Of a stretch of 64,000 nt of DNA, positions 1-64,000 are shown one piece after another. The translations under genes and the position numbers were made by a program. Positions within the stretch are counted from its first letter, which is position 1, and every line of letters starts with the position of its first letter. Source of the DNA: Nitrososphaerota archaeon (GTDB lineage: Archaea > Thermoproteota > Nitrososphaeria > Nitrososphaerales > Nitrosopumilaceae); contig JACQCT010000014.1 of NCBI GenBank assembly GCA_016201435.1, forward strand, positions 248,001 through 312,000, read 5' to 3'. The notes below the pieces were generated by a model. That model saw nothing but the letters and a program-made list of their open reading frames with translations, did no database searches and was not told the origin of the DNA.

Positions 1-125
1 CTCTTAATAATCAAGCCTAGACTGTTTTCAAAGTCAAGTTTTTTCATAATTGGCATACCATTGAACCTGATACAAATGATTGGTATACCAATAGTTATAT
101 ACCTTTAAGCTAATTATCTTTCGGG

Positions 126-803
126 ATGTTAGATGGGAGATTCGTTATCAGATCTCTGGTAGCTACAATAAGCATCGCATTATTATTCACGACATTAGCG
201 GGCACACAATCTGCTCAAGGTCAACTTCAATCAGGCAATCAATCGCAATTTCAATCCCATACCATTACAGGGGATGCTTTAAAAAATAACCCCATGGCAC
301 AGAAAATTTTGCTTGAAATAGAATATTCCAAAAAACAGATTGCAGAACTGCAAAAAAATCAAAAGGAGACAGAGCTAAATAAAAAACTAATTGATCAGCA
401 GAGATTGATTGCTGCACAATTAGAAAAACAGGCACAGCAAATAATGGAAATCAATAATTTGCCACATACACCGACAGTTGCTTTTAGAAGCTTTGTTTCT
501 ACTGTAAACAATACAAAAATACAAAATGTTTTCTGGGGAGAGTTTAATTTTACATCACAAAGAATTGATGCAGGACATGCAGCAATGAAAAAAGTTCTTG
601 ATAATGGTGGCACATGGGAAGAAGCAATGCTGGTATTTACCAAATATGCAGCAATAAAACATTCGGAATTGATTCTAGTAAACGCAAAGTTGAACATACA
701 AAATGGACTTGCAGATTCCAAGATTCAAAAAAACTTTAATGAAAAAGGAATGTTGCCTGATAATTACATAAAAGTACCATCATCTGTTTATTCACATGCC
801 TAA
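126..803 (+). CDS. secreted hypothetical protein, paralog of the C-terminal half of 22686..23588
   Basis: ORF with signal-peptide-like N-terminus; shares FVSxVNxTxxxxFWGxFNFTxQ and xVLxNGGxxxxA with the 22686 protein. Confidence 0.75.
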   Translation: MLDGRFVIRSLVATISIALLFTTLAGTQSAQGQLQSGNQSQFQSHTITGDALKNNPMAQKILLEIEYSKKQIAELQKNQKETELNKKLIDQQRLIAAQLEKQAQQIMEINNLPHTPTVAFRSFVSTVNNTKIQNVFWGEFNFTSQRIDAGHAAMKKVLDNGGTWEEAMLVFTKYAAIKHSELILVNAKLNIQNGLADSKIQKNFNEKGMLPDNYIKVPSSVYSHA

Positions 804-1608
804 AACACTAAAATACGCTGGAATTTATTTTACTCCAATTTTATTTGTATTTTCTTTTTTAATAATTTTACAACCAGCATACGCTGAAAAAGAGCTAAGC
901 CTCAAAAAAACATTAGATGTAAAAAATCAGGCGTTACTTGAAACGCTCTCAAATGTACAGAGTTATCCACAGATCTTTCCAGAATATATTAGATCAGTTG
1001 AATTAACTGGAACAAATACTGCAAAGTTCAATGTGGGTTCAAATGGAATTTTTTTCGATGTTCAAACACTGTTTACCCAAGATCCTGATGGAAAATATGT
1101 AATAGAGGTTACCTCAGGAGATCTAAAAGGAAGCAGAATTATTACTACACTACAAAAAACATTGGGTTTTGACGGTACGCCAGATGGTGGAACCATAGTG
1201 AATATGAGTATGATGTTACAAACTTCTGGCATATTATCTCTTATTGCACCATCCATACCAGACCAAGCAATATTATCAAATTTAGATTCTAGTCTTTACA
1301 AGTTCGCATTGTATGCAAAAAACAAATCTGAAACACAGTCCGTCTTGAAAGATAAATCACAGATTAAAAATGATGCAATGCTCTGGTCAAAAGGTTCTAT
1401 TAATGATGCAACATTTGCATTAGAAATTCAAACCATAACAAAATATGGAATGATAAAAATGTCACAATCTCAACAAGATTCTAGTTCAATACAAATACCT
1501 TCATGGATTAAAACAAACGCAGTCTGGTGGGCAGAGGGAAAAATTTCAGATGAAGATTTTGATTCCAGCATACAATATTTGATAGATAGTAAAATAATGA
1601 AAATCTAA
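796..1608 (+). CDS. secreted protein with START/SRPBCC-like domain and two C-terminal WW-G repeats (second IPSWIKTNAVWWAEGKISDEDF, first degenerate)
   Basis: ORF overlaps the upstream stop; signal peptide; motif recognised by eye. Confidence 0.7.
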   Translation: MPKTLKYAGIYFTPILFVFSFLIILQPAYAEKELSLKKTLDVKNQALLETLSNVQSYPQIFPEYIRSVELTGTNTAKFNVGSNGIFFDVQTLFTQDPDGKYVIEVTSGDLKGSRIITTLQKTLGFDGTPDGGTIVNMSMMLQTSGILSLIAPSIPDQAILSNLDSSLYKFALYAKNKSETQSVLKDKSQIKNDAMLWSKGSINDATFALEIQTITKYGMIKMSQSQQDSSSIQIPSWIKTNAVWWAEGKISDEDFDSSIQYLIDSKIMKI

Positions 1609-1671
1609 GTTCCACTAGCATACTTGTTAAATTAATAATTGAAACCTATTTTGTAAAGTACTATTTTTAAT

Positions 1672-1944
1672 CTAGCACTTTGTTCCTTGTTTCAATGCTT
1701 CTCTGCATTTAATAGCTAGTGCATGTTGTGCATCATTCAATCGCTTTAGCTGTTTATCATACTCGCCAGGCTTGCACATGTGATCACCGCAAATCTTCTG
1801 ACCGCCTAGGAATCTTGCGGTTGTATGGCTATCATCGAAGTTGTCTCTCTGTGTTAACGCAGTAGCAGCAGGCAAGGTAATTGACAATGCCAGTATTGAT
1901 GAAATTGCTATTGCAAGCAATCCCATATGTTGAAGTTTTACCAT
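1672..1944 (-). CDS. small secreted protein with ICGDHxCxPGEYDK motif
   Basis: ORF with signal peptide; motif shared with the N-terminus of 55570..56874. Confidence 0.7.
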   Translation of the reverse strand: MVKLQHMGLLAIAISSILALSITLPAATALTQRDNFDDSHTTARFLGGQKICGDHMCKPGEYDKQLKRLNDAQHALAIKCREALKQGTKC

Positions 1945-1987
1945 TGATAAAATTACTAAATCACATACATATTAAGATTAGTATGGA

Positions 1988-2290
1988 TTGATACTGATCG
2001 TAGTGGATCTGACTTTAGAATTTCGTCACAAAATTGAAGATAACATACACGAAATAATCATGACCATTCCCACCCTTAAACAAGAATATCCAAAATTAAA
2101 AAATGATTGGAAATTTGAACATGATTTGGATTTTATATATGGCATTATAATAGGTCAAATTCTAGGCAGCTCCCTTACCGCGTTTAAAATGATCTATGAT
2201 AGAGAAGCTTCTTCTGAGGAGATTTTGATGATAGGCGAGATTATCGAATCATATTTCCCGCTAATAAGAGATGAAATCATGCACGTATGA
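1988..2290 (+). CDS. hypothetical protein
   Basis: ORF, 100 aa, no overlapping alternative. Confidence 0.55.
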   Translation: MILIVVDLTLEFRHKIEDNIHEIIMTIPTLKQEYPKLKNDWKFEHDLDFIYGIIIGQILGSSLTAFKMIYDREASSEEILMIGEIIESYFPLIRDEIMHV

Positions 2291-2292
2291 TG

Positions 2293-2610
2293 CTAAACAA
2301 GCACTCTTGAGCACATTATTGTTGTAGTACAGTAAATTTTTGGAATTTTTCTGATCTTAAAAGTGACTATTTCTCTTAAAGATTCTACAGATGCGGCTTG
2401 GATCTTGACCAAGATATCATAATTACCAAATACACCACGTGCCTCTTTTATGTTGGGTATTAATTTTAGCTGTTCAATGATCGAACTTTCAAACCCCAGT
2501 TCACAGTTTATCAGCATGTAGGCAGACTCTGTATCCTGTCTAGTCGTTGATTCAACAGCTTTTTGCATACTAGAATATGGGAAAAATAGCATATTGCCTT
2601 GGCTGCACAA
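2293..2610 (-). CDS. stand-alone Lrp/AsnC ligand-binding (RAM) domain protein
   Basis: AYMLINCELGFESSIIEQLKLIPNIKEARGVFGNYDILVKI pattern. Confidence 0.8.
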   Translation of the reverse strand: MCSQGNMLFFPYSSMQKAVESTTRQDTESAYMLINCELGFESSIIEQLKLIPNIKEARGVFGNYDILVKIQAASVESLREIVTFKIRKIPKIYCTTTIMCSRVLV

Positions 2611-2836
2611 ACTAGCTAAATACTTTGAATTGTAGCTAAATCAAATTGACGTTTCAATGATTATACCAAATGTAACATGATACTATATCACATTTTTACA
2701 TACAATTTGAGAGTAAAAATTTTCTAAATTAATGATCTACGAATAATCAGATGTTGGATCGGCTTTAGTATGTTGTATGTAATGAATTGTGAAAACTAGC
2801 GCTTATCTAACCTGTGAAATCTTTGTTTAATTAAGA

Positions 2837-3025
2837 ATGAGAACTTGTACTTGTCGTTGTGGTTGCAAAAATGAATTTGAGGAAATGTCAGATCAATCAC
2901 TTGCTTTGTTAATAGCGTTATGTGAAAGGAAAATTCCATATGATAAAACAATATGTAATCGTTGCAGATATGATAAGCACAAAAAACGCAGGTTGAAAAC
3001 AAGGCCTATTGCAGTCAGTGCATAG
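2837..3025 (+). CDS. small Cys-rich probable zinc-binding protein
   Basis: CTCRCGC...CNRC motif in a 62-aa ORF. Confidence 0.6.
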   Translation: MRTCTCRCGCKNEFEEMSDQSLALLIALCERKIPYDKTICNRCRYDKHKKRRLKTRPIAVSA

Positions 3026-3123
3026 AGTTTTTATTTTATCTGCAACAAATCCAACTATGTCAAGTTAGCTTGTTGCGTTTGTCATATCAAACTACACATA
3101 GTCCATAAGCTTGAATAATCAAG

Positions 3124-3417
3124 TTATTTTTCGGTTAATCCACGAAGAAATTTTGAAACGCCTTTTCTGGTTAAAAATTCACTAAGATTTTCCTTAATTA
3201 ATTCCACAAGAATTTTGTACGAATCACCATATAGTTCAACTAACGTTTTTTTCAAATATTCAGGATTTTTATAACAATCTGACAAATGGCGTTCAAAATC
3301 AGTGAGTAGTTTGCTTATAACTATTTCATATGATGCATTATTAAACTGGATTAATGCCTGTTCTATAGCAAGAGTAACAATGGCTTTTTGCATATTATCA
3401 TCATCATATGATACCAT
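3124..3417 (-). CDS. small DCxxxPEYLK family protein (copy 1 of 4 in window)
   Basis: similar to 44297..44587, 50742..51116 and 53786..54091. Confidence 0.75.
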   Translation of the reverse strand: MVSYDDDNMQKAIVTLAIEQALIQFNNASYEIVISKLLTDFERHLSDCYKNPEYLKKTLVELYGDSYKILVELIKENLSEFLTRKGVSKFLRGLTEK

Positions 3418-3650
3418 TTTACAAGTTCACCGTGCCAGTTGAAATGTTAAGAAAAATTTTCATTACGAGTAATTATTTTGTTATATTGATATCATCTATT
3501 TAGCTAACATTGAAAGATCTTAGCTAGTTTACCAAGTTGAGAAAAATATTGGCGGCTAAATATATAGATACATGCAATACGTAATGCGTCATCAATGGGA
3601 TGTAAACAACATTTGAGGAGGGAAATCCTATACTATTCAAGTTTGTAGAT

Positions 3651-4208
3651 TTGCTTGATTCAAGAAAGCACATGATGCTACTTTATGAGGATTCTGAATA
3701 TGCAAGAATGATAGAATTTCGATTTCTAAAAAACGGATTGACGAAAGGAGAACAGTGCATATATGCCACAGAAAGTGATTCTGGCTCTATTGTACTTAAA
3801 ATGTTAAGCTATGGAATACCTCTTGAATATTTTGAAAATAAAAAACTACGCGTATATCAAATACATCAGAATTTCGGCAGTCGTGATGAAATAATGAAAA
3901 GTTGTAAGAGAGACATAGGAATGATACTATGTGATTTACAATCACCATTTAGAATAGTTTCAAGAATTGTTCCAGATGTAAGCACTATTACTGGAATGTC
4001 AGTTGAATTAGAACTTGAACGTGAAACACATAATCATTTTGATGATATTGGCGGATCTGTTATGTGTCCATATGATCTTTCAAAAATAGAAGCAAGTCAG
4101 CGTAAAAAATGGATTGCAGAACTTTACAAAAATCACCATGAAGTAATTTACGCATCAAGATTTGGTGAGGGAGAGGTAATATCTACTCAACCAGAAACCA
4201 AAATCTAG
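3651..4208 (+). CDS. MEDS (DcmR-like sensory) domain protein
   Basis: HMMLLYEDSEYARMIEFRFLKNGLTKGEQCIYAT pattern; true start may lie slightly upstream. Confidence 0.7.
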   Translation: MLDSRKHMMLLYEDSEYARMIEFRFLKNGLTKGEQCIYATESDSGSIVLKMLSYGIPLEYFENKKLRVYQIHQNFGSRDEIMKSCKRDIGMILCDLQSPFRIVSRIVPDVSTITGMSVELELERETHNHFDDIGGSVMCPYDLSKIEASQRKKWIAELYKNHHEVIYASRFGEGEVISTQPETKI

Positions 4209-4308
4209 ACCAGATTAAAAAGTGTAGAACATAAAAAAATCCTATAAAAATTCACATTATCTTTTTTGGAGAGAATTCAGGCTTTTCTTGTTATCCAGCA
4301 TTTACAAA

Positions 4309-5472
4309 CTATGCCACAGTTATGGTAGTTGACAGCGGTGGAGACAGTGCATTTGGTTCTGATAAGCTTTGCCAGACAAAGATTTGAGCAGTGTATTTAC
4401 CAGAAGATGGAGGCAACCAGGATTCTGCCAGATTAAGAAATTGGTTTCCACCAAGTGTTCCTGCTATCCAAGATAAAGACAACGTGACACCGTTAGAATC
4501 CTCAACTTGTACAAGATATGTAAAGGGCTGATCCCTTTGTTGCATATTTTTTAGATCAGCTTCAATCAATATCTGTTGGTTTACCTTGGCTGTTGTTATC
4601 GTATTTCCCAAATAATCCACGATTCTTGGATTGTTTGAATTTACTTGTTCAAGTGGTGCAATTGGCTTTCCAACAATGGTGGTTGTAGTAAGATGCACAT
4701 CATCAGATGGTGAATGTGGATAAGGAAGTGTCCTATCTACATATTCACCAGTAATTATATCCCCTTCTATAACATGAAGTCTCCCTCCTGAAGACTGGAA
4801 ATCAGTAGTAAAATACACGGTACCTTGAAAAATTCCTGTATCTTTTCCTGTCTCTGACATTGTAATTTTTGTTCCACCTGAATCAGAGTCAGACCAGACA
4901 CTGGTCTCAAATTTGTCTATTGCTTTTGGATTAAGATTCATGTCAGGATCGATTATTTGCAATACACCTTGTGCATTTGTTTGATAATTTTGCTCGAGCC
5001 ATTTTATCTGACCAACATTCCATTGTATAAGAGCAGAGCCTGTTATGGTTTGATCTCTGTTATACTCAAAGGAAACTGTTACACCATCGCTGTTTTCAGA
5101 TGGTAGGAATCCATCATTTGGACCGTGTCCACTTTGGGCGCCACTTGGAATCTCACCTTTTCCATCTACTCCTCCAATTCCTTTGAGAATTGGATCTCCT
5201 GTAAGGGTTACATTACCAGCAAATATTCCTGTATTGGTTCCTGTTTCTGCCAGTTCGTATGGCGATATGGTATGACCACTTGTGGATACAGAAACATCTA
5301 TTGTATCTACAAGGTTTGGATCAGAGTCAAAATCTGGTGCGTAAATCAAGATATGTACTAGGCTTGTCCATGTGTATGCTTTTTTATCAAATCCTACACC
5401 TGTTGCATCGACTAATTGAGTTTGCAACAAAAGTGCAAGTAATGAAATTGCAATTACAAAAATAAATTTCAT
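4309..5472 (-). CDS. secreted surface protein with ETGxxTGIFxGxVxxT repeats
   Basis: signal peptide; repeated ETGTNTGIFAGNV / ETGKDTGIFQGTV motifs. Confidence 0.7.
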   Translation of the reverse strand: MKFIFVIAISLLALLLQTQLVDATGVGFDKKAYTWTSLVHILIYAPDFDSDPNLVDTIDVSVSTSGHTISPYELAETGTNTGIFAGNVTLTGDPILKGIGGVDGKGEIPSGAQSGHGPNDGFLPSENSDGVTVSFEYNRDQTITGSALIQWNVGQIKWLEQNYQTNAQGVLQIIDPDMNLNPKAIDKFETSVWSDSDSGGTKITMSETGKDTGIFQGTVYFTTDFQSSGGRLHVIEGDIITGEYVDRTLPYPHSPSDDVHLTTTTIVGKPIAPLEQVNSNNPRIVDYLGNTITTAKVNQQILIEADLKNMQQRDQPFTYLVQVEDSNGVTLSLSWIAGTLGGNQFLNLAESWLPPSSGKYTAQIFVWQSLSEPNALSPPLSTTITVA

Positions 5473-5548
5473 CTATTGATTTGGCTAATTTTGTTTTCTA
5501 TTTAAGGGTTAAAATGAAGGTGTTTGTGACTTTGTGTATAAAACTAAA

Positions 5549-6586
5549 TCAGATTTTTAGAAACCCTTTGTCAAGTGAGAATTGTGTTCCAGAAAGAAAG
5601 TCATTGTCTGAGATCTTGCCACTAGACCACCAACAAGAAGTATGCTTAAACCACAAAGGAATTTGTGTAGCCGAACCTGATTTTGTAATTGTGACATATT
5701 TGTTATCAGATAGAATTTGCAGTATCTTTGTAAAACTTGAATCACTTGGATTGAGACCGCACCATAGATTTGCCGCACCCTTTATGGAATCAAGAGTTGT
5801 AATACTAGGTGGAGAAATTGTCGATGGTGAAACGTTTTGCAAATTTTCATGACCTATTGTTACTAGAACATGTGATGTTGCAGGTGAAGAACCCTCAGTT
5901 TGGTCTGTAAAGCTAAATTCTATTGTAGATCCAATGTCTAGTGTAACTCCATCAACCTGCCTTGGAATTTTTACTTGTGCTGCAAAAAGATTTGTGTCAG
6001 GTCCTGTCTCTCGTATATCACCTGTCGGGATATTAAATGCTGGATCTGCCAGAGTTGTAACTAAACCACCATCTCGAAATTCTATTAGATTTAGAGGAAT
6101 TGAGTCAGGTGTGTAAGAATCAAGATTCCAGTTTGGTGCATAAAGTTGGAGTAAAAAAGTTTGCCCAATTCCAACTCTATTTTGAGATGAACTTGAAGAA
6201 ACTGGTACAGATGGAGTTACAGATATTGTGACAGATTGTGTAATGTCGGTGGGATTTCCAGAATAATCTGCTTTTTCGTGGTATGTCATTACAACCACGT
6301 CACCGTCTTGAACCGGTTTTCCATTTACTGTTGATGGAATAGTAAGATAAAGCTGAAAGACCCCCGAGTCAACTGCAGTTTCTGTCATGGTATCTGGACC
6401 TGGAATAGGTACTCCGTTAATTGTAAAATCTACCAAGCCTGAAGTAGATATCGTCATTATTGCTTTATGACTTGTAACAAGATTACTATCATTTATGAAA
6501 AAAGGTACAGTGCTTCCAGGTGCAATAGAAGCTGCATAGCATGCCGGAATTGAAATTAATAAAACTGCAACCAGAAAGTACTTCAT
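5549..6586 (-). CDS. secreted surface protein related to 4309..5472, ending in a WW-G repeat
   Basis: signal peptide; ETAVDSGVFQLYL and ETGPDTNLFAAQV; C-terminal IPLWFKHTSCWWSSGKISDNDF. Confidence 0.7.
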   Translation of the reverse strand: MKYFLVAVLLISIPACYAASIAPGSTVPFFINDSNLVTSHKAIMTISTSGLVDFTINGVPIPGPDTMTETAVDSGVFQLYLTIPSTVNGKPVQDGDVVVMTYHEKADYSGNPTDITQSVTISVTPSVPVSSSSSQNRVGIGQTFLLQLYAPNWNLDSYTPDSIPLNLIEFRDGGLVTTLADPAFNIPTGDIRETGPDTNLFAAQVKIPRQVDGVTLDIGSTIEFSFTDQTEGSSPATSHVLVTIGHENLQNVSPSTISPPSITTLDSIKGAANLWCGLNPSDSSFTKILQILSDNKYVTITKSGSATQIPLWFKHTSCWWSSGKISDNDFLSGTQFSLDKGFLKI

Positions 6587-6645
6587 ATGAATTAAATTGG
6601 ATTTTCTCTAGTTTAATCTTACTACAAAATGCTCTATCATTGTAA

Positions 6646-7161
6646 TTATGGTTTTTGCAACTTTGGTTTTAGTTTATCATTGGCTTTGAGCAGTTGCAAT
6701 GCGATAGATTTGTTGTTCAATGCAAGATCGTATTTTTTGTCAATTTTTAATGCGTCATTAAAGCACTTTATTGCTTGTTTTAACAATCCAAGCTCACCTA
6801 GTGCCAATCCCTTGTATGCAATTGCCATGGCATATTTAGAATCAATCTTTAGTGCCATATTATAGCAGTCAACTGCATCGTGATATTTCTCTATGCTGTG
6901 TAGGGCTGATCCTTTGTTGACAAGTGTGGTTTTATTTGCAGGATCTATTTGCAGCACCTTATCATAACATTTTATTGCCTGTCGGTATTTCTCAAGATTT
7001 TGTAGTGTAACGCCTTTGTCAATTAGAGCCATCAGATTTTTTGGATCCTTAAAGAGAACAAGATCATAGTATTCAAGGGCCAGAGTATATTCACCCTCCT
7101 GACAGAGATCATATGCTTCCTCTAAAAGTGACTTTGAATCATCCAACTTGGTTACTAACAA
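6646..7161 (-). CDS. TPR repeat protein
   Basis: tandem 34-aa repeats (YxxALxxYDxxLxxDPxN). Confidence 0.85.
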   Translation of the reverse strand: MLVTKLDDSKSLLEEAYDLCQEGEYTLALEYYDLVLFKDPKNLMALIDKGVTLQNLEKYRQAIKCYDKVLQIDPANKTTLVNKGSALHSIEKYHDAVDCYNMALKIDSKYAMAIAYKGLALGELGLLKQAIKCFNDALKIDKKYDLALNNKSIALQLLKANDKLKPKLQKP

Positions 7162-7217
7162 ACCAGCCCGTTTTTATCTTTTTTTGAAAGTAGAATTTAA
7201 TTTCAATTAGATAAATT

Positions 7218-7424
7218 TCATGTCCAAGCATTCATGTCTTTTTTCCAGATACGGACTCCATCTACAAACATCTGTTCATCTTCCTCAAAAACGGTATGCC
7301 ATTTGCCATTGTGTGGAAATATTTTGTTCATCTGTTTTACCTTGTCATTTGTAGGATATTTGTTCAGTAATGCGCCCCACCGCATATGAGGTATCTTTGG
7401 CATAATTTCGTTAATGTCTTTCAT
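7218..7424 (-). CDS. hypothetical protein
   Basis: 68-aa ORF. Confidence 0.5.
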   Translation of the reverse strand: MKDINEIMPKIPHMRWGALLNKYPTNDKVKQMNKIFPHNGKWHTVFEEDEQMFVDGVRIWKKDMNAWT

Positions 7425-7475
7425 GTCATACTTTTTGTTATACGAGGACTATTTTTTGCTTGTGAATATGATTTT

Positions 7476-7712
7476 TTATGAGTTTGATTTTTCTAAACAT
7501 CGTTGCATAAAAGTAAACTCTGCTTTTTTTAGTCTAGAAGAATCAGCAACATCTAGACTCATGTCAATCAAATCAGTCAGCTGCATTCCTGGAACCAATT
7601 CGTCTTCTTTTTGCTGATTTAGCTCATACTCTATATTGGAAAGGATATCCACGTTATCATCTAGTATTTTCAGGCACTCGTCAAGACATATTCCTAAATC
7701 TTCATTTTCCAA
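7476..7712 (-). CDS. hypothetical acidic protein
   Basis: 78-aa ORF. Confidence 0.5.
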   Translation of the reverse strand: MENEDLGICLDECLKILDDNVDILSNIEYELNQQKEDELVPGMQLTDLIDMSLDVADSSRLKKAEFTFMQRCLEKSNS

Positions 7713-7939
7713 TTATGAACAATTTGTTAACGGCATTTCCTTTTTTAAATTCATGTATTTGATTCAAAAGACATTAGAAGAAACCAGGTGAAATGATCAT
7801 ATGTAAGGAGCATAAAATTTCCTGTTTTTCTAGAATAATTTAGAAAAAAACTAGTGTAAATCATTTTTTAAATGTAATAATAATGATATTATGTTAAATA
7901 GTTGTAATTCCTATAATATGTAATGCTCGTTCAGTGCAG

Positions 7940-8052
7940 AATGATGGATTGAACATGCGTGACCCTTCAGAAGCCATTAAGTGAATGACGTGCATTGGCA
8001 CTAATTCAGCGGGAAGTAATCTCCCAAGTTCTGAGAAGAGGGTCACGCCAAT
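7940..8052 (+). ncRNA. candidate structured non-coding RNA (strand uncertain)
   Basis: 9-bp stem GCGTGACCC(7957-7965)/GGGTCACGC(8040-8048) enclosing TCAGAA/TTCTGA and two hairpins; TATA-like TATAATAT near 7914 and T-rich tract after 8048. Confidence 0.45.
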
Positions 8053-8406
8053 TTATTTTCGCCACATCTTTTCCCACGTCTCAGCAAATTTCGTCATCAT
8101 CTCGCCGTATGTTTTAAGCTGATCCATTCCTGACTGGTCCATTGATTTTTGCCAATTCTCGCCAAATTGTTTGAATGCATTTAAACCAGATTTGTTCATT
8201 GCATTTTTCCAACTATCAAGAAACTGGTTCATGGTACTTTGACTTGATTCATGGAGTGCTTTTTCCATCACTTCATTGTATTTTGTCTGAATGTCTTTAC
8301 CTGCTTTCTGTAATGATTGAAATGATACTCTCCATTTTTCTAGTGCTGCGGTATATTCATTCCATAACTTGGTCCAATTTTTTGTAGACTTTTCATTTTT
8401 AGACAT
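8053..8406 (-). CDS. phasin-/PhaE-like helical protein
   Basis: amphipathic Trp-rich helices (KLWNEYTAALEKWRVSFQSLQKA...); similarity by eye only. Confidence 0.5.
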   Translation of the reverse strand: MSKNEKSTKNWTKLWNEYTAALEKWRVSFQSLQKAGKDIQTKYNEVMEKALHESSQSTMNQFLDSWKNAMNKSGLNAFKQFGENWQKSMDQSGMDQLKTYGEMMTKFAETWEKMWRK

Positions 8407-8553
8407 AATTTATTATTATAAACCAGTCTGATAAACATATCCTCATCAGACACATGTGTCTTCTGGTTCATTTTCTATCATGAGCTAAAATTTAATCTAA
8501 CAATCAACAAAGCCAACCCAAGCGATTAAATCCGGATTGAGGGACCGATTCTT

Positions 8554-9432
8554 ATGAAAAATCTGAAAATTTTCATAATATTAATCATGATTGCAGGAAT
8601 TACAAACACATCAGGAAATGCTTTTGCATTATCACAGCCAAACATAGAATGTCAACCAGGAAACATCTGCGTCCATCCAGGTGATTTTATAACATATTCT
8701 ACAGAATTTGACAAAGTGCCATCTATTGAAACATACACCTTTGGAGAGCATATCGGTACAGATAAGGTAAGTGTCAGCATAACCGGTATTTTCAATGGTA
8801 CCAAAACTCAATCAAACAACATATTGGATCTAAAAACTGGGTTTTATAATGAGACTTTGGATGGAAGCGGTATTCCTATTCTTGTCATGGCACCAATTCC
8901 AATTAATATTGATAAAAATATACCTGGTGTTTCTGAAAAAACTCAAAATTTCAATGGCTCCAAGATAGACGTGGTTTCCGTTGCAAACAACACAGAAACT
9001 GCCACAAACGAGATAGGATATGATAAGGAGACAGGTGTGCTAGTGTATCTTCATCTTATACCCAAGTCAGAAAATGCAGACATTTCAGCTATTGATCTTA
9101 CGTTTCCAACCAAATATGATTTGATTAATACCAACATGTTTGCAAATTCTGGAGCACCTGTTGATTTGCAAATTCCGTCTTGGATTAAAAACAATGCAAA
9201 ATGGTGGTCCGAGGGACAAATTGGTGATTCAGAGTTTGCTCAAGGAGTACAATATTTGATAAAACAGGGAGTAATGAAAATTCCGCATACCCAGCCTGAG
9301 TCTAGCTTGTCACATCAGATACCTAGCTGGGTTAAAACAAGTGCAGGCTGGTGGGCAAGTGGCCAGATATCAGATAATGATTTTGTCAAAGGAATACAAT
9401 ATCTGGTAAATAGCGGCATAATTCGTGTTTAA
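8554..9432 (+). CDS. secreted protein with two C-terminal WW-G repeats
   Basis: signal peptide; IPSWIKNNAKWWSEGQIGDSEF and IPSWVKTSAGWWASGQISDNDF. Confidence 0.75.
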   Translation: MKNLKIFIILIMIAGITNTSGNAFALSQPNIECQPGNICVHPGDFITYSTEFDKVPSIETYTFGEHIGTDKVSVSITGIFNGTKTQSNNILDLKTGFYNETLDGSGIPILVMAPIPINIDKNIPGVSEKTQNFNGSKIDVVSVANNTETATNEIGYDKETGVLVYLHLIPKSENADISAIDLTFPTKYDLINTNMFANSGAPVDLQIPSWIKNNAKWWSEGQIGDSEFAQGVQYLIKQGVMKIPHTQPESSLSHQIPSWVKTSAGWWASGQISDNDFVKGIQYLVNSGIIRV

Positions 9433-9471
9433 AGTTAATTTGCAAACCGTGAATTTTATTTCTGGTTAAAT

Positions 9472-10086
9472 TTAGCGATATTTTCTTAAAATTGACATTA
9501 CCTCTTTTTCTGAAACCTGATCGAATTTTTGGTAAAAATCACTTACAGCATTAAATGTTGTAGGAATCAATAATGCCACTATATCTGACATTTTTTTGAG
9601 TTGTTCATAGGTACTGGCTGGAATGACAGGTGAAGCTACAATGACTTTTTCTGGGTTATTTTTTGCAAGCCATTTTAATATGACAAAGACGGTTGCGCCT
9701 GTCGCAATTCCATCGTCTACCAAAATTACAGTTTTGTTCTTCAGGTCATAGGTGGAATTACCTCGAAATTCTTCAAGCTGCCTTTGGGATTCATTTTTCT
9801 TTTCATTTATCTCATTTACAAAATATGGATGGTTCAGGTATTGAGCCATATCTTGATTCCAATGTATGGTGCCGTCAGGCATTATTGCGCCTACTGCATA
9901 TTCTGGATGGTTTGGGGGATTGATCTTTTTTGATATCACAACGTCCAGATTGCAACCAAGTGCCAACGCAATTTGGTTTCCAACCACAACCCCTCCTCTA
10001 GGGATTGCAAGAACTAGAGAATTTTTACCTCTGAGATTTAGTTTTTCTGACAGTAATTTTCCGGCTTCAATCCTATCTGCAAACAT
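9472..10086 (-). CDS. phosphoribosyltransferase family protein
   Basis: PRPP loop VILVDDGIATGATV; AIPRGGVVV. Confidence 0.88.
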   Translation of the reverse strand: MFADRIEAGKLLSEKLNLRGKNSLVLAIPRGGVVVGNQIALALGCNLDVVISKKINPPNHPEYAVGAIMPDGTIHWNQDMAQYLNHPYFVNEINEKKNESQRQLEEFRGNSTYDLKNKTVILVDDGIATGATVFVILKWLAKNNPEKVIVASPVIPASTYEQLKKMSDIVALLIPTTFNAVSDFYQKFDQVSEKEVMSILRKYR

Positions 10087-10199
10087 GAATTATGGTATGA
10101 ATTCATGCGATATTTCCATTATGATATTTGCCTTTGGCTAATGATGTTCTATTCTGATACAAACAACTGATTATTATCCTGTATTTTATTTGAAACGGT

Positions 10200-10694
10200 A
10201 TGAGAATCAGACCTGTAATAATTGGATTAGTTCTTGTCTTAATTTCAGTCCCGGGTTATCTGGATACCCCCACTCTCATGTCTCAGATGGTACATTACAT
10301 GATGGGAACAATGACTGGTTCAATACCAGGTGCCGGCAGCGGCTCTATACTTAAGCAGATGGGCTATCCATCCAGAAGCACAGTTGTTCCCCTTATACAA
10401 TATTCATTTGTAGGGCTAGCACTTACAGGACTTGGTTTTATGGTGTTTGGAGCAATAGCCAGAAAAATTACAAGTCAGGTTACAGTAAATCTAATGACAG
10501 GAGATGCAAAAGAGCCAGAAAAAGTAGAAGAAGTAAAAGAAATGAAAAAAATAAAAGAAATTCACACCAGTCCCCAATTTACAGATGAAAGAATACAAAT
10601 AGACAATCGCAGTCTTAGAATATTACAAGAAAGACTAGCTAAAGGCGAAATTACGGCAAATGAGTTTCAGAATTTAAAAAGACTTTTAGAATAA
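10200..10694 (+). CDS. membrane protein with C-terminal SHOCT domain
   Basis: two TM segments; C-terminal LRILQERLAKGEITANEFQNLKRLLE. Confidence 0.7.
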   Translation: MRIRPVIIGLVLVLISVPGYLDTPTLMSQMVHYMMGTMTGSIPGAGSGSILKQMGYPSRSTVVPLIQYSFVGLALTGLGFMVFGAIARKITSQVTVNLMTGDAKEPEKVEEVKEMKKIKEIHTSPQFTDERIQIDNRSLRILQERLAKGEITANEFQNLKRLLE

Positions 10695-10749
10695 CCAAAA
10701 CAGGTATTTGTCATATTTTGAATAACAGATGTTATTTGAATTTCTAGTG

Positions 10750-11280
10750 TCAAGTGGAAATTTTTCTTGATCTGATAAATCTTGCAAGATGTATGAAACC
10801 AATGAACAGCCAAGCGTACATCATCGCAGTAAAAACAAACTGCACTATTTGATAATTAAGAGCGTTAACAAGTAAGTTTAACGGAAAAAAATACTGAATC
10901 AAACTAACAGGCAAAAACATGTTCAAAAATGCCGTACTATATACCTGTAATGCATTCCATCCCACAAAAACAGTAACAAAAAAGAAGACTGCTTTTTTTC
11001 CAACATAACTTTCAAACCCACGTCTTTCAAGCTTTACCAGTCTTTGGGTCAGGTTTTCTATTTCTTTTTGCTGTTCAGTAACATATTCATATTTTCTTTG
11101 TACAGATTCTTGATCGTGTACTCCTAGATATAGTGGAATGATGTTTTCCAGGTATTTTTGATCAGAAAATGGCAATACGCGGCCTGTAGTTAGCATATCA
11201 AGTATGTATTCTAGCCTTCCCGAATCGCCTTTGCCAATCTGCATCAATTGTTTTACTGAATTTATCAAATCGTTAGACAA
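10750..11280 (-). CDS. membrane protein with N-terminal MGxGDxxRLxYIL module
   Basis: LMQIGKGDSGRLEYILDMLTTGRVLPFSDQKYLENII followed by coiled coil and TM segments. Confidence 0.65.
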   Translation of the reverse strand: MSNDLINSVKQLMQIGKGDSGRLEYILDMLTTGRVLPFSDQKYLENIIPLYLGVHDQESVQRKYEYVTEQQKEIENLTQRLVKLERRGFESYVGKKAVFFFVTVFVGWNALQVYSTAFLNMFLPVSLIQYFFPLNLLVNALNYQIVQFVFTAMMYAWLFIGFIHLARFIRSRKIST

Positions 11281-11347
11281 TGACTAGGTGAAAAAATTGC
11301 CCAGATAAAAGGGAATGCTCTAAAAAAATTTTTATGAAATATATAAT

Positions 11348-11596
11348 TTAGCTAAACCCTGCCCCGAATTTATCACCTTCTTGGAGGGGATCAAAATCGG
11401 TGCTCTTTAGTTTTAGATACAAAAAGGCCTCGTTTACTAGTAAAATTGCATCGTCTTCCTTGAGCTTGAAATTTGTCTTTACATAGTCATAATATTTTTG
11501 TAATGTCTTTGGATTTTGTTCGTCAAGTGGGGTTTTATCTGAAATAATTTGTGATGCGATATTTTCTATTTGAGAGTCATGTTTAGAATCGCTCAT
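11348..11596 (-). CDS. hypothetical protein
   Basis: 82-aa ORF. Confidence 0.55.
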   Translation of the reverse strand: MSDSKHDSQIENIASQIISDKTPLDEQNPKTLQKYYDYVKTNFKLKEDDAILLVNEAFLYLKLKSTDFDPLQEGDKFGAGFS

Positions 11597-11787
11597 GTGT
11601 GTTTGTAGTTTAATGACTTTTTAACACTTTGTAAATTACATCCAAATAATGTAAATACTAATCTGGTAAAACCAGATACCATCTTGGTCTTAATTTGGAC
11701 TCATTTTTGTAAAAATGTTAAATTTTAATTTGATTTATTCGATAAAATGTGGTTTACAAGAGTTGTAGAGTTTTCATTTTTTAAAAT

Positions 11788-13008
11788 TTAACAAGTTAAA
11801 ATGGGTAATAAAATATGAATCCGAGTCCCTGGATTGATTTCATCTGACTCTGCCCAGATTTTACCGTCATGATTTTCAATTATTCCTTTACAAACAACCA
11901 GACCAAGTCCTGTGCCGCCATGCTCTCTTGTGGAAGAGCTGTCTATCTGATAGAATTTTATAAATATTTTATCAAGTTTATTTTTTGGTATTCCAACACC
12001 ATTATCAATAATGCTGATTCTTGCATGTGTGTTGTCCTCTAGTCGTAGTTTGATGTTTATTTCCCCGTTCTTTTTTGGGCAGAAATCCATAGCATTTGAT
12101 ATTAGGTTGATTAAGACTTGTTCTATTCTGGTATTATCACATAAACAAGAAATGTTCTCTTGAAGATCTGTAGTGACCATAATGCCGTGACTTTCCAGAT
12201 CAGGTCGCATCCTTGCAAGTGTATCTTTTATTATTTGAGAAAGATTGTGTGGATTCTTTACCAATGCGAGCTGCCCAAGTTCAATTTTTTGAGCATCTAA
12301 TAGATCCGATATCATCTTTAGGAGAAATTTTGAACTAGTTCTGATGATCTCAAGCTTTTCCTTCTGAATTTCATTTATTTTTCCCCATTTTTGTGAGAGT
12401 AAAATATCAACGTAGCCTACTATTGGCACAAGTGGTGTCTTTAATTCATGAGTTATCATGGCCAAGAATTCTTTTTTTATTACATCTGTGTCTCTGAGTT
12501 TTTCATATGATTCTCTCTCTAAATCAATAATAGTTTTAATAGAATCACTCATGATATCAGTTGACTGGGAAGGTTGTTCCAGTTCCCCAGATTCTCTTGC
12601 TTTGATTTGATCAGCAAGACCATCTCGTAAGATCTTTCTTCGTCTTTCATATTCATCACTTTCTAATAGCTTGACTGCCTCGCTTGCTTGACCATTGTTA
12701 ACAAGTTCAAGTGCCTTGGTTTCCATCTCCACAAGATCAAGATTTGCTTTATCCATAGCTAAAAAGAACTTTTCATCTTTTTTGTCCGCAGTTTTAATAG
12801 CCTTTTTTAATAATTTATCTGATTCTGGTTCGAGCATCCTGTATCTTTGTTCCCACTTTTTATCGCTGGTAAAAGCATAATTTCGAGCAGCTTGGGCTAA
12901 CACTTCTTCATAATACCTCATAAGTTGAATGTTGTATAGCCACATGCTCATGATATCGTTTAATTTTTTATCAGTTCTAAAGTTTACTACAAAGTTCATG
13001 CAAATCAT
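11788..13008 (-). CDS. soluble sensor histidine kinase
   Basis: H-box EFLAMITHELKTPLVPI; N-box NLISNAMDF; GTGLGLVVCKGI. Confidence 0.92.
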   Translation of the reverse strand: MICMNFVVNFRTDKKLNDIMSMWLYNIQLMRYYEEVLAQAARNYAFTSDKKWEQRYRMLEPESDKLLKKAIKTADKKDEKFFLAMDKANLDLVEMETKALELVNNGQASEAVKLLESDEYERRRKILRDGLADQIKARESGELEQPSQSTDIMSDSIKTIIDLERESYEKLRDTDVIKKEFLAMITHELKTPLVPIVGYVDILLSQKWGKINEIQKEKLEIIRTSSKFLLKMISDLLDAQKIELGQLALVKNPHNLSQIIKDTLARMRPDLESHGIMVTTDLQENISCLCDNTRIEQVLINLISNAMDFCPKKNGEINIKLRLEDNTHARISIIDNGVGIPKNKLDKIFIKFYQIDSSSTREHGGTGLGLVVCKGIIENHDGKIWAESDEINPGTRIHILLPILTC

Positions 13009-13158
13009 CTAGGAAAGGGAATTGAGAAAGTCAAAAAATGTCATTCACCCATTCTTGATAATCCATTTGGTTCTATCAAGCTATATGGTAGAGAATGGTT
13101 ATAATGAAATTACCAAATCTATTTGTTCTAAAAGGATCTTAACAAGTAGATTATCAAT

Positions 13159-13467
13159 ATGGTAGATATTGATCGCACTAAATTTGTATATCTGCTTCTT
13201 CATGGACATGACGAACTACTAGATTTGGTAAAATCAAAATTAATCAAAAAGGGATTTGATAAAAAACAAGTCGTTAATGCTGATCCTCGTAAATTTGCAG
13301 AAGAAGGAAATTACGTTGCTCAACTATGGATGCCTGATAAACCGACTCAATTACTTGTCGACAGGATAATAAAAGCAGAAACTAAATCCCCACAAAAAGA
13401 AGGAGAACGTCAATCAGATTGGATAACTCGTGAATCAATATGTATTATTGAACTGTTTGATAAATGA
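13159..13467 (+). CDS. hypothetical protein
   Basis: 102-aa ORF. Confidence 0.6.
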   Translation: MVDIDRTKFVYLLLHGHDELLDLVKSKLIKKGFDKKQVVNADPRKFAEEGNYVAQLWMPDKPTQLLVDRIIKAETKSPQKEGERQSDWITRESICIIELFDK

Positions 13468-13566
13468 AGTTTTGAATAAACCCCTAACTTAACACTTCAA
13501 ACCCCTAATTGAACACCAAGTCAAAATCAGACAAAAGCCCCTTAAAGATTGAAGTGTCCCAGTTCT

Positions 13567-15117
13567 TCATCTGTAAGTTTTCGGTTGACGAATTCTTTCT
13601 CGAAATCGAATTACTATCATAAAAAGTAAAAATCCCACAAATGTTACATTTACAGCAAATGTAAATGAATTATCAAGCGATCCTTGCAGAGTTCCAAAAG
13701 GAAGTGGGCTGGTCCACACCACACTTGGTGAAAAATAAAATTTTTGCCAGTCCAACAAGGCGGTCACAGAATGGACAAATACAAAACACACAGAAAAAGC
13801 AATTTTTGTTTTGTGATATGTTATACCATTGATGAAATTCCAGAATCCATAAGAGGCAATAAAAATGATTGAAATCAAAAGAGGTAGTAGATATCTCTCT
13901 TGAGAGAAATCCTTTGCTATCAAAAGTGTGAAAATAAAAGTACTAATGAACCAAATTAAAACCACACCATCTCGTGCATAATTTTTGAATTTTCTTATTC
14001 TGTAGATTAGATATCCAAGTCCAATGAAGAAAAAGATGCTTAATGGTATACTTGAATAGGTTAGAGGAGAAGTCAAACTAAAATTGCGAAACTGACTGGA
14101 AGCCGGTTCAAGTATTTGCCGCTCTATAAAACTTGGAAAGAGAACATAATGAAAAACTGTTATCATATTTTTAATCTGAATGCCATGAATAGTTGGATAT
14201 CCGATATACCAAACATCGTGATTGTAATTGTCCATATCACTTTTTGTCACTGCGATTTGGTGCAATGGATTTTCGTAAAATCCTGGCAGAGTTAAAAAAA
14301 ATGACAATACCGTTATTATAATAAAAAGGAAAACAGACAGACAGATTTTAGGTATGTGCCCTTTGCCAAGAGTAGAACCAGTATCTCTTTTGAACATACC
14401 CCCAAACAAAATAATGCCAAGAAACAATCCAGAGAATTCTACAGACAGCATCTTTGAAGTAAAAGCAAAACCAAATGTAATGGCACTTAAAATTAAATAT
14501 CTAATTTTCAAGTGGCCAGTTTTGAAAGCATAAAGTAAAAGCAATAACGATAACATGCTAAAGAAAACATAGTGGACCTCAGTCATCACACTCCTACTGT
14601 ACCACAACCAAAGATCATAGAATAAGAAAAGAAGAGAAAAGATAACGCCGACATATTTGTTAAAAAAGAATTTTCCAATTAAAAATGAAATTACAACAGT
14701 CAGAGAACCAAAAAGCGGTGAAAAGAGGCGGCCTGCAGTGAATTCTTGAACTGTAGGCAGATTAGCATGATCAGAGCATTGCCAGTAACAGGCCCAAATG
14801 TTAAAGTATCCACTGTCTTCGTTTCTTACATCCATTGGAAAACCAATCAAAAAATTTCGGATTGGACTATAGGTCAGGCCATATGCAGGTATGTGATACA
14901 AAAGGTGACAGTTGTCAAGAGATACTAAGCATGGATTACCAAAATCTCCCTTCATTATCAATTGGATGTAATTTCCAGCCCAGCTCAGATAGACAACCTC
15001 GTCTCCATGCCAAGGCTGTCCTTCTAGATTATACGAATAAATGAAAAAAGCCCCCAGAAATAGCATAATAGGAATTATGTAATTGGAGTTTGTGCCGATA
15101 AAATGCACTAGCTTCAT
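13567..15117 (-). CDS. glycosyltransferase family 39 / PMT-like integral membrane protein
   Basis: many TM helices; N-terminal WHGDEVVYLSWAGNY acidic loop. Confidence 0.75.
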   Translation of the reverse strand: MKLVHFIGTNSNYIIPIMLFLGAFFIYSYNLEGQPWHGDEVVYLSWAGNYIQLIMKGDFGNPCLVSLDNCHLLYHIPAYGLTYSPIRNFLIGFPMDVRNEDSGYFNIWACYWQCSDHANLPTVQEFTAGRLFSPLFGSLTVVISFLIGKFFFNKYVGVIFSLLFLFYDLWLWYSRSVMTEVHYVFFSMLSLLLLLYAFKTGHLKIRYLILSAITFGFAFTSKMLSVEFSGLFLGIILFGGMFKRDTGSTLGKGHIPKICLSVFLFIIITVLSFFLTLPGFYENPLHQIAVTKSDMDNYNHDVWYIGYPTIHGIQIKNMITVFHYVLFPSFIERQILEPASSQFRNFSLTSPLTYSSIPLSIFFFIGLGYLIYRIRKFKNYARDGVVLIWFISTFIFTLLIAKDFSQERYLLPLLISIIFIASYGFWNFINGITYHKTKIAFSVCFVFVHSVTALLDWQKFYFSPSVVWTSPLPFGTLQGSLDNSFTFAVNVTFVGFLLFMIVIRFRERIRQPKTYR

Positions 15118-15331
15118 TAGTTTGTGTTCTCCATTTCATTGCTAAAATACTGGTATAATTTTAAGTTCGTTTTTTATCATTGGTGTTTCAACTGTGAGGT
15201 ATAATGATCATAGGTATATGACACAATTCTAGTAGTTGTTTTGTTTCTTACAACTACAAAAAGATGTAAGTTTTCAAAAGTTATTTTATGTCTATAATAG
15301 TTTAAAAAATTGGTGTAGGTTTTCTCTTTTG

Positions 15332-16039
15332 TTATATATGTGACTTGAAGAATTTATTTACGATTCCCATGTTGTGTTTGCCAGAGCCAATTCTGTAGGT
15401 GATAAATCTATTTCTAATATCAAAATTGTGAAAAGAGACAGGGTATTCCTTTGCAAAGCCACCATTATCAGAAAGTAATCGATTGTATGGAAAATAAGCT
15501 AAAGATTCCAGATCAGAAGAGTTGTCATTTATGCCATAGGCAAGGTTTGATATTTCAACTTCATATCTGATTGGATAAGGTGTATCACCAATTCTATTAT
15601 GCCATTCAAGACCTGTGAAGTGTTTTGATATGGAAAAATCAAATGAATTTCCATTTACATCAAAGAAGAAGGAGTCAGTCTGACCAGAAATTTCATCTCT
15701 TAGATGGTAACCAATTCTTTGTTTTGATGGCTCCATGATTATCTGGCGCAGATATGAACTGCCTACTATTGGTTTTATCTTAAATTCGTATTTGTTTTCA
15801 CCTTCAAATATTGCATGAAATTTACCGTCATCATTGAATGAGCAAATTAGATTGAGCTCAACAGGAATGTGTTGTTTGTTAAAGAGTTCAAGGAGATAGA
15901 GCATCCATGATTTATCTGGAATTTTATTTCCTAAATCAGAGACAACCGTAATAACATCTGATATTCCCATATACTGTGAAAGATCTGATACACCATCTTC
16001 CTTGTCCACCAGACAATAATATCCTGACCAAAAATGCAA
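15332..16039 (-). CDS. hypothetical protein
   Basis: 235-aa ORF. Confidence 0.6.
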   Translation of the reverse strand: MHFWSGYYCLVDKEDGVSDLSQYMGISDVITVVSDLGNKIPDKSWMLYLLELFNKQHIPVELNLICSFNDDGKFHAIFEGENKYEFKIKPIVGSSYLRQIIMEPSKQRIGYHLRDEISGQTDSFFFDVNGNSFDFSISKHFTGLEWHNRIGDTPYPIRYEVEISNLAYGINDNSSDLESLAYFPYNRLLSDNGGFAKEYPVSFHNFDIRNRFITYRIGSGKHNMGIVNKFFKSHI

Positions 16040-16263
16040 TCTAGATTCAATTTATGTAGCACATTGCTTTTAGAGATTGCTGATAGATTGTAGGTTCGGT
16101 TCTGTTAAGACCCAGTACTATAATGATTCCATTTTAGATTCATATCTTGGCATCTAAAATCTTATTTGTAGTAGATTTTACAATTCATTTTCTAGAATTG
16201 TTTAAAGTCAAAGGTTATAGCCAAAGTTTCTAGTCTGTTTTTTTCTGTCTATTATACTATAAA

Positions 16264-16860
16264 TCAGGAGTATACTCTAACCGATTGGCTTGGGGCAAGA
16301 ACACGTCGTTCTTTTTTTAATATTTGTTGCATGAATCTATCAAAATTTGCTTCGTCAAATATCTGCCATCCCCACTTTTGAATATCAAGATCATATGATT
16401 TGTAATCTTCAATGATATCACCAAACCAAGATCTGTACAGGTCCTCCTCTTTTTTTGCCTGCTCGTGATTATTGAAGAATTTTATCTCTATCCAGTCAAT
16501 GTCCCCATTTGTTCTAGCAGAGAAATCACAAAATGGAGATTCTGTAAGATATTTCTTCATCTCCTCCATTCTTTGTAAAAAGTCTCTAGGGGATGTAAAT
16601 TTTACAGTGACAAGACGAGTAGTTGCCATGTTGACTTTTTGAAGGTCTACCATTGTGGTATAACCAAGAATGACCTTATCATGCTCTAGTTTTGCCATTC
16701 TCTTTCCTACTCCTCTCTCAGAGATTGAAATTCCTTTTTCTTCCAATATCTTTACAATATTTCGTGCCGAGATTCTGCCATTTGATATTAACAAATTCAA
16801 AATTACCCTATCCAAATCATCCATTGAATAACTAGTGAAAAATTGTAAAATAGACGTCAA
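16264..16860 (-). CDS. Lrp/AsnC-type HTH transcriptional regulator
   Basis: DDLDRVILNLLISNGRISARNIVKILEEKGISISERGVGKRMAKLE. Confidence 0.82.
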   Translation of the reverse strand: MTSILQFFTSYSMDDLDRVILNLLISNGRISARNIVKILEEKGISISERGVGKRMAKLEHDKVILGYTTMVDLQKVNMATTRLVTVKFTSPRDFLQRMEEMKKYLTESPFCDFSARTNGDIDWIEIKFFNNHEQAKKEEDLYRSWFGDIIEDYKSYDLDIQKWGWQIFDEANFDRFMQQILKKERRVLAPSQSVRVYS

Positions 16861-16861
16861 A

Positions 16862-16902
16862 GTTCAAAACTTGAACCAAAGTTGTCAAAAAGTTCAACAA
16901 CT
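16862..16902. promoter_or_regulatory. candidate Lrp-type operator cluster
   Basis: GTTCAA-aac-TTGAAC (16862-16876) and AGTTGT...ACAACT (16880-16902) directly upstream of the Lrp gene. Confidence 0.5.
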
Positions 16903-16971
16903 AAACCAAGATGCCATCAAAAGTTAGGCCGATTCTAAATAGATCTTTGTTGTTTAGGAGTCCAGATAAAC

Positions 16972-17196
16972 ATGACAACAGAACTACAGACAAACCAACA
17001 CGGCGCCTTGACGGTCCAAAAGAAAATGACCGTCATTGGCTTGGCAGCATTGCCAATAGTCCTAGCCGCATACAGCAACAACGGAATATCAGTACAGGGT
17101 ATTTCGTCAGTCCTAACAAGTGGAGTGTTTCCAATTGGTTTCACTTTGCTTTCATGGGGAATTGCTGCAAAAATAGGGCTAAAGATTAGAAAGTAA
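16972..17196 (+). CDS. small membrane protein
   Basis: two TM segments, basic C-terminus. Confidence 0.55.
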   Translation: MTTELQTNQHGALTVQKKMTVIGLAALPIVLAAYSNNGISVQGISSVLTSGVFPIGFTLLSWGIAAKIGLKIRK

Positions 17197-17286
17197 GTAC
17201 ACTACTTTCTTTATTTTTTTTCTCTACAAATAGAAAATCAATATTAATCAGACTTTCATCATTACGCCAATTATGTTATATGATAT

Positions 17287-17823
17287 TTACTTTGCAATAA
17301 CTTGTTTTTTCTGGGTCCCTTTGTAAGAGGAATCTCTTTTCTTTGGCAGTTGTTTTTGCACAAAGTTGTAGTTGTGCTCTTTTGTCTGCTTGATAAGCTC
17401 AACTAACATATTTCTTTGTATTGGAGGCACATTCTCTGACATATCATAAAACATTTCTGCAATTTGCATCAACTGGATAATTCCTTGGTTGAAGACCCTC
17501 ATGTTTTTTGTCCCGTAATCTAGGAATGAAGAATAAGATGAGAACATATTGTGCGTTGTGTTTATCCAAGCTTCTGTGATCAACTTTGATTGCCTGCTCA
17601 TCAGATCCGCGTCATACCATAATGGATAGCCTTTTGTGAGCTTTTTCTGCAGATCCAGATAGTACTGAAGCATGTCAGACAACCCTGCAAGATACTGACT
17701 TCTAAAATCAGCCGAAGAGTTTGAGAAATTCCTTGAAAAGTTGTCTGCTTCTTTGATTCTTTGCTTATAATTTGATTTGAGTGTCTCTAGAAATTTGTTG
17801 TTCTGGTCCTCATTTGTGCTCAA
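17287..17823 (-). CDS. phasin-/PhaE-like helical protein
   Basis: long helical ORF (SQYLAGLSDMLQYYLDLQKKLTKG...); similarity by eye. Confidence 0.45.
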   Translation of the reverse strand: MSTNEDQNNKFLETLKSNYKQRIKEADNFSRNFSNSSADFRSQYLAGLSDMLQYYLDLQKKLTKGYPLWYDADLMSRQSKLITEAWINTTHNMFSSYSSFLDYGTKNMRVFNQGIIQLMQIAEMFYDMSENVPPIQRNMLVELIKQTKEHNYNFVQKQLPKKRDSSYKGTQKKQVIAK

Positions 17824-18105
17824 GTCTTTTCATCTTAGTTACATCTAGATCGTCATTGCAATAGATAAGGGTATTGTAGATCTCTTTGTAAGATAATTTT
17901 GTATTTTATAGAGTACAAAATCTAATTCTGACTATATCCTATTTACATAGTTGGATTGATCAAAACTGAATCGCTTTTATTTTCTTTTTTTTAAATCGGC
18001 GTATGTTGTAACTTTTGTAGATTACATGTGTATATTATTCTAGTTATACATGAATTGGAATAATAATTGAAAGTTAGCTAAACCTACTTCGTTATACTAC
18101 TATGA

Positions 18106-19074
18106 ATTGGTGCGGAATCCATAATTATCGTAACCTACCATTATATCATTACGCAGTACACGCCAGAGGAAATTTTCAATAAATGCGAAGAGATTAGATG
18201 TAAAAAAGGACCAGTAATAACAGATAATGTTTCAGGAGAGGAGGTATGCAGTAGATGCGGTCTTGTTTTAATGGAAAAGATAGAAAGTTCTGGTCCTGAA
18301 TACACAACATATGATCTGTCTGAATTCATGACAAAAACTAGAAGTGGTGCAGGACAGTCGCTTGCAATGTTTGATATGGGATTACCTACAATAATTGACT
18401 CCATAAATAGAGATGCGTCAGGAAATTCTTTGTCTTCTTATATGAAAAATACATTTGGTAGATTAAGAGTTTGGGACAACCGTAGCAAATCAAAATTAAC
18501 AAGTAGAGGATTAATGCGTGCCGTTTTAGTTCTTAACAAGTTGAAGGCAGAGCTTGGTATTCCAGATGTGGTAATAGAAAAAGCTGCATACCTATACAGA
18601 AAAGCTATGATTAGCAAAATAACAATGGGAAGAAGTTCTGCGAGTATGACATGTGCATCACTTTATGCAGCATGCAGAGAGACAGATACTCCAAGGACCT
18701 TAAATGATATAGCACGTGTTGGAAACATAACAAGAAAGGATATTTCAAAAAGTTACAGGAATTTAATTAAAACTTTGGATTTAAGACCAAAGCCTTACGA
18801 CTCATCTGAATTTATAACTCGAATCTCAAGTGAGGTTGGGATAAGTGAAAAAACAAGAAGAAATGCATTGGACTTGTTGTCCAAAGTGGTAGAAAAGGAA
18901 ATCTCTGCAGGAAAAAACCCCATGGGTTTGGCAGCGGCGGTTCTTTATTTATCATGTGTAAAGAACGATGAGAGAAAAAAGCAGGCAGATATTGCAAACG
19001 CATCTGGCATAACAGCTGTAACTATACGAAACAGAGTCGAATCTCTGAGAAAAGAACTTGGTTTAAAGAATTAA
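18106..19074 (+). CDS. tfb: transcription initiation factor IIB (TFB); start codon unresolved
   Basis: in-frame zinc ribbon CEEIRCKKGPVITDNVSGEEVCSRCGLVL upstream of the track's ATG at 18271; two cyclin folds (RGLMRAVLVLNKLKAELGIPDVVIEKAAYLYR; AAAVLYLSC). Confidence 0.9.
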   Translation: MGAESIIIVTYHYIITQYTPEEIFNKCEEIRCKKGPVITDNVSGEEVCSRCGLVLMEKIESSGPEYTTYDLSEFMTKTRSGAGQSLAMFDMGLPTIIDSINRDASGNSLSSYMKNTFGRLRVWDNRSKSKLTSRGLMRAVLVLNKLKAELGIPDVVIEKAAYLYRKAMISKITMGRSSASMTCASLYAACRETDTPRTLNDIARVGNITRKDISKSYRNLIKTLDLRPKPYDSSEFITRISSEVGISEKTRRNALDLLSKVVEKEISAGKNPMGLAAAVLYLSCVKNDERKKQADIANASGITAVTIRNRVESLRKELGLKN

Positions 19075-19179
19075 TCAAACTTGCATTATAAAACTAATCT
19101 TATCTACAACAATCATTTGATAAGACAAACAAACTTTTGTGGAAAGTCAATAATATGGGTAATAACCATGTAATCATTC

Positions 19180-19596
19180 ATGTTTTCAAGAATTCTTGTT
19201 GCAATAGATGGGTCAGAATCCGCAAAAAAGGCGTTTGAAGAATCAATTTACCTTGCACAAAAATGCAATTCAAAATTAGATGTTGTTCATGTTGTACAAT
19301 GTGAGTTGGGAGGTGATAGTGCTACAACTTTTGAGCTAATAGATGAACTTAAAACCAAAGCCGAAAAAATGTTGGACGAATATAAAATTCAAGCTGCAAA
19401 AAACAATGTGTCAATAGAAATAATGGTAATCCAGGGAGATCCTGCTCAGGTAATAATTGATCTTGCTAAAACTAAAAGATATGATTTGATTATTATGGGA
19501 ACTCGTGGTAGGAGTACTTTTCATGAATTGTTAATTGGTAGTGTTTCACAAAAAGTAATGCATCATGCCATCTGCCCCGTTATGGTAGTTCGATAG
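19180..19596 (+). CDS. universal stress protein (UspA)
   Basis: ILVAIDGSESAKKAF; IIMGTRGRSTFHELLIGSVSQKVMHHAICPVMVV. Confidence 0.93.
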   Translation: MFSRILVAIDGSESAKKAFEESIYLAQKCNSKLDVVHVVQCELGGDSATTFELIDELKTKAEKMLDEYKIQAAKNNVSIEIMVIQGDPAQVIIDLAKTKRYDLIIMGTRGRSTFHELLIGSVSQKVMHHAICPVMVVR

Positions 19597-19679
19597 GACA
19601 TGCAGTTATCGTAACTAAAACAAATAAGCTAACTTGTGGTTGATATTCAATATGGTTCTGGAAGTGTTCATTCTGCCTA

Positions 19680-19693
19680 TTTTGGCGCCAAAA
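19680..19693. promoter_or_regulatory. 14-bp perfect palindrome TTTTGGCGCCAAAA, candidate operator
   Basis: ~50 nt upstream of the RHH-like gene 19742. Confidence 0.45.
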
Positions 19694-19741
19694 AAACTGT
19701 CTGTCTCATTCTAAGCTTTAACGCTACTAATCTACCTAGTC

Positions 19742-20023
19742 TTGCCTATGTATACCATGGTCTACTTTAGGGTAGTCTCTACAAAACTTACCGAAGAGGA
19801 GCATAGTAAATTGCTAGATGTTTGCAATATAATAGGTTGCCCTTCTTCTACATTAATTAGAGATGCAATATTAAAAATAATCAATGTAGAACAAAAAACA
19901 ACAGAAGAAGAGTTTAATCCAATGCGAAAATTTGCAAAGGAATTAAGCATTAAATCTCAGCAAGAAAAAAAACAAGTTCCTATTGAATTAGCAAAACTTC
20001 TTGGAATAAAGGAAATTAAATGA
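19742..20023 (+). CDS. ribbon-helix-helix (CopG-like) DNA-binding protein
   Basis: FRVVSTKLTEEEHSKLLDVCNIIGCPSSTLIRDAILKII; preceded by a 14-bp palindrome. Confidence 0.6.
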   Translation: MPMYTMVYFRVVSTKLTEEEHSKLLDVCNIIGCPSSTLIRDAILKIINVEQKTTEEEFNPMRKFAKELSIKSQQEKKQVPIELAKLLGIKEIK

Positions 20024-20122
20024 GACATTTTGAATCAAGATTCACCTCACTAGTGATTTCCAAATTTGGCAGATCTTTCTTAAATAATTAAACGATGTAA
20101 AGGAACCAATAGACGAGAGCAA

Positions 20123-20296
20123 ATGATAGAATTAGAAAATATAGGTGCAATTGGAATCGTTGGAATTATGCTCATATTCGTTGCAATGTTTATGTTGGTT
20201 TCAATAGGTAGTTGGATTATTACAAAATATACAAACTCAAAAAAAGAAAGAAGTCTTCTTAAAAATAAAATTTCAAAGTTTGAAATAACTAAATAA
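20123..20296 (+). CDS. single-TM small protein (not in ORF track)
   Basis: MIELENIGAIGIVGIMLIFVAMFMLVSIGSWIITKYTNSKKERSLLKNKISKFEITK, ATG to TAA. Confidence 0.45.
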   Translation: MIELENIGAIGIVGIMLIFVAMFMLVSIGSWIITKYTNSKKERSLLKNKISKFEITK

Positions 20297-20434
20297 TAAT
20301 CTAAATCTCTATAATGTACCAGTGTCTGATATCAAATATTGTAATTGTGTTTGTAAGAATCAATATAACTATGATAAGTGATTCCCAAAAATGGGCGTCG
20401 GTCTTTTTATATCATGATTTAAGATAACTCCTTT

Positions 20435-20857
20435 ATGAAGTCATTAACATGTTTGTATGATTCACAGAATGAAAAATATCTACTATATCATTCAGCATTA
20501 TTGGTTTTTGTACTCACAGTAGTTATTCCAATAAATCTTCAACTCACAAGATTTTCTTTTGCAGCTACCGCTATTTTATTCGCAACTGGATTTCTCTCTA
20601 TGTTTATGATTGCTAGAAATGATAAAGTTGGATTTGGGTTATTGAAATCTCTGAGAATAGAAAAAGGTTCTAATTTATTATCTCAAAAAATGCCATATCC
20701 TCATTTTAACTCGGCTGACAATTATCAAGATCCAATTGTTCTTATGCAAAATTTTGTTGATGAGCTAGGTAGGAGACATCATGAGGAAATGGATTGGACA
20801 AAGCTTGATAGTTTTCGCATGCTAAATGCAAGACTTACACAGTTAGTGAAGGTATAA
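20435..20857 (+). CDS. hypothetical membrane protein
   Basis: 140-aa ORF with two TM segments, directly upstream of the TrmB gene. Confidence 0.55.
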   Translation: MKSLTCLYDSQNEKYLLYHSALLVFVLTVVIPINLQLTRFSFAATAILFATGFLSMFMIARNDKVGFGLLKSLRIEKGSNLLSQKMPYPHFNSADNYQDPIVLMQNFVDELGRRHHEEMDWTKLDSFRMLNARLTQLVKV

Positions 20858-20861
20858 GCAT

Positions 20862-21746
20862 ATGATGAATGATTTTTTGAAATCTGAAAATACGTACGTG
20901 GAGAAAGAACATGTTACTATATTTGATTCCGAGCCTGGGTCTACCTCTTACAAAAATAGGATTGCCGCAGACAGATTAAGAGAGGTACTTGCTGAATTTG
21001 GATTGAGTTCTAATCAATCAAAGATTTTCATATTTTTAGGCAAATTTGGGTCAAAAACAGCTCCAGAGATCTCCAAAGCATTACGAATTCCAAGAACCGA
21101 GACATACCATATCATTAACACTTTACAAAGTAAAGGAATCGTTACAACAGAATTTATCTCACCTGCAAGGTATACTGCTTTACCAATAGAGAAAGCGTTA
21201 ACTTCCATACTCAACATGGAACGCGAAAAGATCAATTCCCTTTCAAAACAAAGGAAAAGAGCTATAGAACTATGGAACGAAGTACCATCATTTTTTACAG
21301 AAGTAAATGATGAACCGAGAGAAAAATTGCAAGTGTTACAAGGTAGCACTTCAATAAATATCAAAATCACATCCATGATTCGCGATAGTCAAAAAGAATT
21401 CTTAATGTTAGGTACAGAAAAGGACATTGCCAGGTTTTATCATGCAGACTTTTTTGAAATTTTAGACCATTCAACTCTGAAGGCAAGATTTGTAATCTGT
21501 CCTGCACAAAAGATTCCAAATTTTATTGAGGAGGCAGACAAAGCTTTCATCAAAGTATTGCCAGATGGAAAAACTGACACCAGTTGCTTTATACTCAAAG
21601 ATTCTTCTGAAGCGCTTCTCTTCACAAAAAACGCATCTTATCATGCCAATGACAGCGCTGCCGTTTGGACCAATTCCAAATCACTAATTGATTCAATGCA
21701 AATGTTGTTCAACTACTGTTGGGAAAAAGCAGAAATAATATTTTAA
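20862..21746 (+). CDS. TrmB family transcriptional regulator
   Basis: LGKFGSKTAPEISKALRIPRTETYHIINTLQSKGIV; paralog 44645..45499. Confidence 0.85.
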   Translation: MMNDFLKSENTYVEKEHVTIFDSEPGSTSYKNRIAADRLREVLAEFGLSSNQSKIFIFLGKFGSKTAPEISKALRIPRTETYHIINTLQSKGIVTTEFISPARYTALPIEKALTSILNMEREKINSLSKQRKRAIELWNEVPSFFTEVNDEPREKLQVLQGSTSINIKITSMIRDSQKEFLMLGTEKDIARFYHADFFEILDHSTLKARFVICPAQKIPNFIEEADKAFIKVLPDGKTDTSCFILKDSSEALLFTKNASYHANDSAAVWTNSKSLIDSMQMLFNYCWEKAEIIF

Positions 21747-21837
21747 AAAATATTGTTACAGATAAACTTCATTCACGTGAGATGCTAATTATACCTCAAG
21801 CAAAACTACTAGTATGACATATTGACAATACATAAAA

Positions 21838-21981
21838 TCAGGATAGCGATTTGAATTTCTTTACTGCTTCACGAGTCAGCCTTTCCTGCTCCTCTTTTGT
21901 AATTTTAGTGGGGTCTTCTGAAGCTAAAGCCTTGTCATAGTCCTCTTGTGTTGTTTTTATCTTCTTTTTCTCGTCAGACAT
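21838..21981 (-). CDS. small charged hypothetical protein (not in ORF track)
   Basis: MSDEKKKIKTTQEDYDKALASEDPTKITKEEQERLTREAVKKFKSLS. Confidence 0.5.
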   Translation of the reverse strand: MSDEKKKIKTTQEDYDKALASEDPTKITKEEQERLTREAVKKFKSLS

Positions 21982-22025
21982 TGTAAATCAAGAACCACAC
22001 CTTAATTGATATCTCTTTTCATTCC

Positions 22026-22298
22026 TTATGGTTTGGTGGAATATTTTTTTATTTTAGAGCCACATTTTGGGCAGGTATTTTCATTGTGGTAATAGCCGCA
22101 CTCTAGGCAGACAAATTTGGTTGGCGTTGCTGCTTGAAATTTTCTAAAAAACCCATTATTGTTTTTCTTGCCAAATAAAACCATCGTAATGATGCAAATC
22201 ACAACTGTTGCAATTACTATAGGCACTAGTATTCGAAATAAAAATGCCAGTCCAATCAATACGGGAAGAAATATTGCGAAAAATTTTACCTTGTCCAT
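22026..22298 (-). CDS. membrane protein with C-terminal zinc ribbon
   Basis: two TM segments then CLECGYYHNENTCPKCGSKIK. Confidence 0.65.
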   Translation of the reverse strand: MDKVKFFAIFLPVLIGLAFLFRILVPIVIATVVICIITMVLFGKKNNNGFFRKFQAATPTKFVCLECGYYHNENTCPKCGSKIKKYSTKP

Positions 22299-22383
22299 GA
22301 TACCACCAAAAAGATATTTTGAACAATCAATTCGTTACAGGAAACATTTTGTAACAACATTGTATACGGTGTAGTTGCATTTA

Positions 22384-22569
22384 ATGGTTGACCTTTCAAG
22401 AAAGGCATACTTGTTTGTAATTGATGGCAAGATAGAGGTAAATGGAAATACCATGAAAAGACAAGATGTGGCAAGAATAGAAAATGAGAAGAGTTTGTTA
22501 ATTGAATCTAGGATACAATCAGAATTGTTGCTAATTGATCTTCCTGAAAAATATGTTTTTAATCAATGA
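22384..22569 (+). pseudogene. orphan C-terminal cupin fragment resembling YhaK-type pirin
   Basis: RKAYLFVIDGKIEVNGNTMKRQDVARIENEKSLLIESRIQSELLLIDLPEKYV; no N-terminal cupin upstream. Confidence 0.5.
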
Positions 22570-22685
22570 GTTGTCTTAGGCCATTCATTTGTGCTCAAGT
22601 TTTTGCTTTAACTCTAAATTTTGTACATTATTTGATCAAAACAATTGATACCATTAATTATAATTTCAAATCAAAACAAAATAAA

Positions 22686-23588
22686 ATGAAAACAAGCCTC
22701 TTCCTAGCAATAATGCTCTCATCGGTTTTACTCATTCATACTGCATCTGCAATCGTACCTATTGGAGGTTTAGTAGTTACGATAAAACCAGAAAAAAGCC
22801 CTCTTGAATCAAGCGAGATTCCAGTATTGACTGGAACTGTAACAGATCAAGCAAGCAGGCCAATTTCAAATGCCCAAGTCAGTATCAGTACTTCCTATGG
22901 AACCTTTGTAATTTTTACAGACATTGACGGTAAATTCAGATACCAGTATGAAAATCCTGTTAATCCTGCACAATACCTAGTAAATGTCAAGGCACAAAAA
23001 ATTGGTTATGGAACAGGGCTTGCTAGCACGACATTTTTTGTCAACGGTGTGCCAGTATCACAATCTCAACAGTATAATTCCAAAACTGTATCTGGGAACA
23101 ACTTAAGTCAAGATCCTATCGCATCTAGAATTCTCAAAAATGTAGAGATTGCAAAAAAACAACAGGCAGAACAGGATGCAAAGATAAAGCAGATTGAGGA
23201 GGAAAAGAAATTTCAGCAAAGTCAACGAGCACTTGCCGATCAGCAACTACAGTTTGACCTTGGAAATTGGTTTGCACAATTTAATCCGTTTACACCAAGA
23301 AACGCATATGCTGAATTTGTTTCTCAAGTAAATCAAACAGTTCAGACCATTTTTTGGGGCCAGTTTAACTTTACGGAACAAAAAACAAATGAGGGTCTTG
23401 CTGCCAAGAACCAAGTTCTTCAAAACGGAGGCAGTTATGACCAGGCAAGAAATGCATTCATTAAAAATGCTACTACTTCTAGAAGTGAGATTTCCAAAGT
23501 TAACAACGACCTCAATGTAAAGTATGGCAATGCAAGTAAGGATGTACAGTCCAAGTTTGACAAATATGGAAACTTGCCGAGATCCTAA
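22686..23588 (+). CDS. secreted protein with N-terminal carboxypeptidase-regulatory-like domain and C-terminal domain paralogous to 126..803
   Basis: signal peptide MKTSLFLAIMLSSVLLIHTASA (start internal to track ORF 22566); PISNAQVSISTSYGTFVIFTDIDGKFRY. Confidence 0.75.
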   Translation: MKTSLFLAIMLSSVLLIHTASAIVPIGGLVVTIKPEKSPLESSEIPVLTGTVTDQASRPISNAQVSISTSYGTFVIFTDIDGKFRYQYENPVNPAQYLVNVKAQKIGYGTGLASTTFFVNGVPVSQSQQYNSKTVSGNNLSQDPIASRILKNVEIAKKQQAEQDAKIKQIEEEKKFQQSQRALADQQLQFDLGNWFAQFNPFTPRNAYAEFVSQVNQTVQTIFWGQFNFTEQKTNEGLAAKNQVLQNGGSYDQARNAFIKNATTSRSEISKVNNDLNVKYGNASKDVQSKFDKYGNLPRS

Positions 23589-23835
23589 AAATCAAACTTG
23601 TTACATTATCTTAGTTTTTCGATGACAGTTTTTTCTACAGATACAAAATCACAGTATTGCTAAACTGAAATTATAATTTCTGAATCTCAGGTTCAAATCA
23701 GATTGTGCCGGCATTATTTTCTTCAGACACTTGTTATGTTGAAACTGTAATACCTATAAAATTGACTGGATTTTTCACAATTGTAAATGCCGCATAAACC
23801 AGTTTATTAGAGATGAATGCGTATCATATGGTGTA

Positions 23836-24042
23836 ATGAATATTTATGATAAAAAATCAGTCCGTTGTTCCAAGTGTGACAGATTCATAGGAGAGATTGA
23901 TTATGATGCAATGGTTACTTTGCCAAAATGTGGGCGATGTGCCAATCCCTTACCAGAAGGCGATGACAAAGTACAATACATAGTCAGTAAATTCAACAAA
24001 AATCCAAAAAGTTTAGCGCGACCGTTAGATTCCAGTAGTTAA
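23836..24042 (+). CDS. small zinc-ribbon protein
   Basis: CSKC...CGRC motif. Confidence 0.6.
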   Translation: MNIYDKKSVRCSKCDRFIGEIDYDAMVTLPKCGRCANPLPEGDDKVQYIVSKFNKNPKSLARPLDSSS

Positions 24043-24101
24043 TTTTGAAAGATAGCTCGGCAGTTTTGGTTACTTGCTACCAGTCATTGAAATCATTCAA
24101 G

Positions 24102-24731
24102 CTAGTAGCCTCTTCTTTTCTTTTCCACAACAATTAGTAATCTTGTTAACAACAATCCTGCAATGAATCCACCTATATGCGCCGTAAATGCGATTGGAAT
24201 GGAAACAATAGAACCAATAAAGGCGTACAGTATCTGTATTGCCAGCCAGTAATATCCTCGTATGTTGCCAAGCGCTGCTGTTATTCCCATTACACCTGAG
24301 ATTGCACCTGACGCACCTATCAATACGCTAGAACCATTTCCCACTACAAGAATATACAATGTGCCATAAAGTAATGCGCCTGCAATTCCTGCAGCAATGT
24401 AGACCCCTAGGTATCTTATTTTGCCAATTGATCTCTCTGCAAATCCGCCAAGATATGCTAAAGCAAAAAGATTGAATGCAATGTGGGCAATTCCGGCATG
24501 AAGAAACATTGAGGAAAAAAGCCTTGTTACGTTGTCCGCTAAAGCATGATTTCCATAAAAAAAATAATTTGGAACAAAGCCATATTGCAAGATTATTTGG
24601 TTTTGTGTGCCTGTTATCATGCCATATGCGAGTACAACGCCATTTGCAAGCATCAGAGCAGTTGTGACAGGAGGAAGTTTGGGTATCTTAAGAAACAACA
24701 TTGGACAAAGATTTGCTGATATAAAATGCAT
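24102..24731 (-). CDS. rhomboid family intramembrane serine protease
   Basis: GASGAISGVMG motif, HIAFNLFAL, C-terminal AHIGGFIAGLLL. Confidence 0.88.
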   Translation of the reverse strand: MHFISANLCPMLFLKIPKLPPVTTALMLANGVVLAYGMITGTQNQIILQYGFVPNYFFYGNHALADNVTRLFSSMFLHAGIAHIAFNLFALAYLGGFAERSIGKIRYLGVYIAAGIAGALLYGTLYILVVGNGSSVLIGASGAISGVMGITAALGNIRGYYWLAIQILYAFIGSIVSIPIAFTAHIGGFIAGLLLTRLLIVVEKKRRGY

Positions 24732-24846
24732 GCATTATACAGGACTCTTCAGTGATCTGAAAAAAATTGGAATCTAGTAAATATTACAGGACAGGCCAAT
24801 ACAATTTATCAGCAATCCCTAAAAACTCTGTAAACTGAAAATCAAT

Positions 24847-25587
24847 GTGAAAAATCTACAGATTTCAATAATTGCAATATGTGGAATTATTATTGCCAGT
24901 ACTAATCTTGTATATGCAGAACAAACATCACCTGTTATAGTTACCCAAGTAGAACTAGATAGTCCGTTTGCATTATATTCTGACAATCAAACATGCATTT
25001 CGCCACCACTTAATGGCTACATAAATAACTGTTTGACAGATCTAGTTCTTGGCCACAAGGTCAAATGCACATATTTTATTGGCAGTAAAACCTGTCAACC
25101 ACTACACCAGTTTACTAATAGTACTAACTATGATTGTTTCAATAATCAGGATTTCTCAGGCACCCCTCAGTGGTTTGATATCTATAACACACAAAATACG
25201 ACTGTTATTTTGCAAAACTTTACAGTGATTGAGAAATGGAATCAGCAACCATATGGACATATTGGACCATACTCTACTGTTTTAGAACTGAAGCCTCATG
25301 AAAAATGCACGATTGGATTTACACCAATTAATCAACCGTTAGCCATTCCTTTGAACAATATGGTAATGGATATTTCATACAATTATGATACCAAAGATTA
25401 CAACGCATATACGCCATCTTTGTCTGATACCTACAATGACATAAGAACATGGCAATATGACGGAAATAAATGGACTTTTGTTGAGGAAAATTCCGTTAAA
25501 GTTCCAGAGTTTCCCTTTGCGATGTTAGTACTTGTGATTAGCACTGCTTCATTGTTAGTGTTTTACAGAATAAAATTTAAAATTTAG
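24847..25587 (+). CDS. secreted protein with PEF-type C-terminal sorting signal
   Basis: signal peptide; VPEFPFAMLVLVISTASLLVFYRIKFKI C-terminus. Confidence 0.75.
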   Translation: MKNLQISIIAICGIIIASTNLVYAEQTSPVIVTQVELDSPFALYSDNQTCISPPLNGYINNCLTDLVLGHKVKCTYFIGSKTCQPLHQFTNSTNYDCFNNQDFSGTPQWFDIYNTQNTTVILQNFTVIEKWNQQPYGHIGPYSTVLELKPHEKCTIGFTPINQPLAIPLNNMVMDISYNYDTKDYNAYTPSLSDTYNDIRTWQYDGNKWTFVEENSVKVPEFPFAMLVLVISTASLLVFYRIKFKI

Positions 25588-25598
25588 AAAATAAAAAC
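25502..25598 (+). repeat. 97-bp perfect inverted repeat, left arm
   Basis: exact reverse complement of 27873-27969 by manual alignment. Confidence 0.92.
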
Positions 25599-25647
25599 TA
25601 CATCCTTGACAACAAAAACAAGGAAAATGTTTCTTTTGGTGTTAAAA

Positions 25648-26589
25648 CTAGTATCCACGTTTTGCAAGCCAGTCGGACACAATCTTGTTTGCAAGCTCAT
25701 TTGGGGGTATATCTTGACGGCGTGACTGTACCCCTAGTCCACGGGTTTTTCTCTTTGACAACCTTAATGAAACAATTTGTTGTAATGTCAATGATCTTGC
25801 CTTTTTCATTATCCTTTTGTGGGATAAGTTTGGATTGCGTGCTAGAACCTTAAGATATCGCTTTTTTGTTGATGATTCAAGTTTTGATATTTGATGCGCG
25901 ATTTTAACTGCTTTTGAAACATCTGAGATGATCTGATGCAACTTTGTTGCGCCATCCCTTGAGATTGTCCTTGGCACAAGTTCTTTTAGCTTCTCTGGCA
26001 CTCCTGCAAAACCGTGGTATTTCTTAAATGTCGACATTGAAAGTCCCAATGATTGGGCAGCCTTTGATTTTCCCACCTTTTCTGCCAAGAATGCGCATGC
26101 GTCAGCCATGTCTTTTACATTCATGTTTTTGCGGTGAATATTTTCAACAACAGAAGCTGCCTTGGCATCCGGGATCTCATATTCTGTTTTTCTGGTCAAA
26201 ACCAAAACAGGAATCTTTTTTGCACCTAGTCTTTTCAGTGCAGCTAACCTTCGTTGCCCTGACATCAAGAGATACAAGTTTCCCTCTTTTTGCACCATTG
26301 GAGGATTTTGTAGTCCCTCGGTTTTGATTGACTTTGCTAGTTCTGAAATTCCTTCTCTGTTAAGCTTTCTTGCCTGAGCCTCTTTCCATACTTGAATCTG
26401 TTTTATTGGAATCTCCTTTAAACGATAGGAAACCTTTGATGAGTATCTTGTTTTTCTAACGGTCCGTCTTTTGGCGATTCGTTTAATTTTCTTTTTTTTA
26501 GCCTTTCTCAACTGTATGGCTTTATTTGAATTTTGTAAAAGGGGATTGGTTGAATCCGATTCGCTTATGTGTAATGAATAATTATGCAA
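25648..26589 (-). CDS. ParB/RepB/Spo0J-like nuclease-domain protein
   Basis: EGLQNPPMVQKEGNLYLLMSGQRRLAALKRLG and HTH KAAQSLGLSMSTFKKYHGF. Confidence 0.82.
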   Translation of the reverse strand: MHNYSLHISESDSTNPLLQNSNKAIQLRKAKKKKIKRIAKRRTVRKTRYSSKVSYRLKEIPIKQIQVWKEAQARKLNREGISELAKSIKTEGLQNPPMVQKEGNLYLLMSGQRRLAALKRLGAKKIPVLVLTRKTEYEIPDAKAASVVENIHRKNMNVKDMADACAFLAEKVGKSKAAQSLGLSMSTFKKYHGFAGVPEKLKELVPRTISRDGATKLHQIISDVSKAVKIAHQISKLESSTKKRYLKVLARNPNLSHKRIMKKARSLTLQQIVSLRLSKRKTRGLGVQSRRQDIPPNELANKIVSDWLAKRGY

Positions 26590-26635
26590 TGAAAGATCTA
26601 ACTTGATGAAAAACTATGTGATATCTAATCTGTTT

Positions 26636-27742
26636 TTACAGGGCACTTTGTTTTTCTACTATGACTTGGCCTGTCAGCCATGGGTGAACAACACAAAAGT
26701 AATTGTACGTTCCTTCTTCAGTAAAGGTATGTGAAAACGAATTGCCGAATTTAATCAAACTGCTACGAAATACCGTACCTGTCAGACCATCTGATAGTTT
26801 TCCACTTGTGACTGTATGAGATGACGAATCTTTGTTTATCCATAATACTGTATGTCCCGCAGTGACCATTTCACTATAAGGCTGAAAACAAGAGGATTTT
26901 GATGCACATTCTTGACTTGCAGAGGAACTTGGAGTGATGACAACAAGTGGTGTAGATTTGGCTACAGAAGGTAAATCCGTTATTCCCTGCAAAAACGATT
27001 GATCAAAATAGATTTTTTTCTCAGGATAACATGAGAGCATTTTGCCATTGTCAATGTCATAAAAATGCCAATTAAGACAAGTTACATCCTGCTCAAATTT
27101 TGTATTATCAAACTTCCAGTCAAAACCATTTTGAATGCTTTCATTTGGGTAACCGTGTCCTCTAACCAACGTAATCGTATTGTTGTCATAGTTTGCCTTT
27201 ACCTCCGCAAACAACGTGTTGGGATAAAGATAGATAACATGCGGATGTTGTGTTATGGCATTAAATTCATTTCTAGTAACATATTCGTTATGAAGTAAAA
27301 TCACTATATCATATTTTTTTAATATCTGTGGGTTTTTATCAATATCAACATCCGTAATATGAGAAAAATTTTGATTTAAGAGTATGGAATTTGATGCTCC
27401 GCCTGAAACAAATGATCCTGTATAGTAAAAGGGAATATGAACTGTCAAACACTTGGAGTCACATTTCTTTGTATAGTAGTAATAAAATCCATTATCACTA
27501 TAGGCTGCTTGAGTAAAAATTGGTTGAACAAATACAATATTTTGATACGTCCGAGTCTGTAGATGATTTATGAATGTGAAATTGTCAGTTGTTGCTACTG
27601 CAGCAGCAAAGTTAGTAGAACCTAATGACCATGCTAATAAAACAAGAATTAAACTAAATATGAACATCGAGACTATTCGAAGACTAAAGAATTGGTTGGA
27701 TTTTTGCATTATTTCTTGAGCAATACTTGAATTAACTTTCAT
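26636..27742 (-). CDS. secreted protein with C-terminal cupredoxin (plastocyanin-like) domain
   Basis: GHTVLWINKDSSSHTVTSG...GTYNYFCVVHPWLTGQVIVE copper-site pattern. Confidence 0.85.
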   Translation of the reverse strand: MKVNSSIAQEIMQKSNQFFSLRIVSMFIFSLILVLLAWSLGSTNFAAAVATTDNFTFINHLQTRTYQNIVFVQPIFTQAAYSDNGFYYYYTKKCDSKCLTVHIPFYYTGSFVSGGASNSILLNQNFSHITDVDIDKNPQILKKYDIVILLHNEYVTRNEFNAITQHPHVIYLYPNTLFAEVKANYDNNTITLVRGHGYPNESIQNGFDWKFDNTKFEQDVTCLNWHFYDIDNGKMLSCYPEKKIYFDQSFLQGITDLPSVAKSTPLVVITPSSSASQECASKSSCFQPYSEMVTAGHTVLWINKDSSSHTVTSGKLSDGLTGTVFRSSLIKFGNSFSHTFTEEGTYNYFCVVHPWLTGQVIVEKQSAL

Positions 27743-27872
27743 TTTATGTGAGAAAGTTTCACTTTACTAATTTGTTATTGTGAGTCGATTAACTTTGTCT
27801 TATTAGCTAAGATTGTAAATGATTCTTATCTGTTTCCGAATTAGAAGGATCAATTATGAATAAAGATGTCGT

Positions 27873-27969
27873 GTTTTTATTTTCTAAATTTTAAATTTTA
27901 TTCTGTAAAACACTAACAATGAAGCAGTGCTAATCACAAGTACTAACATCGCAAAGGGAAACTCTGGAA
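27873..27969 (-). repeat. 97-bp perfect inverted repeat, right arm
   Basis: exact reverse complement of 25502-25598. Confidence 0.92.
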
Positions 27970-30136
27970 TTGGCGGAATTACTTTTGACATATTGGTGAT
28001 TGTTATGACGTGTGTAGAAAAGTGAGGAATCAATACCAGTATCTGTGCTCCGCTTTGAGTAGTAATTATCGCAAAACTGGGATTGTCTGTGCTCTTTGCA
28101 TGCAGTATAGAATTTACATCTACAGCTGGAGCGATTTGGTTGCCGTCGTACATTATTCCAAGATATTTTAGATTACCTGCATTTATTGCTGCATCTTCAA
28201 GGTTAATGAGAAGAACTTTGGGAATTGTCTGACTTGGTGCGCTGACAGTAACACTAAGTGAATCAGGCGATGTATTATTTGTGTGAACTGATATGTTATT
28301 GTCAATAGATGTGGTTTGTACAGTCTGATTCATTATGTTGATTTCTGCTGCTATTGTTTCATTATTTTTTGCCTTGTCAATATTGTCAATGTCCTGTTGA
28401 GTAGCACTAACAATTACCCCTGCAGATGGTTGGGGTGATGGTAGTGTTGGTTGAGGTGGTGTAGTTGATGGTGTAGTTGGCGTAGATGGCGTACTAGATG
28501 TTGCAGACAATGATGATACACCAAAGCTGCTCGAATGATAAGAATCGCCTAGATATGTGGCACTTATTGTTATCATAGTAGACGAGTCAGAGTGTGGGGT
28601 ATACGACAGAGAACAATGGTTACCTGAAAGTATGCAATTATTTGGAGTAAAAGTTCCACCCGCACCATTGTCGCTCCATGATATAATTCCAATCAAAGAT
28701 GTAGATGGATTTGAAGTGTCAGCAACAGTAGCAGTAAATGTAACTGCATTTCCTGAAGTAAATGTTGCAGGATTTGGTGTAACTGTAGTGGTGGTACCAC
28801 TAATGACGTTTGTTGATATTTGCGATGTGGCAAAACTGTTCAAATGAGTGCTGTCACCTGAATATGTCGCATTAATTGTAATCACATTAGGTGGGTTTCC
28901 AGAAGCAACATACCTTGATACACATGCACCTGATGAAAGCGTACACGAGGTTGCGTTGAACTGGCCACCTGCATTGTTATCTTTCCATGATACAGTGCCT
29001 GAGGGGGTGGTAGGAGAGCTTGATGCATCATTGATTTTAACAACATATGTGACTGTTCCATTAGAAGACAGGATTACCGGATTTGGCGTAAGGGATACAG
29101 TTGTACGATGCAGCACGTTTACAGAAAGAGATGATATTCCAGCACTTCCTGAATGAGCAGAATCACCTGCATAGCTTGCAGTTATTGTGACTGAGCTAGT
29201 AGAAGTAATAGAAGCAGTGTATGATGTGGTGCAGCTTCCAGATGACAAGGTACATGGAGTTGGAGTGAATGTGCCTCCGGAACCGCCATCACTCCATGTT
29301 ACAGTACCAGTTGGAGTAGTCGGAGACATGTGACTGTCAATTATTGTTACAGTAAATGTAACTTGAGCTCCTGAATTTACTGTAGATGGGTTTGGTGTAA
29401 CTGTAGTGGTTGTGGAATGGATCTGATTTACTGTCAACGATGATGTTCCAGAGCTTGAAGAATGGGTACTGTCACCTGCATAGTTTGCAGTTATTGCAAC
29501 TGAGCTGGCAGAGTTTGTAGAAGCAGTGTATGATGTGGTGCAGGTTCCAGATGATAATGTACAGGAAGCTGGATTGAATGTGCCTCCGGAACCGCCAGCA
29601 CTCCATGTTACAGTACTAGTTGGAGTAGTTGGCGAGCTATACGTATCATTTACTTTTACAACAAATGTTACTGAACCAGTAGATAATGTTGCAGGATTTG
29701 GTGTAACTGTAGTGATTGTGGAATGGATTAGATTTACTGTCAACGATGATGAACTAGAGTTTGTAGAATGGGTACTGTCACCTGCATAGTTTGCAGTTAT
29801 CGCTACTCCGGGAAGAGATGTCGTGGAAGCAGTGTATGATGTTGTGCAGCTTCCAGATGACAAGGTACATGGAGTTGGAGTGAATGTGCCTCCGGAACCG
29901 CCATCACTCCATGTTACAGTACCAGTTGGAATGTTTGTAGAGTTGGTAGTATCAGCAACTGTTGCAGTAAATGTAACTTGAGCCCCTGAATTTACTGTAG
30001 ATGGGTTTGGTGTAACTGTGATATTTGTTGAGTCTAAAGAATAAGCATTATGATTTAGAAATCCGATTAGAGTAATTAAAGTAACAGTGACAGCTAAAAT
30101 TGTGAGCCTTTGCAATAGTGTGCTTCGCTTTTCCAA
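27884..30136 (-). CDS. large surface protein with five Ig-like repeats and PEF-type C-terminal sorting signal
   Basis: repeated TTVTPNPxTxxxGxxVTFTxTVxD...SYAGDSxHSxS modules; C-terminal IPEFPFAMLVLVISTASLLVFYRIKFKI. Confidence 0.88.
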   Translation of the reverse strand: MEKRSTLLQRLTILAVTVTLITLIGFLNHNAYSLDSTNITVTPNPSTVNSGAQVTFTATVADTTNSTNIPTGTVTWSDGGSGGTFTPTPCTLSSGSCTTSYTASTTSLPGVAITANYAGDSTHSTNSSSSSLTVNLIHSTITTVTPNPATLSTGSVTFVVKVNDTYSSPTTPTSTVTWSAGGSGGTFNPASCTLSSGTCTTSYTASTNSASSVAITANYAGDSTHSSSSGTSSLTVNQIHSTTTTVTPNPSTVNSGAQVTFTVTIIDSHMSPTTPTGTVTWSDGGSGGTFTPTPCTLSSGSCTTSYTASITSTSSVTITASYAGDSAHSGSAGISSLSVNVLHRTTVSLTPNPVILSSNGTVTYVVKINDASSSPTTPSGTVSWKDNNAGGQFNATSCTLSSGACVSRYVASGNPPNVITINATYSGDSTHLNSFATSQISTNVISGTTTTVTPNPATFTSGNAVTFTATVADTSNPSTSLIGIISWSDNGAGGTFTPNNCILSGNHCSLSYTPHSDSSTMITISATYLGDSYHSSSFGVSSLSATSSTPSTPTTPSTTPPQPTLPSPQPSAGVIVSATQQDIDNIDKAKNNETIAAEINIMNQTVQTTSIDNNISVHTNNTSPDSLSVTVSAPSQTIPKVLLINLEDAAINAGNLKYLGIMYDGNQIAPAVDVNSILHAKSTDNPSFAIITTQSGAQILVLIPHFSTHVITITNMSKVIPPIPEFPFAMLVLVISTASLLVFYRIKFKI

Positions 30137-30283
30137 TCATATAAGATTGATCTTGTGTCAAACTTGTTTTTGATTATTCATCTAATTCATCACGTATGAC
30201 AATTATTGATGACTATGATTATACAACATTTTTGTTGCAAAAACCTCTTGAATTGATATATAATTTTTCGACCAAGTGCAGGC

Positions 30284-30517
30284 ATGAGAACAATATCAAC
30301 AAAAGAAAACAAGACTAGACGGGAACGAGTCTTGGCTGGTGATACATTGCTTGCTAATATTCACCTAGAAAGTGGTCTGTTCAGGGAACAAAGACTCACC
30401 TGTGCAAACCACACAGATGAAGAGATAGTTCTTGATAAAATAGGATGGAAAAATTTTATCTGTCCAAAATGTGGCAGTGATTACTCTATTGGAAGAAAGA
30501 TCACAGTATTGGAGTGA
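30284..30517 (+). CDS. small zinc-ribbon protein
   Basis: ICPKCGSDYSIGRK in a 77-aa ORF. Confidence 0.55.
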   Translation: MRTISTKENKTRRERVLAGDTLLANIHLESGLFREQRLTCANHTDEEIVLDKIGWKNFICPKCGSDYSIGRKITVLE

Positions 30518-30577
30518 AAGCCCGTAATATACAAGATACAATCCATAAAATTAATTCTTAAAATCAGAAAGGATTTT

Positions 30578-31054
30578 TTATTTTTTACAGTATGAAACTA
30601 GTTCGCCAAGAAAGTATGACCAACCCTGATTGTGCTCTTTGGCACTTTTCTGATCTCCCTCTTTTCCTGTAAATCCTGAATGTGTCAGAGTCAATCTGGT
30701 TTTGTTCTTACTTAGTTGTTCCAATTCCCATGTTACAACAGTTTCAGGAAAGTCAGGAATATTCCTGTGCTGCCATGTATATGCCAGTTTTTTATTTGGA
30801 ATAAATTCAAGAACCTTGCCTTCAGGAAAAAAATCTTGATCCATTTTCTTACGCCTATCAGAATCCTTGAAAAAGGAGAACTTGAATTTGCCTCCAGTCT
30901 TAGGTTCAAGTATTGCAGCATCAGGAAACCAATTGGTTAATTCCATTGGATCAGAAATAGCCTTGAATACCACTTCTGGAGATGCATCAATTTCAATTAT
31001 TTTCTTGATATCCAGATCACTCATGTTTCTTTTTCCTTTCTTTATTTTCGACAA
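30578..31054 (-). CDS. SRPBCC/AHSA1-family protein (true start probably 31024)
   Basis: IDASPEVVFKAISDPMELTNWFPD...TVVTWELEQLSKNKTRLTLTHSGF. Confidence 0.85.
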   Translation of the reverse strand: MSKIKKGKRNMSDLDIKKIIEIDASPEVVFKAISDPMELTNWFPDAAILEPKTGGKFKFSFFKDSDRRKKMDQDFFPEGKVLEFIPNKKLAYTWQHRNIPDFPETVVTWELEQLSKNKTRLTLTHSGFTGKEGDQKSAKEHNQGWSYFLGELVSYCKK

Positions 31055-31352
31055 ATTCTTTAAGTGAGTTCATTTTGTAACCCCACATCTTTTCAAAAAA
31101 ATCAATTATCTCAAGTGATTTTCTCTCGTCAAGTGAGTAATACCTGTTCTTTCCAAGCTTTTGTTCAGTAATAAGATCAGCATTCTTTAGAATACGAAGA
31201 TGACTAGATAGTGCAGGAGGAGTAAATTGGAAATGACCAGCCAACTCACCGGGAGTCATCTTTCTTTTTCTAAGCAACAATAGGATTTCCCTTCTGCTAT
31301 CATCAGCCATTGCCTTCCAGAGAGATTCCATGTCAATATAATAATTAAACAA
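31017..31352 (-). CDS. ArsR-family winged HTH regulator (true start probably 31331)
   Basis: MESLWKAMADDSRREILLLLRKRKMTPGELAGHFQFTPPALSSHLRILKNADLI. Confidence 0.9.
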   Translation of the reverse strand: MFNYYIDMESLWKAMADDSRREILLLLRKRKMTPGELAGHFQFTPPALSSHLRILKNADLITEQKLGKNRYYSLDERKSLEIIDFFEKMWGYKMNSLKEFVENKERKKKHE

Positions 31353-31367
31353 TTATTTAATTGTTTA
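31346..31367. promoter_or_regulatory. candidate ArsR operator, 10-bp inverted repeat TAAACAATTA-TT-TAATTGTTTA
   Basis: perfect arms with 2-nt spacer just upstream of the MESLWKAM start codon. Confidence 0.6.
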
Positions 31368-31409
31368 GGTAAATATAGCTTGTTTCAAAAAATATACAAA
31401 AAATGAGAT

Positions 31410-31778
31410 TTACTTTGCGTTCTTATCAAACTGAATTATACCAAACACGTTTCCTTCCGTGTCCATGCATTGAGCAAAGTATCCTACTGTTGGAATAGGC
31501 ATCTTGGGTGCAATTATCTTTCCACCTTTTGATTGGATCTTCTTTGAGAATTCATCAACAGATGATACATCGATGGTGTTTGTTATGCCAGCTTGGCCTG
31601 GCATTCTCTTACATAGTCCACCGTTTATTCCTGGTTGCTTGTCGTCTCCTGTTATTGTCATCCAATATTCCATTGGACCATTCCACTTGTCAAATTTCCA
31701 TCCAAAGATCTCACTATAGAATTTCTGTGCTCGTGCAGGATCATCTGCTGGTACATCAAAGTGAACAATTCGTGGCAT
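31410..31778 (-). CDS. VOC/glyoxalase-like family protein
   Basis: VHFDVPADDPARAQKFYSEIFGWKF...PTVGYFAQCMDTEGNVFGI. Confidence 0.88.
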   Translation of the reverse strand: MPRIVHFDVPADDPARAQKFYSEIFGWKFDKWNGPMEYWMTITGDDKQPGINGGLCKRMPGQAGITNTIDVSSVDEFSKKIQSKGGKIIAPKMPIPTVGYFAQCMDTEGNVFGIIQFDKNAK

Positions 31779-31922
31779 TTTATATTGTTCTTCAAAGTTG
31801 TTTATTTACTTTATTACAAATAGAGGTAATTTGTTAAAGACGATAAGTTTTTGCGTTTATGTTAATTCATAGGACTATGTATTCAACATAGAAAGACGAA
31901 TTCTATACGGTGAATCCTTTTG

Positions 31923-32081
31923 ATGAAGAAGATGCAATGTAACGTATTGTCAGAGATCTGTGAACAAGAAATTCAGTCAGATGTGATCCAAGAAGAAATG
32001 TCTTGTGTTGACATACAAACCAGTAAAATCATTCAGATTTGTGCGGCTGAATTTGATCGTATTTTGGACCCATTTTTGTAA
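31923..32081 (+). CDS. possible small protein (not in ORF track)
   Basis: MKKMQCNVLSEICEQEIQSDVIQEEMSCVDIQTSKIIQICAAEFDRILDPFL. Confidence 0.25.
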   Translation: MKKMQCNVLSEICEQEIQSDVIQEEMSCVDIQTSKIIQICAAEFDRILDPFL

Positions 32082-32205
32082 AATATTTAAAATCATATTT
32101 AGTGATTTTTTGTGCGGGGGCTGGTTTCTCAACTCTCATGATTACTGGTTTTAATTACCAACCATTACCAATAGGTATATATGTTGATACCAATAAAGGG
32201 AATCC

Positions 32206-32646
32206 ATGAGTAAATCAGCACCGGAACCAAAAGAGTTCCATACAGAATCAAAAGAAATCCACGCAGTTTACAAGCACAACGCAGACAGATTTTTTGATGA
32301 GGTAGAAAAGTCAATACCACAATATCATCAATCAATAACAAATCTTCAGCGTTCATACGTTGCAGCATGGCAAAAGGCAACAGAATCAGCCATTTCCATG
32401 AATCATGAATTTGCAACCAAATCTGGCATAAACACAAGTGTTCCAGCAGCAATGGTAAAGATAGTAAACGACACAACTGAAGAGCTCATCAAGGCACAAG
32501 CAGTACAAAATAAAGTAGTGCTGGCTGCAGTTGATGCTACTCAGCAAGCGATCAATACATTCAACGAGAATGCAAAAATGTTCACTGGTCTAAACCAAGG
32601 CGTACTGCAATATTGGATTCAAGCATGCACACCTACACGAAACTAG
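32206..32646 (+). CDS. phasin-like protein
   Basis: helical ORF AVYKHNADRFFDEVEKSIPQYHQSITNLQRSYVAAWQKATESAI; similarity by eye. Confidence 0.5.
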   Translation: MSKSAPEPKEFHTESKEIHAVYKHNADRFFDEVEKSIPQYHQSITNLQRSYVAAWQKATESAISMNHEFATKSGINTSVPAAMVKIVNDTTEELIKAQAVQNKVVLAAVDATQQAINTFNENAKMFTGLNQGVLQYWIQACTPTRN

Positions 32647-32680
32647 TGTAAAGGAGCTTTTTTTTATTTTTTAAATTTTT

Positions 32681-34249
32681 CTAGTCGTCTTGTTGCTTAC
32701 TAGCTTTGTGTTTATTATTTCCATGTGAGTTATTTGTTTCTATATTATGCTTTACTGAAAGATCTTGCTTTTCTTTTCCTTTATCGTTTTCGTTATCAGA
32801 GTCCTTTTCATTATCAGAATTCTTTTCATTGTCAGAATCTTTTTCATTAACTTGTTTTACATCATGAGGATTGTCTTTGTGGGCTTTATGAATCTCAATG
32901 TGACCTTTCACTTGGCCTGAGTTTTGATAGATTACCTTGCCTGAACCATCAGTTATTGTAATGGAAAATGTGTCATGTTCGCCCTTCTTGTCCGGATCAG
33001 TGATACTTACAGAGAATGTGAAACTTGATGTGCCATTTACTCTGGCTTTTCCGCTAAATGATGCGTGTGTCAGGCTTTGGTCTATAGATAAGGAGGTCAT
33101 GTTGTTGCTGTGCAATTTTATTTTTGAATTCTTGTCAATGTATTCAAGGATGCCTTTAATTTTCTTCTTGCCATTGCTGTCAGCAATTACTTTAAATCCA
33201 AAATGCACGCCCTTTCCGATATGACCTCCACCAGTTACCTTTCCTAATGTTACACCTTGAACTGTATTTGCAACTGTAACTGTGATAGAGTTCGAGGTAC
33301 TAGGATTCAGGTTACTGTTACCAGAATATGATGCTGTCACCTTGTTAGTTCCAGCAGGAAGTGAAGAGGTAGCAAATGTGGCCTTGCCGCCTGACAATGT
33401 TACCGGAGAGCCAAAGTTGGTTCCATTGATTAGGAATTGTATGGTCCCAGTTGCAGATGATGGAGACACTGTAGCTGTAAAGTTTACAGACTTGCCAAAT
33501 AATATGGAGGTAGTGTTTGAGCTCAAAGTTGTAATGGAGGAAACAGGTACCGGGTTTACAGTCAGTACCAGTGTACCACTAGCGCTTGAAAAATCGTTAG
33601 TGTCACCAAGATATGTTGCTATTATACCATGACTGCCTACTGATAATGATGATGTGACAAATGTTGCCTTACCACTAGATATTGTACCTGTACCCAATAC
33701 TGTGTGTGACATAGTGCTGCTGTCATTGAACTGTACTGTTCCAGTTGCAGATGACGGAGACACTGTAGCTGTAAAGTTTACAGACTTGCCAAATAATATG
33801 GAGGTAGTGTTTGAGCTCAAAGTTGTAGTAGAAGAAGCCAGATTCACGGTCTGTACCAGGATACCACTCACACTAGAGTTATTGTTTGCATCACCAAGAT
33901 ATCTAGCAACAATGTTGTGTGATCCTACAGACAGGGAAGATATGGAAAATGTTGTATTACCTGTAATGCCTAGCGTACCAGCACCAAGAGTAGTAGGTGG
34001 ACTGGTACTAGTGTCATTAAACTGTACTGTTCCTGTTGCGTTGTTGGGTGTTACAAAAGCAGTAAATGTTACTAAATGACCAAATGTTGATGGATTTTGT
34101 GATGATATGATTGCAGTGGAAGATCCCACAGTAGCAAAAGCAGACAAAAATCCGATAGGAGCTGCTAACGAGCATAATAATAGAATCCAAACAAATGAGA
34201 TTCCTAATATTTTCATTAACAAATCTTTTCTATTATTGCATATAACCAT
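32681..34249 (-). CDS. Ig-like-repeat surface protein with acidic/charged C-terminal repeat
   Basis: repeated STTTLSSNTTSILFGKSVNFTATVSPSSATGTVQF modules; EKDSDNEKNSDNEKDSDNEN tail. Confidence 0.82.
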   Translation of the reverse strand: MVICNNRKDLLMKILGISFVWILLLCSLAAPIGFLSAFATVGSSTAIISSQNPSTFGHLVTFTAFVTPNNATGTVQFNDTSTSPPTTLGAGTLGITGNTTFSISSLSVGSHNIVARYLGDANNNSSVSGILVQTVNLASSTTTLSSNTTSILFGKSVNFTATVSPSSATGTVQFNDSSTMSHTVLGTGTISSGKATFVTSSLSVGSHGIIATYLGDTNDFSSASGTLVLTVNPVPVSSITTLSSNTTSILFGKSVNFTATVSPSSATGTIQFLINGTNFGSPVTLSGGKATFATSSLPAGTNKVTASYSGNSNLNPSTSNSITVTVANTVQGVTLGKVTGGGHIGKGVHFGFKVIADSNGKKKIKGILEYIDKNSKIKLHSNNMTSLSIDQSLTHASFSGKARVNGTSSFTFSVSITDPDKKGEHDTFSITITDGSGKVIYQNSGQVKGHIEIHKAHKDNPHDVKQVNEKDSDNEKNSDNEKDSDNENDKGKEKQDLSVKHNIETNNSHGNNKHKASKQQDD

Positions 34250-34328
34250 CTGGCAGTATTCATCAGTAGAAATTCTACGTAACGTTAAAGTATATCTTTT
34301 AGTTTGTAGGTGAGTCTGATAAGACTCT

Positions 34329-34739
34329 TTACTTGACTGTCATTTTTGGTTTTCCAAATACCTGTTCTAATGTTCTTGGTTTGCCATCCTTGAATACATC
34401 AGAGCTGCAATACTTCATTGAAAAGGCAGCCATTTGCATTATAATTGATTTTAGTTCTCTTCCTTTTTCCGTAACAGTATATTCGATTTTGATAGGAGTC
34501 TGAGCATAGACTTGCCTCTTTATCAAACCACTTTTTTCCATCTCTCGCAATCTTACAGAAAGAGTCTTGGGGTTAATCCCTTCTACTGATTCTAGAAATT
34601 GATGGAATCTTGTTTGATTCAAAATAAGCATGTTACGAAGTATATGTATGGTAAATTTTTTACCAACAAGCCTGAATGTGTTATCTACAGGACAGCACTT
34701 TATCTGATCTGACATGTTTTTGAGCTCTTGTGGCATCAA
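34329..34739 (-). CDS. HxlR-family HTH regulator
   Basis: CCPVDNTFRLVGKKFTIHILRNMLILNQTRFHQFLESVEGINPKTLSVRLREMEKSGLI. Confidence 0.88.
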   Translation of the reverse strand: MMPQELKNMSDQIKCCPVDNTFRLVGKKFTIHILRNMLILNQTRFHQFLESVEGINPKTLSVRLREMEKSGLIKRQVYAQTPIKIEYTVTEKGRELKSIIMQMAAFSMKYCSSDVFKDGKPRTLEQVFGKPKMTVK

Positions 34740-34794
34740 CTTACTAAAATCTCACTTACTTGCGATAGAGTTACTTTCCAATTTATATACTTAC

Positions 34795-34818
34795 CTTTCT
34801 ATAGTGACTATAAGAAAG
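34795..34818. promoter_or_regulatory. candidate HxlR operator CTTTC-TATAGTGACTATA-A-GAAAG
   Basis: perfect 13-bp palindrome TATAGTGACTATA (34800-34812) flanked by CTTTC/GAAAG, between a TATA-like box (34781-34790) and the ATG at 34823. Confidence 0.55.
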
Positions 34819-34822
34819 TAAT

Positions 34823-35164
34823 ATGGAATGCACAGACGAATCATGTAAAACGGAAACACATGCAACATGCGCATGCGGCTCTGGCAAATCATACGAGGAA
34901 TGTTGTGGTTGCCAAACAATGGATCCAATAGAAATTTCTATGAGGATGTGGCACAAGTCGTTCTTTCAAGCAATGCACGAAGCACAGGTAGACCGTCTAA
35001 AGAAAAGAATCGAATCTGCATGGGGACCTGCGATGGACAAAGCTGCAGATGCTGCCATTGAATCATTTGGCAAGATGTGGCAATCAATGCAATTGCAATC
35101 TGAAGGACAAAAAGAGTTTGCATCAAAGTTGCAGAAGATATATTCTGAAACAAGTAGGAGATAA
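34823..35164 (+). CDS. SEC-C zinc motif fused to a phasin-like helical region
   Basis: ATCACGSGKSYEECCGC then MWHKSFFQAMHEAQVDRLKKRIESAWG. Confidence 0.65.
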   Translation: MECTDESCKTETHATCACGSGKSYEECCGCQTMDPIEISMRMWHKSFFQAMHEAQVDRLKKRIESAWGPAMDKAADAAIESFGKMWQSMQLQSEGQKEFASKLQKIYSETSRR

Positions 35165-35300
35165 AACATTATCCCCCAAAAAATCTCCTACTTTTCTTTT
35201 TTTAATTCAGAATTGGTAAGACGTACAAAACTTTCCAATTTTTTATTTTAGTATCAAATGATTTCATTTGAATTCAAAGTTTCGAGTCTTGGTGTTGGTG

Positions 35301-35642
35301 CTAGCCTTTTACTGGATCTTTCATCAACCCAAACTTTGAAAGCTGCTTATATGCCAGAAATATGATTAGTGCAATAATCAAAAAGTTTATTGTATTTGAG
35401 ATAAGGTCGCCGTATGAGAAGGTAGAATTATTAACAGTAAATCCAGCCTTGTTGAGATCACCGACATTTGGTGTAAGCAATCCAATAAATGGCGTTATGA
35501 TATCATTTACAAATGAGCTAATTAACTTGGAAGCGGCTTGTCCTATAACGAATGCAATTGCAAGGCCTATTACTGAAAATTTTTGTAAAAAGTCCATGAA
35601 CTCCTGAATAAATGACTTTTTTACAGGAACATCTTCTGCCAT
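35301..35642 (-). CDS. mscL: large-conductance mechanosensitive channel MscL
   Basis: IQEFMDFLQKFSVIGLAIAFVIGQAASKLISSFVNDIITPFIGLL. Confidence 0.9.
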   Translation of the reverse strand: MAEDVPVKKSFIQEFMDFLQKFSVIGLAIAFVIGQAASKLISSFVNDIITPFIGLLTPNVGDLNKAGFTVNNSTFSYGDLISNTINFLIIALIIFLAYKQLSKFGLMKDPVKG

Positions 35643-35776
35643 GCATTTTGGCAGTAAGAGTTCTATAACTTTACATTGGTCAAAGTTATTCTTCTTTTTG
35701 CTTTCAAAAAAGAGTTTTTGAACTAACAGTTAGTCCTAGAACCCAGCTAAAATTTAGAACAAGTTAAAATCTGTGT

Positions 35777-36160
35777 GTGTTGTTTGCTTGTGTATTGCTT
35801 GAAAACAAAAATGAATTTGAGGTATTATGTGACAAAGTTTTCAAAATAGATAATATGATTCGTTCTGCCAGAGTAATTAACACAAAGGGAAAGTTAGAAG
35901 CAGGAGGAATGAGAGAAGGCCTAAAGGCCTTGGAGTCTTTTAAAAAAGACGAGATGTTATTTATGGAGCTGTCACTTCGAGTGCGAATGCGTCACGAGTT
36001 TGATGAGGAATTTGGTCCAGTTGAATTTTCCCTTTCTTATCGTGGAAAAATAATTGTATTTAGTTTCCCCTTGAAAGCAGACATGGTCCTTATGGTAACA
36101 TCAGAAAGACAGGTTGACTTGGGAAGAGTTCCATTTGAGATTTTAAAACTACTAGGCTAA
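35777..36160 (+). CDS. DUF6659-like protein, paralog of 55010..55393
   Basis: shared RxARVINxxGKLE...DEMLFMExxLxxxMxxxxDEEFGPVEFSLSYR. Confidence 0.65.
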   Translation: MLFACVLLENKNEFEVLCDKVFKIDNMIRSARVINTKGKLEAGGMREGLKALESFKKDEMLFMELSLRVRMRHEFDEEFGPVEFSLSYRGKIIVFSFPLKADMVLMVTSERQVDLGRVPFEILKLLG

Positions 36161-36366
36161 ATCCAAAGACCGACTGTAAAGATTAGATACTATTATAGAA
36201 CTATTTCAGACCAAGTTTTAATCATATAACATATTCTTAGAATCAGAAATTATTTTCAATATACAAATTAAATATCTATTAAAATTAGCTTGTCCTAATG
36301 AAAACAAGTTCACAAAATGTTTCACTGTTAAGCGCTTGATAATTTCATTTGATATGATCTGATATT

Positions 36367-37563
36367 ATGAAATTAACAAGGACTGAAATCATTGCAATCG
36401 GAATACCAATAGCTGCAGTAATATCCATCTTTTGGGCATTTTCAGGAGGAATCATAGGTGGACAGGATCATAATCATGATGATTACAATGCCAATCTTTA
36501 CAATTTTGTTACCCCTACAGACTACAAAGGACAGACACGTACCTATTACATTGCTGCAGATGAAGTAAAATGGAATTTTGCCCCAACAGGGATAAATGAG
36601 ATAACAGGCAAACCTCTCGCAGATGATGATACTGCCAAAGTTTACACAGAAAATGAAAAGGACCGGATAGGCAGTGTGTATCTAAAATGTATTTACCAAG
36701 AATATACTGATGATACTTTTTCCACACAAAAACCTAGAACTGACAAGTGGCAACATCTTGGCATACTTGGACCAGTAATCCATGCAGAGGTTGGTGATAC
36801 AATTAAGGTATTGTTCAAAAATAATTGCCGCATTCCTGCCAGCATGCATGCACATGGTGTTTTGTATGATAAAGCTTCAGAGGGGGCGGTATACAATGAT
36901 GGAGTGCTAAACTCTGACAAACTTGGCGAATCAATATCTAAAGGTGGAAATTACACTTACTTCTGGCAAGTACCAGAACGTGCAGATCCTGGACCGCATG
37001 ATCCAAGCTCAATTGTTTGGATGTATCACTCACATGTAGATGAGGTATCAGACTCGTATGCAGGACTTGTCGGTCCAATCATAATAACAAGACATGGTGA
37101 AGCAAATCCTGATGGTACGCCAAATGGTGTTGACCAAGAATTTGTTACAATGTTTTCAATATTTGATGAAAGTCGCAGTCCGTATTTTGATTATAATATT
37201 CAGACATTTACACAAGACCCATCATCTGTCAACAAAGATGATCCAGATTTTGGTGAAAGTAACTTGAAACATTCCATAAACGGATACATTTTTGGCAATC
37301 TTCCAGGACTAGTAATGAAAGCAAACACGCATGTTCGTTGGTATGTTGTAGGTATGGGAACCGAGACTGACTTGCACACCCCTCACTGGCATGGAGAAAC
37401 TCTTCTCATGGATGGAATGCGTACAGATATGGCAGAATTGCTCCCAATGAGCATGAAGGTACTAGACATGTATCCAGACAATGTCGGCACTTGGTTGTAT
37501 CACTGTCATGTAAATGATCACATTCTGGCAGGAATGCAATCAATGTTTACTGTAACGCCATGA
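36367..37563 (+). CDS. multicopper oxidase
   Basis: copper ligands MHAHGV, WMYHSHVDEV, HTPHWHGETL, WLYHCHVNDHILAGMQ. Confidence 0.93.
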   Translation: MKLTRTEIIAIGIPIAAVISIFWAFSGGIIGGQDHNHDDYNANLYNFVTPTDYKGQTRTYYIAADEVKWNFAPTGINEITGKPLADDDTAKVYTENEKDRIGSVYLKCIYQEYTDDTFSTQKPRTDKWQHLGILGPVIHAEVGDTIKVLFKNNCRIPASMHAHGVLYDKASEGAVYNDGVLNSDKLGESISKGGNYTYFWQVPERADPGPHDPSSIVWMYHSHVDEVSDSYAGLVGPIIITRHGEANPDGTPNGVDQEFVTMFSIFDESRSPYFDYNIQTFTQDPSSVNKDDPDFGESNLKHSINGYIFGNLPGLVMKANTHVRWYVVGMGTETDLHTPHWHGETLLMDGMRTDMAELLPMSMKVLDMYPDNVGTWLYHCHVNDHILAGMQSMFTVTP

Positions 37564-37787
37564 TCTTAAAAGTATCAACTTAAAGTAATAGACTCTCACA
37601 GGTCTGAACCCAGGATTCTAGTCGATGACCATACCGTTTCTGATTTGGATACTGTCTTCAAATAAATGAATAGGTAACGCAAGCTATGGAAAAACGATCA
37701 TGAATTTAAAACATACCAGAATTGCATACACCTGGTTTTTTATGCATATTTGAATTTGATTATATTATATCCAATTCATGGTAATAC

Positions 37788-37886
37788 ATGACGCAAACAC
37801 AATTACCACAAGGAAAAAAATCAAAACAAATGCTGGAATCAGAACTAGAAATAATAAATTACGAGCTACTTGAACTAGATAATTGA
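37788..37886 (+). CDS. possible very small protein (not in ORF track)
   Basis: MTQTQLPQGKKSKQMLESELEIINYELLELDN. Confidence 0.25.
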   Translation: MTQTQLPQGKKSKQMLESELEIINYELLELDN

Positions 37887-37938
37887 TTCAATATCAGTTA
37901 AGAATCTGAATAGCAATACAAAGTTGCTTGCAATGATT

Positions 37939-38298
37939 TTAGTTAAGTGCCATTGTGATTGCAGTTAATACGTCTTCAAAACGAAATGGTTTCACTATAT
38001 ATGCCTGAGCACCATCTTCTGCACTTTGATGAATAGTAGAAAAAGTTTCGTCTGCAGTTATCATGATAATTTTTGCATCAGGATTTGATGACATTATTTC
38101 CTTGAGCGCGGTTATTCCATCTTTTTGTGGCATTGCTACATCTAATAATAATATATCAGGATTTGTCTCATTGAATTTTTTTATTGCTTCTATTCCATCA
38201 ACTGCTTCAGCTACTATTTCATGATGTCCTATTTTGAGTGAATCTTTTAAAACTAGTCTAACTGCCTCGGAATCCTCTGCTATCATTACACGAGCCAT
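37939..38298 (-). CDS. CheY-like response regulator
   Basis: MIAEDSEAVRLVLKDSL...DILLLDVAMPQKDGI...IVKPF. Confidence 0.93.
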   Translation of the reverse strand: MARVMIAEDSEAVRLVLKDSLKIGHHEIVAEAVDGIEAIKKFNETNPDILLLDVAMPQKDGITALKEIMSSNPDAKIIMITADETFSTIHQSAEDGAQAYIVKPFRFEDVLTAITMALN

Positions 38299-38467
38299 GC
38301 CTAGTAATTTGGCAGGCTTTTTCTATATAAGAACAGAGATGTCTTAGAATTCAAATACATTACAGGCTTTAATGATCTGTTATGATTCTGTCAAGTCTGT
38401 ATCGGTTTTTCTTCCTGTCAATAGTTTGGGCTAATTTCTCATTATAAGATACATGTCTCAGATTATT

Positions 38468-39340
38468 TTAGTTGAAGAGCTCCATGTCTTCATATCCGTC
38501 TTTTGTGCTTTCTTTTACTTCATCTTTGATGCTTTCTTTTACTTCATCTTTTAATTCGCCAAGTATTTCATGTGTATAGTGTAATAGGTTTTCATCTTCA
38601 GCAAGCCTAGGTCTATGAAGATCAATTCTTATCTCTTTTTTTATCTTCGAAGGCCTATGTTTGAATATCAGGACTCTGTCGCCAAGAATTACTGATTCGC
38701 TAACATTGTGAGTTACAAACAGTATGGTTTTTTTTGTTCTCTGCCAGATCAATTGTAATTCTACCATCAGCATGTCTCTTGTCTGTGAGTCTAGTGCAGC
38801 AAATGGTTCATCCATCAAAAGAATATCGGGGTCCATTGCAAGTGCTCGTGCAATAGCTACTCGTTGCCTCATTCCCGTTGAAAGCTGATGTATGTAGGAA
38901 TTTGCAAATTTGGTCAGCTGCATCATTTCTAAATATCTCTGAGATATCTGATTGCGTTCATTTTTTGGCACTTTGGCCATTTTCAATCCAAACTCGACGT
39001 TGTCAATTACACTAAGCCATGGAAAAAGCGCACCTTCCTGAAATACCATTATTATCTTAGCATCGTGTCCTGATATCGGTTTACCACTAAGCAAAATTTC
39101 ACCAGAGTCTGGCTTTTCTAGCCCTGCAATTATATTTAGAAACGTAGATTTTCCGCATCCTGATGGCCCAACTATGCATACAAAATCTCCTTCTTGCACA
39201 TCAAAATTTATTCCATCTAGCGCAAGCATGGATTCTCCATTATGATCAAAGTGTTTTACTATATTTTTTGCCTCCAAAATGTGTGATTTGTTAGACACCT
39301 GCTTTTCTCCTGCTATTACAAGTTCTGCTTGAATGTACAA
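38468..39340 (-). CDS. ABC transporter ATP-binding protein (nitrate/sulfonate/taurine type)
   Basis: GPSGCGKSTFLNIIAGLE; LSTGMRQRVAIARALAMDPDILLMDEPFAALD. Confidence 0.92.
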   Translation of the reverse strand: MYIQAELVIAGEKQVSNKSHILEAKNIVKHFDHNGESMLALDGINFDVQEGDFVCIVGPSGCGKSTFLNIIAGLEKPDSGEILLSGKPISGHDAKIIMVFQEGALFPWLSVIDNVEFGLKMAKVPKNERNQISQRYLEMMQLTKFANSYIHQLSTGMRQRVAIARALAMDPDILLMDEPFAALDSQTRDMLMVELQLIWQRTKKTILFVTHNVSESVILGDRVLIFKHRPSKIKKEIRIDLHRPRLAEDENLLHYTHEILGELKDEVKESIKDEVKESTKDGYEDMELFN

Positions 39341-39668
39341 TATATGTAAACCTCTTGGAAATGCAATATAACCTCACTCAAATGCACATAATATACGTAT
39401 TATATGCAGAAAATGCACAGGCTACATTGTATCTGAGTTTGAATTTATGTAAACTCTGGTAATGTAAATGAGATCAATTTAGATCGGTTCTAAAATGACT
39501 CTTCTCATATGTGTAACTAACCTACAGTTGATTTAATATCACATATGCATGTATAACCAAGTTCGTATCCCATAGAAACTATAGACGTTATTTTAATTAC
39601 CTAGTTATCGGAGGATCGTATGAAATGCTAATGATTTTTATTGGCGCTAGAAACGGGGTTGGTATTAC

Positions 39669-39875
39669 ATGCAAGCACAAAAGACGATAAATCTGCCTCT
39701 GACAACTATTGATATGCTGACAAAAGAGTTTGGACTTACTGAGCCAGAAATTGATAGTTTCGTTGCAGCAGTAATTGAGAAAATAATAATGGAACATGCA
39801 GGTAAGAATAATCCCGAGGTTTTCTCTACCGAAGAAATAAGAGAAATAGAAGATAACCTGAAAGGTCTATTCTAA
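39669..39875 (+). CDS. small hypothetical protein, possible RHH-like
   Basis: 68-aa ORF TINLPLTTIDMLTKEFGLTEPEIDSFVAAVIEKII. Confidence 0.5.
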   Translation: MQAQKTINLPLTTIDMLTKEFGLTEPEIDSFVAAVIEKIIMEHAGKNNPEVFSTEEIREIEDNLKGLF

Positions 39876-39943
39876 GATCAATTTTTTCAAGTAAATGGAA
39901 AAATGAATTGATCTAAACTGTTTGTTAATCATTTTTACAAAAT

Positions 39944-40195
39944 GTGACTGTGCTCACAATCAATATTGGACTGGCAATTGTAGGCATAGCAATCCCAATT
40001 GGCATGGTAATTTTTTGGTCAAAGGTTGTAAAAATATTGGGCAATCAATTTGAGAACAAATCTCATGGCACCATTTTAAATGAAAATGCTGTATGCAATT
40101 TAGTCAAATGGTTATATCATCACAGATCAAAATTCAACATCCTCATTATATCCATAGTAACAATAATTGAGTTTCTTGCGCTAATACCATTTTAG
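39944..40195 (+). CDS. small two-TM membrane protein
   Basis: hydrophobic N- and C-termini. Confidence 0.5.
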   Translation: MTVLTINIGLAIVGIAIPIGMVIFWSKVVKILGNQFENKSHGTILNENAVCNLVKWLYHHRSKFNILIISIVTIIEFLALIPF

Positions 40196-40236
40196 ATAGA
40201 GACAGGTTAAATCAAAGTTAAATGATATTGGAATAG

Positions 40237-40539
40237 TTGAAATTTGAAGAGCTTTGGGACATACTAGTAAAGGGCCTTTCGGAAACAAAACAATTCCAGT
40301 CATTATCACAAACAAGCGAATTTCAAGCAAAATATCTGGGCGGCAGAATTCATATCACTACACAAAATTCTGTATGGACAATTGAAAGATCAGACATGCA
40401 CAAGATTTGGAATAAAGCACTGACACTAGACGAGAATATAAGATTCAAGCATTTTAATTACAACCAAGAAAACATCAGAACCTTGTCATTTATTCTTGCT
40501 TTGATGCGGGATTTTGTAGATAAAAATAAAATGGAATGA
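40237..40539 (+). CDS. hypothetical protein (non-ATG start)
   Basis: 100-aa ORF beginning TTG. Confidence 0.55.
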   Translation: MKFEELWDILVKGLSETKQFQSLSQTSEFQAKYLGGRIHITTQNSVWTIERSDMHKIWNKALTLDENIRFKHFNYNQENIRTLSFILALMRDFVDKNKME

Positions 40540-40683
40540 TATCATTTCCTGATTTTTGGAGTAGGCCAAAGAAAATTCAGACCTGCGTTACAGATTGGTA
40601 GTTGTACCATCAATTAACCAGTCTGAAAATACTGCTTGAAAATGTTAGACAATTATGAATAATATTAAATTCTATTCCGACTA

Positions 40684-41142
40684 GTGTCTGACATGCCAAT
40701 AGACCCCGACTTTTACAAAAAGCTATCCAAAAAAGCAGAGCAGCACAACAATCAGGCATCAGGAGACAAGCACTATGTTTGGGGAGAGGGCGTTGAGAGA
40801 GAACTTGACTTTACTGGCATAAATTCACATGATAAAGAACTTGTTGAGAAACACATCTCTGAAAAAGGCTACCTAGGGATTCATGGAACAAATGTCGCAG
40901 TTGATTTTGATCTGTGTATTGCAGATGGCGCATGCATAAGTGCATGTCCGGTTCTAGTTTTTGGTTGGAACCTCAAGCCAGAAGAAGGCCCAACTTCTAA
41001 TGGTCCTGGCAACAATCTAAATGAATATGACAAGTCTGATCCTTTTGCAGAAAAGTCTTGCATCTATTGTTTAGCATGTGAGACTGTTTGTCCAACTACT
41101 GCCATAAAAATTCAGGAAGGCTTGAAGGACAAAATTCAATAG
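40684..41142 (+). CDS. ferredoxin, 4Fe-4S (zinc-containing-ferredoxin-like)
   Basis: CIADGACISACPV and CIYCLACETVCPTTAI clusters. Confidence 0.9.
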   Translation: MSDMPIDPDFYKKLSKKAEQHNNQASGDKHYVWGEGVERELDFTGINSHDKELVEKHISEKGYLGIHGTNVAVDFDLCIADGACISACPVLVFGWNLKPEEGPTSNGPGNNLNEYDKSDPFAEKSCIYCLACETVCPTTAIKIQEGLKDKIQ

Positions 41143-41151
41143 CAAAAAATA

Positions 41152-41316
41152 ATGTCTTCAAATGATTTAATGAAATCAGTCATAATCTTGATGCAAAATG
41201 GCATTGGAGATACAATGCGTCTATATTCGATTCTACTTGCTCTTAGGAAGGAAGAACCACTATCTCTTTCAGACCAGCAATACCTGCAAGACCTTATAGA
41301 AAAGCATCATCTCTAA
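41152..41316 (+). CDS. 54-aa stand-alone MGxGDxxRLxYIL module (not in ORF track)
   Basis: MSSNDLMKSVIILMQNGIGDTMRLYSILLALRKEEPLSLSDQQYLQDLIEKHHL; matches N-termini of 10750..11280 and 51236..51856. Confidence 0.65.
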   Translation: MSSNDLMKSVIILMQNGIGDTMRLYSILLALRKEEPLSLSDQQYLQDLIEKHHL

Positions 41317-41382
41317 AGGTCAAAGTCTGAATAACTTTATTTTATTGAAACACTACAGTGTAACAATGGTGGCATATCCACA

Positions 41383-41511
41383 ATGAAAGAGATATGCAAA
41401 CGTTGTAAAAAGCACAAAGAGCTGGCAATTTTAAAACCAAGATTATGCCATGATTGTGTAATTGCGGAAGGCAAATCTAAAGATTTACAGAATAATGAGA
41501 AAACTAAATAA
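41383..41511 (+). CDS. small Cys-rich protein (not in ORF track)
   Basis: MKEICKRCKKHKELAILKPRLCHDCVIAEGKSKDLQNNEKTK. Confidence 0.5.
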   Translation: MKEICKRCKKHKELAILKPRLCHDCVIAEGKSKDLQNNEKTK

Positions 41512-41646
41512 GAATTATTTCTCTAGAAATGATTGATTTTGTAGCTCAAAATAAAATGAAAAATATTATTTGCCAGATAAATAATGTGTGAAAAATCATT
41601 CCAAGAATTGATGCACATTAAGATTTGTTGGAAATTGTTTTACTAT

Positions 41647-41811
41647 TTAGGAAACGCTTCTTTCCGTTCTTTTATCACCATCCATAAAAAAATAGGCCTC
41701 ATGACCAGTATTTTCAAAATGCGATGTGAAATTTACATCTAGTTCATCGATTGTATTTCCCCGCACTTGAAATTCACATATGATGCAAGTTCCTCTCATC
41801 TCTGAAACCAT
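41647..41811 (-). CDS. 54-aa C2H2-like mini zinc-finger protein (not in ORF track)
   Basis: MVSEMRGTCIICEFQVRGNTIDELDVNFTSHFENTGHEAYFFMDGDKRTERSVS. Confidence 0.5.
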   Translation of the reverse strand: MVSEMRGTCIICEFQVRGNTIDELDVNFTSHFENTGHEAYFFMDGDKRTERSVS

Positions 41812-42049
41812 ACTATTCCATATAATGTACTAGTTATTATTTTTCTTGAAATAAATGGAAAAATTTCCGTGTGTGAATGTTTCTTCTTAGGGATTTTCGC
41901 GAAAGAATTTTCCGAAACAAAAAAATCTAATATTTAGTATGACAGAAAATTTTTATCAGCAAATTGTATTTAGGTAATTTCCATTTTAGGAAAATACACC
42001 TTATTCTTTAAAAGGAACAATTGGATAAGAATTATGGGTTGGTGTACAT

Positions 42050-43474
42050 TTGTTAATCAGAAAAATTGTGGTTATTAGTATCGTATTAATTGTATTTAAT
42101 TTTGCTCAAGCGTCAGCCCTTTTAAATAATAATTCTATTTCATCAACAACATCAGATGTTACAGCACTAGCAAATTCAACACTGTCTTCTGCAACACAAA
42201 CAACTTCAACGTTATCTAATACAACTCAATCAACTATCACGCCAGTTGTATCATCAACAGTAAACAACATTGTCTCAAGTCCCATCACCGCAATAAATCA
42301 GCTGCCAGAAATCATCATGGCAGAAAAAATAGATACTGAAGCTATTAACACCGCAATAAATTCACAATTTTCAATACTTTTGAATACATTATTTCCACCA
42401 TTAACAGATGGACAGACAATAATTAATGCCATTGGCATGCCCATTTACACACTTACAAATTCTACCTCTGACATTGCTATAATACCAACTGTAGTTACAA
42501 CAATTAATTCAACATCTGGCCAATTTGTAGCTACACCACCACTTGCAAAGATAATTCCGGGTCAGGAAATGATAATTCCAGTTGCAGATTCCTTAATTCC
42601 TAGCTTTGGAGGATTGAAGGAAATAGATGTCCAGTCATCTCCAACAGCCACTTCTACAGGTGGAACTGCTCCAGAGGAATGGCTAACAGCAGAAGTTGAT
42701 AACAAGATTCCTTCCTCAATCCCAGCAGACGACATAGATGGAACCATTATTCTTTTCCTGAATATACAGTATCCATATGAACAAACCGGTGTTGGGTTTA
42801 ATTGGGGAAATCCAGCAAACCATGCCAAACCTCCTACACTAACTATGGTTGTAAACAAGACAAGCTCGCTTGTAATACAAAATGATGATTCAGGCTGTCC
42901 AATAATTGATGCGTATACACTTAGCGCAGGCGCATGGACAGATAATGGTCTTGGCGAGATATCTTCTGCTTCAATTAGTCCAACTCAGTGTCAAATAAAG
43001 ATCCAGTCCCAACATCTCTCCAAATTTGCTTTATCCATGAGACATATTGGTACTATCAAAAAAACTGGTCCTGATCAATTTGGCATAGGAACTGCTGTAA
43101 GTATACTTGGCAATATCAATTTGGTACAAGCCGCTAGTGCAACAACAAATAACACCATAACAACTACATCTAATAATTCAACTGCATCTTACAGTACTAT
43201 TGCTGATCCTTCAACAGGTTTTAGCAACATACAGTGCGGCAAGGGAACATCCTATGCGTTAATGATTGGTCAATATACCGGTGGAAGTATTCCATATAGA
43301 ACCATCTTCCTAAAAATGATGTTACTTGACAGTGCAGGACATGTCCTGACTACAGGAAACGGTCACATATCAGACATAGGTGCATATGAGACAAAAAGCT
43401 TCAATGCAATAGCCAGATATGATAAGGACTTTACATCATGTCAAGTTCAAGTTGATACTTCAATACCAAAGTAG
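42050..43474 (+). CDS. large secreted Thr/Ser-rich hypothetical protein
   Basis: signal peptide, Ser/Thr/Asn-rich N-terminus. Confidence 0.7.
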   Translation: MLIRKIVVISIVLIVFNFAQASALLNNNSISSTTSDVTALANSTLSSATQTTSTLSNTTQSTITPVVSSTVNNIVSSPITAINQLPEIIMAEKIDTEAINTAINSQFSILLNTLFPPLTDGQTIINAIGMPIYTLTNSTSDIAIIPTVVTTINSTSGQFVATPPLAKIIPGQEMIIPVADSLIPSFGGLKEIDVQSSPTATSTGGTAPEEWLTAEVDNKIPSSIPADDIDGTIILFLNIQYPYEQTGVGFNWGNPANHAKPPTLTMVVNKTSSLVIQNDDSGCPIIDAYTLSAGAWTDNGLGEISSASISPTQCQIKIQSQHLSKFALSMRHIGTIKKTGPDQFGIGTAVSILGNINLVQAASATTNNTITTTSNNSTASYSTIADPSTGFSNIQCGKGTSYALMIGQYTGGSIPYRTIFLKMMLLDSAGHVLTTGNGHISDIGAYETKSFNAIARYDKDFTSCQVQVDTSIPK

Positions 43475-43490
43475 CTTGCAAGTTTAGATT

Positions 43491-44294
43491 TTATTTTAGA
43501 TCGTCAACATTGCCATAGGATTTCTTTTTTGGAGAGCTATAAAGCTTGACGTGACTATAGATTCCAAATGCAAACAGGATGTACGACCACAACGACAAGA
43601 TATTTAGAGGATTTCCGCTATTTGAATTATCAGTATCAAAGAAAAAAAATCCAGAATCTGCTATTATATTAAGTATGATTGCAATGCAACAAAATGACCA
43701 CAACAAACCCACCTTACCTTTTAAGAATAATGACAACCCCAAAACAGCTGGAAACAATACAATGGCATCAGATATCGGATATAGTGCTGCCCAAACTATT
43801 CCAAGAAGACTCGTATTTGGATTGTAGGAATACATCGTATACAGTGATGGAATAAGAAAAACCACGGTCGCGGCAGATGCATGCAAAAGCATTTTCTTTG
43901 AGATAGCCATCCGAAATGGCTTTAGATAATAAACCATGAATCCCAATAGAAACGGATAGCCTGCAAGATACATCCAGTCTGTTTCCACAGGAAATGGCAG
44001 GAGATGCGAAACCAGCTCTGATCTCAGCCATACAAGTTCTCCTACAAACCAAAACGAAACAAATCCAGTAAACAAAAGATAGGCCCTTCCAAGATCACTC
44101 TGACCTCTAAACTTGACTGCGATAATTGTAGACAGTATCAAGACTCCTCCAGATACTGGCACGTAAAGCAAATCTGTCATCACGTTTGCGGTCTGCGCGC
44201 CGAAAAGATTTGAAACTAGTACAGCAAAGCCTACGGCAAGCAGACAAAATAAGAAGAACTTGTGATCCCATAATTTCTCAAGACTTGTTTGCAA
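43491..44294 (-). CDS. multi-TM membrane protein, paralog of 49930..50739
   Basis: WMYLAGYPFLLGFMVYYLKPF vs FFWLAGYPLYYMFSILYLKPF. Confidence 0.75.
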   Translation of the reverse strand: MQTSLEKLWDHKFFLFCLLAVGFAVLVSNLFGAQTANVMTDLLYVPVSGGVLILSTIIAVKFRGQSDLGRAYLLFTGFVSFWFVGELVWLRSELVSHLLPFPVETDWMYLAGYPFLLGFMVYYLKPFRMAISKKMLLHASAATVVFLIPSLYTMYSYNPNTSLLGIVWAALYPISDAIVLFPAVLGLSLFLKGKVGLLWSFCCIAIILNIIADSGFFFFDTDNSNSGNPLNILSLWSYILFAFGIYSHVKLYSSPKKKSYGNVDDLK

Positions 44295-44296
44295 TT

Positions 44297-44587
44297 CTAC
44301 TTTGCCAATACCTTGAGGAATTGGTTTACGGGTGTTTCCACGCTAAATTCACCCAAGTTTTTCTTGATTTTCTCTATCACAACAATGTCTGCATGACCAA
44401 ATATTTGATTTAGCACATTTTTCAAATATTCAGGATGCTCAAGGCAATCCGCAATAGAACACTTGTATTTTCCGAGTAGCTCATTTGCAACAAGTCTAAG
44501 TGTTGGTTGCCCACCTTCGTTTAACGCATCCTCTACTGCCATGGCAAATAGCGCTTTATTGTCCGTTAGCATCGTTTTTTCATCCAA
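44297..44587 (-). CDS. small DCxEHPEYLK family protein (copy 2)
   Basis: KYKCSIADCLEHPEYLKNVLNQIFG; immediately upstream of 43491..44294. Confidence 0.78.
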   Translation of the reverse strand: MDEKTMLTDNKALFAMAVEDALNEGGQPTLRLVANELLGKYKCSIADCLEHPEYLKNVLNQIFGHADIVVIEKIKKNLGEFSVETPVNQFLKVLAK

Positions 44588-44644
44588 GATTTGAAACTCT
44601 CCTTTTGGTTACACGATAATTGCCTAACCTCAATGGATTTTGTT

Positions 44645-45499
44645 TCAACGGCTAACCTCTCCATCATCCCAAGAATAATCAAATAGCCTATGCATTGAAT
44701 CTACAAGTGCGTCAGAATCTGACCACATTGCAAATATGTCATTTGGAGACTGAGTTGTATTTCTCAAAAACATGAGAATCTCCTCATTATCTTTTATCAG
44801 AAAACATTGGTTGTCTTTACTGCTCTCTGGCAACAGCCTTATTCTTTTTTTATCTATTGTTTCTGCAAAGGAAGGCATAGTTTTGGCAGGAGATATTATG
44901 ATCTTCACTTTTACTATGGAGTTTGATAGCATATCAAGAATGTTAGAGTGATAGAATCTTGAAAGATCCTTTATTGATCCGAAAATTAAAATTTCCTCCC
45001 TAGAAGTACTAATCATGTTAGAAACCTTGCTAAATATTTGAGGTTGTCCCTGAAGCGTTTGCATTTTTTCGCTAACACGATCGGTGTTTTCAGCAGCAAA
45101 GGTTGGAATTTGTTTCCACAAATTTAGGAGTTCTTCTGCTTGTTTTGATAACATGTTGAGTTTTTCTTTTTCTGCATTGATTATTGCCACAATTGATTGT
45201 TCAAGAGGCAGGGCGGCATATATTGCAGGCGAGTTAAGAGTTCCAGTAACTATTCCACGACTTTGTAGTGCATGGAGAATAAAGTAGGTTTCAGTACGAG
45301 GAAATGACAAAGTCTTGTAAACTTCAGCAGCTGTCTTAGGTCCTGATTTAGCCAAATATATGTAGACCCTGGCTTGATTGGGTGTAAAACCAAATTTTAA
45401 AAACTCATTTTGTATACTCTCAAGAGAAATCCGTTGTTTGTATAGATGTGAACCTGGTTCTGATTCATAAATAGTCAAGTTTTTTTCTCTTCCCGTCAT
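44645..45499 (-). CDS. TrmB family transcriptional regulator
   Basis: LAKSGPKTAAEVYKTLSFPRTETYFILHALQSRGIV; paralog of 20862..21746. Confidence 0.85.
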   Translation of the reverse strand: MTGREKNLTIYESEPGSHLYKQRISLESIQNEFLKFGFTPNQARVYIYLAKSGPKTAAEVYKTLSFPRTETYFILHALQSRGIVTGTLNSPAIYAALPLEQSIVAIINAEKEKLNMLSKQAEELLNLWKQIPTFAAENTDRVSEKMQTLQGQPQIFSKVSNMISTSREEILIFGSIKDLSRFYHSNILDMLSNSIVKVKIIISPAKTMPSFAETIDKKRIRLLPESSKDNQCFLIKDNEEILMFLRNTTQSPNDIFAMWSDSDALVDSMHRLFDYSWDDGEVSR

Positions 45500-45702
45500 T
45501 TAAGACCGACTTTTGTTTCATGTTTTTATATAAAAATCCGATCTGCCAAAAATGGAAATTATCTGCTGCTACACCATTACTAAATTTAATAAAATAGACA
45601 AATTTGTTCCGTATTTGAAAGGAAGTTCATAATCAGAAAATTAAGACGCAAAATCACCATGAAATAATTCAGACTCAATATTTACATAAAAAAATTAGTC
45701 CG

Positions 45703-46386
45703 ATGAGACTAGATATCATCATTAGTATTTTGAACCCATTTTTGTTCGTAAAAACTAAACTACATTATGATATATGTTATGATTTTTGTCCAAAAGTAGA
45801 ATTACATCCAAATGCTTTTCAATCTGCAACGCCTCTTGTCTTTATGTCGTTTTCTTGGCTTGTTGTTATCGGTATTTTAATTTCAATAGCAGTGTTTTTG
45901 TCTAGTGATGTATTTGCTCAAGAGCAAACAAATGCAGCATCAAATAAGATCATTAACGTGGCGAATACAAAATTTTCAATTCAGTATAACAATACAGGGG
46001 GTGCCACAATTTTATCTGTTAAACCAGATATACAAGCCAAATCTCTTGTCATCAATATACAAGCAACAAAAGAGGGTCTTTTGACAGTAACTCTCCCAAG
46101 AGAATTAATAGACGATAAGGACCGTGGTGCGGATAGCCCATTCTATTTTGTAATTGGAGGCTACATATCAGGAGATGCTAAAGAAAATTCAAAAACACCA
46201 ACTCAAAGAACCATTACAATTCCCTTCATAGAGGGAACTCATGTGATAGTAATTACCGGTACACAAATAGTTCCAGAGTTTGGCCCTGTGGTTGAAATGG
46301 TTGTAGTCATAGGCATAATAGGTGTGGTAATAATCTCAAGAATGTTTTTCAAATCCCATTGTTTTCAAAATAATTCAATGAGATAA
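45703..46386 (+). CDS. secreted protein with PEFGP C-terminal anchor (true start possibly 45847)
   Basis: VPEFGPVVEMVVVIGIIGVVIISRMFF C-terminus. Confidence 0.7.
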   Translation: MRLDIIISILNPFLFVKTKLHYDICYDFCPKVELHPNAFQSATPLVFMSFSWLVVIGILISIAVFLSSDVFAQEQTNAASNKIINVANTKFSIQYNNTGGATILSVKPDIQAKSLVINIQATKEGLLTVTLPRELIDDKDRGADSPFYFVIGGYISGDAKENSKTPTQRTITIPFIEGTHVIVITGTQIVPEFGPVVEMVVVIGIIGVVIISRMFFKSHCFQNNSMR

Positions 46387-46483
46387 ACATAGATTTGTTC
46401 ATAACTTTTGAATCAATTTGGCAGATTAGAACCTAGTTTCTTTGCTGTAAGAGAATCCAAGAATTATTAAAAGATGTAGAGTT

Positions 46484-47953
46484 TCAACCTCGTATTGTAT
46501 TGGTTCTTGCTCCTATATTTTTTCGCAAGACAATTACAAGAAGAACTGAAACTACAGATAATAATGCCGCAGTTAGAAATATCTGATCATATGCTTGTGC
46601 AGACGGAAAGCTGCCAGAAAGTTTTGGTATTGTATCCCGATACATTTGCTGATACATGCCAGCAAGTGAAGGCCCAAGTGAATTACCTACAAGCATCAAT
46701 AGTACACTCATGCCAAGAGATATTCCCTGTACCTTTTGTGGCGATGACATTAGAATTATGTTAAAGCATCCTACGATCGTAAATGACAGCCCTACAGAAA
46801 TTATTGCCAATGTAACAGATATCATAGATTCAGTATTGTGAAATGCCAGTATGGAGAAAAATCCAACTGTACAAATTATTGTTCCAAGTGTTGTGAGCTT
46901 GAAATTACCCACTCTTGAGAGGAAAAAGCCACCTGCAGCAGATACTAAAAGGGAAACAATCATGAACGGCAGCTGAACTGCCGCTATTGTTATCACATCG
47001 CCACCAAAGCCAAGAGGTTTTGGGCTGCGTATCAGTATAGGAATTGTCTGGTATACCATGAATGTAGAAACTCCAACTATTATCATGATAATATTTGATG
47101 GCAAGAGCACCTTGTCTGAAAGCACTTTGAGATCAATTAGAGGTTGAGAAATTCTTTTTTCAAGACTTACAAAAATTATCAACGATATGGCAGATCCCGC
47201 AAAAAAGGCCAGAGAATCCAAATTCCCAGAACTGATGTCTTGAAGAAAAGACAGGCCTATTAAAAACAAAATTACTGTAGAAGACAATGCTAGAGCACCC
47301 TTGACATCTATTCGCATTGTTTGGGCATCTTCTTGTTCTGTTTTTTTTACATTAATGAATCTGTTCATTATAAAGGCTAATCCTATTGCAATAGGAAATA
47401 CAGAAAAAAAAGTTGCATGCCAACCATAATCAGAAATTATTTTTGCGCCAGCTATCAAACCTATTACAGAGCCGCCAAAAAATGTCGAAGTAAATATTCC
47501 TTGAGCCATTCCAAGCTTTTGAATTGGAAAGATATCACGTACTATACCAAATGCAATTGGAAACATAGATATCCCTACACCTTGTGCAATCCTAGCAGCT
47601 AACAAAAAAGGCAACGAATTTGCAAAGCCTCCAGCCAAAATTCCTGCAGAATATATCATCATCACAATTAGGAGTATCTTCTTTTTGCCATAAATGTCTG
47701 AAAGCTTGCCTGCAATAGGCGTCATTACTGCACCTGCTATCAAATATGAAGAAAGAATCCAAGACGATGTGTTATATGAGATGCTAAAATCTTTGATAAA
47801 ATCAGGAATAGCTGGCAGGACCATCGTTTCTCCATACATGGTTACAAGAGCAAGTCCACATATGATAGCAAGAGCAAGCCATGCAGAAGACGAAACTGAG
47901 ATCAGAGAATCATTATTCTGGTTTGGCTCTGAACCATCTTGATTTTCTTTCAT
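46484..47953 (-). CDS. MFS transporter (drug:H+ antiporter-like, 14-TM type)
   Basis: multiple TM helices; SSWILSSYLIAGAVMTPIAGKLSDIYGKKKIL. Confidence 0.9.
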   Translation of the reverse strand: MKENQDGSEPNQNNDSLISVSSSAWLALAIICGLALVTMYGETMVLPAIPDFIKDFSISYNTSSWILSSYLIAGAVMTPIAGKLSDIYGKKKILLIVMMIYSAGILAGGFANSLPFLLAARIAQGVGISMFPIAFGIVRDIFPIQKLGMAQGIFTSTFFGGSVIGLIAGAKIISDYGWHATFFSVFPIAIGLAFIMNRFINVKKTEQEDAQTMRIDVKGALALSSTVILFLIGLSFLQDISSGNLDSLAFFAGSAISLIIFVSLEKRISQPLIDLKVLSDKVLLPSNIIMIIVGVSTFMVYQTIPILIRSPKPLGFGGDVITIAAVQLPFMIVSLLVSAAGGFFLSRVGNFKLTTLGTIICTVGFFSILAFHNTESMISVTLAIISVGLSFTIVGCFNIILMSSPQKVQGISLGMSVLLMLVGNSLGPSLAGMYQQMYRDTIPKLSGSFPSAQAYDQIFLTAALLSVVSVLLVIVLRKNIGARTNTIRG

Positions 47954-48036
47954 TATTTTTCACTTTTCAAGAGTAATTTAGGTTATAAAAACACAAGCAC
48001 TTTCAGGTGTAAAGTTTTCATTTTCAAAAAAAGAAA

Positions 48037-48675
48037 CTAATTGGTTGGAATTAATCTTGATCTTGCAGATAATGCAATTATGGATGTTATTCCAATTACA
48101 AGTATGATTGCTGTGCTGGTAGGAAATTCTGGCACTGAGGAAGATTCAACACCAACCGTAAATGTTGCAGTTTCTGGAGGAATTGCTTGGAAAAGTATGC
48201 CATCCACTTCAACAACTACTTGATATGTTCCGGCATCTGTGAACTGGAATGGAACTGTGACAGAGCCTTGGGCAGTATGAGTGAATGGAACTCCGAAGAT
48301 TTGATCGGTTCCCTTCTTTATGAAAACTTTGTAATCAATGTGCTGCTGAATCATGTTACTATCCTTATTGACAAAACTTATGCTAAATTTTGTCTGGTTT
48401 GCAGTGTTTGGATACTCTGGATCTGTATAGAATCCTACTTTGATGCTTCCCTTGTCGGTTAGCTGCACTTGGTTTTGCTGGGCATTACTTTTTGATGAAG
48501 AGCCATCACAATCGTAGCAAATCTGTGCATAGCTTGGAACTATTGCCACTAGAGATAAAATCATAGATGCAATTCCAATTAGAGTCAGGTATTTTACACC
48601 TGCAATTATACTAAAATGATTTAAAGTGTTTGATGAAAATAAAACTTTGCTGATTTTTATCATATTGGTTTTCAA
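48037..48675 (-). CDS. secreted protein with PEF C-terminal anchor
   Basis: VPEFPTSTAIILVIGITSIIALSARSRL C-terminus. Confidence 0.7.
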   Translation of the reverse strand: MKTNMIKISKVLFSSNTLNHFSIIAGVKYLTLIGIASMILSLVAIVPSYAQICYDCDGSSSKSNAQQNQVQLTDKGSIKVGFYTDPEYPNTANQTKFSISFVNKDSNMIQQHIDYKVFIKKGTDQIFGVPFTHTAQGSVTVPFQFTDAGTYQVVVEVDGILFQAIPPETATFTVGVESSSVPEFPTSTAIILVIGITSIIALSARSRLIPTN

Positions 48676-48680
48676 TTTGG

Positions 48681-49469
48681 TTACTCTTTTTTGACTTTGA
48701 GCATGCGCAAAACTATCTCAAATGATAATCCAAATGCTAGAACAGCAACTGTCATCATAACAGGCCAGAAAAAGTCTGGTGGTACGGATCCATTAAAAAT
48801 CGGTGTTCCAGATCCTGCATGCGGATTCTGAACTGCTGCAGTTACTTTTTCTCTTGCAAGTTTGAGTATCTCCTCAAGTGATGCGCCAGAACCTGTACCG
48901 CCATCTCCAGAATAAGGTCCTCCTACTGTGTTGTAAAACGGATTGTAGCTAGTGTAACCTCCGCCACTTGGAACATCTGGCGTTCCTTTAGATGTATCAG
49001 AAATTGGTCCTGCTCCCTGCAGCATACCTGTTGCAAACCACGCACCTACCGCAGCAACTCCTATTGCACCAAATCTGTAAATTGATTTGAACGAGTTGAA
49101 CAGTGATTTGCTTAATTTAGCCCTCTCTGAAAACTTGGATGGTAAAATAACTATTGCAAATTTTGTAGCGGAATAATATTTCATGTCGTGTGCCTTTGTG
49201 TTCTTCCCAATCTTTGATATCTCAACTAACCCTACGTCCTGCATTTTCTTTAGATGGTATCGTACAAGTTGCAACGAATATTCAGTCTTTGTCGCAATTT
49301 CATTCGCAGTCAAAGTTTCGTCAAACAGCATTTTCAGAATTGTCCTGCTTACGTCAGTTATTAGAACCTCGCCAAGTACTCTGAGCCTCTCGTCATCTGT
49401 ATCGTATATTCCTATTTTATCTGCAGTTGGCTGATTAGTTTTATCTGGCATCATATCAAAATGTACCAT
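48681..49469 (-). CDS. membrane-anchored winged-HTH regulator
   Basis: N-terminal ISRTILKMLFDETLTANEIATKTEYSLQLVRYHLKKMQDVGLV, then TM segments and SGASLEEILKLAREKVTAAVQNPHAGSGTP. Confidence 0.72.
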   Translation of the reverse strand: MVHFDMMPDKTNQPTADKIGIYDTDDERLRVLGEVLITDVSRTILKMLFDETLTANEIATKTEYSLQLVRYHLKKMQDVGLVEISKIGKNTKAHDMKYYSATKFAIVILPSKFSERAKLSKSLFNSFKSIYRFGAIGVAAVGAWFATGMLQGAGPISDTSKGTPDVPSGGGYTSYNPFYNTVGGPYSGDGGTGSGASLEEILKLAREKVTAAVQNPHAGSGTPIFNGSVPPDFFWPVMMTVAVLAFGLSFEIVLRMLKVKKE

Positions 49470-49496
49470 AATGTACTCTTCATTCTATGTAAAACT

Positions 49497-49522
49497 TTTG
49501 ATGAAATTCTACTTTCATCAAA
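49497..49522. promoter_or_regulatory. candidate operator, perfect 10-bp inverted repeat TTTGATGAAA-ttctac-TTTCATCAAA
   Basis: lies between divergent 48681..49469(-) and 49554..49862(+). Confidence 0.6.
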
Positions 49523-49553
49523 CGCTTTATTCAATAATTCCATACCAAAAATC

Positions 49554-49862
49554 ATGATAGCAAAAAAATCAATCCTTGCTGGAATTCTTTTTGCCTTTTT
49601 GGCAACAGCTACAATGCTGCCATTGGCTGCAGCACAGGTATATCCAACTGAAAAAAATGGTCCTACATTAGAGGAAGCACTTGTACTTGCAAGGCAAAAA
49701 ATAGCCGAAGTCAAAGCTCACCCAGGAGAAGGCTCTGGAACTCCGGTTCTTAGTGCAAATGGAGTAGTTGGTGCATCGACAATAGTGGGTGCAGTCTTTG
49801 GAGGAATCTTCATAGCGTTTGTAGTACAGGCAAAAAGACATACCATGGTAAAGATGCAATAG
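49554..49862 (+). CDS. small secreted/membrane protein sharing LEExLxLARxK...GSGTP motif with the divergent HTH protein
   Basis: MIAKKSILAGILFAFLATATMLPLAAAQ signal peptide (internal start in track ORF 49461). Confidence 0.7.
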   Translation: MIAKKSILAGILFAFLATATMLPLAAAQVYPTEKNGPTLEEALVLARQKIAEVKAHPGEGSGTPVLSANGVVGASTIVGAVFGGIFIAFVVQAKRHTMVKMQ

Positions 49863-49929
49863 AACAAAACTCCTTCCCAAATTTTTATTTTAATTTCCTA
49901 AAGAAGTTCATTGACAAGGAATGAAAAAA

Positions 49930-50739
49930 TCATTTGAATTTTTCTTGATCGTGATAAACATTTTCCCTGTCGGGTTTTCTAAAAATCTTCAGGTCGCCGT
50001 ATACTGCAAAGGAAAAAAGAATGTATGCCCAGATGTATGGGATATCTATTGGATGCCCAGTATAGTACATATTTCCAAGTGTCAGATACAGATAGCCAAA
50101 ATCAGACACAGTAAAAGATAATGTTCCAAATAATAACAGAGCCCAAGAAAAGTTTACGTTACCTTTGAAAAAAAGACTAATTCCTATTACTGCAGGCACA
50201 AGAGAAATTGCATCTGCTACAGGATAACTTGCGTCCAACACTTTTTCATAATTGCTTAATTCAGAATCCTTTTCAAGGGTAAGATACAAAGTTGGAATCA
50301 ACACTACAACAGGAATGAATATTGCAGAAATCAAGATTCTTTTTGTAATCGAATTTTTGAAAGGTTTAAGGTATAAAATAGAAAACATATAGTACAAGGG
50401 ATAGCCTGCTAGCCAGAAAAAGTCGGCCTCAGAAGGCCATGGATTTGTATGGTATCCGAGTTCGTAAATCATCCATATTCGTTCTGCAACAAACCATAAT
50501 GCAATACATATTGTAAAAAATACCCACGCCTTGCCATGACTACCTGTTATGCCATGTTTTCTAATTGCCAGTATAGATAAAATCACAACTGCACCTGTCA
50601 CAGGTAAATTAATCCAATCCGAAGCTAGTGTTGCAGGATTTTCTCCAAAAAGATTTGCAAAAGCAATTACAAAAGCTGTTGATGATAATGAAATTAACAG
50701 ATATTTTTTTGTTTTTAATTTTTCTAGAGAAGTTATCAT
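49930..50739 (-). CDS. multi-TM membrane protein, paralog of 43491..44294
   Basis: conserved LAGYP...LKPF and WxYILFxFxxYxxxK. Confidence 0.75.
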   Translation of the reverse strand: MITSLEKLKTKKYLLISLSSTAFVIAFANLFGENPATLASDWINLPVTGAVVILSILAIRKHGITGSHGKAWVFFTICIALWFVAERIWMIYELGYHTNPWPSEADFFWLAGYPLYYMFSILYLKPFKNSITKRILISAIFIPVVVLIPTLYLTLEKDSELSNYEKVLDASYPVADAISLVPAVIGISLFFKGNVNFSWALLLFGTLSFTVSDFGYLYLTLGNMYYTGHPIDIPYIWAYILFSFAVYGDLKIFRKPDRENVYHDQEKFK

Positions 50740-50741
50740 AT

Positions 50742-51116
50742 TTACATGCTTATGGCTACAAGAAATTCCGTGATAGGTTTTTGATGAGCAAGATCTCCAA
50801 GATTTTTCTCAATTGATTGTATTATGGAATCGTGCGACAAGCCAAATATTTGGTTGAGTACATCCTTTAGGTATTCTGGATGTTCAAGACAATCAATAAA
50901 ATAACATCGGTATTTTGAATATAGACTGTTTCCAACCTCTTCCAAGGCGGCATTACCGATTTCAAGTAGAGCTTTTTCTATAGCCAAACTTACCAGTGCC
51001 TTCCTAGCAACACCAGAGCTAAGATCAACCATATTTTTGTCTTTAAACACCCAGTTAAAAAACAAACCGTGTGCAAAAATTGACATACAGTTTACTATAA
51101 TAATTAGCGTTCTCAA
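50742..51116 (-). CDS. small DCxEHPEYLK family protein (copy 3; true start probably 51032)
   Basis: KYRCYFIDCLEHPEYLKDVLNQIFG; immediately upstream of 49930..50739. Confidence 0.75.
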   Translation of the reverse strand: MRTLIIIVNCMSIFAHGLFFNWVFKDKNMVDLSSGVARKALVSLAIEKALLEIGNAALEEVGNSLYSKYRCYFIDCLEHPEYLKDVLNQIFGLSHDSIIQSIEKNLGDLAHQKPITEFLVAISM

Positions 51117-51235
51117 TCAAAGGTCTAGCCTGTAAGACTCGCTACAAACTCCTTTCTTTAATTTTTTATTTTAATTCTAATTGATAGTCTTTTTTTGAAG
51201 CTGTATCTTTCACAGGATTGACAGAATTTGTTTGG

Positions 51236-51856
51236 TTACCAAGGTCTTTTACCGTGTTCTGTCACGTATTCGTTGTACTTCCTGCACAACTTACGGGCAT
51301 CTAATATTTGCCAGAAGAAAAGTACTATCACACCAATTAGTAATCCAATTCCAATTGCTAGAATTATAATGCCTGTAGTTGGGTCTATGTGAGATGATCC
51401 AAGTGGTTCATATACTTTTGAGCTTACAGAATTTTGCCCTAAGAACGCAAGCCCTCCTATTAACAGAAGAATTCCTGCAACAGACTTCACAAGACCAAGA
51501 ACAAGAATTACAATTCCTTTTTTTACCTTGCCCAAATACATGTGACCAACTCCCATAAATCCAAAAAGACTTACGATTATTGCAAAAATCAAAGTTATGC
51601 TCTCTGATTTGTACTCTACTCTTTCTGGAAACAACTTTTTTGGTATGTCTTCCCCTCCCTTTTCACTGTTTTCTGACTTTGGCTGGGGTTTTTCTTGTGG
51701 AATGTATTTTGAAATTAGGTCTTCTACATATTTCTTATCTGAGGAAAATAATGATTTTCCCTCCTTTAATGTCTCAAGGATGTATTGCAGTCTGGGAATA
51801 TCACCTTTGCCCATGTCCATTAACTTTTGGACTGAGGTGGCTAAATCATCAGACAA
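51236..51856 (-). CDS. membrane protein with N-terminal MGxGDxxRLxYIL module and TM2-like region
   Basis: LMDMGKGDIPRLQYILETLKEGKSLFSSDKKYVEDLISKYI; FGFMGVGHMYLGKVKKGIVIL. Confidence 0.72.
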   Translation of the reverse strand: MSDDLATSVQKLMDMGKGDIPRLQYILETLKEGKSLFSSDKKYVEDLISKYIPQEKPQPKSENSEKGGEDIPKKLFPERVEYKSESITLIFAIIVSLFGFMGVGHMYLGKVKKGIVILVLGLVKSVAGILLLIGGLAFLGQNSVSSKVYEPLGSSHIDPTTGIIILAIGIGLLIGVIVLFFWQILDARKLCRKYNEYVTEHGKRPW

Positions 51857-52137
51857 TTAGTCTTTTCATGCCCTACTTTATTTTAAGAGACGCCATAAAT
51901 AAAAAATCACAAAGTGAGTTGGTTTTTCTTGTATGGCATAGCTTCTTAACGAACATGTTGTTTTTGAGTCCTGTAAGGCCCGTTACGTTTTGAGATACGT
52001 TTTGATTTGTTGTGCCTTGTGAACAACTGCCAAAATTGCCTTTATCTTAGACTTTTTTTATATCAATGACATATCAGTGTTAGAAAACATTATGCAACTT
52101 GGCAGAACTGCAGGTGTTCTTATGACGAGTGAAAAAG

Positions 52138-52254
52138 TTGAGTGAAACTAAAAGATGCCCAAAGTCTCCTGACGGAAAACATAATTGGAGACCGATAAAC
52201 AGTTTTTTAGATAAATGTATTTACTGCGGTGAAACGACTGAGGTATACACTTGA
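52138..52254 (+). CDS. small CxxC protein with TTG start (not in ORF track)
   Basis: MSETKRCPKSPDGKHNWRPINSFLDKCIYCGETTEVYT. Confidence 0.45.
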   Translation: MSETKRCPKSPDGKHNWRPINSFLDKCIYCGETTEVYT

Positions 52255-52315
52255 TAATTACTAACGTTATGATTTGTTGGAGAATCTTTAAGATCATAAT
52301 CAAAGTAAGGACGTC

Positions 52316-52734
52316 ATGACTGACAAGTATGCTGATATTACGACGAAGAACCTGAAAATATTCTAAAATTTCTTCCCTTTTTTGCAAATAAGAAAAGTAA
52401 ATTCTTTGTTATTACTGAGGATGATTTCAATTATTCAGACGAAGTTCACAGGTTCATAAGAGCATTATATGATGAAGGTTTTGTTTCAGCGTTTGATTAT
52501 TTGAAGTGGAATCTTGGATTAATGACTCTTGTTGAGAATCCAAAGATGTTGGAAGGTGCAGATATTGTCAACATTCAAAGGCTTCTCACTTCAATTATTA
52601 GAAGTGATAGGCATGTTATGTCTACAAAAGGGGCACGTGGACCTCTTACAATATTGATAGAAAAGGGATTTCTTCTAAAAATCTTCTACAGATTAGAAGA
52701 CATTCTAAAAGAAAAACGAACACAATTTACATGA
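52316..52734 (+). pseudogene. DUF6508-like protein, frameshifted near N-terminus
   Basis: ATG frame reads MTDKYADITTKNLKIF*; +2 frame continues YYDEEPENILKFLPFFANKKSKFFVITEDDFNYSDEVHRFIRALYDEGFVSAFDYLKW... Confidence 0.6.
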
Positions 52735-53164
52735 CTCTCAAAGGTCAACAAAATCATAAGTCAAACTCTCACAGATCTGAATTCACAGAGGTTTGAGTCC
52801 TGTAAGGCTTGCTACATTATGGGTCTATGACTCAGAAAATAACAAGAACATCTTTTGAATATAATACCAATTTGTTAATGTTGGAAAGTAAGTTGCAAGG
52901 TGGAATGTAATAGCACGAGGAGTTTGGAAAAATCGTGTCCGCTACAGTTCCATCTTCACAGCATTCATTTCCAAGTTTAAAAGATAAAGAGAGCGGAATT
53001 TTAGCGATGAAATTAATTCCATTTTGGCAATTCAACAATAATAATTACGTATTCATAACTATCTAAAACTCAATTCAAAGATTCAACCTGTATTCATGAG
53101 AATTTGTCACTTTATTTCTATACACACATCTTGATTTTAAGGCACAATACGAAGTAATAGTATC

Positions 53165-53773
53165 ATGGCAGGATTGGACACACTACTAGTAAAGCCAATG
53201 GAAGAGGAAATTAGGGAAAACCTTGGAGAAAAAACTTTACAGAAAATAGAGAAAAGGTTGTTTGAACGCCATGGTATGAATTTAACCCAGTCTATTCAAA
53301 AATTTCAAGTGCTTGATAATGTTTTAAGAGAATTCTTTGGTGACGGAGCTGAAGGGCTGGAAAGACAAGTTTTCGAAAAAGTTATGATGATAGAAAAACT
53401 CCAAGCAGAAGAACGTTCCTGGACCACAATTGAAAATTCGTCACTTGCAAGAACAATACTAGAAACACTTTCGCATGAAGATAACAACATGATTATCAAT
53501 GCTGTTCTTTCTGCGCCAAAAACTATCACGGAAATATCAGATGAATGTAAAATTTCTTCAACGGTATTATGTGCCAAAGTCAATTCATTAGTGGAACATG
53601 GAATATTAATTTCAAGTAATGGTTCTACACAAGATGGAATAATTGAAAATAAATACAGTTCAATATTTGAAGGCGTAAATATAGTCATCAAGGAAAACAG
53701 CGTCAAAATTAAAGTCAAGATAAACGCTGCCTCTTTGAAGACTAGCTCACTAGTTCAAGTCTGCATGGTTTAG
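53165..53773 (+). CDS. regulator: N-terminal helical domain plus ArsR-like HTH
   Basis: SLARTILETLSHEDNNMIINAVLSAPKTITEISDECKISSTVLCAKVNSLVEHGILI. Confidence 0.6.
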   Translation: MAGLDTLLVKPMEEEIRENLGEKTLQKIEKRLFERHGMNLTQSIQKFQVLDNVLREFFGDGAEGLERQVFEKVMMIEKLQAEERSWTTIENSSLARTILETLSHEDNNMIINAVLSAPKTITEISDECKISSTVLCAKVNSLVEHGILISSNGSTQDGIIENKYSSIFEGVNIVIKENSVKIKVKINAASLKTSSLVQVCMV

Positions 53774-53785
53774 TTATATGGTAAA

Positions 53786-54091
53786 ATGTTGGCAACAAAT
53801 GTTGATCAAGCAAGAAAGGCATTAGTTGTTTTTAGTGTAGAAAAATCCTTGCTAGAAGCTGGAGTAATAAAGTTGTTAGAAACTGCCAGTAATTTGTTAT
53901 ATGAAAACCACCGTTTGTATTTATCAGATTGTTACGAGCATCCAAGACATCTAAATGAGACATTAGGAAAAATTAATACAAATACTTGTGCAACAATTAA
54001 ACGCATGATTACATCAAGATTGAGAGAATTTTACCATATCAAACCCATATCAGAATTCCTTGAAGGCATGGATATAATTCTCACATCCTAA
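53786..54091 (+). CDS. small DCxEHPRHL family protein (copy 4)
   Basis: ARKALVVFSVEKSLLEAG...LSDCYEHPRHLNETLGKI...IKPISEFLEGM pattern. Confidence 0.72.
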   Translation: MLATNVDQARKALVVFSVEKSLLEAGVIKLLETASNLLYENHRLYLSDCYEHPRHLNETLGKINTNTCATIKRMITSRLREFYHIKPISEFLEGMDIILTS

Positions 54092-54212
54092 ATCCAATGA
54101 GACTAGATTTTCAACTCGAGATTATTTTGTAGGTTTGATTCTGGTGAAGATCCATGACGGACGGCATTCTTGAGAACAATAAATGATCATGCAGTTGTTG
54201 CCAATATTGTTT

Positions 54213-54482
54213 TCAACAGGTATCATCCTCATCAGATCTGCCATTTTTAGAACAAATTACTGTTGTAGTACAACGAATTTTTTGGATTTTTCGAATTTTC
54301 GAGGTTATTATTTCTCTTAAATCTGCAATTGATGGTACTTCGATCCTTGCTAAAATATCGAAATTTCCAAGCACACCTTGTACCTCATTTATGCCTTCGA
54401 TAGTTCTTAGCTGCTCTATTATAGATTCTTCATAACCTACTTCACAATTTATCATAATGTAGGCTGTTTCCTTACCGACCAT
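54213..54482 (-). CDS. stand-alone Lrp/AsnC ligand-binding (RAM) domain protein
   Basis: AYIMINCEVGYEESIIEQLRTIEGINEVQGVLGNFDILARIEV. Confidence 0.82.
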   Translation of the reverse strand: MVGKETAYIMINCEVGYEESIIEQLRTIEGINEVQGVLGNFDILARIEVPSIADLREIITSKIRKIQKIRCTTTVICSKNGRSDEDDTC

Positions 54483-54563
54483 ACAACATATTGGTGATTG
54501 TAAGCAAAAAGACTTGTGATAAAGGTTCTAATCAATAATAATTTGAAATAAATTTGATTTTAA

Positions 54564-54674
54564 TCATTCCCAATTATCTAATAATTGTAGACAGTAATTA
54601 CATACAGGATAACCATTTTGGTCGTTAAATTCTGTTTTGCATCTTTTACATATTTTCTTTAATTTTACACTCAC
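54564..54674 (-). CDS. 36-aa zinc-ribbon protein, GTG start (not in ORF track)
   Basis: MSVKLKKICKRCKTEFNDQNGYPVCNYCLQLLDNWE; overlaps upstream stop by 4 nt. Confidence 0.5.
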   Translation of the reverse strand: MSVKLKKICKRCKTEFNDQNGYPVCNYCLQLLDNWE

Positions 54675-54868
54675 TTATCAACCCCAACCCCTTCTGCATA
54701 ATCACAATCCAAACAATAAAGACTAGAATCTGCACCTTCCCCGACAGCAAGCAGATTCGTGCTCTTGCACTTTGGGCAACGACGCTTTTCTTCTGTTAAT
54801 TCAATAGAATTTTCATTTCCTAGGAGAGCCTTTCTTTCATCTTCATGTTTTTGAATCCTTTTCTTCAT
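54671..54868 (-). CDS. zinc-ribbon protein
   Basis: CPKCKSTNLLAVGEGADSSLYCLDCDYAEG. Confidence 0.7.
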   Translation of the reverse strand: MKKRIQKHEDERKALLGNENSIELTEEKRRCPKCKSTNLLAVGEGADSSLYCLDCDYAEGVGVDK

Positions 54869-55029
54869 GTCAGGTTCTTTTCTAATTTTGAAATCAATTC
54901 CTGTAATTTGTCATGATGTATTTTTATGTCATGGTTAGTGCTGTAGACCGGACAAAAAATATGGGAAAATTCCAAAACATTAATTATTCTCAGATCTTCT
55001 TCACCAAGTTCAACTGGTTTGATAGCCAT
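54865..55029 (-). CDS. 54-aa hypothetical protein (not in ORF track)
   Basis: MAIKPVELGEEDLRIINVLEFSHIFCPVYSTNHDIKIHHDKLQELISKLEKNLT; overlaps both neighbours. Confidence 0.5.
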   Translation of the reverse strand: MAIKPVELGEEDLRIINVLEFSHIFCPVYSTNHDIKIHHDKLQELISKLEKNLT

Positions 55030-55393
55030 TAATTGTAGTTACAATCTTTTTTGCAAGTGATATGGGAACAGTGTCTTTCTTGGTTGTCACCAGTACGACA
55101 TGATCACGCATAGGAAATGTGATCATTGTCAAATTCTCCCTTTCGGATAGATGGTAATTAATTGGACCATATTCAGAATCATAGTCTTTTCCCATGGAAA
55201 TTTCTAAGACACATTGCATGAAAAACATCTCTTCTTTTGGTTGCGGTAGCTGTTTTAGGCCATCATCTCTGGTAACCTTTTCAATGGGTCTGCCAAGCTT
55301 GTTAATGATAGCAACAGATTGTATGTTCTTGCTAATCCGTAGGATTGAATTGCACAACTCATCAATTTTTATGTCTTGCACCGTTGCTGACAT
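55010..55393 (-). CDS. DUF6659-like protein
   Basis: paralog of 35777..36160. Confidence 0.65.
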   Translation of the reverse strand: MSATVQDIKIDELCNSILRISKNIQSVAIINKLGRPIEKVTRDDGLKQLPQPKEEMFFMQCVLEISMGKDYDSEYGPINYHLSERENLTMITFPMRDHVVLVTTKKDTVPISLAKKIVTTINGYQTS

Positions 55394-55569
55394 GTCACAT
55401 AATAAACAGCACCATTGCTAAAAAAACTGTCGTCTAGCTGCGATCAAAAATTTTGATAAGATCAGATACCATTGATTCTATTTTAGAGCTGCTTGGGAGA
55501 ATTTCTCAGGTAGTTTAATTTTCTTTGTAGAAAAACTAGATAAAAAAAAAGAAATAGAGTTGTGTTATC

Positions 55570-56874
55570 TCACTTCATGTGAGCAAACACGGTATCTACA
55601 CTAAAGAATGGACAGTTCACAATAAAACCAGCAAGATTTGTAGTTGTCATGTCGCTTTTACTGGTTAAATCTTGAACATTTTCTAGTACGGTTGCCATTG
55701 ACGGATCTTTCCATGTTACTACCTGTATTCTCCACATTGGACTATAGTACTGGTCACCTTGTTTTGTAGCTGCCAATCCTGACTGATATCCAAGAGGACC
55801 AGAGCCTGTGATGCCATTTGAAAATTGGAACAAATCCGCAGACGAGCTAGTTGATATGGTTGCCTGAGTTTTGTTTGCAAAAATTACTCCTAGTGCATCA
55901 GATGGACCCATTTGAGATGCATCAGTGGCTATGTAGTATATTGTAGAGCCATCAGGAGCAAATCCCCTATGAGCTACAAAGGTTACTTGCATCTTTTGTG
56001 TGTCAATGTCTAGTACCTGTGCACTTCCATAATCGCCAGATTCTGTTATGCTATCTCTTATCTTCATGTGTCCTGCGGGTATGGTTCCCTCATTGTTTCC
56101 GCCCCATTGTACTATTGGGCAGTTAACAACGATTTTTGTTGGAGTGATAGTAATCTTTCCATTTGATTCTGCTGCTAAAACCTCATCTTCAGAACCAAAT
56201 GTAGTTGCAGATGTTGGGTCTTTCCATTCTACAACGTTAACTCGCCATAATGGACTATACTTTGCGTCACCAGGTATTGAATCCACTACTTGTGGTTGAA
56301 AGCCCATAATTCCGTCACCCTTGACGCCATTTTTGAACAGGTAGATATTAGCAGATGCTGCTGGAGGAGTCTTTGATAACGCAGGTGCAAAAGTCACTGG
56401 AAAATTAGTGAATTTTGTCAGTTCTGTTGCCGCATCAGAATCTGACGCTTCAGTTGTGATATAAAACACATCCTTGCCATCGTACAATCCTCTTACCAAT
56501 GGAATTGTCAAAGGAAGATTTGCATTAGATAGTTTTAACACAGAGCCAAGATCTGAGATAGTCATTGCTCCTTGCATCATGTTCTGTTTTTGCATCATGT
56601 TCTGTCCTTGTGATGGATTTGTAGTACCAGTCTTGCCTTTCATCTGTGCTTGAGCCAGTCCTTGTTGCATTTTGTCATACTCGCCTGGAGTGCAAATATG
56701 ATCTCCACAAATTCTTGGGCCTCCCGGATAGAGTGCTGTATAGTGGTTATCATTGAAGTTGTTTCGGCTAGTAAGAGCACTTGCAACAGGCAATGTCTCC
56801 CAAGTTGATGTCAATGCGACCGTAAATACTGGAAGGATTAGTAACAATCCCAAGTATCTCAGTTTTTTATTCAT
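55570..56874 (-). CDS. secreted protein: ICGDHICTPGEYDK motif plus two tandem copies of a ~150-aa domain
   Basis: repeat pair YSPLWRVNVVEWKDPTSAT / YSPMWRIQVVTWKDPSMAT, each ending VNCP. Confidence 0.78.
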   Translation of the reverse strand: MNKKLRYLGLLLILPVFTVALTSTWETLPVASALTSRNNFNDNHYTALYPGGPRICGDHICTPGEYDKMQQGLAQAQMKGKTGTTNPSQGQNMMQKQNMMQGAMTISDLGSVLKLSNANLPLTIPLVRGLYDGKDVFYITTEASDSDAATELTKFTNFPVTFAPALSKTPPAASANIYLFKNGVKGDGIMGFQPQVVDSIPGDAKYSPLWRVNVVEWKDPTSATTFGSEDEVLAAESNGKITITPTKIVVNCPIVQWGGNNEGTIPAGHMKIRDSITESGDYGSAQVLDIDTQKMQVTFVAHRGFAPDGSTIYYIATDASQMGPSDALGVIFANKTQATISTSSSADLFQFSNGITGSGPLGYQSGLAATKQGDQYYSPMWRIQVVTWKDPSMATVLENVQDLTSKSDMTTTNLAGFIVNCPFFSVDTVFAHMK

Positions 56875-57015
56875 TGCATCTCACCTTGTTTTGAATTACA
56901 TAAGCGTTATTCCAAATTGTTTCCAAATTTACTTCTAGTTATGTTTAGTTTGGAATTCTGTAAGACTCGTTACAAAACTCTCCACATTTGAGGGTCTTTT
57001 TGTCACTGAGAATTT

Positions 57016-57249
57016 ATGAGTAAGATTAATCTACAATTGATCTTTTCCAAAACTATGCCAGTTTTCAATCGTGGAGAAAGAGTTAGAATCTCAGAGTCAA
57101 AAAGAGATTCGGAGAAAATTTACATCGTAAAAGACATCAAAAAGGTCAGAAAGGGAGGAGCGTTGTACCTGTTAAAATCACTTGAGAAAAATTCTGTTTT
57201 GCGTCTATGCTATGAAAATAATGAATCGCTTTTAGAGAGAATTTCCTAG
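57016..57249 (+). CDS. small hypothetical protein
   Basis: 77-aa ORF. Confidence 0.55.
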   Translation: MSKINLQLIFSKTMPVFNRGERVRISESKRDSEKIYIVKDIKKVRKGGALYLLKSLEKNSVLRLCYENNESLLERIS

Positions 57250-57272
57250 ACATGGTTCAGAATAGAAAAATT

Positions 57273-58247
57273 CTATTGCGGATCAACATCTTTCTGTTTG
57301 GCCTTATCGTCTTTTGATTTTTGTTGGGCTACAGCCTTTTTGGTGCTTTCTAGATATGCAATAGTAGTTCCCAAGTTCCCAAATCCCATCGAATTGAGTG
57401 ATTCTGATGGAATCATGACTATGGTATTTCCTTGAACCTTTATGGACTCATATAGCATATTGGATTGTCTTAGCGCATATGCCACAGGATTATCGGCATA
57501 TACCTTTGCTGCCTCTAGAAATTTTTGTGCAACCAGAACTTCGGACTCTCCATATGTCACTCTAGCACTTTTTTCACGCTCAGCTTGGGCTTGCATTGAC
57601 ATTGCAGATTCCAACTCTTGTGGTATTATTACCTGGCGAATTTCTACACCAGTTACTTCCATTCCCCAGTTACTTGCCTCACTTGAAATTATGGTCTTAA
57701 CATGTTGATTGATTTCTTCCCTTTTTGAAAGCACATCTTGGAATAATGAAGAGCCAATATTATTGCGAAGTGTTGTTTGAGAAACCTGTTGTATCATTTG
57801 ATTAAAATTCTCTACATTTAGTATTGCGTCTTTAGCTCGCTGCTCTATTATTTTGTAACGAAGTATAGCATCAATAGTTACTGGAACATTATCTTTTGTT
57901 AACATTCTTTCAGCTTTGAATTCACTCACTTTTTCTCTTACATCTACAACAAGAATGCTATCTGCAAAAGGCAGTCTAGTTTGAACACCGGGACCTACCT
58001 GTCTTTGATATTTCCCCAGTCGTAGTATTACTGCTCGTTCATATTGTTTGATAATCATTAAAAATGCAGATATAATAATCGATATACCTAAAGCAAGCGA
58101 TCCGTAGATTAACAACGAATTATCAATTGATAGTCCTATCCCAATACCAACGATGAGAATGAGCACTCCTACAATAATATGAGATCCAGAACCCTTTTGT
58201 TTAACCAATCGTTCTGCAAAATTAAATGGCGAATATCCAGTAGACAA
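57273..58247 (-). CDS. SPFH/band-7 (stomatin/prohibitin-like) membrane protein
   Basis: EYERAVILRLGKYQRQVGPGVQ variant; VTGVEIRQVIIPQELESAMSMQAQAEREKSARVTYGESE. Confidence 0.92.
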   Translation of the reverse strand: MSTGYSPFNFAERLVKQKGSGSHIIVGVLILIVGIGIGLSIDNSLLIYGSLALGISIIISAFLMIIKQYERAVILRLGKYQRQVGPGVQTRLPFADSILVVDVREKVSEFKAERMLTKDNVPVTIDAILRYKIIEQRAKDAILNVENFNQMIQQVSQTTLRNNIGSSLFQDVLSKREEINQHVKTIISSEASNWGMEVTGVEIRQVIIPQELESAMSMQAQAEREKSARVTYGESEVLVAQKFLEAAKVYADNPVAYALRQSNMLYESIKVQGNTIVMIPSESLNSMGFGNLGTTIAYLESTKKAVAQQKSKDDKAKQKDVDPQ

Positions 58248-58339
58248 TTCTTTTTTACCAATTACTACGAGTACATACTTGCATTTAAAGTGAGGAGAAC
58301 AAAATGAAAAGAATGAAGTATGATCATCTAGTGCAAAAT

Positions 58340-58699
58340 CTATACTTCTTGTTCTTCTATGACCAGCATTGTTATGGTTGAGGATATTTTGTCAATCCTT
58401 CTGATTTTAGCTAGTATGTTTTTCACATCATCCATGCTTTCTGATTCTATTTTTACTACAATGTCATAGACGCCGTATACTCCTTGAAGCTCATGTCTTA
58501 CAGATTCATACTCAATTTTCATAATATCTTTGATTTGTTTTATCACTTCTAGCTCTGATTCAGGTTTGACATTTAGCAAAACGTATGCTGTTGGCATAAT
58601 ATTATTACGCAACCATTGTATAAGTGCCTGTTTCGTTAATGCCTCTATAAAACAATTATCTCCACATTTGGAAAGAATTTCTTTTTGGTTTGAAAACAA
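58340..58699 (-). CDS. Lrp/AsnC ligand-binding (RAM) domain protein
   Basis: AYVLLNVKPESELEVIKQIKDIMKIEYESVRHELQGVYGVYDIVVKIES. Confidence 0.8.
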   Translation of the reverse strand: MFSNQKEILSKCGDNCFIEALTKQALIQWLRNNIMPTAYVLLNVKPESELEVIKQIKDIMKIEYESVRHELQGVYGVYDIVVKIESESMDDVKNILAKIRRIDKISSTITMLVIEEQEV

Positions 58700-58708
58700 G
58701 ATTGCAAA

Positions 58709-59812
58709 TTGTTAATATTGCCTACCAAAACTAACTTTTTTGTGAAGGCTCTAGTTTACGAGGAACATTCCAAGGATGATGACTTTGCAAAGATCCTCAA
58801 AATAAAGGACATACTAGAACCAAAACCAAAATCAAATGAGGTTGTTTTCAAGGTAAATACTGCAGCACTAAATTATAACGATATTTGGGGAATGCGTGGA
58901 AAACCAATTGAGGTTCCCATGCCACATGTTTCTGGAACTGACGCGGCAGGAGAAGTTGTTGCAATAGGAGAAGATGTAACCACATTAAAGATAGGTGACA
59001 GAATAGTTTCACATGGAAACATCTCTTGCCGAATTTGTGGAGATTGTACTGATGGAAGGGAATTTGATTGCAGATACAGAAAGGTGTGGGGGTTTCAAAC
59101 AGGACCACTATGGGGAGGGTATTGCGAATACGCTCATCTTCCTGAAGTCAATGTTGCAAAAATTCCAAATGGTGTAAGCTATGAGCAAGCAGCAGCTGCA
59201 TCCATGGTTCTTGTCACATCTTGGCACATGCTCGTTGGACGTGCAAAGATAAGACCGGGACAAACTATTCTCATCATGGGGGGAGGCTCTGGTATGGGAA
59301 CATTTGGAATCCAGATTGCAAAGTTGTATGGTTGTGATGTTATCACAACTGCTAGTCCAAACAAGCTTGATGAATGTCTAAAGCTTGGAGCGGACTATGC
59401 AGTAGACCACAGAAAGGAAGATTGGCACAAGGATGTATTTGCAATAACAAAAGAACTTGCAAAAAAGAAAAAAACTTCGCCTGGCATTGACGTAATTTTT
59501 GAGCACATTGGAGGCTCTCATTGGAACAAGGAATTGACACTTTTAAAATATGGTGCAACTTTGGTTACAACCGGAGCTACTACGGGTTACGATGTAAATA
59601 CAGATCTTAGACACATATTTTTCAAAGGGACAAACATCTTGGGTGCAACGCAGGGGACTAGAAAAGAACTTGAAGACGGATTGTTTTGGATGTCAAAGGG
59701 GAAGATAAAATCTGTAATAGACTCTACATACACGTTTGAAAACGCTGCTGAAGCTCATACCAAGATGCTAAAGGGAAATATCTTTGGAAAAATTCTGATG
59801 AAACCATCATGA
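58709..59812 (+). CDS. zinc-binding alcohol dehydrogenase / crotonyl-CoA reductase-like MDR protein (true start possibly 58742)
   Basis: HVSGTDAAGEVVAIGEDV; CRICGDCTDGREFDC; GGGSGMGTFGIQIAKLYGCDVI. Confidence 0.9.
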   Translation: MLILPTKTNFFVKALVYEEHSKDDDFAKILKIKDILEPKPKSNEVVFKVNTAALNYNDIWGMRGKPIEVPMPHVSGTDAAGEVVAIGEDVTTLKIGDRIVSHGNISCRICGDCTDGREFDCRYRKVWGFQTGPLWGGYCEYAHLPEVNVAKIPNGVSYEQAAAASMVLVTSWHMLVGRAKIRPGQTILIMGGGSGMGTFGIQIAKLYGCDVITTASPNKLDECLKLGADYAVDHRKEDWHKDVFAITKELAKKKKTSPGIDVIFEHIGGSHWNKELTLLKYGATLVTTGATTGYDVNTDLRHIFFKGTNILGATQGTRKELEDGLFWMSKGKIKSVIDSTYTFENAAEAHTKMLKGNIFGKILMKPS

Positions 59813-59931
59813 TAAATTATTTTAATTCAAAATAATTTTACTGATTGAATCTTCTAAAACTGCAAATATTCTTCTCGTGATAATTGTCAACTTAATATAT
59901 GATGTTAAAGATATCATTTACTAGATAGCAT

Positions 59932-60201
59932 TTGAAACAGCCCCAAACATGCAATCATTTGAAAGACATTAACAAAAATGCTAATCCTAGGACTAGTGGA
60001 TGTGAAGAGTGCGAAAAGATAGGTTCTTCCTGGGTCCATTTGCGGAGATGCTTGATGTGTGGCCATGTAGGATGTTGTGATTCCTCAGTACACAAGCATG
60101 CAACAAAACATTTCAATGGAACTGGACACTCTGTCATGCAGTCTTTTGAACCCGGTGAGGATTGGAAGTGGTGCTATATTGACAAGATCTATCTAAAATG
60201 A
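59932..60201 (+). CDS. UBP-type zinc finger protein
   Basis: CNHLKDI...GCEECEKIGSSWVHLRRCLMCGHVGCCDSSVHKHATKHFNGTGHSVMQSFEPGEDWKWCYID. Confidence 0.9.
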   Translation: MKQPQTCNHLKDINKNANPRTSGCEECEKIGSSWVHLRRCLMCGHVGCCDSSVHKHATKHFNGTGHSVMQSFEPGEDWKWCYIDKIYLK

Positions 60202-60241
60202 TAACTGCCAAGTTGCTGTTGCATATTTTTTCTTCTTAACA

Positions 60242-60907
60242 CTAGTCGTCCCTAAAGCCAATTTGGGCATGCATCCCATCACAGAAAGGTTTGATCTTGG
60301 AAGCCCCACACCTGCACAAAGCATAATGTTCCTTTGACACGCCATCCATGAAGAGTTCGCCGATTATTTCAATTCTGCCAGTTACAAAATACGGACCATT
60401 TTTTGAAACAGTGATCATGGGTTTGTTGTCATAGTCTTTGTATTCTTTTTCTTCTATGGTATAGCTTAACGCACCTGACGGGCATTTTTTGACAACTTCA
60501 ATTAATTTTTCAACATTATCTGCATCAGGATCAATCCAAGGCCTTTTGTTAACATCAAAAACCGTTGATAATGTTTTCACACAAATTTTAGAATGACAGC
60601 AAACAGCTCTGTTGTCATGAACTATGATTTTTTGTCCCTTGTAATCCCTCTTTTTTGGATCTGTACTTTTTTCTATTCTTTCACTTTTAAAACCAATTAC
60701 TCCATGTGTTCCATCACAAAACGGTTTATTCTTGGAAGCTCCGCATCTACATAGAGCAATACCTATTACGTTAGAATATTTTTCGTCCTCTGAATTTCGG
60801 AGGTTTTCAACTTGTTTCTTTTCTTGACTGTTTATCAAGTAGTATGGACCGTTAGGCAAACAAACGATTTTTGGTTTTTCTTGGCTCATGATTTTCTTTT
60901 TCTCCAT
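60242..60907 (-). CDS. double CDGSH iron-sulfur protein with divergent 4Fe-4S (Fer4_19-like) domain
   Basis: CRCGASKNKPFCDGTH and CRCGASKIKPFCDGMH flanking CCHSKIC...CPSGAL. Confidence 0.9.
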   Translation of the reverse strand: MEKKKIMSQEKPKIVCLPNGPYYLINSQEKKQVENLRNSEDEKYSNVIGIALCRCGASKNKPFCDGTHGVIGFKSERIEKSTDPKKRDYKGQKIIVHDNRAVCCHSKICVKTLSTVFDVNKRPWIDPDADNVEKLIEVVKKCPSGALSYTIEEKEYKDYDNKPMITVSKNGPYFVTGRIEIIGELFMDGVSKEHYALCRCGASKIKPFCDGMHAQIGFRDD

Positions 60908-61248
60908 TTTATAACCCAGCCGTTCAACAGTTCCAAAATTTTTCCAAGGTCTCTTGCTTGCTTTGTTAGGCTATACTCCACTCGTATTGGCACTTGGGCA
61001 TAGATCTTTTTTGTAATCAGGCCTTGTTCTTCAAGATCGTGCAGTCGGTCAGACAGCACAGTGTTGCTTATCTGTGGTATGGCTTTTTTGATTTCATTAA
61101 ACCGTGTAGCTTCGTTTTCTGTAAGTTTTTTCAAGATCAATAAGGCCCAAGCCTTTCCAAGAACGCTCCATATTTCATCAGCCTGGCACTCGATTTGGTT
61201 GCGAATCTTGTTTTCTTTTTCCAATTCTGTTTCCATACCTAGTAGCAA
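60886..61248 (-). CDS. HxlR-family HTH regulator (true start probably 61236)
   Basis: VLGKAWALLILKKLTENEATRFNEIKKAIPQISNTVLSDRLHDLEEQGLI. Confidence 0.88.
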   Translation of the reverse strand: MLLGMETELEKENKIRNQIECQADEIWSVLGKAWALLILKKLTENEATRFNEIKKAIPQISNTVLSDRLHDLEEQGLITKKIYAQVPIRVEYSLTKQARDLGKILELLNGWVIKWRKRKS

Positions 61249-61255
61249 AATACTA
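61240..61255. promoter_or_regulatory. candidate HxlR autoregulatory inverted repeat TAGTA-gcaaaa-TACTA
   Basis: just upstream of the probable ATG of the HxlR gene (61236). Confidence 0.35.
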
Positions 61256-61316
61256 TCTAACTATAAAAAGTGGTTGTGGGAAAGGCGGTCGGCTTTCAGA
61301 AATGACGAATGTCGTT

Positions 61317-62243
61317 TCAAAAGTCAATTTTGCCCATTTTCCCACTGTTGTAATCTAGTACTGCTTGTCTAATTTCTTCTTCAGTGTTCATGACAAACGG
61401 TCCATAACGAGCAACGGGTTCGCCAAGTGGAACACCTGCAATCAAAAGCACATCCAAAGGCGATTCTGTGTCATTGGGTGCCTTGATTGCTATCTTGTTT
61501 CCGTCTTGCTCAAAGAGTATGACTTGTTCTTTGTGTGCAGGCTTTTGTTCATCGCCAAACAAACCCTTTCCATTTACAACATATGCAAATGCATTGTAGT
61601 TTTGTGGAATGGTCTGTGTTACTTTGGCACCTGGTTGCAAAGTAAAGTGAAGATACATAATTGGAGTTCTTGTTTCAATGACTGCTTGCTTTCCCATTGA
61701 TTCTCCTGCAATTACTTTCACCTTGACGCCATCATTTTGTACTATTGGAATTTTGTCTGCTGGTAGATCCTGATAACGTGGCTTCATCATCTTGTCTTTT
61801 TTTGGCAAGTTGACCCACAACTGAAAACCGTGCAGTGTGCCACCTTTTTGCGAAAATTCTTTTTCTGGCATCTCGGAGTGGATTACTCCAGAGCCTGCAG
61901 TCATCCATTGTACGTCTCCAGCCCTTATCTTTCCTGAATGTCCTTGCGAGTCTTTGTGCTCAAAGACACCGTCAATCATGTATGTGACAGTCTCAAAGCC
62001 TCTGTGAGGATGATCTGGCGCACCTTTTGCCTCGCCTTCAGACAAATCAATTGGTCCCATTTCATCTAACAAAAGAAATGGATCAAATTCCCTAAGGCTG
62101 TGATTTGGAAATGCTCTGTGTACTACAAAACCCTCGCCTTCCAATGTGGTCTTGGCAGTGGTTACTTGTAATACCGAACGATTCTTTGCGTTGCTTGTTT
62201 CATTTTTTACTAGATTTTGGTTGTTTGTTGTGTTTTGTTTCAC
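61317..62243 (-). CDS. pirin family protein
   Basis: FDPFLLLDEMGP, DHPHRGFETVTYMIDGVFEHKDSQGHSGKIRAGDVQWMTAGSGVIHSEMP. Confidence 0.94.
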   Translation of the reverse strand: MKQNTTNNQNLVKNETSNAKNRSVLQVTTAKTTLEGEGFVVHRAFPNHSLREFDPFLLLDEMGPIDLSEGEAKGAPDHPHRGFETVTYMIDGVFEHKDSQGHSGKIRAGDVQWMTAGSGVIHSEMPEKEFSQKGGTLHGFQLWVNLPKKDKMMKPRYQDLPADKIPIVQNDGVKVKVIAGESMGKQAVIETRTPIMYLHFTLQPGAKVTQTIPQNYNAFAYVVNGKGLFGDEQKPAHKEQVILFEQDGNKIAIKAPNDTESPLDVLLIAGVPLGEPVARYGPFVMNTEEEIRQAVLDYNSGKMGKIDF

Positions 62244-62369
62244 GGTATAGTATACACAGTATTTTATTTAAATATAGTAGTAATTACGTACTTAGTAGGG
62301 TAAATTAACCATACCAAGTAAGAAAAAAACTACTTGGCATTTAATTAAAATCTGACACTTGACATTTGT

Positions 62370-62513
62370 TTATTGAATAGTATACATGTTCACATAGAAG
62401 GCAAGTCTTAATTCAACCCAGTCTGTTCCTTCTTTTTCACATTCTTCGCAGCCCTTTGTTTTAGGAGCAACGTTTTCCTTTATGCCGTTAAAGTGTTCAC
62501 ATGATTTTTTCAT
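62370..62513 (-). pseudogene. truncated/frameshifted UBP-type zinc finger gene (not in ORF track)
   Basis: MKKSCEHFNGIKENVAPKTKGCEECEKEGTDWVELRL, then frame change; +1 frame reads CLLCEHV; compare intact 59932..60201. Confidence 0.6.
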
Positions 62514-63553
62514 ATGCCATATACTGAAAACAATACAACAGCAAAATAATTTTTCTTATCTTTCCAAATTTGTACTGGTTTGAATCCTGTCTTTTGAGCC
62601 ATTTTTTTTATTTGTGGTATGGTATACTTGTAAGAATATTCTGTATGAATTAATTCGCCTTTTTTGAATTTTAACAAGAGGTTGATTGCAGATACAAAAA
62701 CTTGATGTTTTACCTTTGATTTTAGGTACATTTCGATTCTTTTTTGTCTTTTATTAAAAATGGCCACATGTTCAAATTTGTCGTGGTCAAAGGTTGCATC
62801 TAATTCTCGATTGATGCGTGAGAGCAGGTTTAGATTGAATTCTGCAGTCACCCCACTTGAATCATCGTAAGCGTTTTCTAAGATTTTTGCATCCTTTACT
62901 AAATCGATACCCAGTAGAAACAAGTCACCTTTTCTCATAGAGAATCGAATTTTTTTAAGAAATTCAATTCCATTTTCCGGATCAAAATTACCCAGACTAG
63001 AACCCAAAAATGCAACAAGCTTTTCTTTGTGGTCTAGCTGTCTTATGAACTCTAATCCTGTTTCATATTGATCAATTATTCCAGTTATTTTCAAATTATC
63101 ATATTCATCATGTAAATTAATTGAACTGTCTTTTAGTATGTTTGAAATGTCAATTGGATAATATTCTACATCATTTTGTTTTGTAGTTAAAACTTTTAAT
63201 AATTTTCTTGTTTTAATTGATGAGCCGCTTCCTAATTCTACTAGAGCATAATCCCCAACAAGATATTTTGATAATTCTGATTTTATTGAACTCAAAATTT
63301 CTATTTCTGTTCTTGTTAGATAGTATTCAGGCAAACTACAAATTTTTTCAAACAGATCAGAACCTGCTTCATCATAGAAAAACTTGGGATGAATGAATTT
63401 ATTTTTTTGTGACAAGCTGTATGAAATTTCTTGAGCAATTGTGGACTTGAGTTCAGCCTTTGGTTGGAAATAACAAAACCTGGGAGTTACTGCAATTTTT
63501 TTATAATTTTTAATTTCTAGTTTTTGTTTTGTGATCATATATCTTCCACGCAC
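62510..63553 (-). CDS. egtD: L-histidine N-alpha-methyltransferase family (EgtD)
   Basis: KFFYDEAGSDLFEKICSLPEYYLTRTEIEIL...LVELGSGSSIKTRKLL; FLGSSLGNF. Confidence 0.88.
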   Translation of the reverse strand: MRGRYMITKQKLEIKNYKKIAVTPRFCYFQPKAELKSTIAQEISYSLSQKNKFIHPKFFYDEAGSDLFEKICSLPEYYLTRTEIEILSSIKSELSKYLVGDYALVELGSGSSIKTRKLLKVLTTKQNDVEYYPIDISNILKDSSINLHDEYDNLKITGIIDQYETGLEFIRQLDHKEKLVAFLGSSLGNFDPENGIEFLKKIRFSMRKGDLFLLGIDLVKDAKILENAYDDSSGVTAEFNLNLLSRINRELDATFDHDKFEHVAIFNKRQKRIEMYLKSKVKHQVFVSAINLLLKFKKGELIHTEYSYKYTIPQIKKMAQKTGFKPVQIWKDKKNYFAVVLFSVYGI

Positions 63554-64000
63554 CTAAAACCTGCAAACATCCATCTTTCATCGAGTTTGAAGAAATTCCT
63601 ATAGCTGTTTCTGATTGAATATTTTGGGGTGGCAAATGATGAGCCACGAAGAACCTTTTGGTTGGCAAACCACTTGTCGTTGTATTCAGCAAAGCCAGAC
63701 TTGAAGCCAGGATAGCCTGCAAACTCAGATGAGGTCCATTCCCAGACATCACCCACCATCTGGTGTAGCCCATAGTGACTCTTTCCTAGTGGATAAGATC
63801 CTATTTCAGCAGGTGACCACAGGTATGATTCTAATAGATTTGCATGATTTTTAGTGGGATGATCATTTCCCCATGGATAGATTGTCTTTATCTGTTTGTC
63901 TTCATTCCAACAAGATGCCTTTTCCCATTCTGCTTCTGTGGGCAATCTCTTTTTTGCCCATTTGCAGTATGCATCTGCTTCGTAATAGCTAACATTACAA
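63535..64000 (-). CDS. egtB: EgtB-like formylglycine-generating-enzyme-family protein, truncated by window edge
   Basis: RLPTEAEWEKA...NVSYYEADAYCKWA...HQMVGDVWEWTSSEF...VLRGSSFATPKYSIRNSYRNF...FAGFRC; frame open to position 64000. Confidence 0.85.
   Translation of the reverse strand, partial: CNVSYYEADAYCKWAKKRLPTEAEWEKASCWNEDKQIKTIYPWGNDHPTKNHANLLESYLWSPAEIGSYPLGKSHYGLHQMVGDVWEWTSSEFAGYPGFKSGFAEYNDKWFANQKVLRGSSFATPKYSIRNSYRNFFKLDERWMFAGFRCVEDI

Follow-up and report, generated by a model that had tools for sequence, protein, structure and literature searches.

SgrS and RNAIII of bacteria are dual-function small RNAs. In trp-type attenuators, a short leader-peptide ORF lies directly upstream of helices that a ribosome can disturb, and a T-rich end follows. 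Among archaea, Haloferax has small RNAs that show ribosome occupancy and no evidence of coding (PMC12482152), and the TACK archaeon S. solfataricus has mainly leaderless mRNAs (PMC11698992). Tan1 is an abundant 229-nt non-coding RNA of marine Euryarchaeota, and the available text of its report gives its role as unknown (PMC5069720).

Here we describe a candidate RNA gene that resembles each of these systems in part. It is like the dual-function and ribosome-associated small RNAs of Haloferax volcanii (PMC12482152) and of bacteria (SgrS, RNAIII) in that they are small, standalone and structured, with a short ORF or ribosome engagement. Unlike theirs, its ORF is predicted to be leaderless, has a fixed length of nine codons and lies directly before the closing stem; the peptide is not conserved, and the ORF is kept across a whole family. 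With trp-type attenuators it shares a short ORF before helices and a T-rich end, but it mostly has no co-directional downstream gene and no common codon run. Tan1 is likewise a lineage-limited archaeal non-coding RNA with a proposed fold and a role given as unknown; however, it belongs to another phylum, is longer and was found from transcripts, and a mini-ORF is not mentioned in the available text of its report (PMC5069720). On balance, we lean towards reading the new element as a standalone structured small RNA that the ribosome engages through a leaderless mini-ORF.

The element lies in a window of 64,000 nucleotides, the whole stretch of DNA that was analysed, from a Nitrososphaerota archaeon of the family Nitrosopumilaceae. 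The original prediction had begun the element at position 7940. By comparison with homologs, the candidate gene spans about 7923-8059 on the + strand and is longer than that box, which omitted a 5' hairpin and the mini-ORF. A TATA-like box had been placed at about 7914; the conserved one lies further upstream. The features are as follows.

7894-7900, + strand: TATA box TTAAATA of the RNA gene, from the TATA-like box found at a fixed distance in homologs
7923-7952, + strand: nine-codon mini-ORF, predicted leaderless, ATGCTCGTTCAGTGCAGAATGATGGATTGA, reading MLVQCRMMD with stop TGA, from comparison of homologs
7929-7954, + strand: 5' hairpin P0, 7929-7935 with 7948-7954, within and across the end of the mini-ORF, from the fold
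7957-7965, + strand: 5' strand of P1, GCGTGACCC, partner 8040-8048, from sequence, fold and homologs
7967-7972, + strand: 5' strand of P2, TCAGAA, partner 8029-8034, from sequence, fold and homologs
7982-8008, + strand: hairpin P3, TGAAT 7982-7986 with ATTCA 8004-8008 and GTGC 7990-7993 with GCAC 7998-8001, from sequence, fold and homologs
8011-8025, + strand: hairpin P4, GGGA 8011-8014 with TCCC 8022-8025, from homologs and alignment
8029-8034, + strand: 3' strand of P2, TTCTGA, from sequence and fold
8040-8048, + strand: 3' strand of P1, GGGTCACGC, from sequence and fold
8052-8059, + strand: T-rich tract, likely transcript end, overlapping the 3' end of the convergent gene, from T content in homologs
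8053-8406, - strand: convergent neighbour outside the RNA gene, a 117-aa helical phasin-like protein, from ORF and family search

All four helices P1-P4 that had been read from the window sequence are present, and they are the same helices that make up the unconstrained minimum-free-energy fold (-40.8 kcal/mol, z = -3.96, equalled by none of 200 shuffles). The minus strand reaches the same z of -3.96, so the strand cannot be read from folding energy alone. Across 82 distinct homologs, 95.7% of the cells are paired and 18 of the 26 pairs have changed on both sides, so the check for covariation that accompanied the original prediction returned strong compensatory change. None of 500 shuffles reached any of the pairing or covariation measures, and sliding the partner by 1-3 columns left pairing at only 32-52%. 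An earlier homolog set gave a similar result for pairing and covariation. The alignment was fitted to the model and thus favours the structure, yet the changes are visible in the raw sequences. For example, in a copy with 74% identity, UCAGAA/UUCUGA has become GCAGAA/UUCUGC and GUGC/GCAC has become GCGC/GCGC.

The helices differ in how they are kept. In the same 82 homologs, P1 is paired in 99.2% of cells and P2 in 98.2%, with double changes in five of its six pairs. P3 shows double changes in all eight scored pairs and differs in length among genera. P4 (95.9% paired) is the best conserved hairpin of the RNA family, and relatives often read GAGAGG-AAA-UCUCUC there. These data indicate that the element folds as a conserved structured RNA, far beyond chance.

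The description of the element as an undescribed structured RNA was supported by this covariation and by the lack of an Rfam match: at the gathering threshold, no Rfam 15 family matched the element in the window or at 20 homologous loci. No family reached its cut-off anywhere in the window. Scans by E-value gave chance-level matches only (best in the window 14.9 bits against a cut-off of 41), and a permissive scan of 7800-8100 gave one chance-level match. We found no description of the element in the literature searched, which largely excluded subscription journals; novelty is judged against that literature and Rfam 15. Nitrosopumilus and Cenarchaeum are absent from the main text of a 2010 survey of 104 candidate RNAs (PMC2864571).

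Known classes of RNA were rejected one after another. ARAGORN found no tRNA or tmRNA gene in the window, and no 3' CCA is conserved in a 59-sequence alignment (A7), in which the RNA ends in CGCC and a T-rich tract. Inspection of the same alignment showed that the C box (RUGAUGA), the D box (CUGA) and a 3' ACA box are not conserved, which we take against a C/D-box or H/ACA guide. The element matches neither archaeal RNase P RNA (RF00373) nor SRP RNA (RF01857), so a divergent form of either was rejected as well. These two are, like the element, family-wide structured archaeal RNA genes, but they are separate genes: true copies lie elsewhere, with RNase P RNA in 7/7 and SRP RNA in 6/7 of the genomes tested. 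In the genome of the window, a draft assembly, RNase P RNA is encoded on another contig, and no match to SRP RNA was obtained.

We searched for relatives of the element at several depths. Searched at the DNA level, 61 related genomes yielded near copies in three members of the window's genus and, in another genus, the 74%-identical copy, whose neighbours differ and whose pairs are kept by double changes. A first covariance model, built from five sequences, matched 202 of the 251 genomes of the window's family. A second model drew on 45 sequences; it recognised 128 of 301 genomes from the order, and among the matches listed all were within that family. In a sample of the phylum, the covariance model matched 44/44 Nitrosopumilaceae genomes, with 1-4 copies each, and 0/256 others. 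The covariance models found nothing in a few genera that are small or divergent. Among 85,462 named species genomes, a pattern scan picked out 99 stretches; the record titles among the 80 listed name Nitrosopumilus, Nitrosarchaeum, Nitrosotenuis, Nitrosotalea, Nitrosopelagicus, Nitrosopumilaceae, Thaumarchaeota and similar, with one 'uncultured archaeon'. As recognised by these models, the RNA is found throughout Nitrosopumilaceae and is kept in nearly all of them.

For one match (L160, JAICOU010000007.1), the record title is Nitrososphaeraceae, the name of a different family within the order. This match scores the same as two Nitrosarchaeum copies (L137, L148), and the record is therefore likely misnamed or mis-binned.

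The window's own genome carries a second, weaker copy (G000:C28:55983-56091, L084:1501-1609; 51 bits) with the nine-codon ORF MQKDTKSTA. An SDR gene and a GtrA-like gene lie upstream of it, and a convergent 139-aa gene and a TFB-like gene follow, an arrangement common to other genera; SDR, GtrA and TFB were named here from sequence, without a family search. A repeat or mobile element was rejected, as there are only two convincing copies in this genome and homologs are often syntenic.

When longer stretches were folded and aligned, a conserved ATG came to light some 33 nt ahead of P1, with a stop in the same frame shortly before P1. This mini-ORF occurs in 102 of 105 distinct homologs, with nine codons in 96 and eight in five. 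In 98 of the 102, 6-8 nt separate the beginning of its stop from P1; the spacer between stop and P1 varies by single nucleotides, and the ORF length is constant. In 91 of the 105 homologs, the TATA box precedes the start by 27-29 nt. For ordinary genes, 400 kb of a related complete genome gave 30 TTAAATA boxes with a candidate start no more than 70 nt away; the spacing peaks at 28-29 nt, seen in 12 of the 30. This spacing and that of the homologs may differ by one nucleotide, as the homolog search accepted TAAATA too. Because the spacing in the homologs equals that of ordinary genes to within about a nucleotide, we predict a leaderless transcript with its 5' end at or adjoining 7923. The comparative evidence speaks strongly for translation of the mini-ORF, and we infer that it is probably translated.

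The 5' part could instead consist of P0 only, with AUG and the stop-like triplets kept for reasons of RNA structure or promoter function. This purely non-coding reading draws on the stability of the hairpin itself in most homologs (90 distinct 5' ends give a mean z of -2.43). It is also helped by the peptides, which are not conserved and whose third codon positions are no freer than the others. In a Nitrosotalea-type set, P0 is paired in 89.5% of cells, with weak compensatory support. However, the register of P0 shifts among clades, whereas the length of the ORF is fixed. The start is only ever ATG (89) or GTG (13), and the stop only TAA (47), TGA (39) or TAG (16), never TGG, among the 102 homologs. 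A tree of the P1-P4 part, with the ORF left out, implies at least 19 switches from one stop to another. That none of 70 distinct ORFs has TGG would come about by chance with a probability of about 0.001, a figure without correction for relatedness. Frame 0 is open in 70/70 distinct nine-codon ORFs, which was a condition of the search, and the two remaining frames are open in 21% and 76%; allowing for relatedness (10 clusters), the chance is about 0.003. Frame openness alone is weak to modest evidence for the ORF. A start-to-TATA spacing equal to that of ordinary genes also speaks against a 5' part that is hairpin only.

The ORF is also kept at loci outside the model set. Eight of nine such loci, from genera g2, g6, g9, g11 and g15, have an ORF of 8-9 codons, and in these eight the stop falls at the same model position with a TATA-like box 27-28 nt ahead. 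Their peptides read MSVNPSSID (G005), MPVNSKND (G009), MAMIVISID (G018, G035), MPMIVTPIN and MPIVPTVD (G074), VHKDKSPFG (G012) and MSLVTKLND (G170). The single failure (L221, G170:C1:696149-696256) is a 25-bit match to a paralog in decay, with its helices broken and its mini-ORF cut short by a premature stop. Elsewhere, copies without an intact standard ORF are L082 (start lost), L138 (stop lost), L046 (frame shifted) and L079 (diverged). Taken with the P0 register and the codon identities, these loci leave the purely non-coding reading rather unlikely in our judgement.

If the nine-residue product itself mattered, as a signal, as a sensor or by acting on the ribosome, P1-P4 would be a structured 3' UTR and terminator. 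Themes specific to clades (MRKDANPID, MPMDIISID, MLVKPQKMA) fit such a gene. Against it, the 70 distinct ORFs encode 63 different peptides and show no synonymous bias; changes are about equal over the codon positions, on bases that P0 constrains as well, and selection on the peptide left no sign in these 70 ORFs. The RNA structure, by contrast, is conserved throughout. We consider a peptide gene improbable.

A TATA-like box lies 62-64 nt before P1 in 80 of the 105 distinct homologs. A scan for sigma-70 promoters, a class that does not apply to archaea, gave chance-level matches only. Archaeal terminators are T-rich. The T-rich tract noted after the element in the original prediction is borne out at 8052-8059 and across homologs, where T makes up 0.60 of the first 10 nt past the model match and about 0.29-0.38 of what follows. 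Comparative evidence gives a structured RNA with its own promoter, as expected of a dual-function small RNA.

The neighbours of the RNA differ among homologs. The 117-aa protein of 8053-8406 has no Pfam or NCBIfam match above cut-off. Other homologs lie beside a protein of 139-174 aa, often near a CdvB-like or TFB-like gene, or beside superoxide dismutase or CorA genes. The CdvB-like gene at one locus (L066) matches NCBIfam CdvB1/B2 at E = 8e-45, below the family cut-off, and solved CdvB2 at E = 4e-33. In the window, 6646-7161 on the minus strand encodes a 171-aa protein of tetratricopeptide repeats (TPR_1, E = 4e-25). In genus g21 (L038-L040), a superoxide dismutase gene follows the RNA in the same direction after 34-36 nt, and in genus g17 (L051, L062, L063, L064) a gene for the Mg2+ transporter CorA follows it after 80-103 nt. 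At L056, L118 and L145, the RNA lies 30-38 nt upstream of a co-directional 250-aa gene.

These co-directional placements are what a cis-regulatory leader would predict, either a riboswitch or an attenuator with a leader peptide acting on the downstream gene. However, the next downstream gene is convergent in 77 of 99 homologs, and in 55 of the 99 it ends within 15 nt of the RNA; the co-directional genes are also mutually unrelated. Convergent next genes and differing neighbours argue for a standalone RNA and not a riboswitch. A leader is thus refuted as the general role and very improbable as an account of the element, while a clade-specific cis role is possible beside superoxide dismutase or CorA, in clades where a co-directional gene begins 30-103 nt after the RNA.

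An element of the minus strand, whether a 3' UTR structure of the convergent gene 8053-8406 or another RNA of that strand, can point to the minus-strand fold and to the RNA abutting the stop codon of that gene, but it is scarcely credible given + strand wobbles (52 G-U/U-G against 12 A-C/C-A), a promoter and T-rich end oriented on +, and homologs beside superoxide dismutase that have no adjoining minus-strand gene. The wobble counts place the RNA on the + strand. Together with the + strand promoter and the differing neighbours, they also dispose of two alternatives offered at the outset, a 3' element of 8053-8406 and a minus-strand leader of 7476-7712.

We return to the standalone RNA engaged by the ribosome. 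Transcription from its own TATA promoter would yield a leaderless RNA of some 135 nt with the start codon at its very front. A ribosome would bind the extreme 5' end, read nine codons and stop 4 nt before the GC-rich P1, which closes the conserved P2-P3-P4 domain. The footprint of a ribosome is about 30 nt, so the mini-ORF would hold one ribosome. Its passage would melt P0, and its leading edge would reach into P1. The state of translation could then decide whether P1 is open or closed, whether the molecule is stable or degraded, and whether the domain is available to a putative partner that binds P2-P4. Since the peptide is free while the start, stop, length and position of the ORF are fixed, ribosome engagement, and not the peptide, is most likely the function.

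As a tentative proposal, which we hold to be possible and no better than that, the element may represent a family-wide class of RNA. Here, the ribosome reading a leaderless mini-ORF of fixed length and neutral sequence would be the switch or licence of a structured domain, and the output would be neither a peptide nor a downstream gene.

In the sea and in soil, few ammonia oxidisers are as abundant as Nitrosopumilaceae. A putative RNA gene that nearly all of them carry and that is absent from Rfam 15 points to a sizeable gap in annotation. With the covariance model and copies in cultured species such as Nitrosotalea devanaterra, direct comparison with existing RNA-seq is possible. With a predicted leaderless frame fixed at nine codons and a peptide free to vary, it becomes a testable question whether ribosome occupancy alone can control a structured RNA in archaea.
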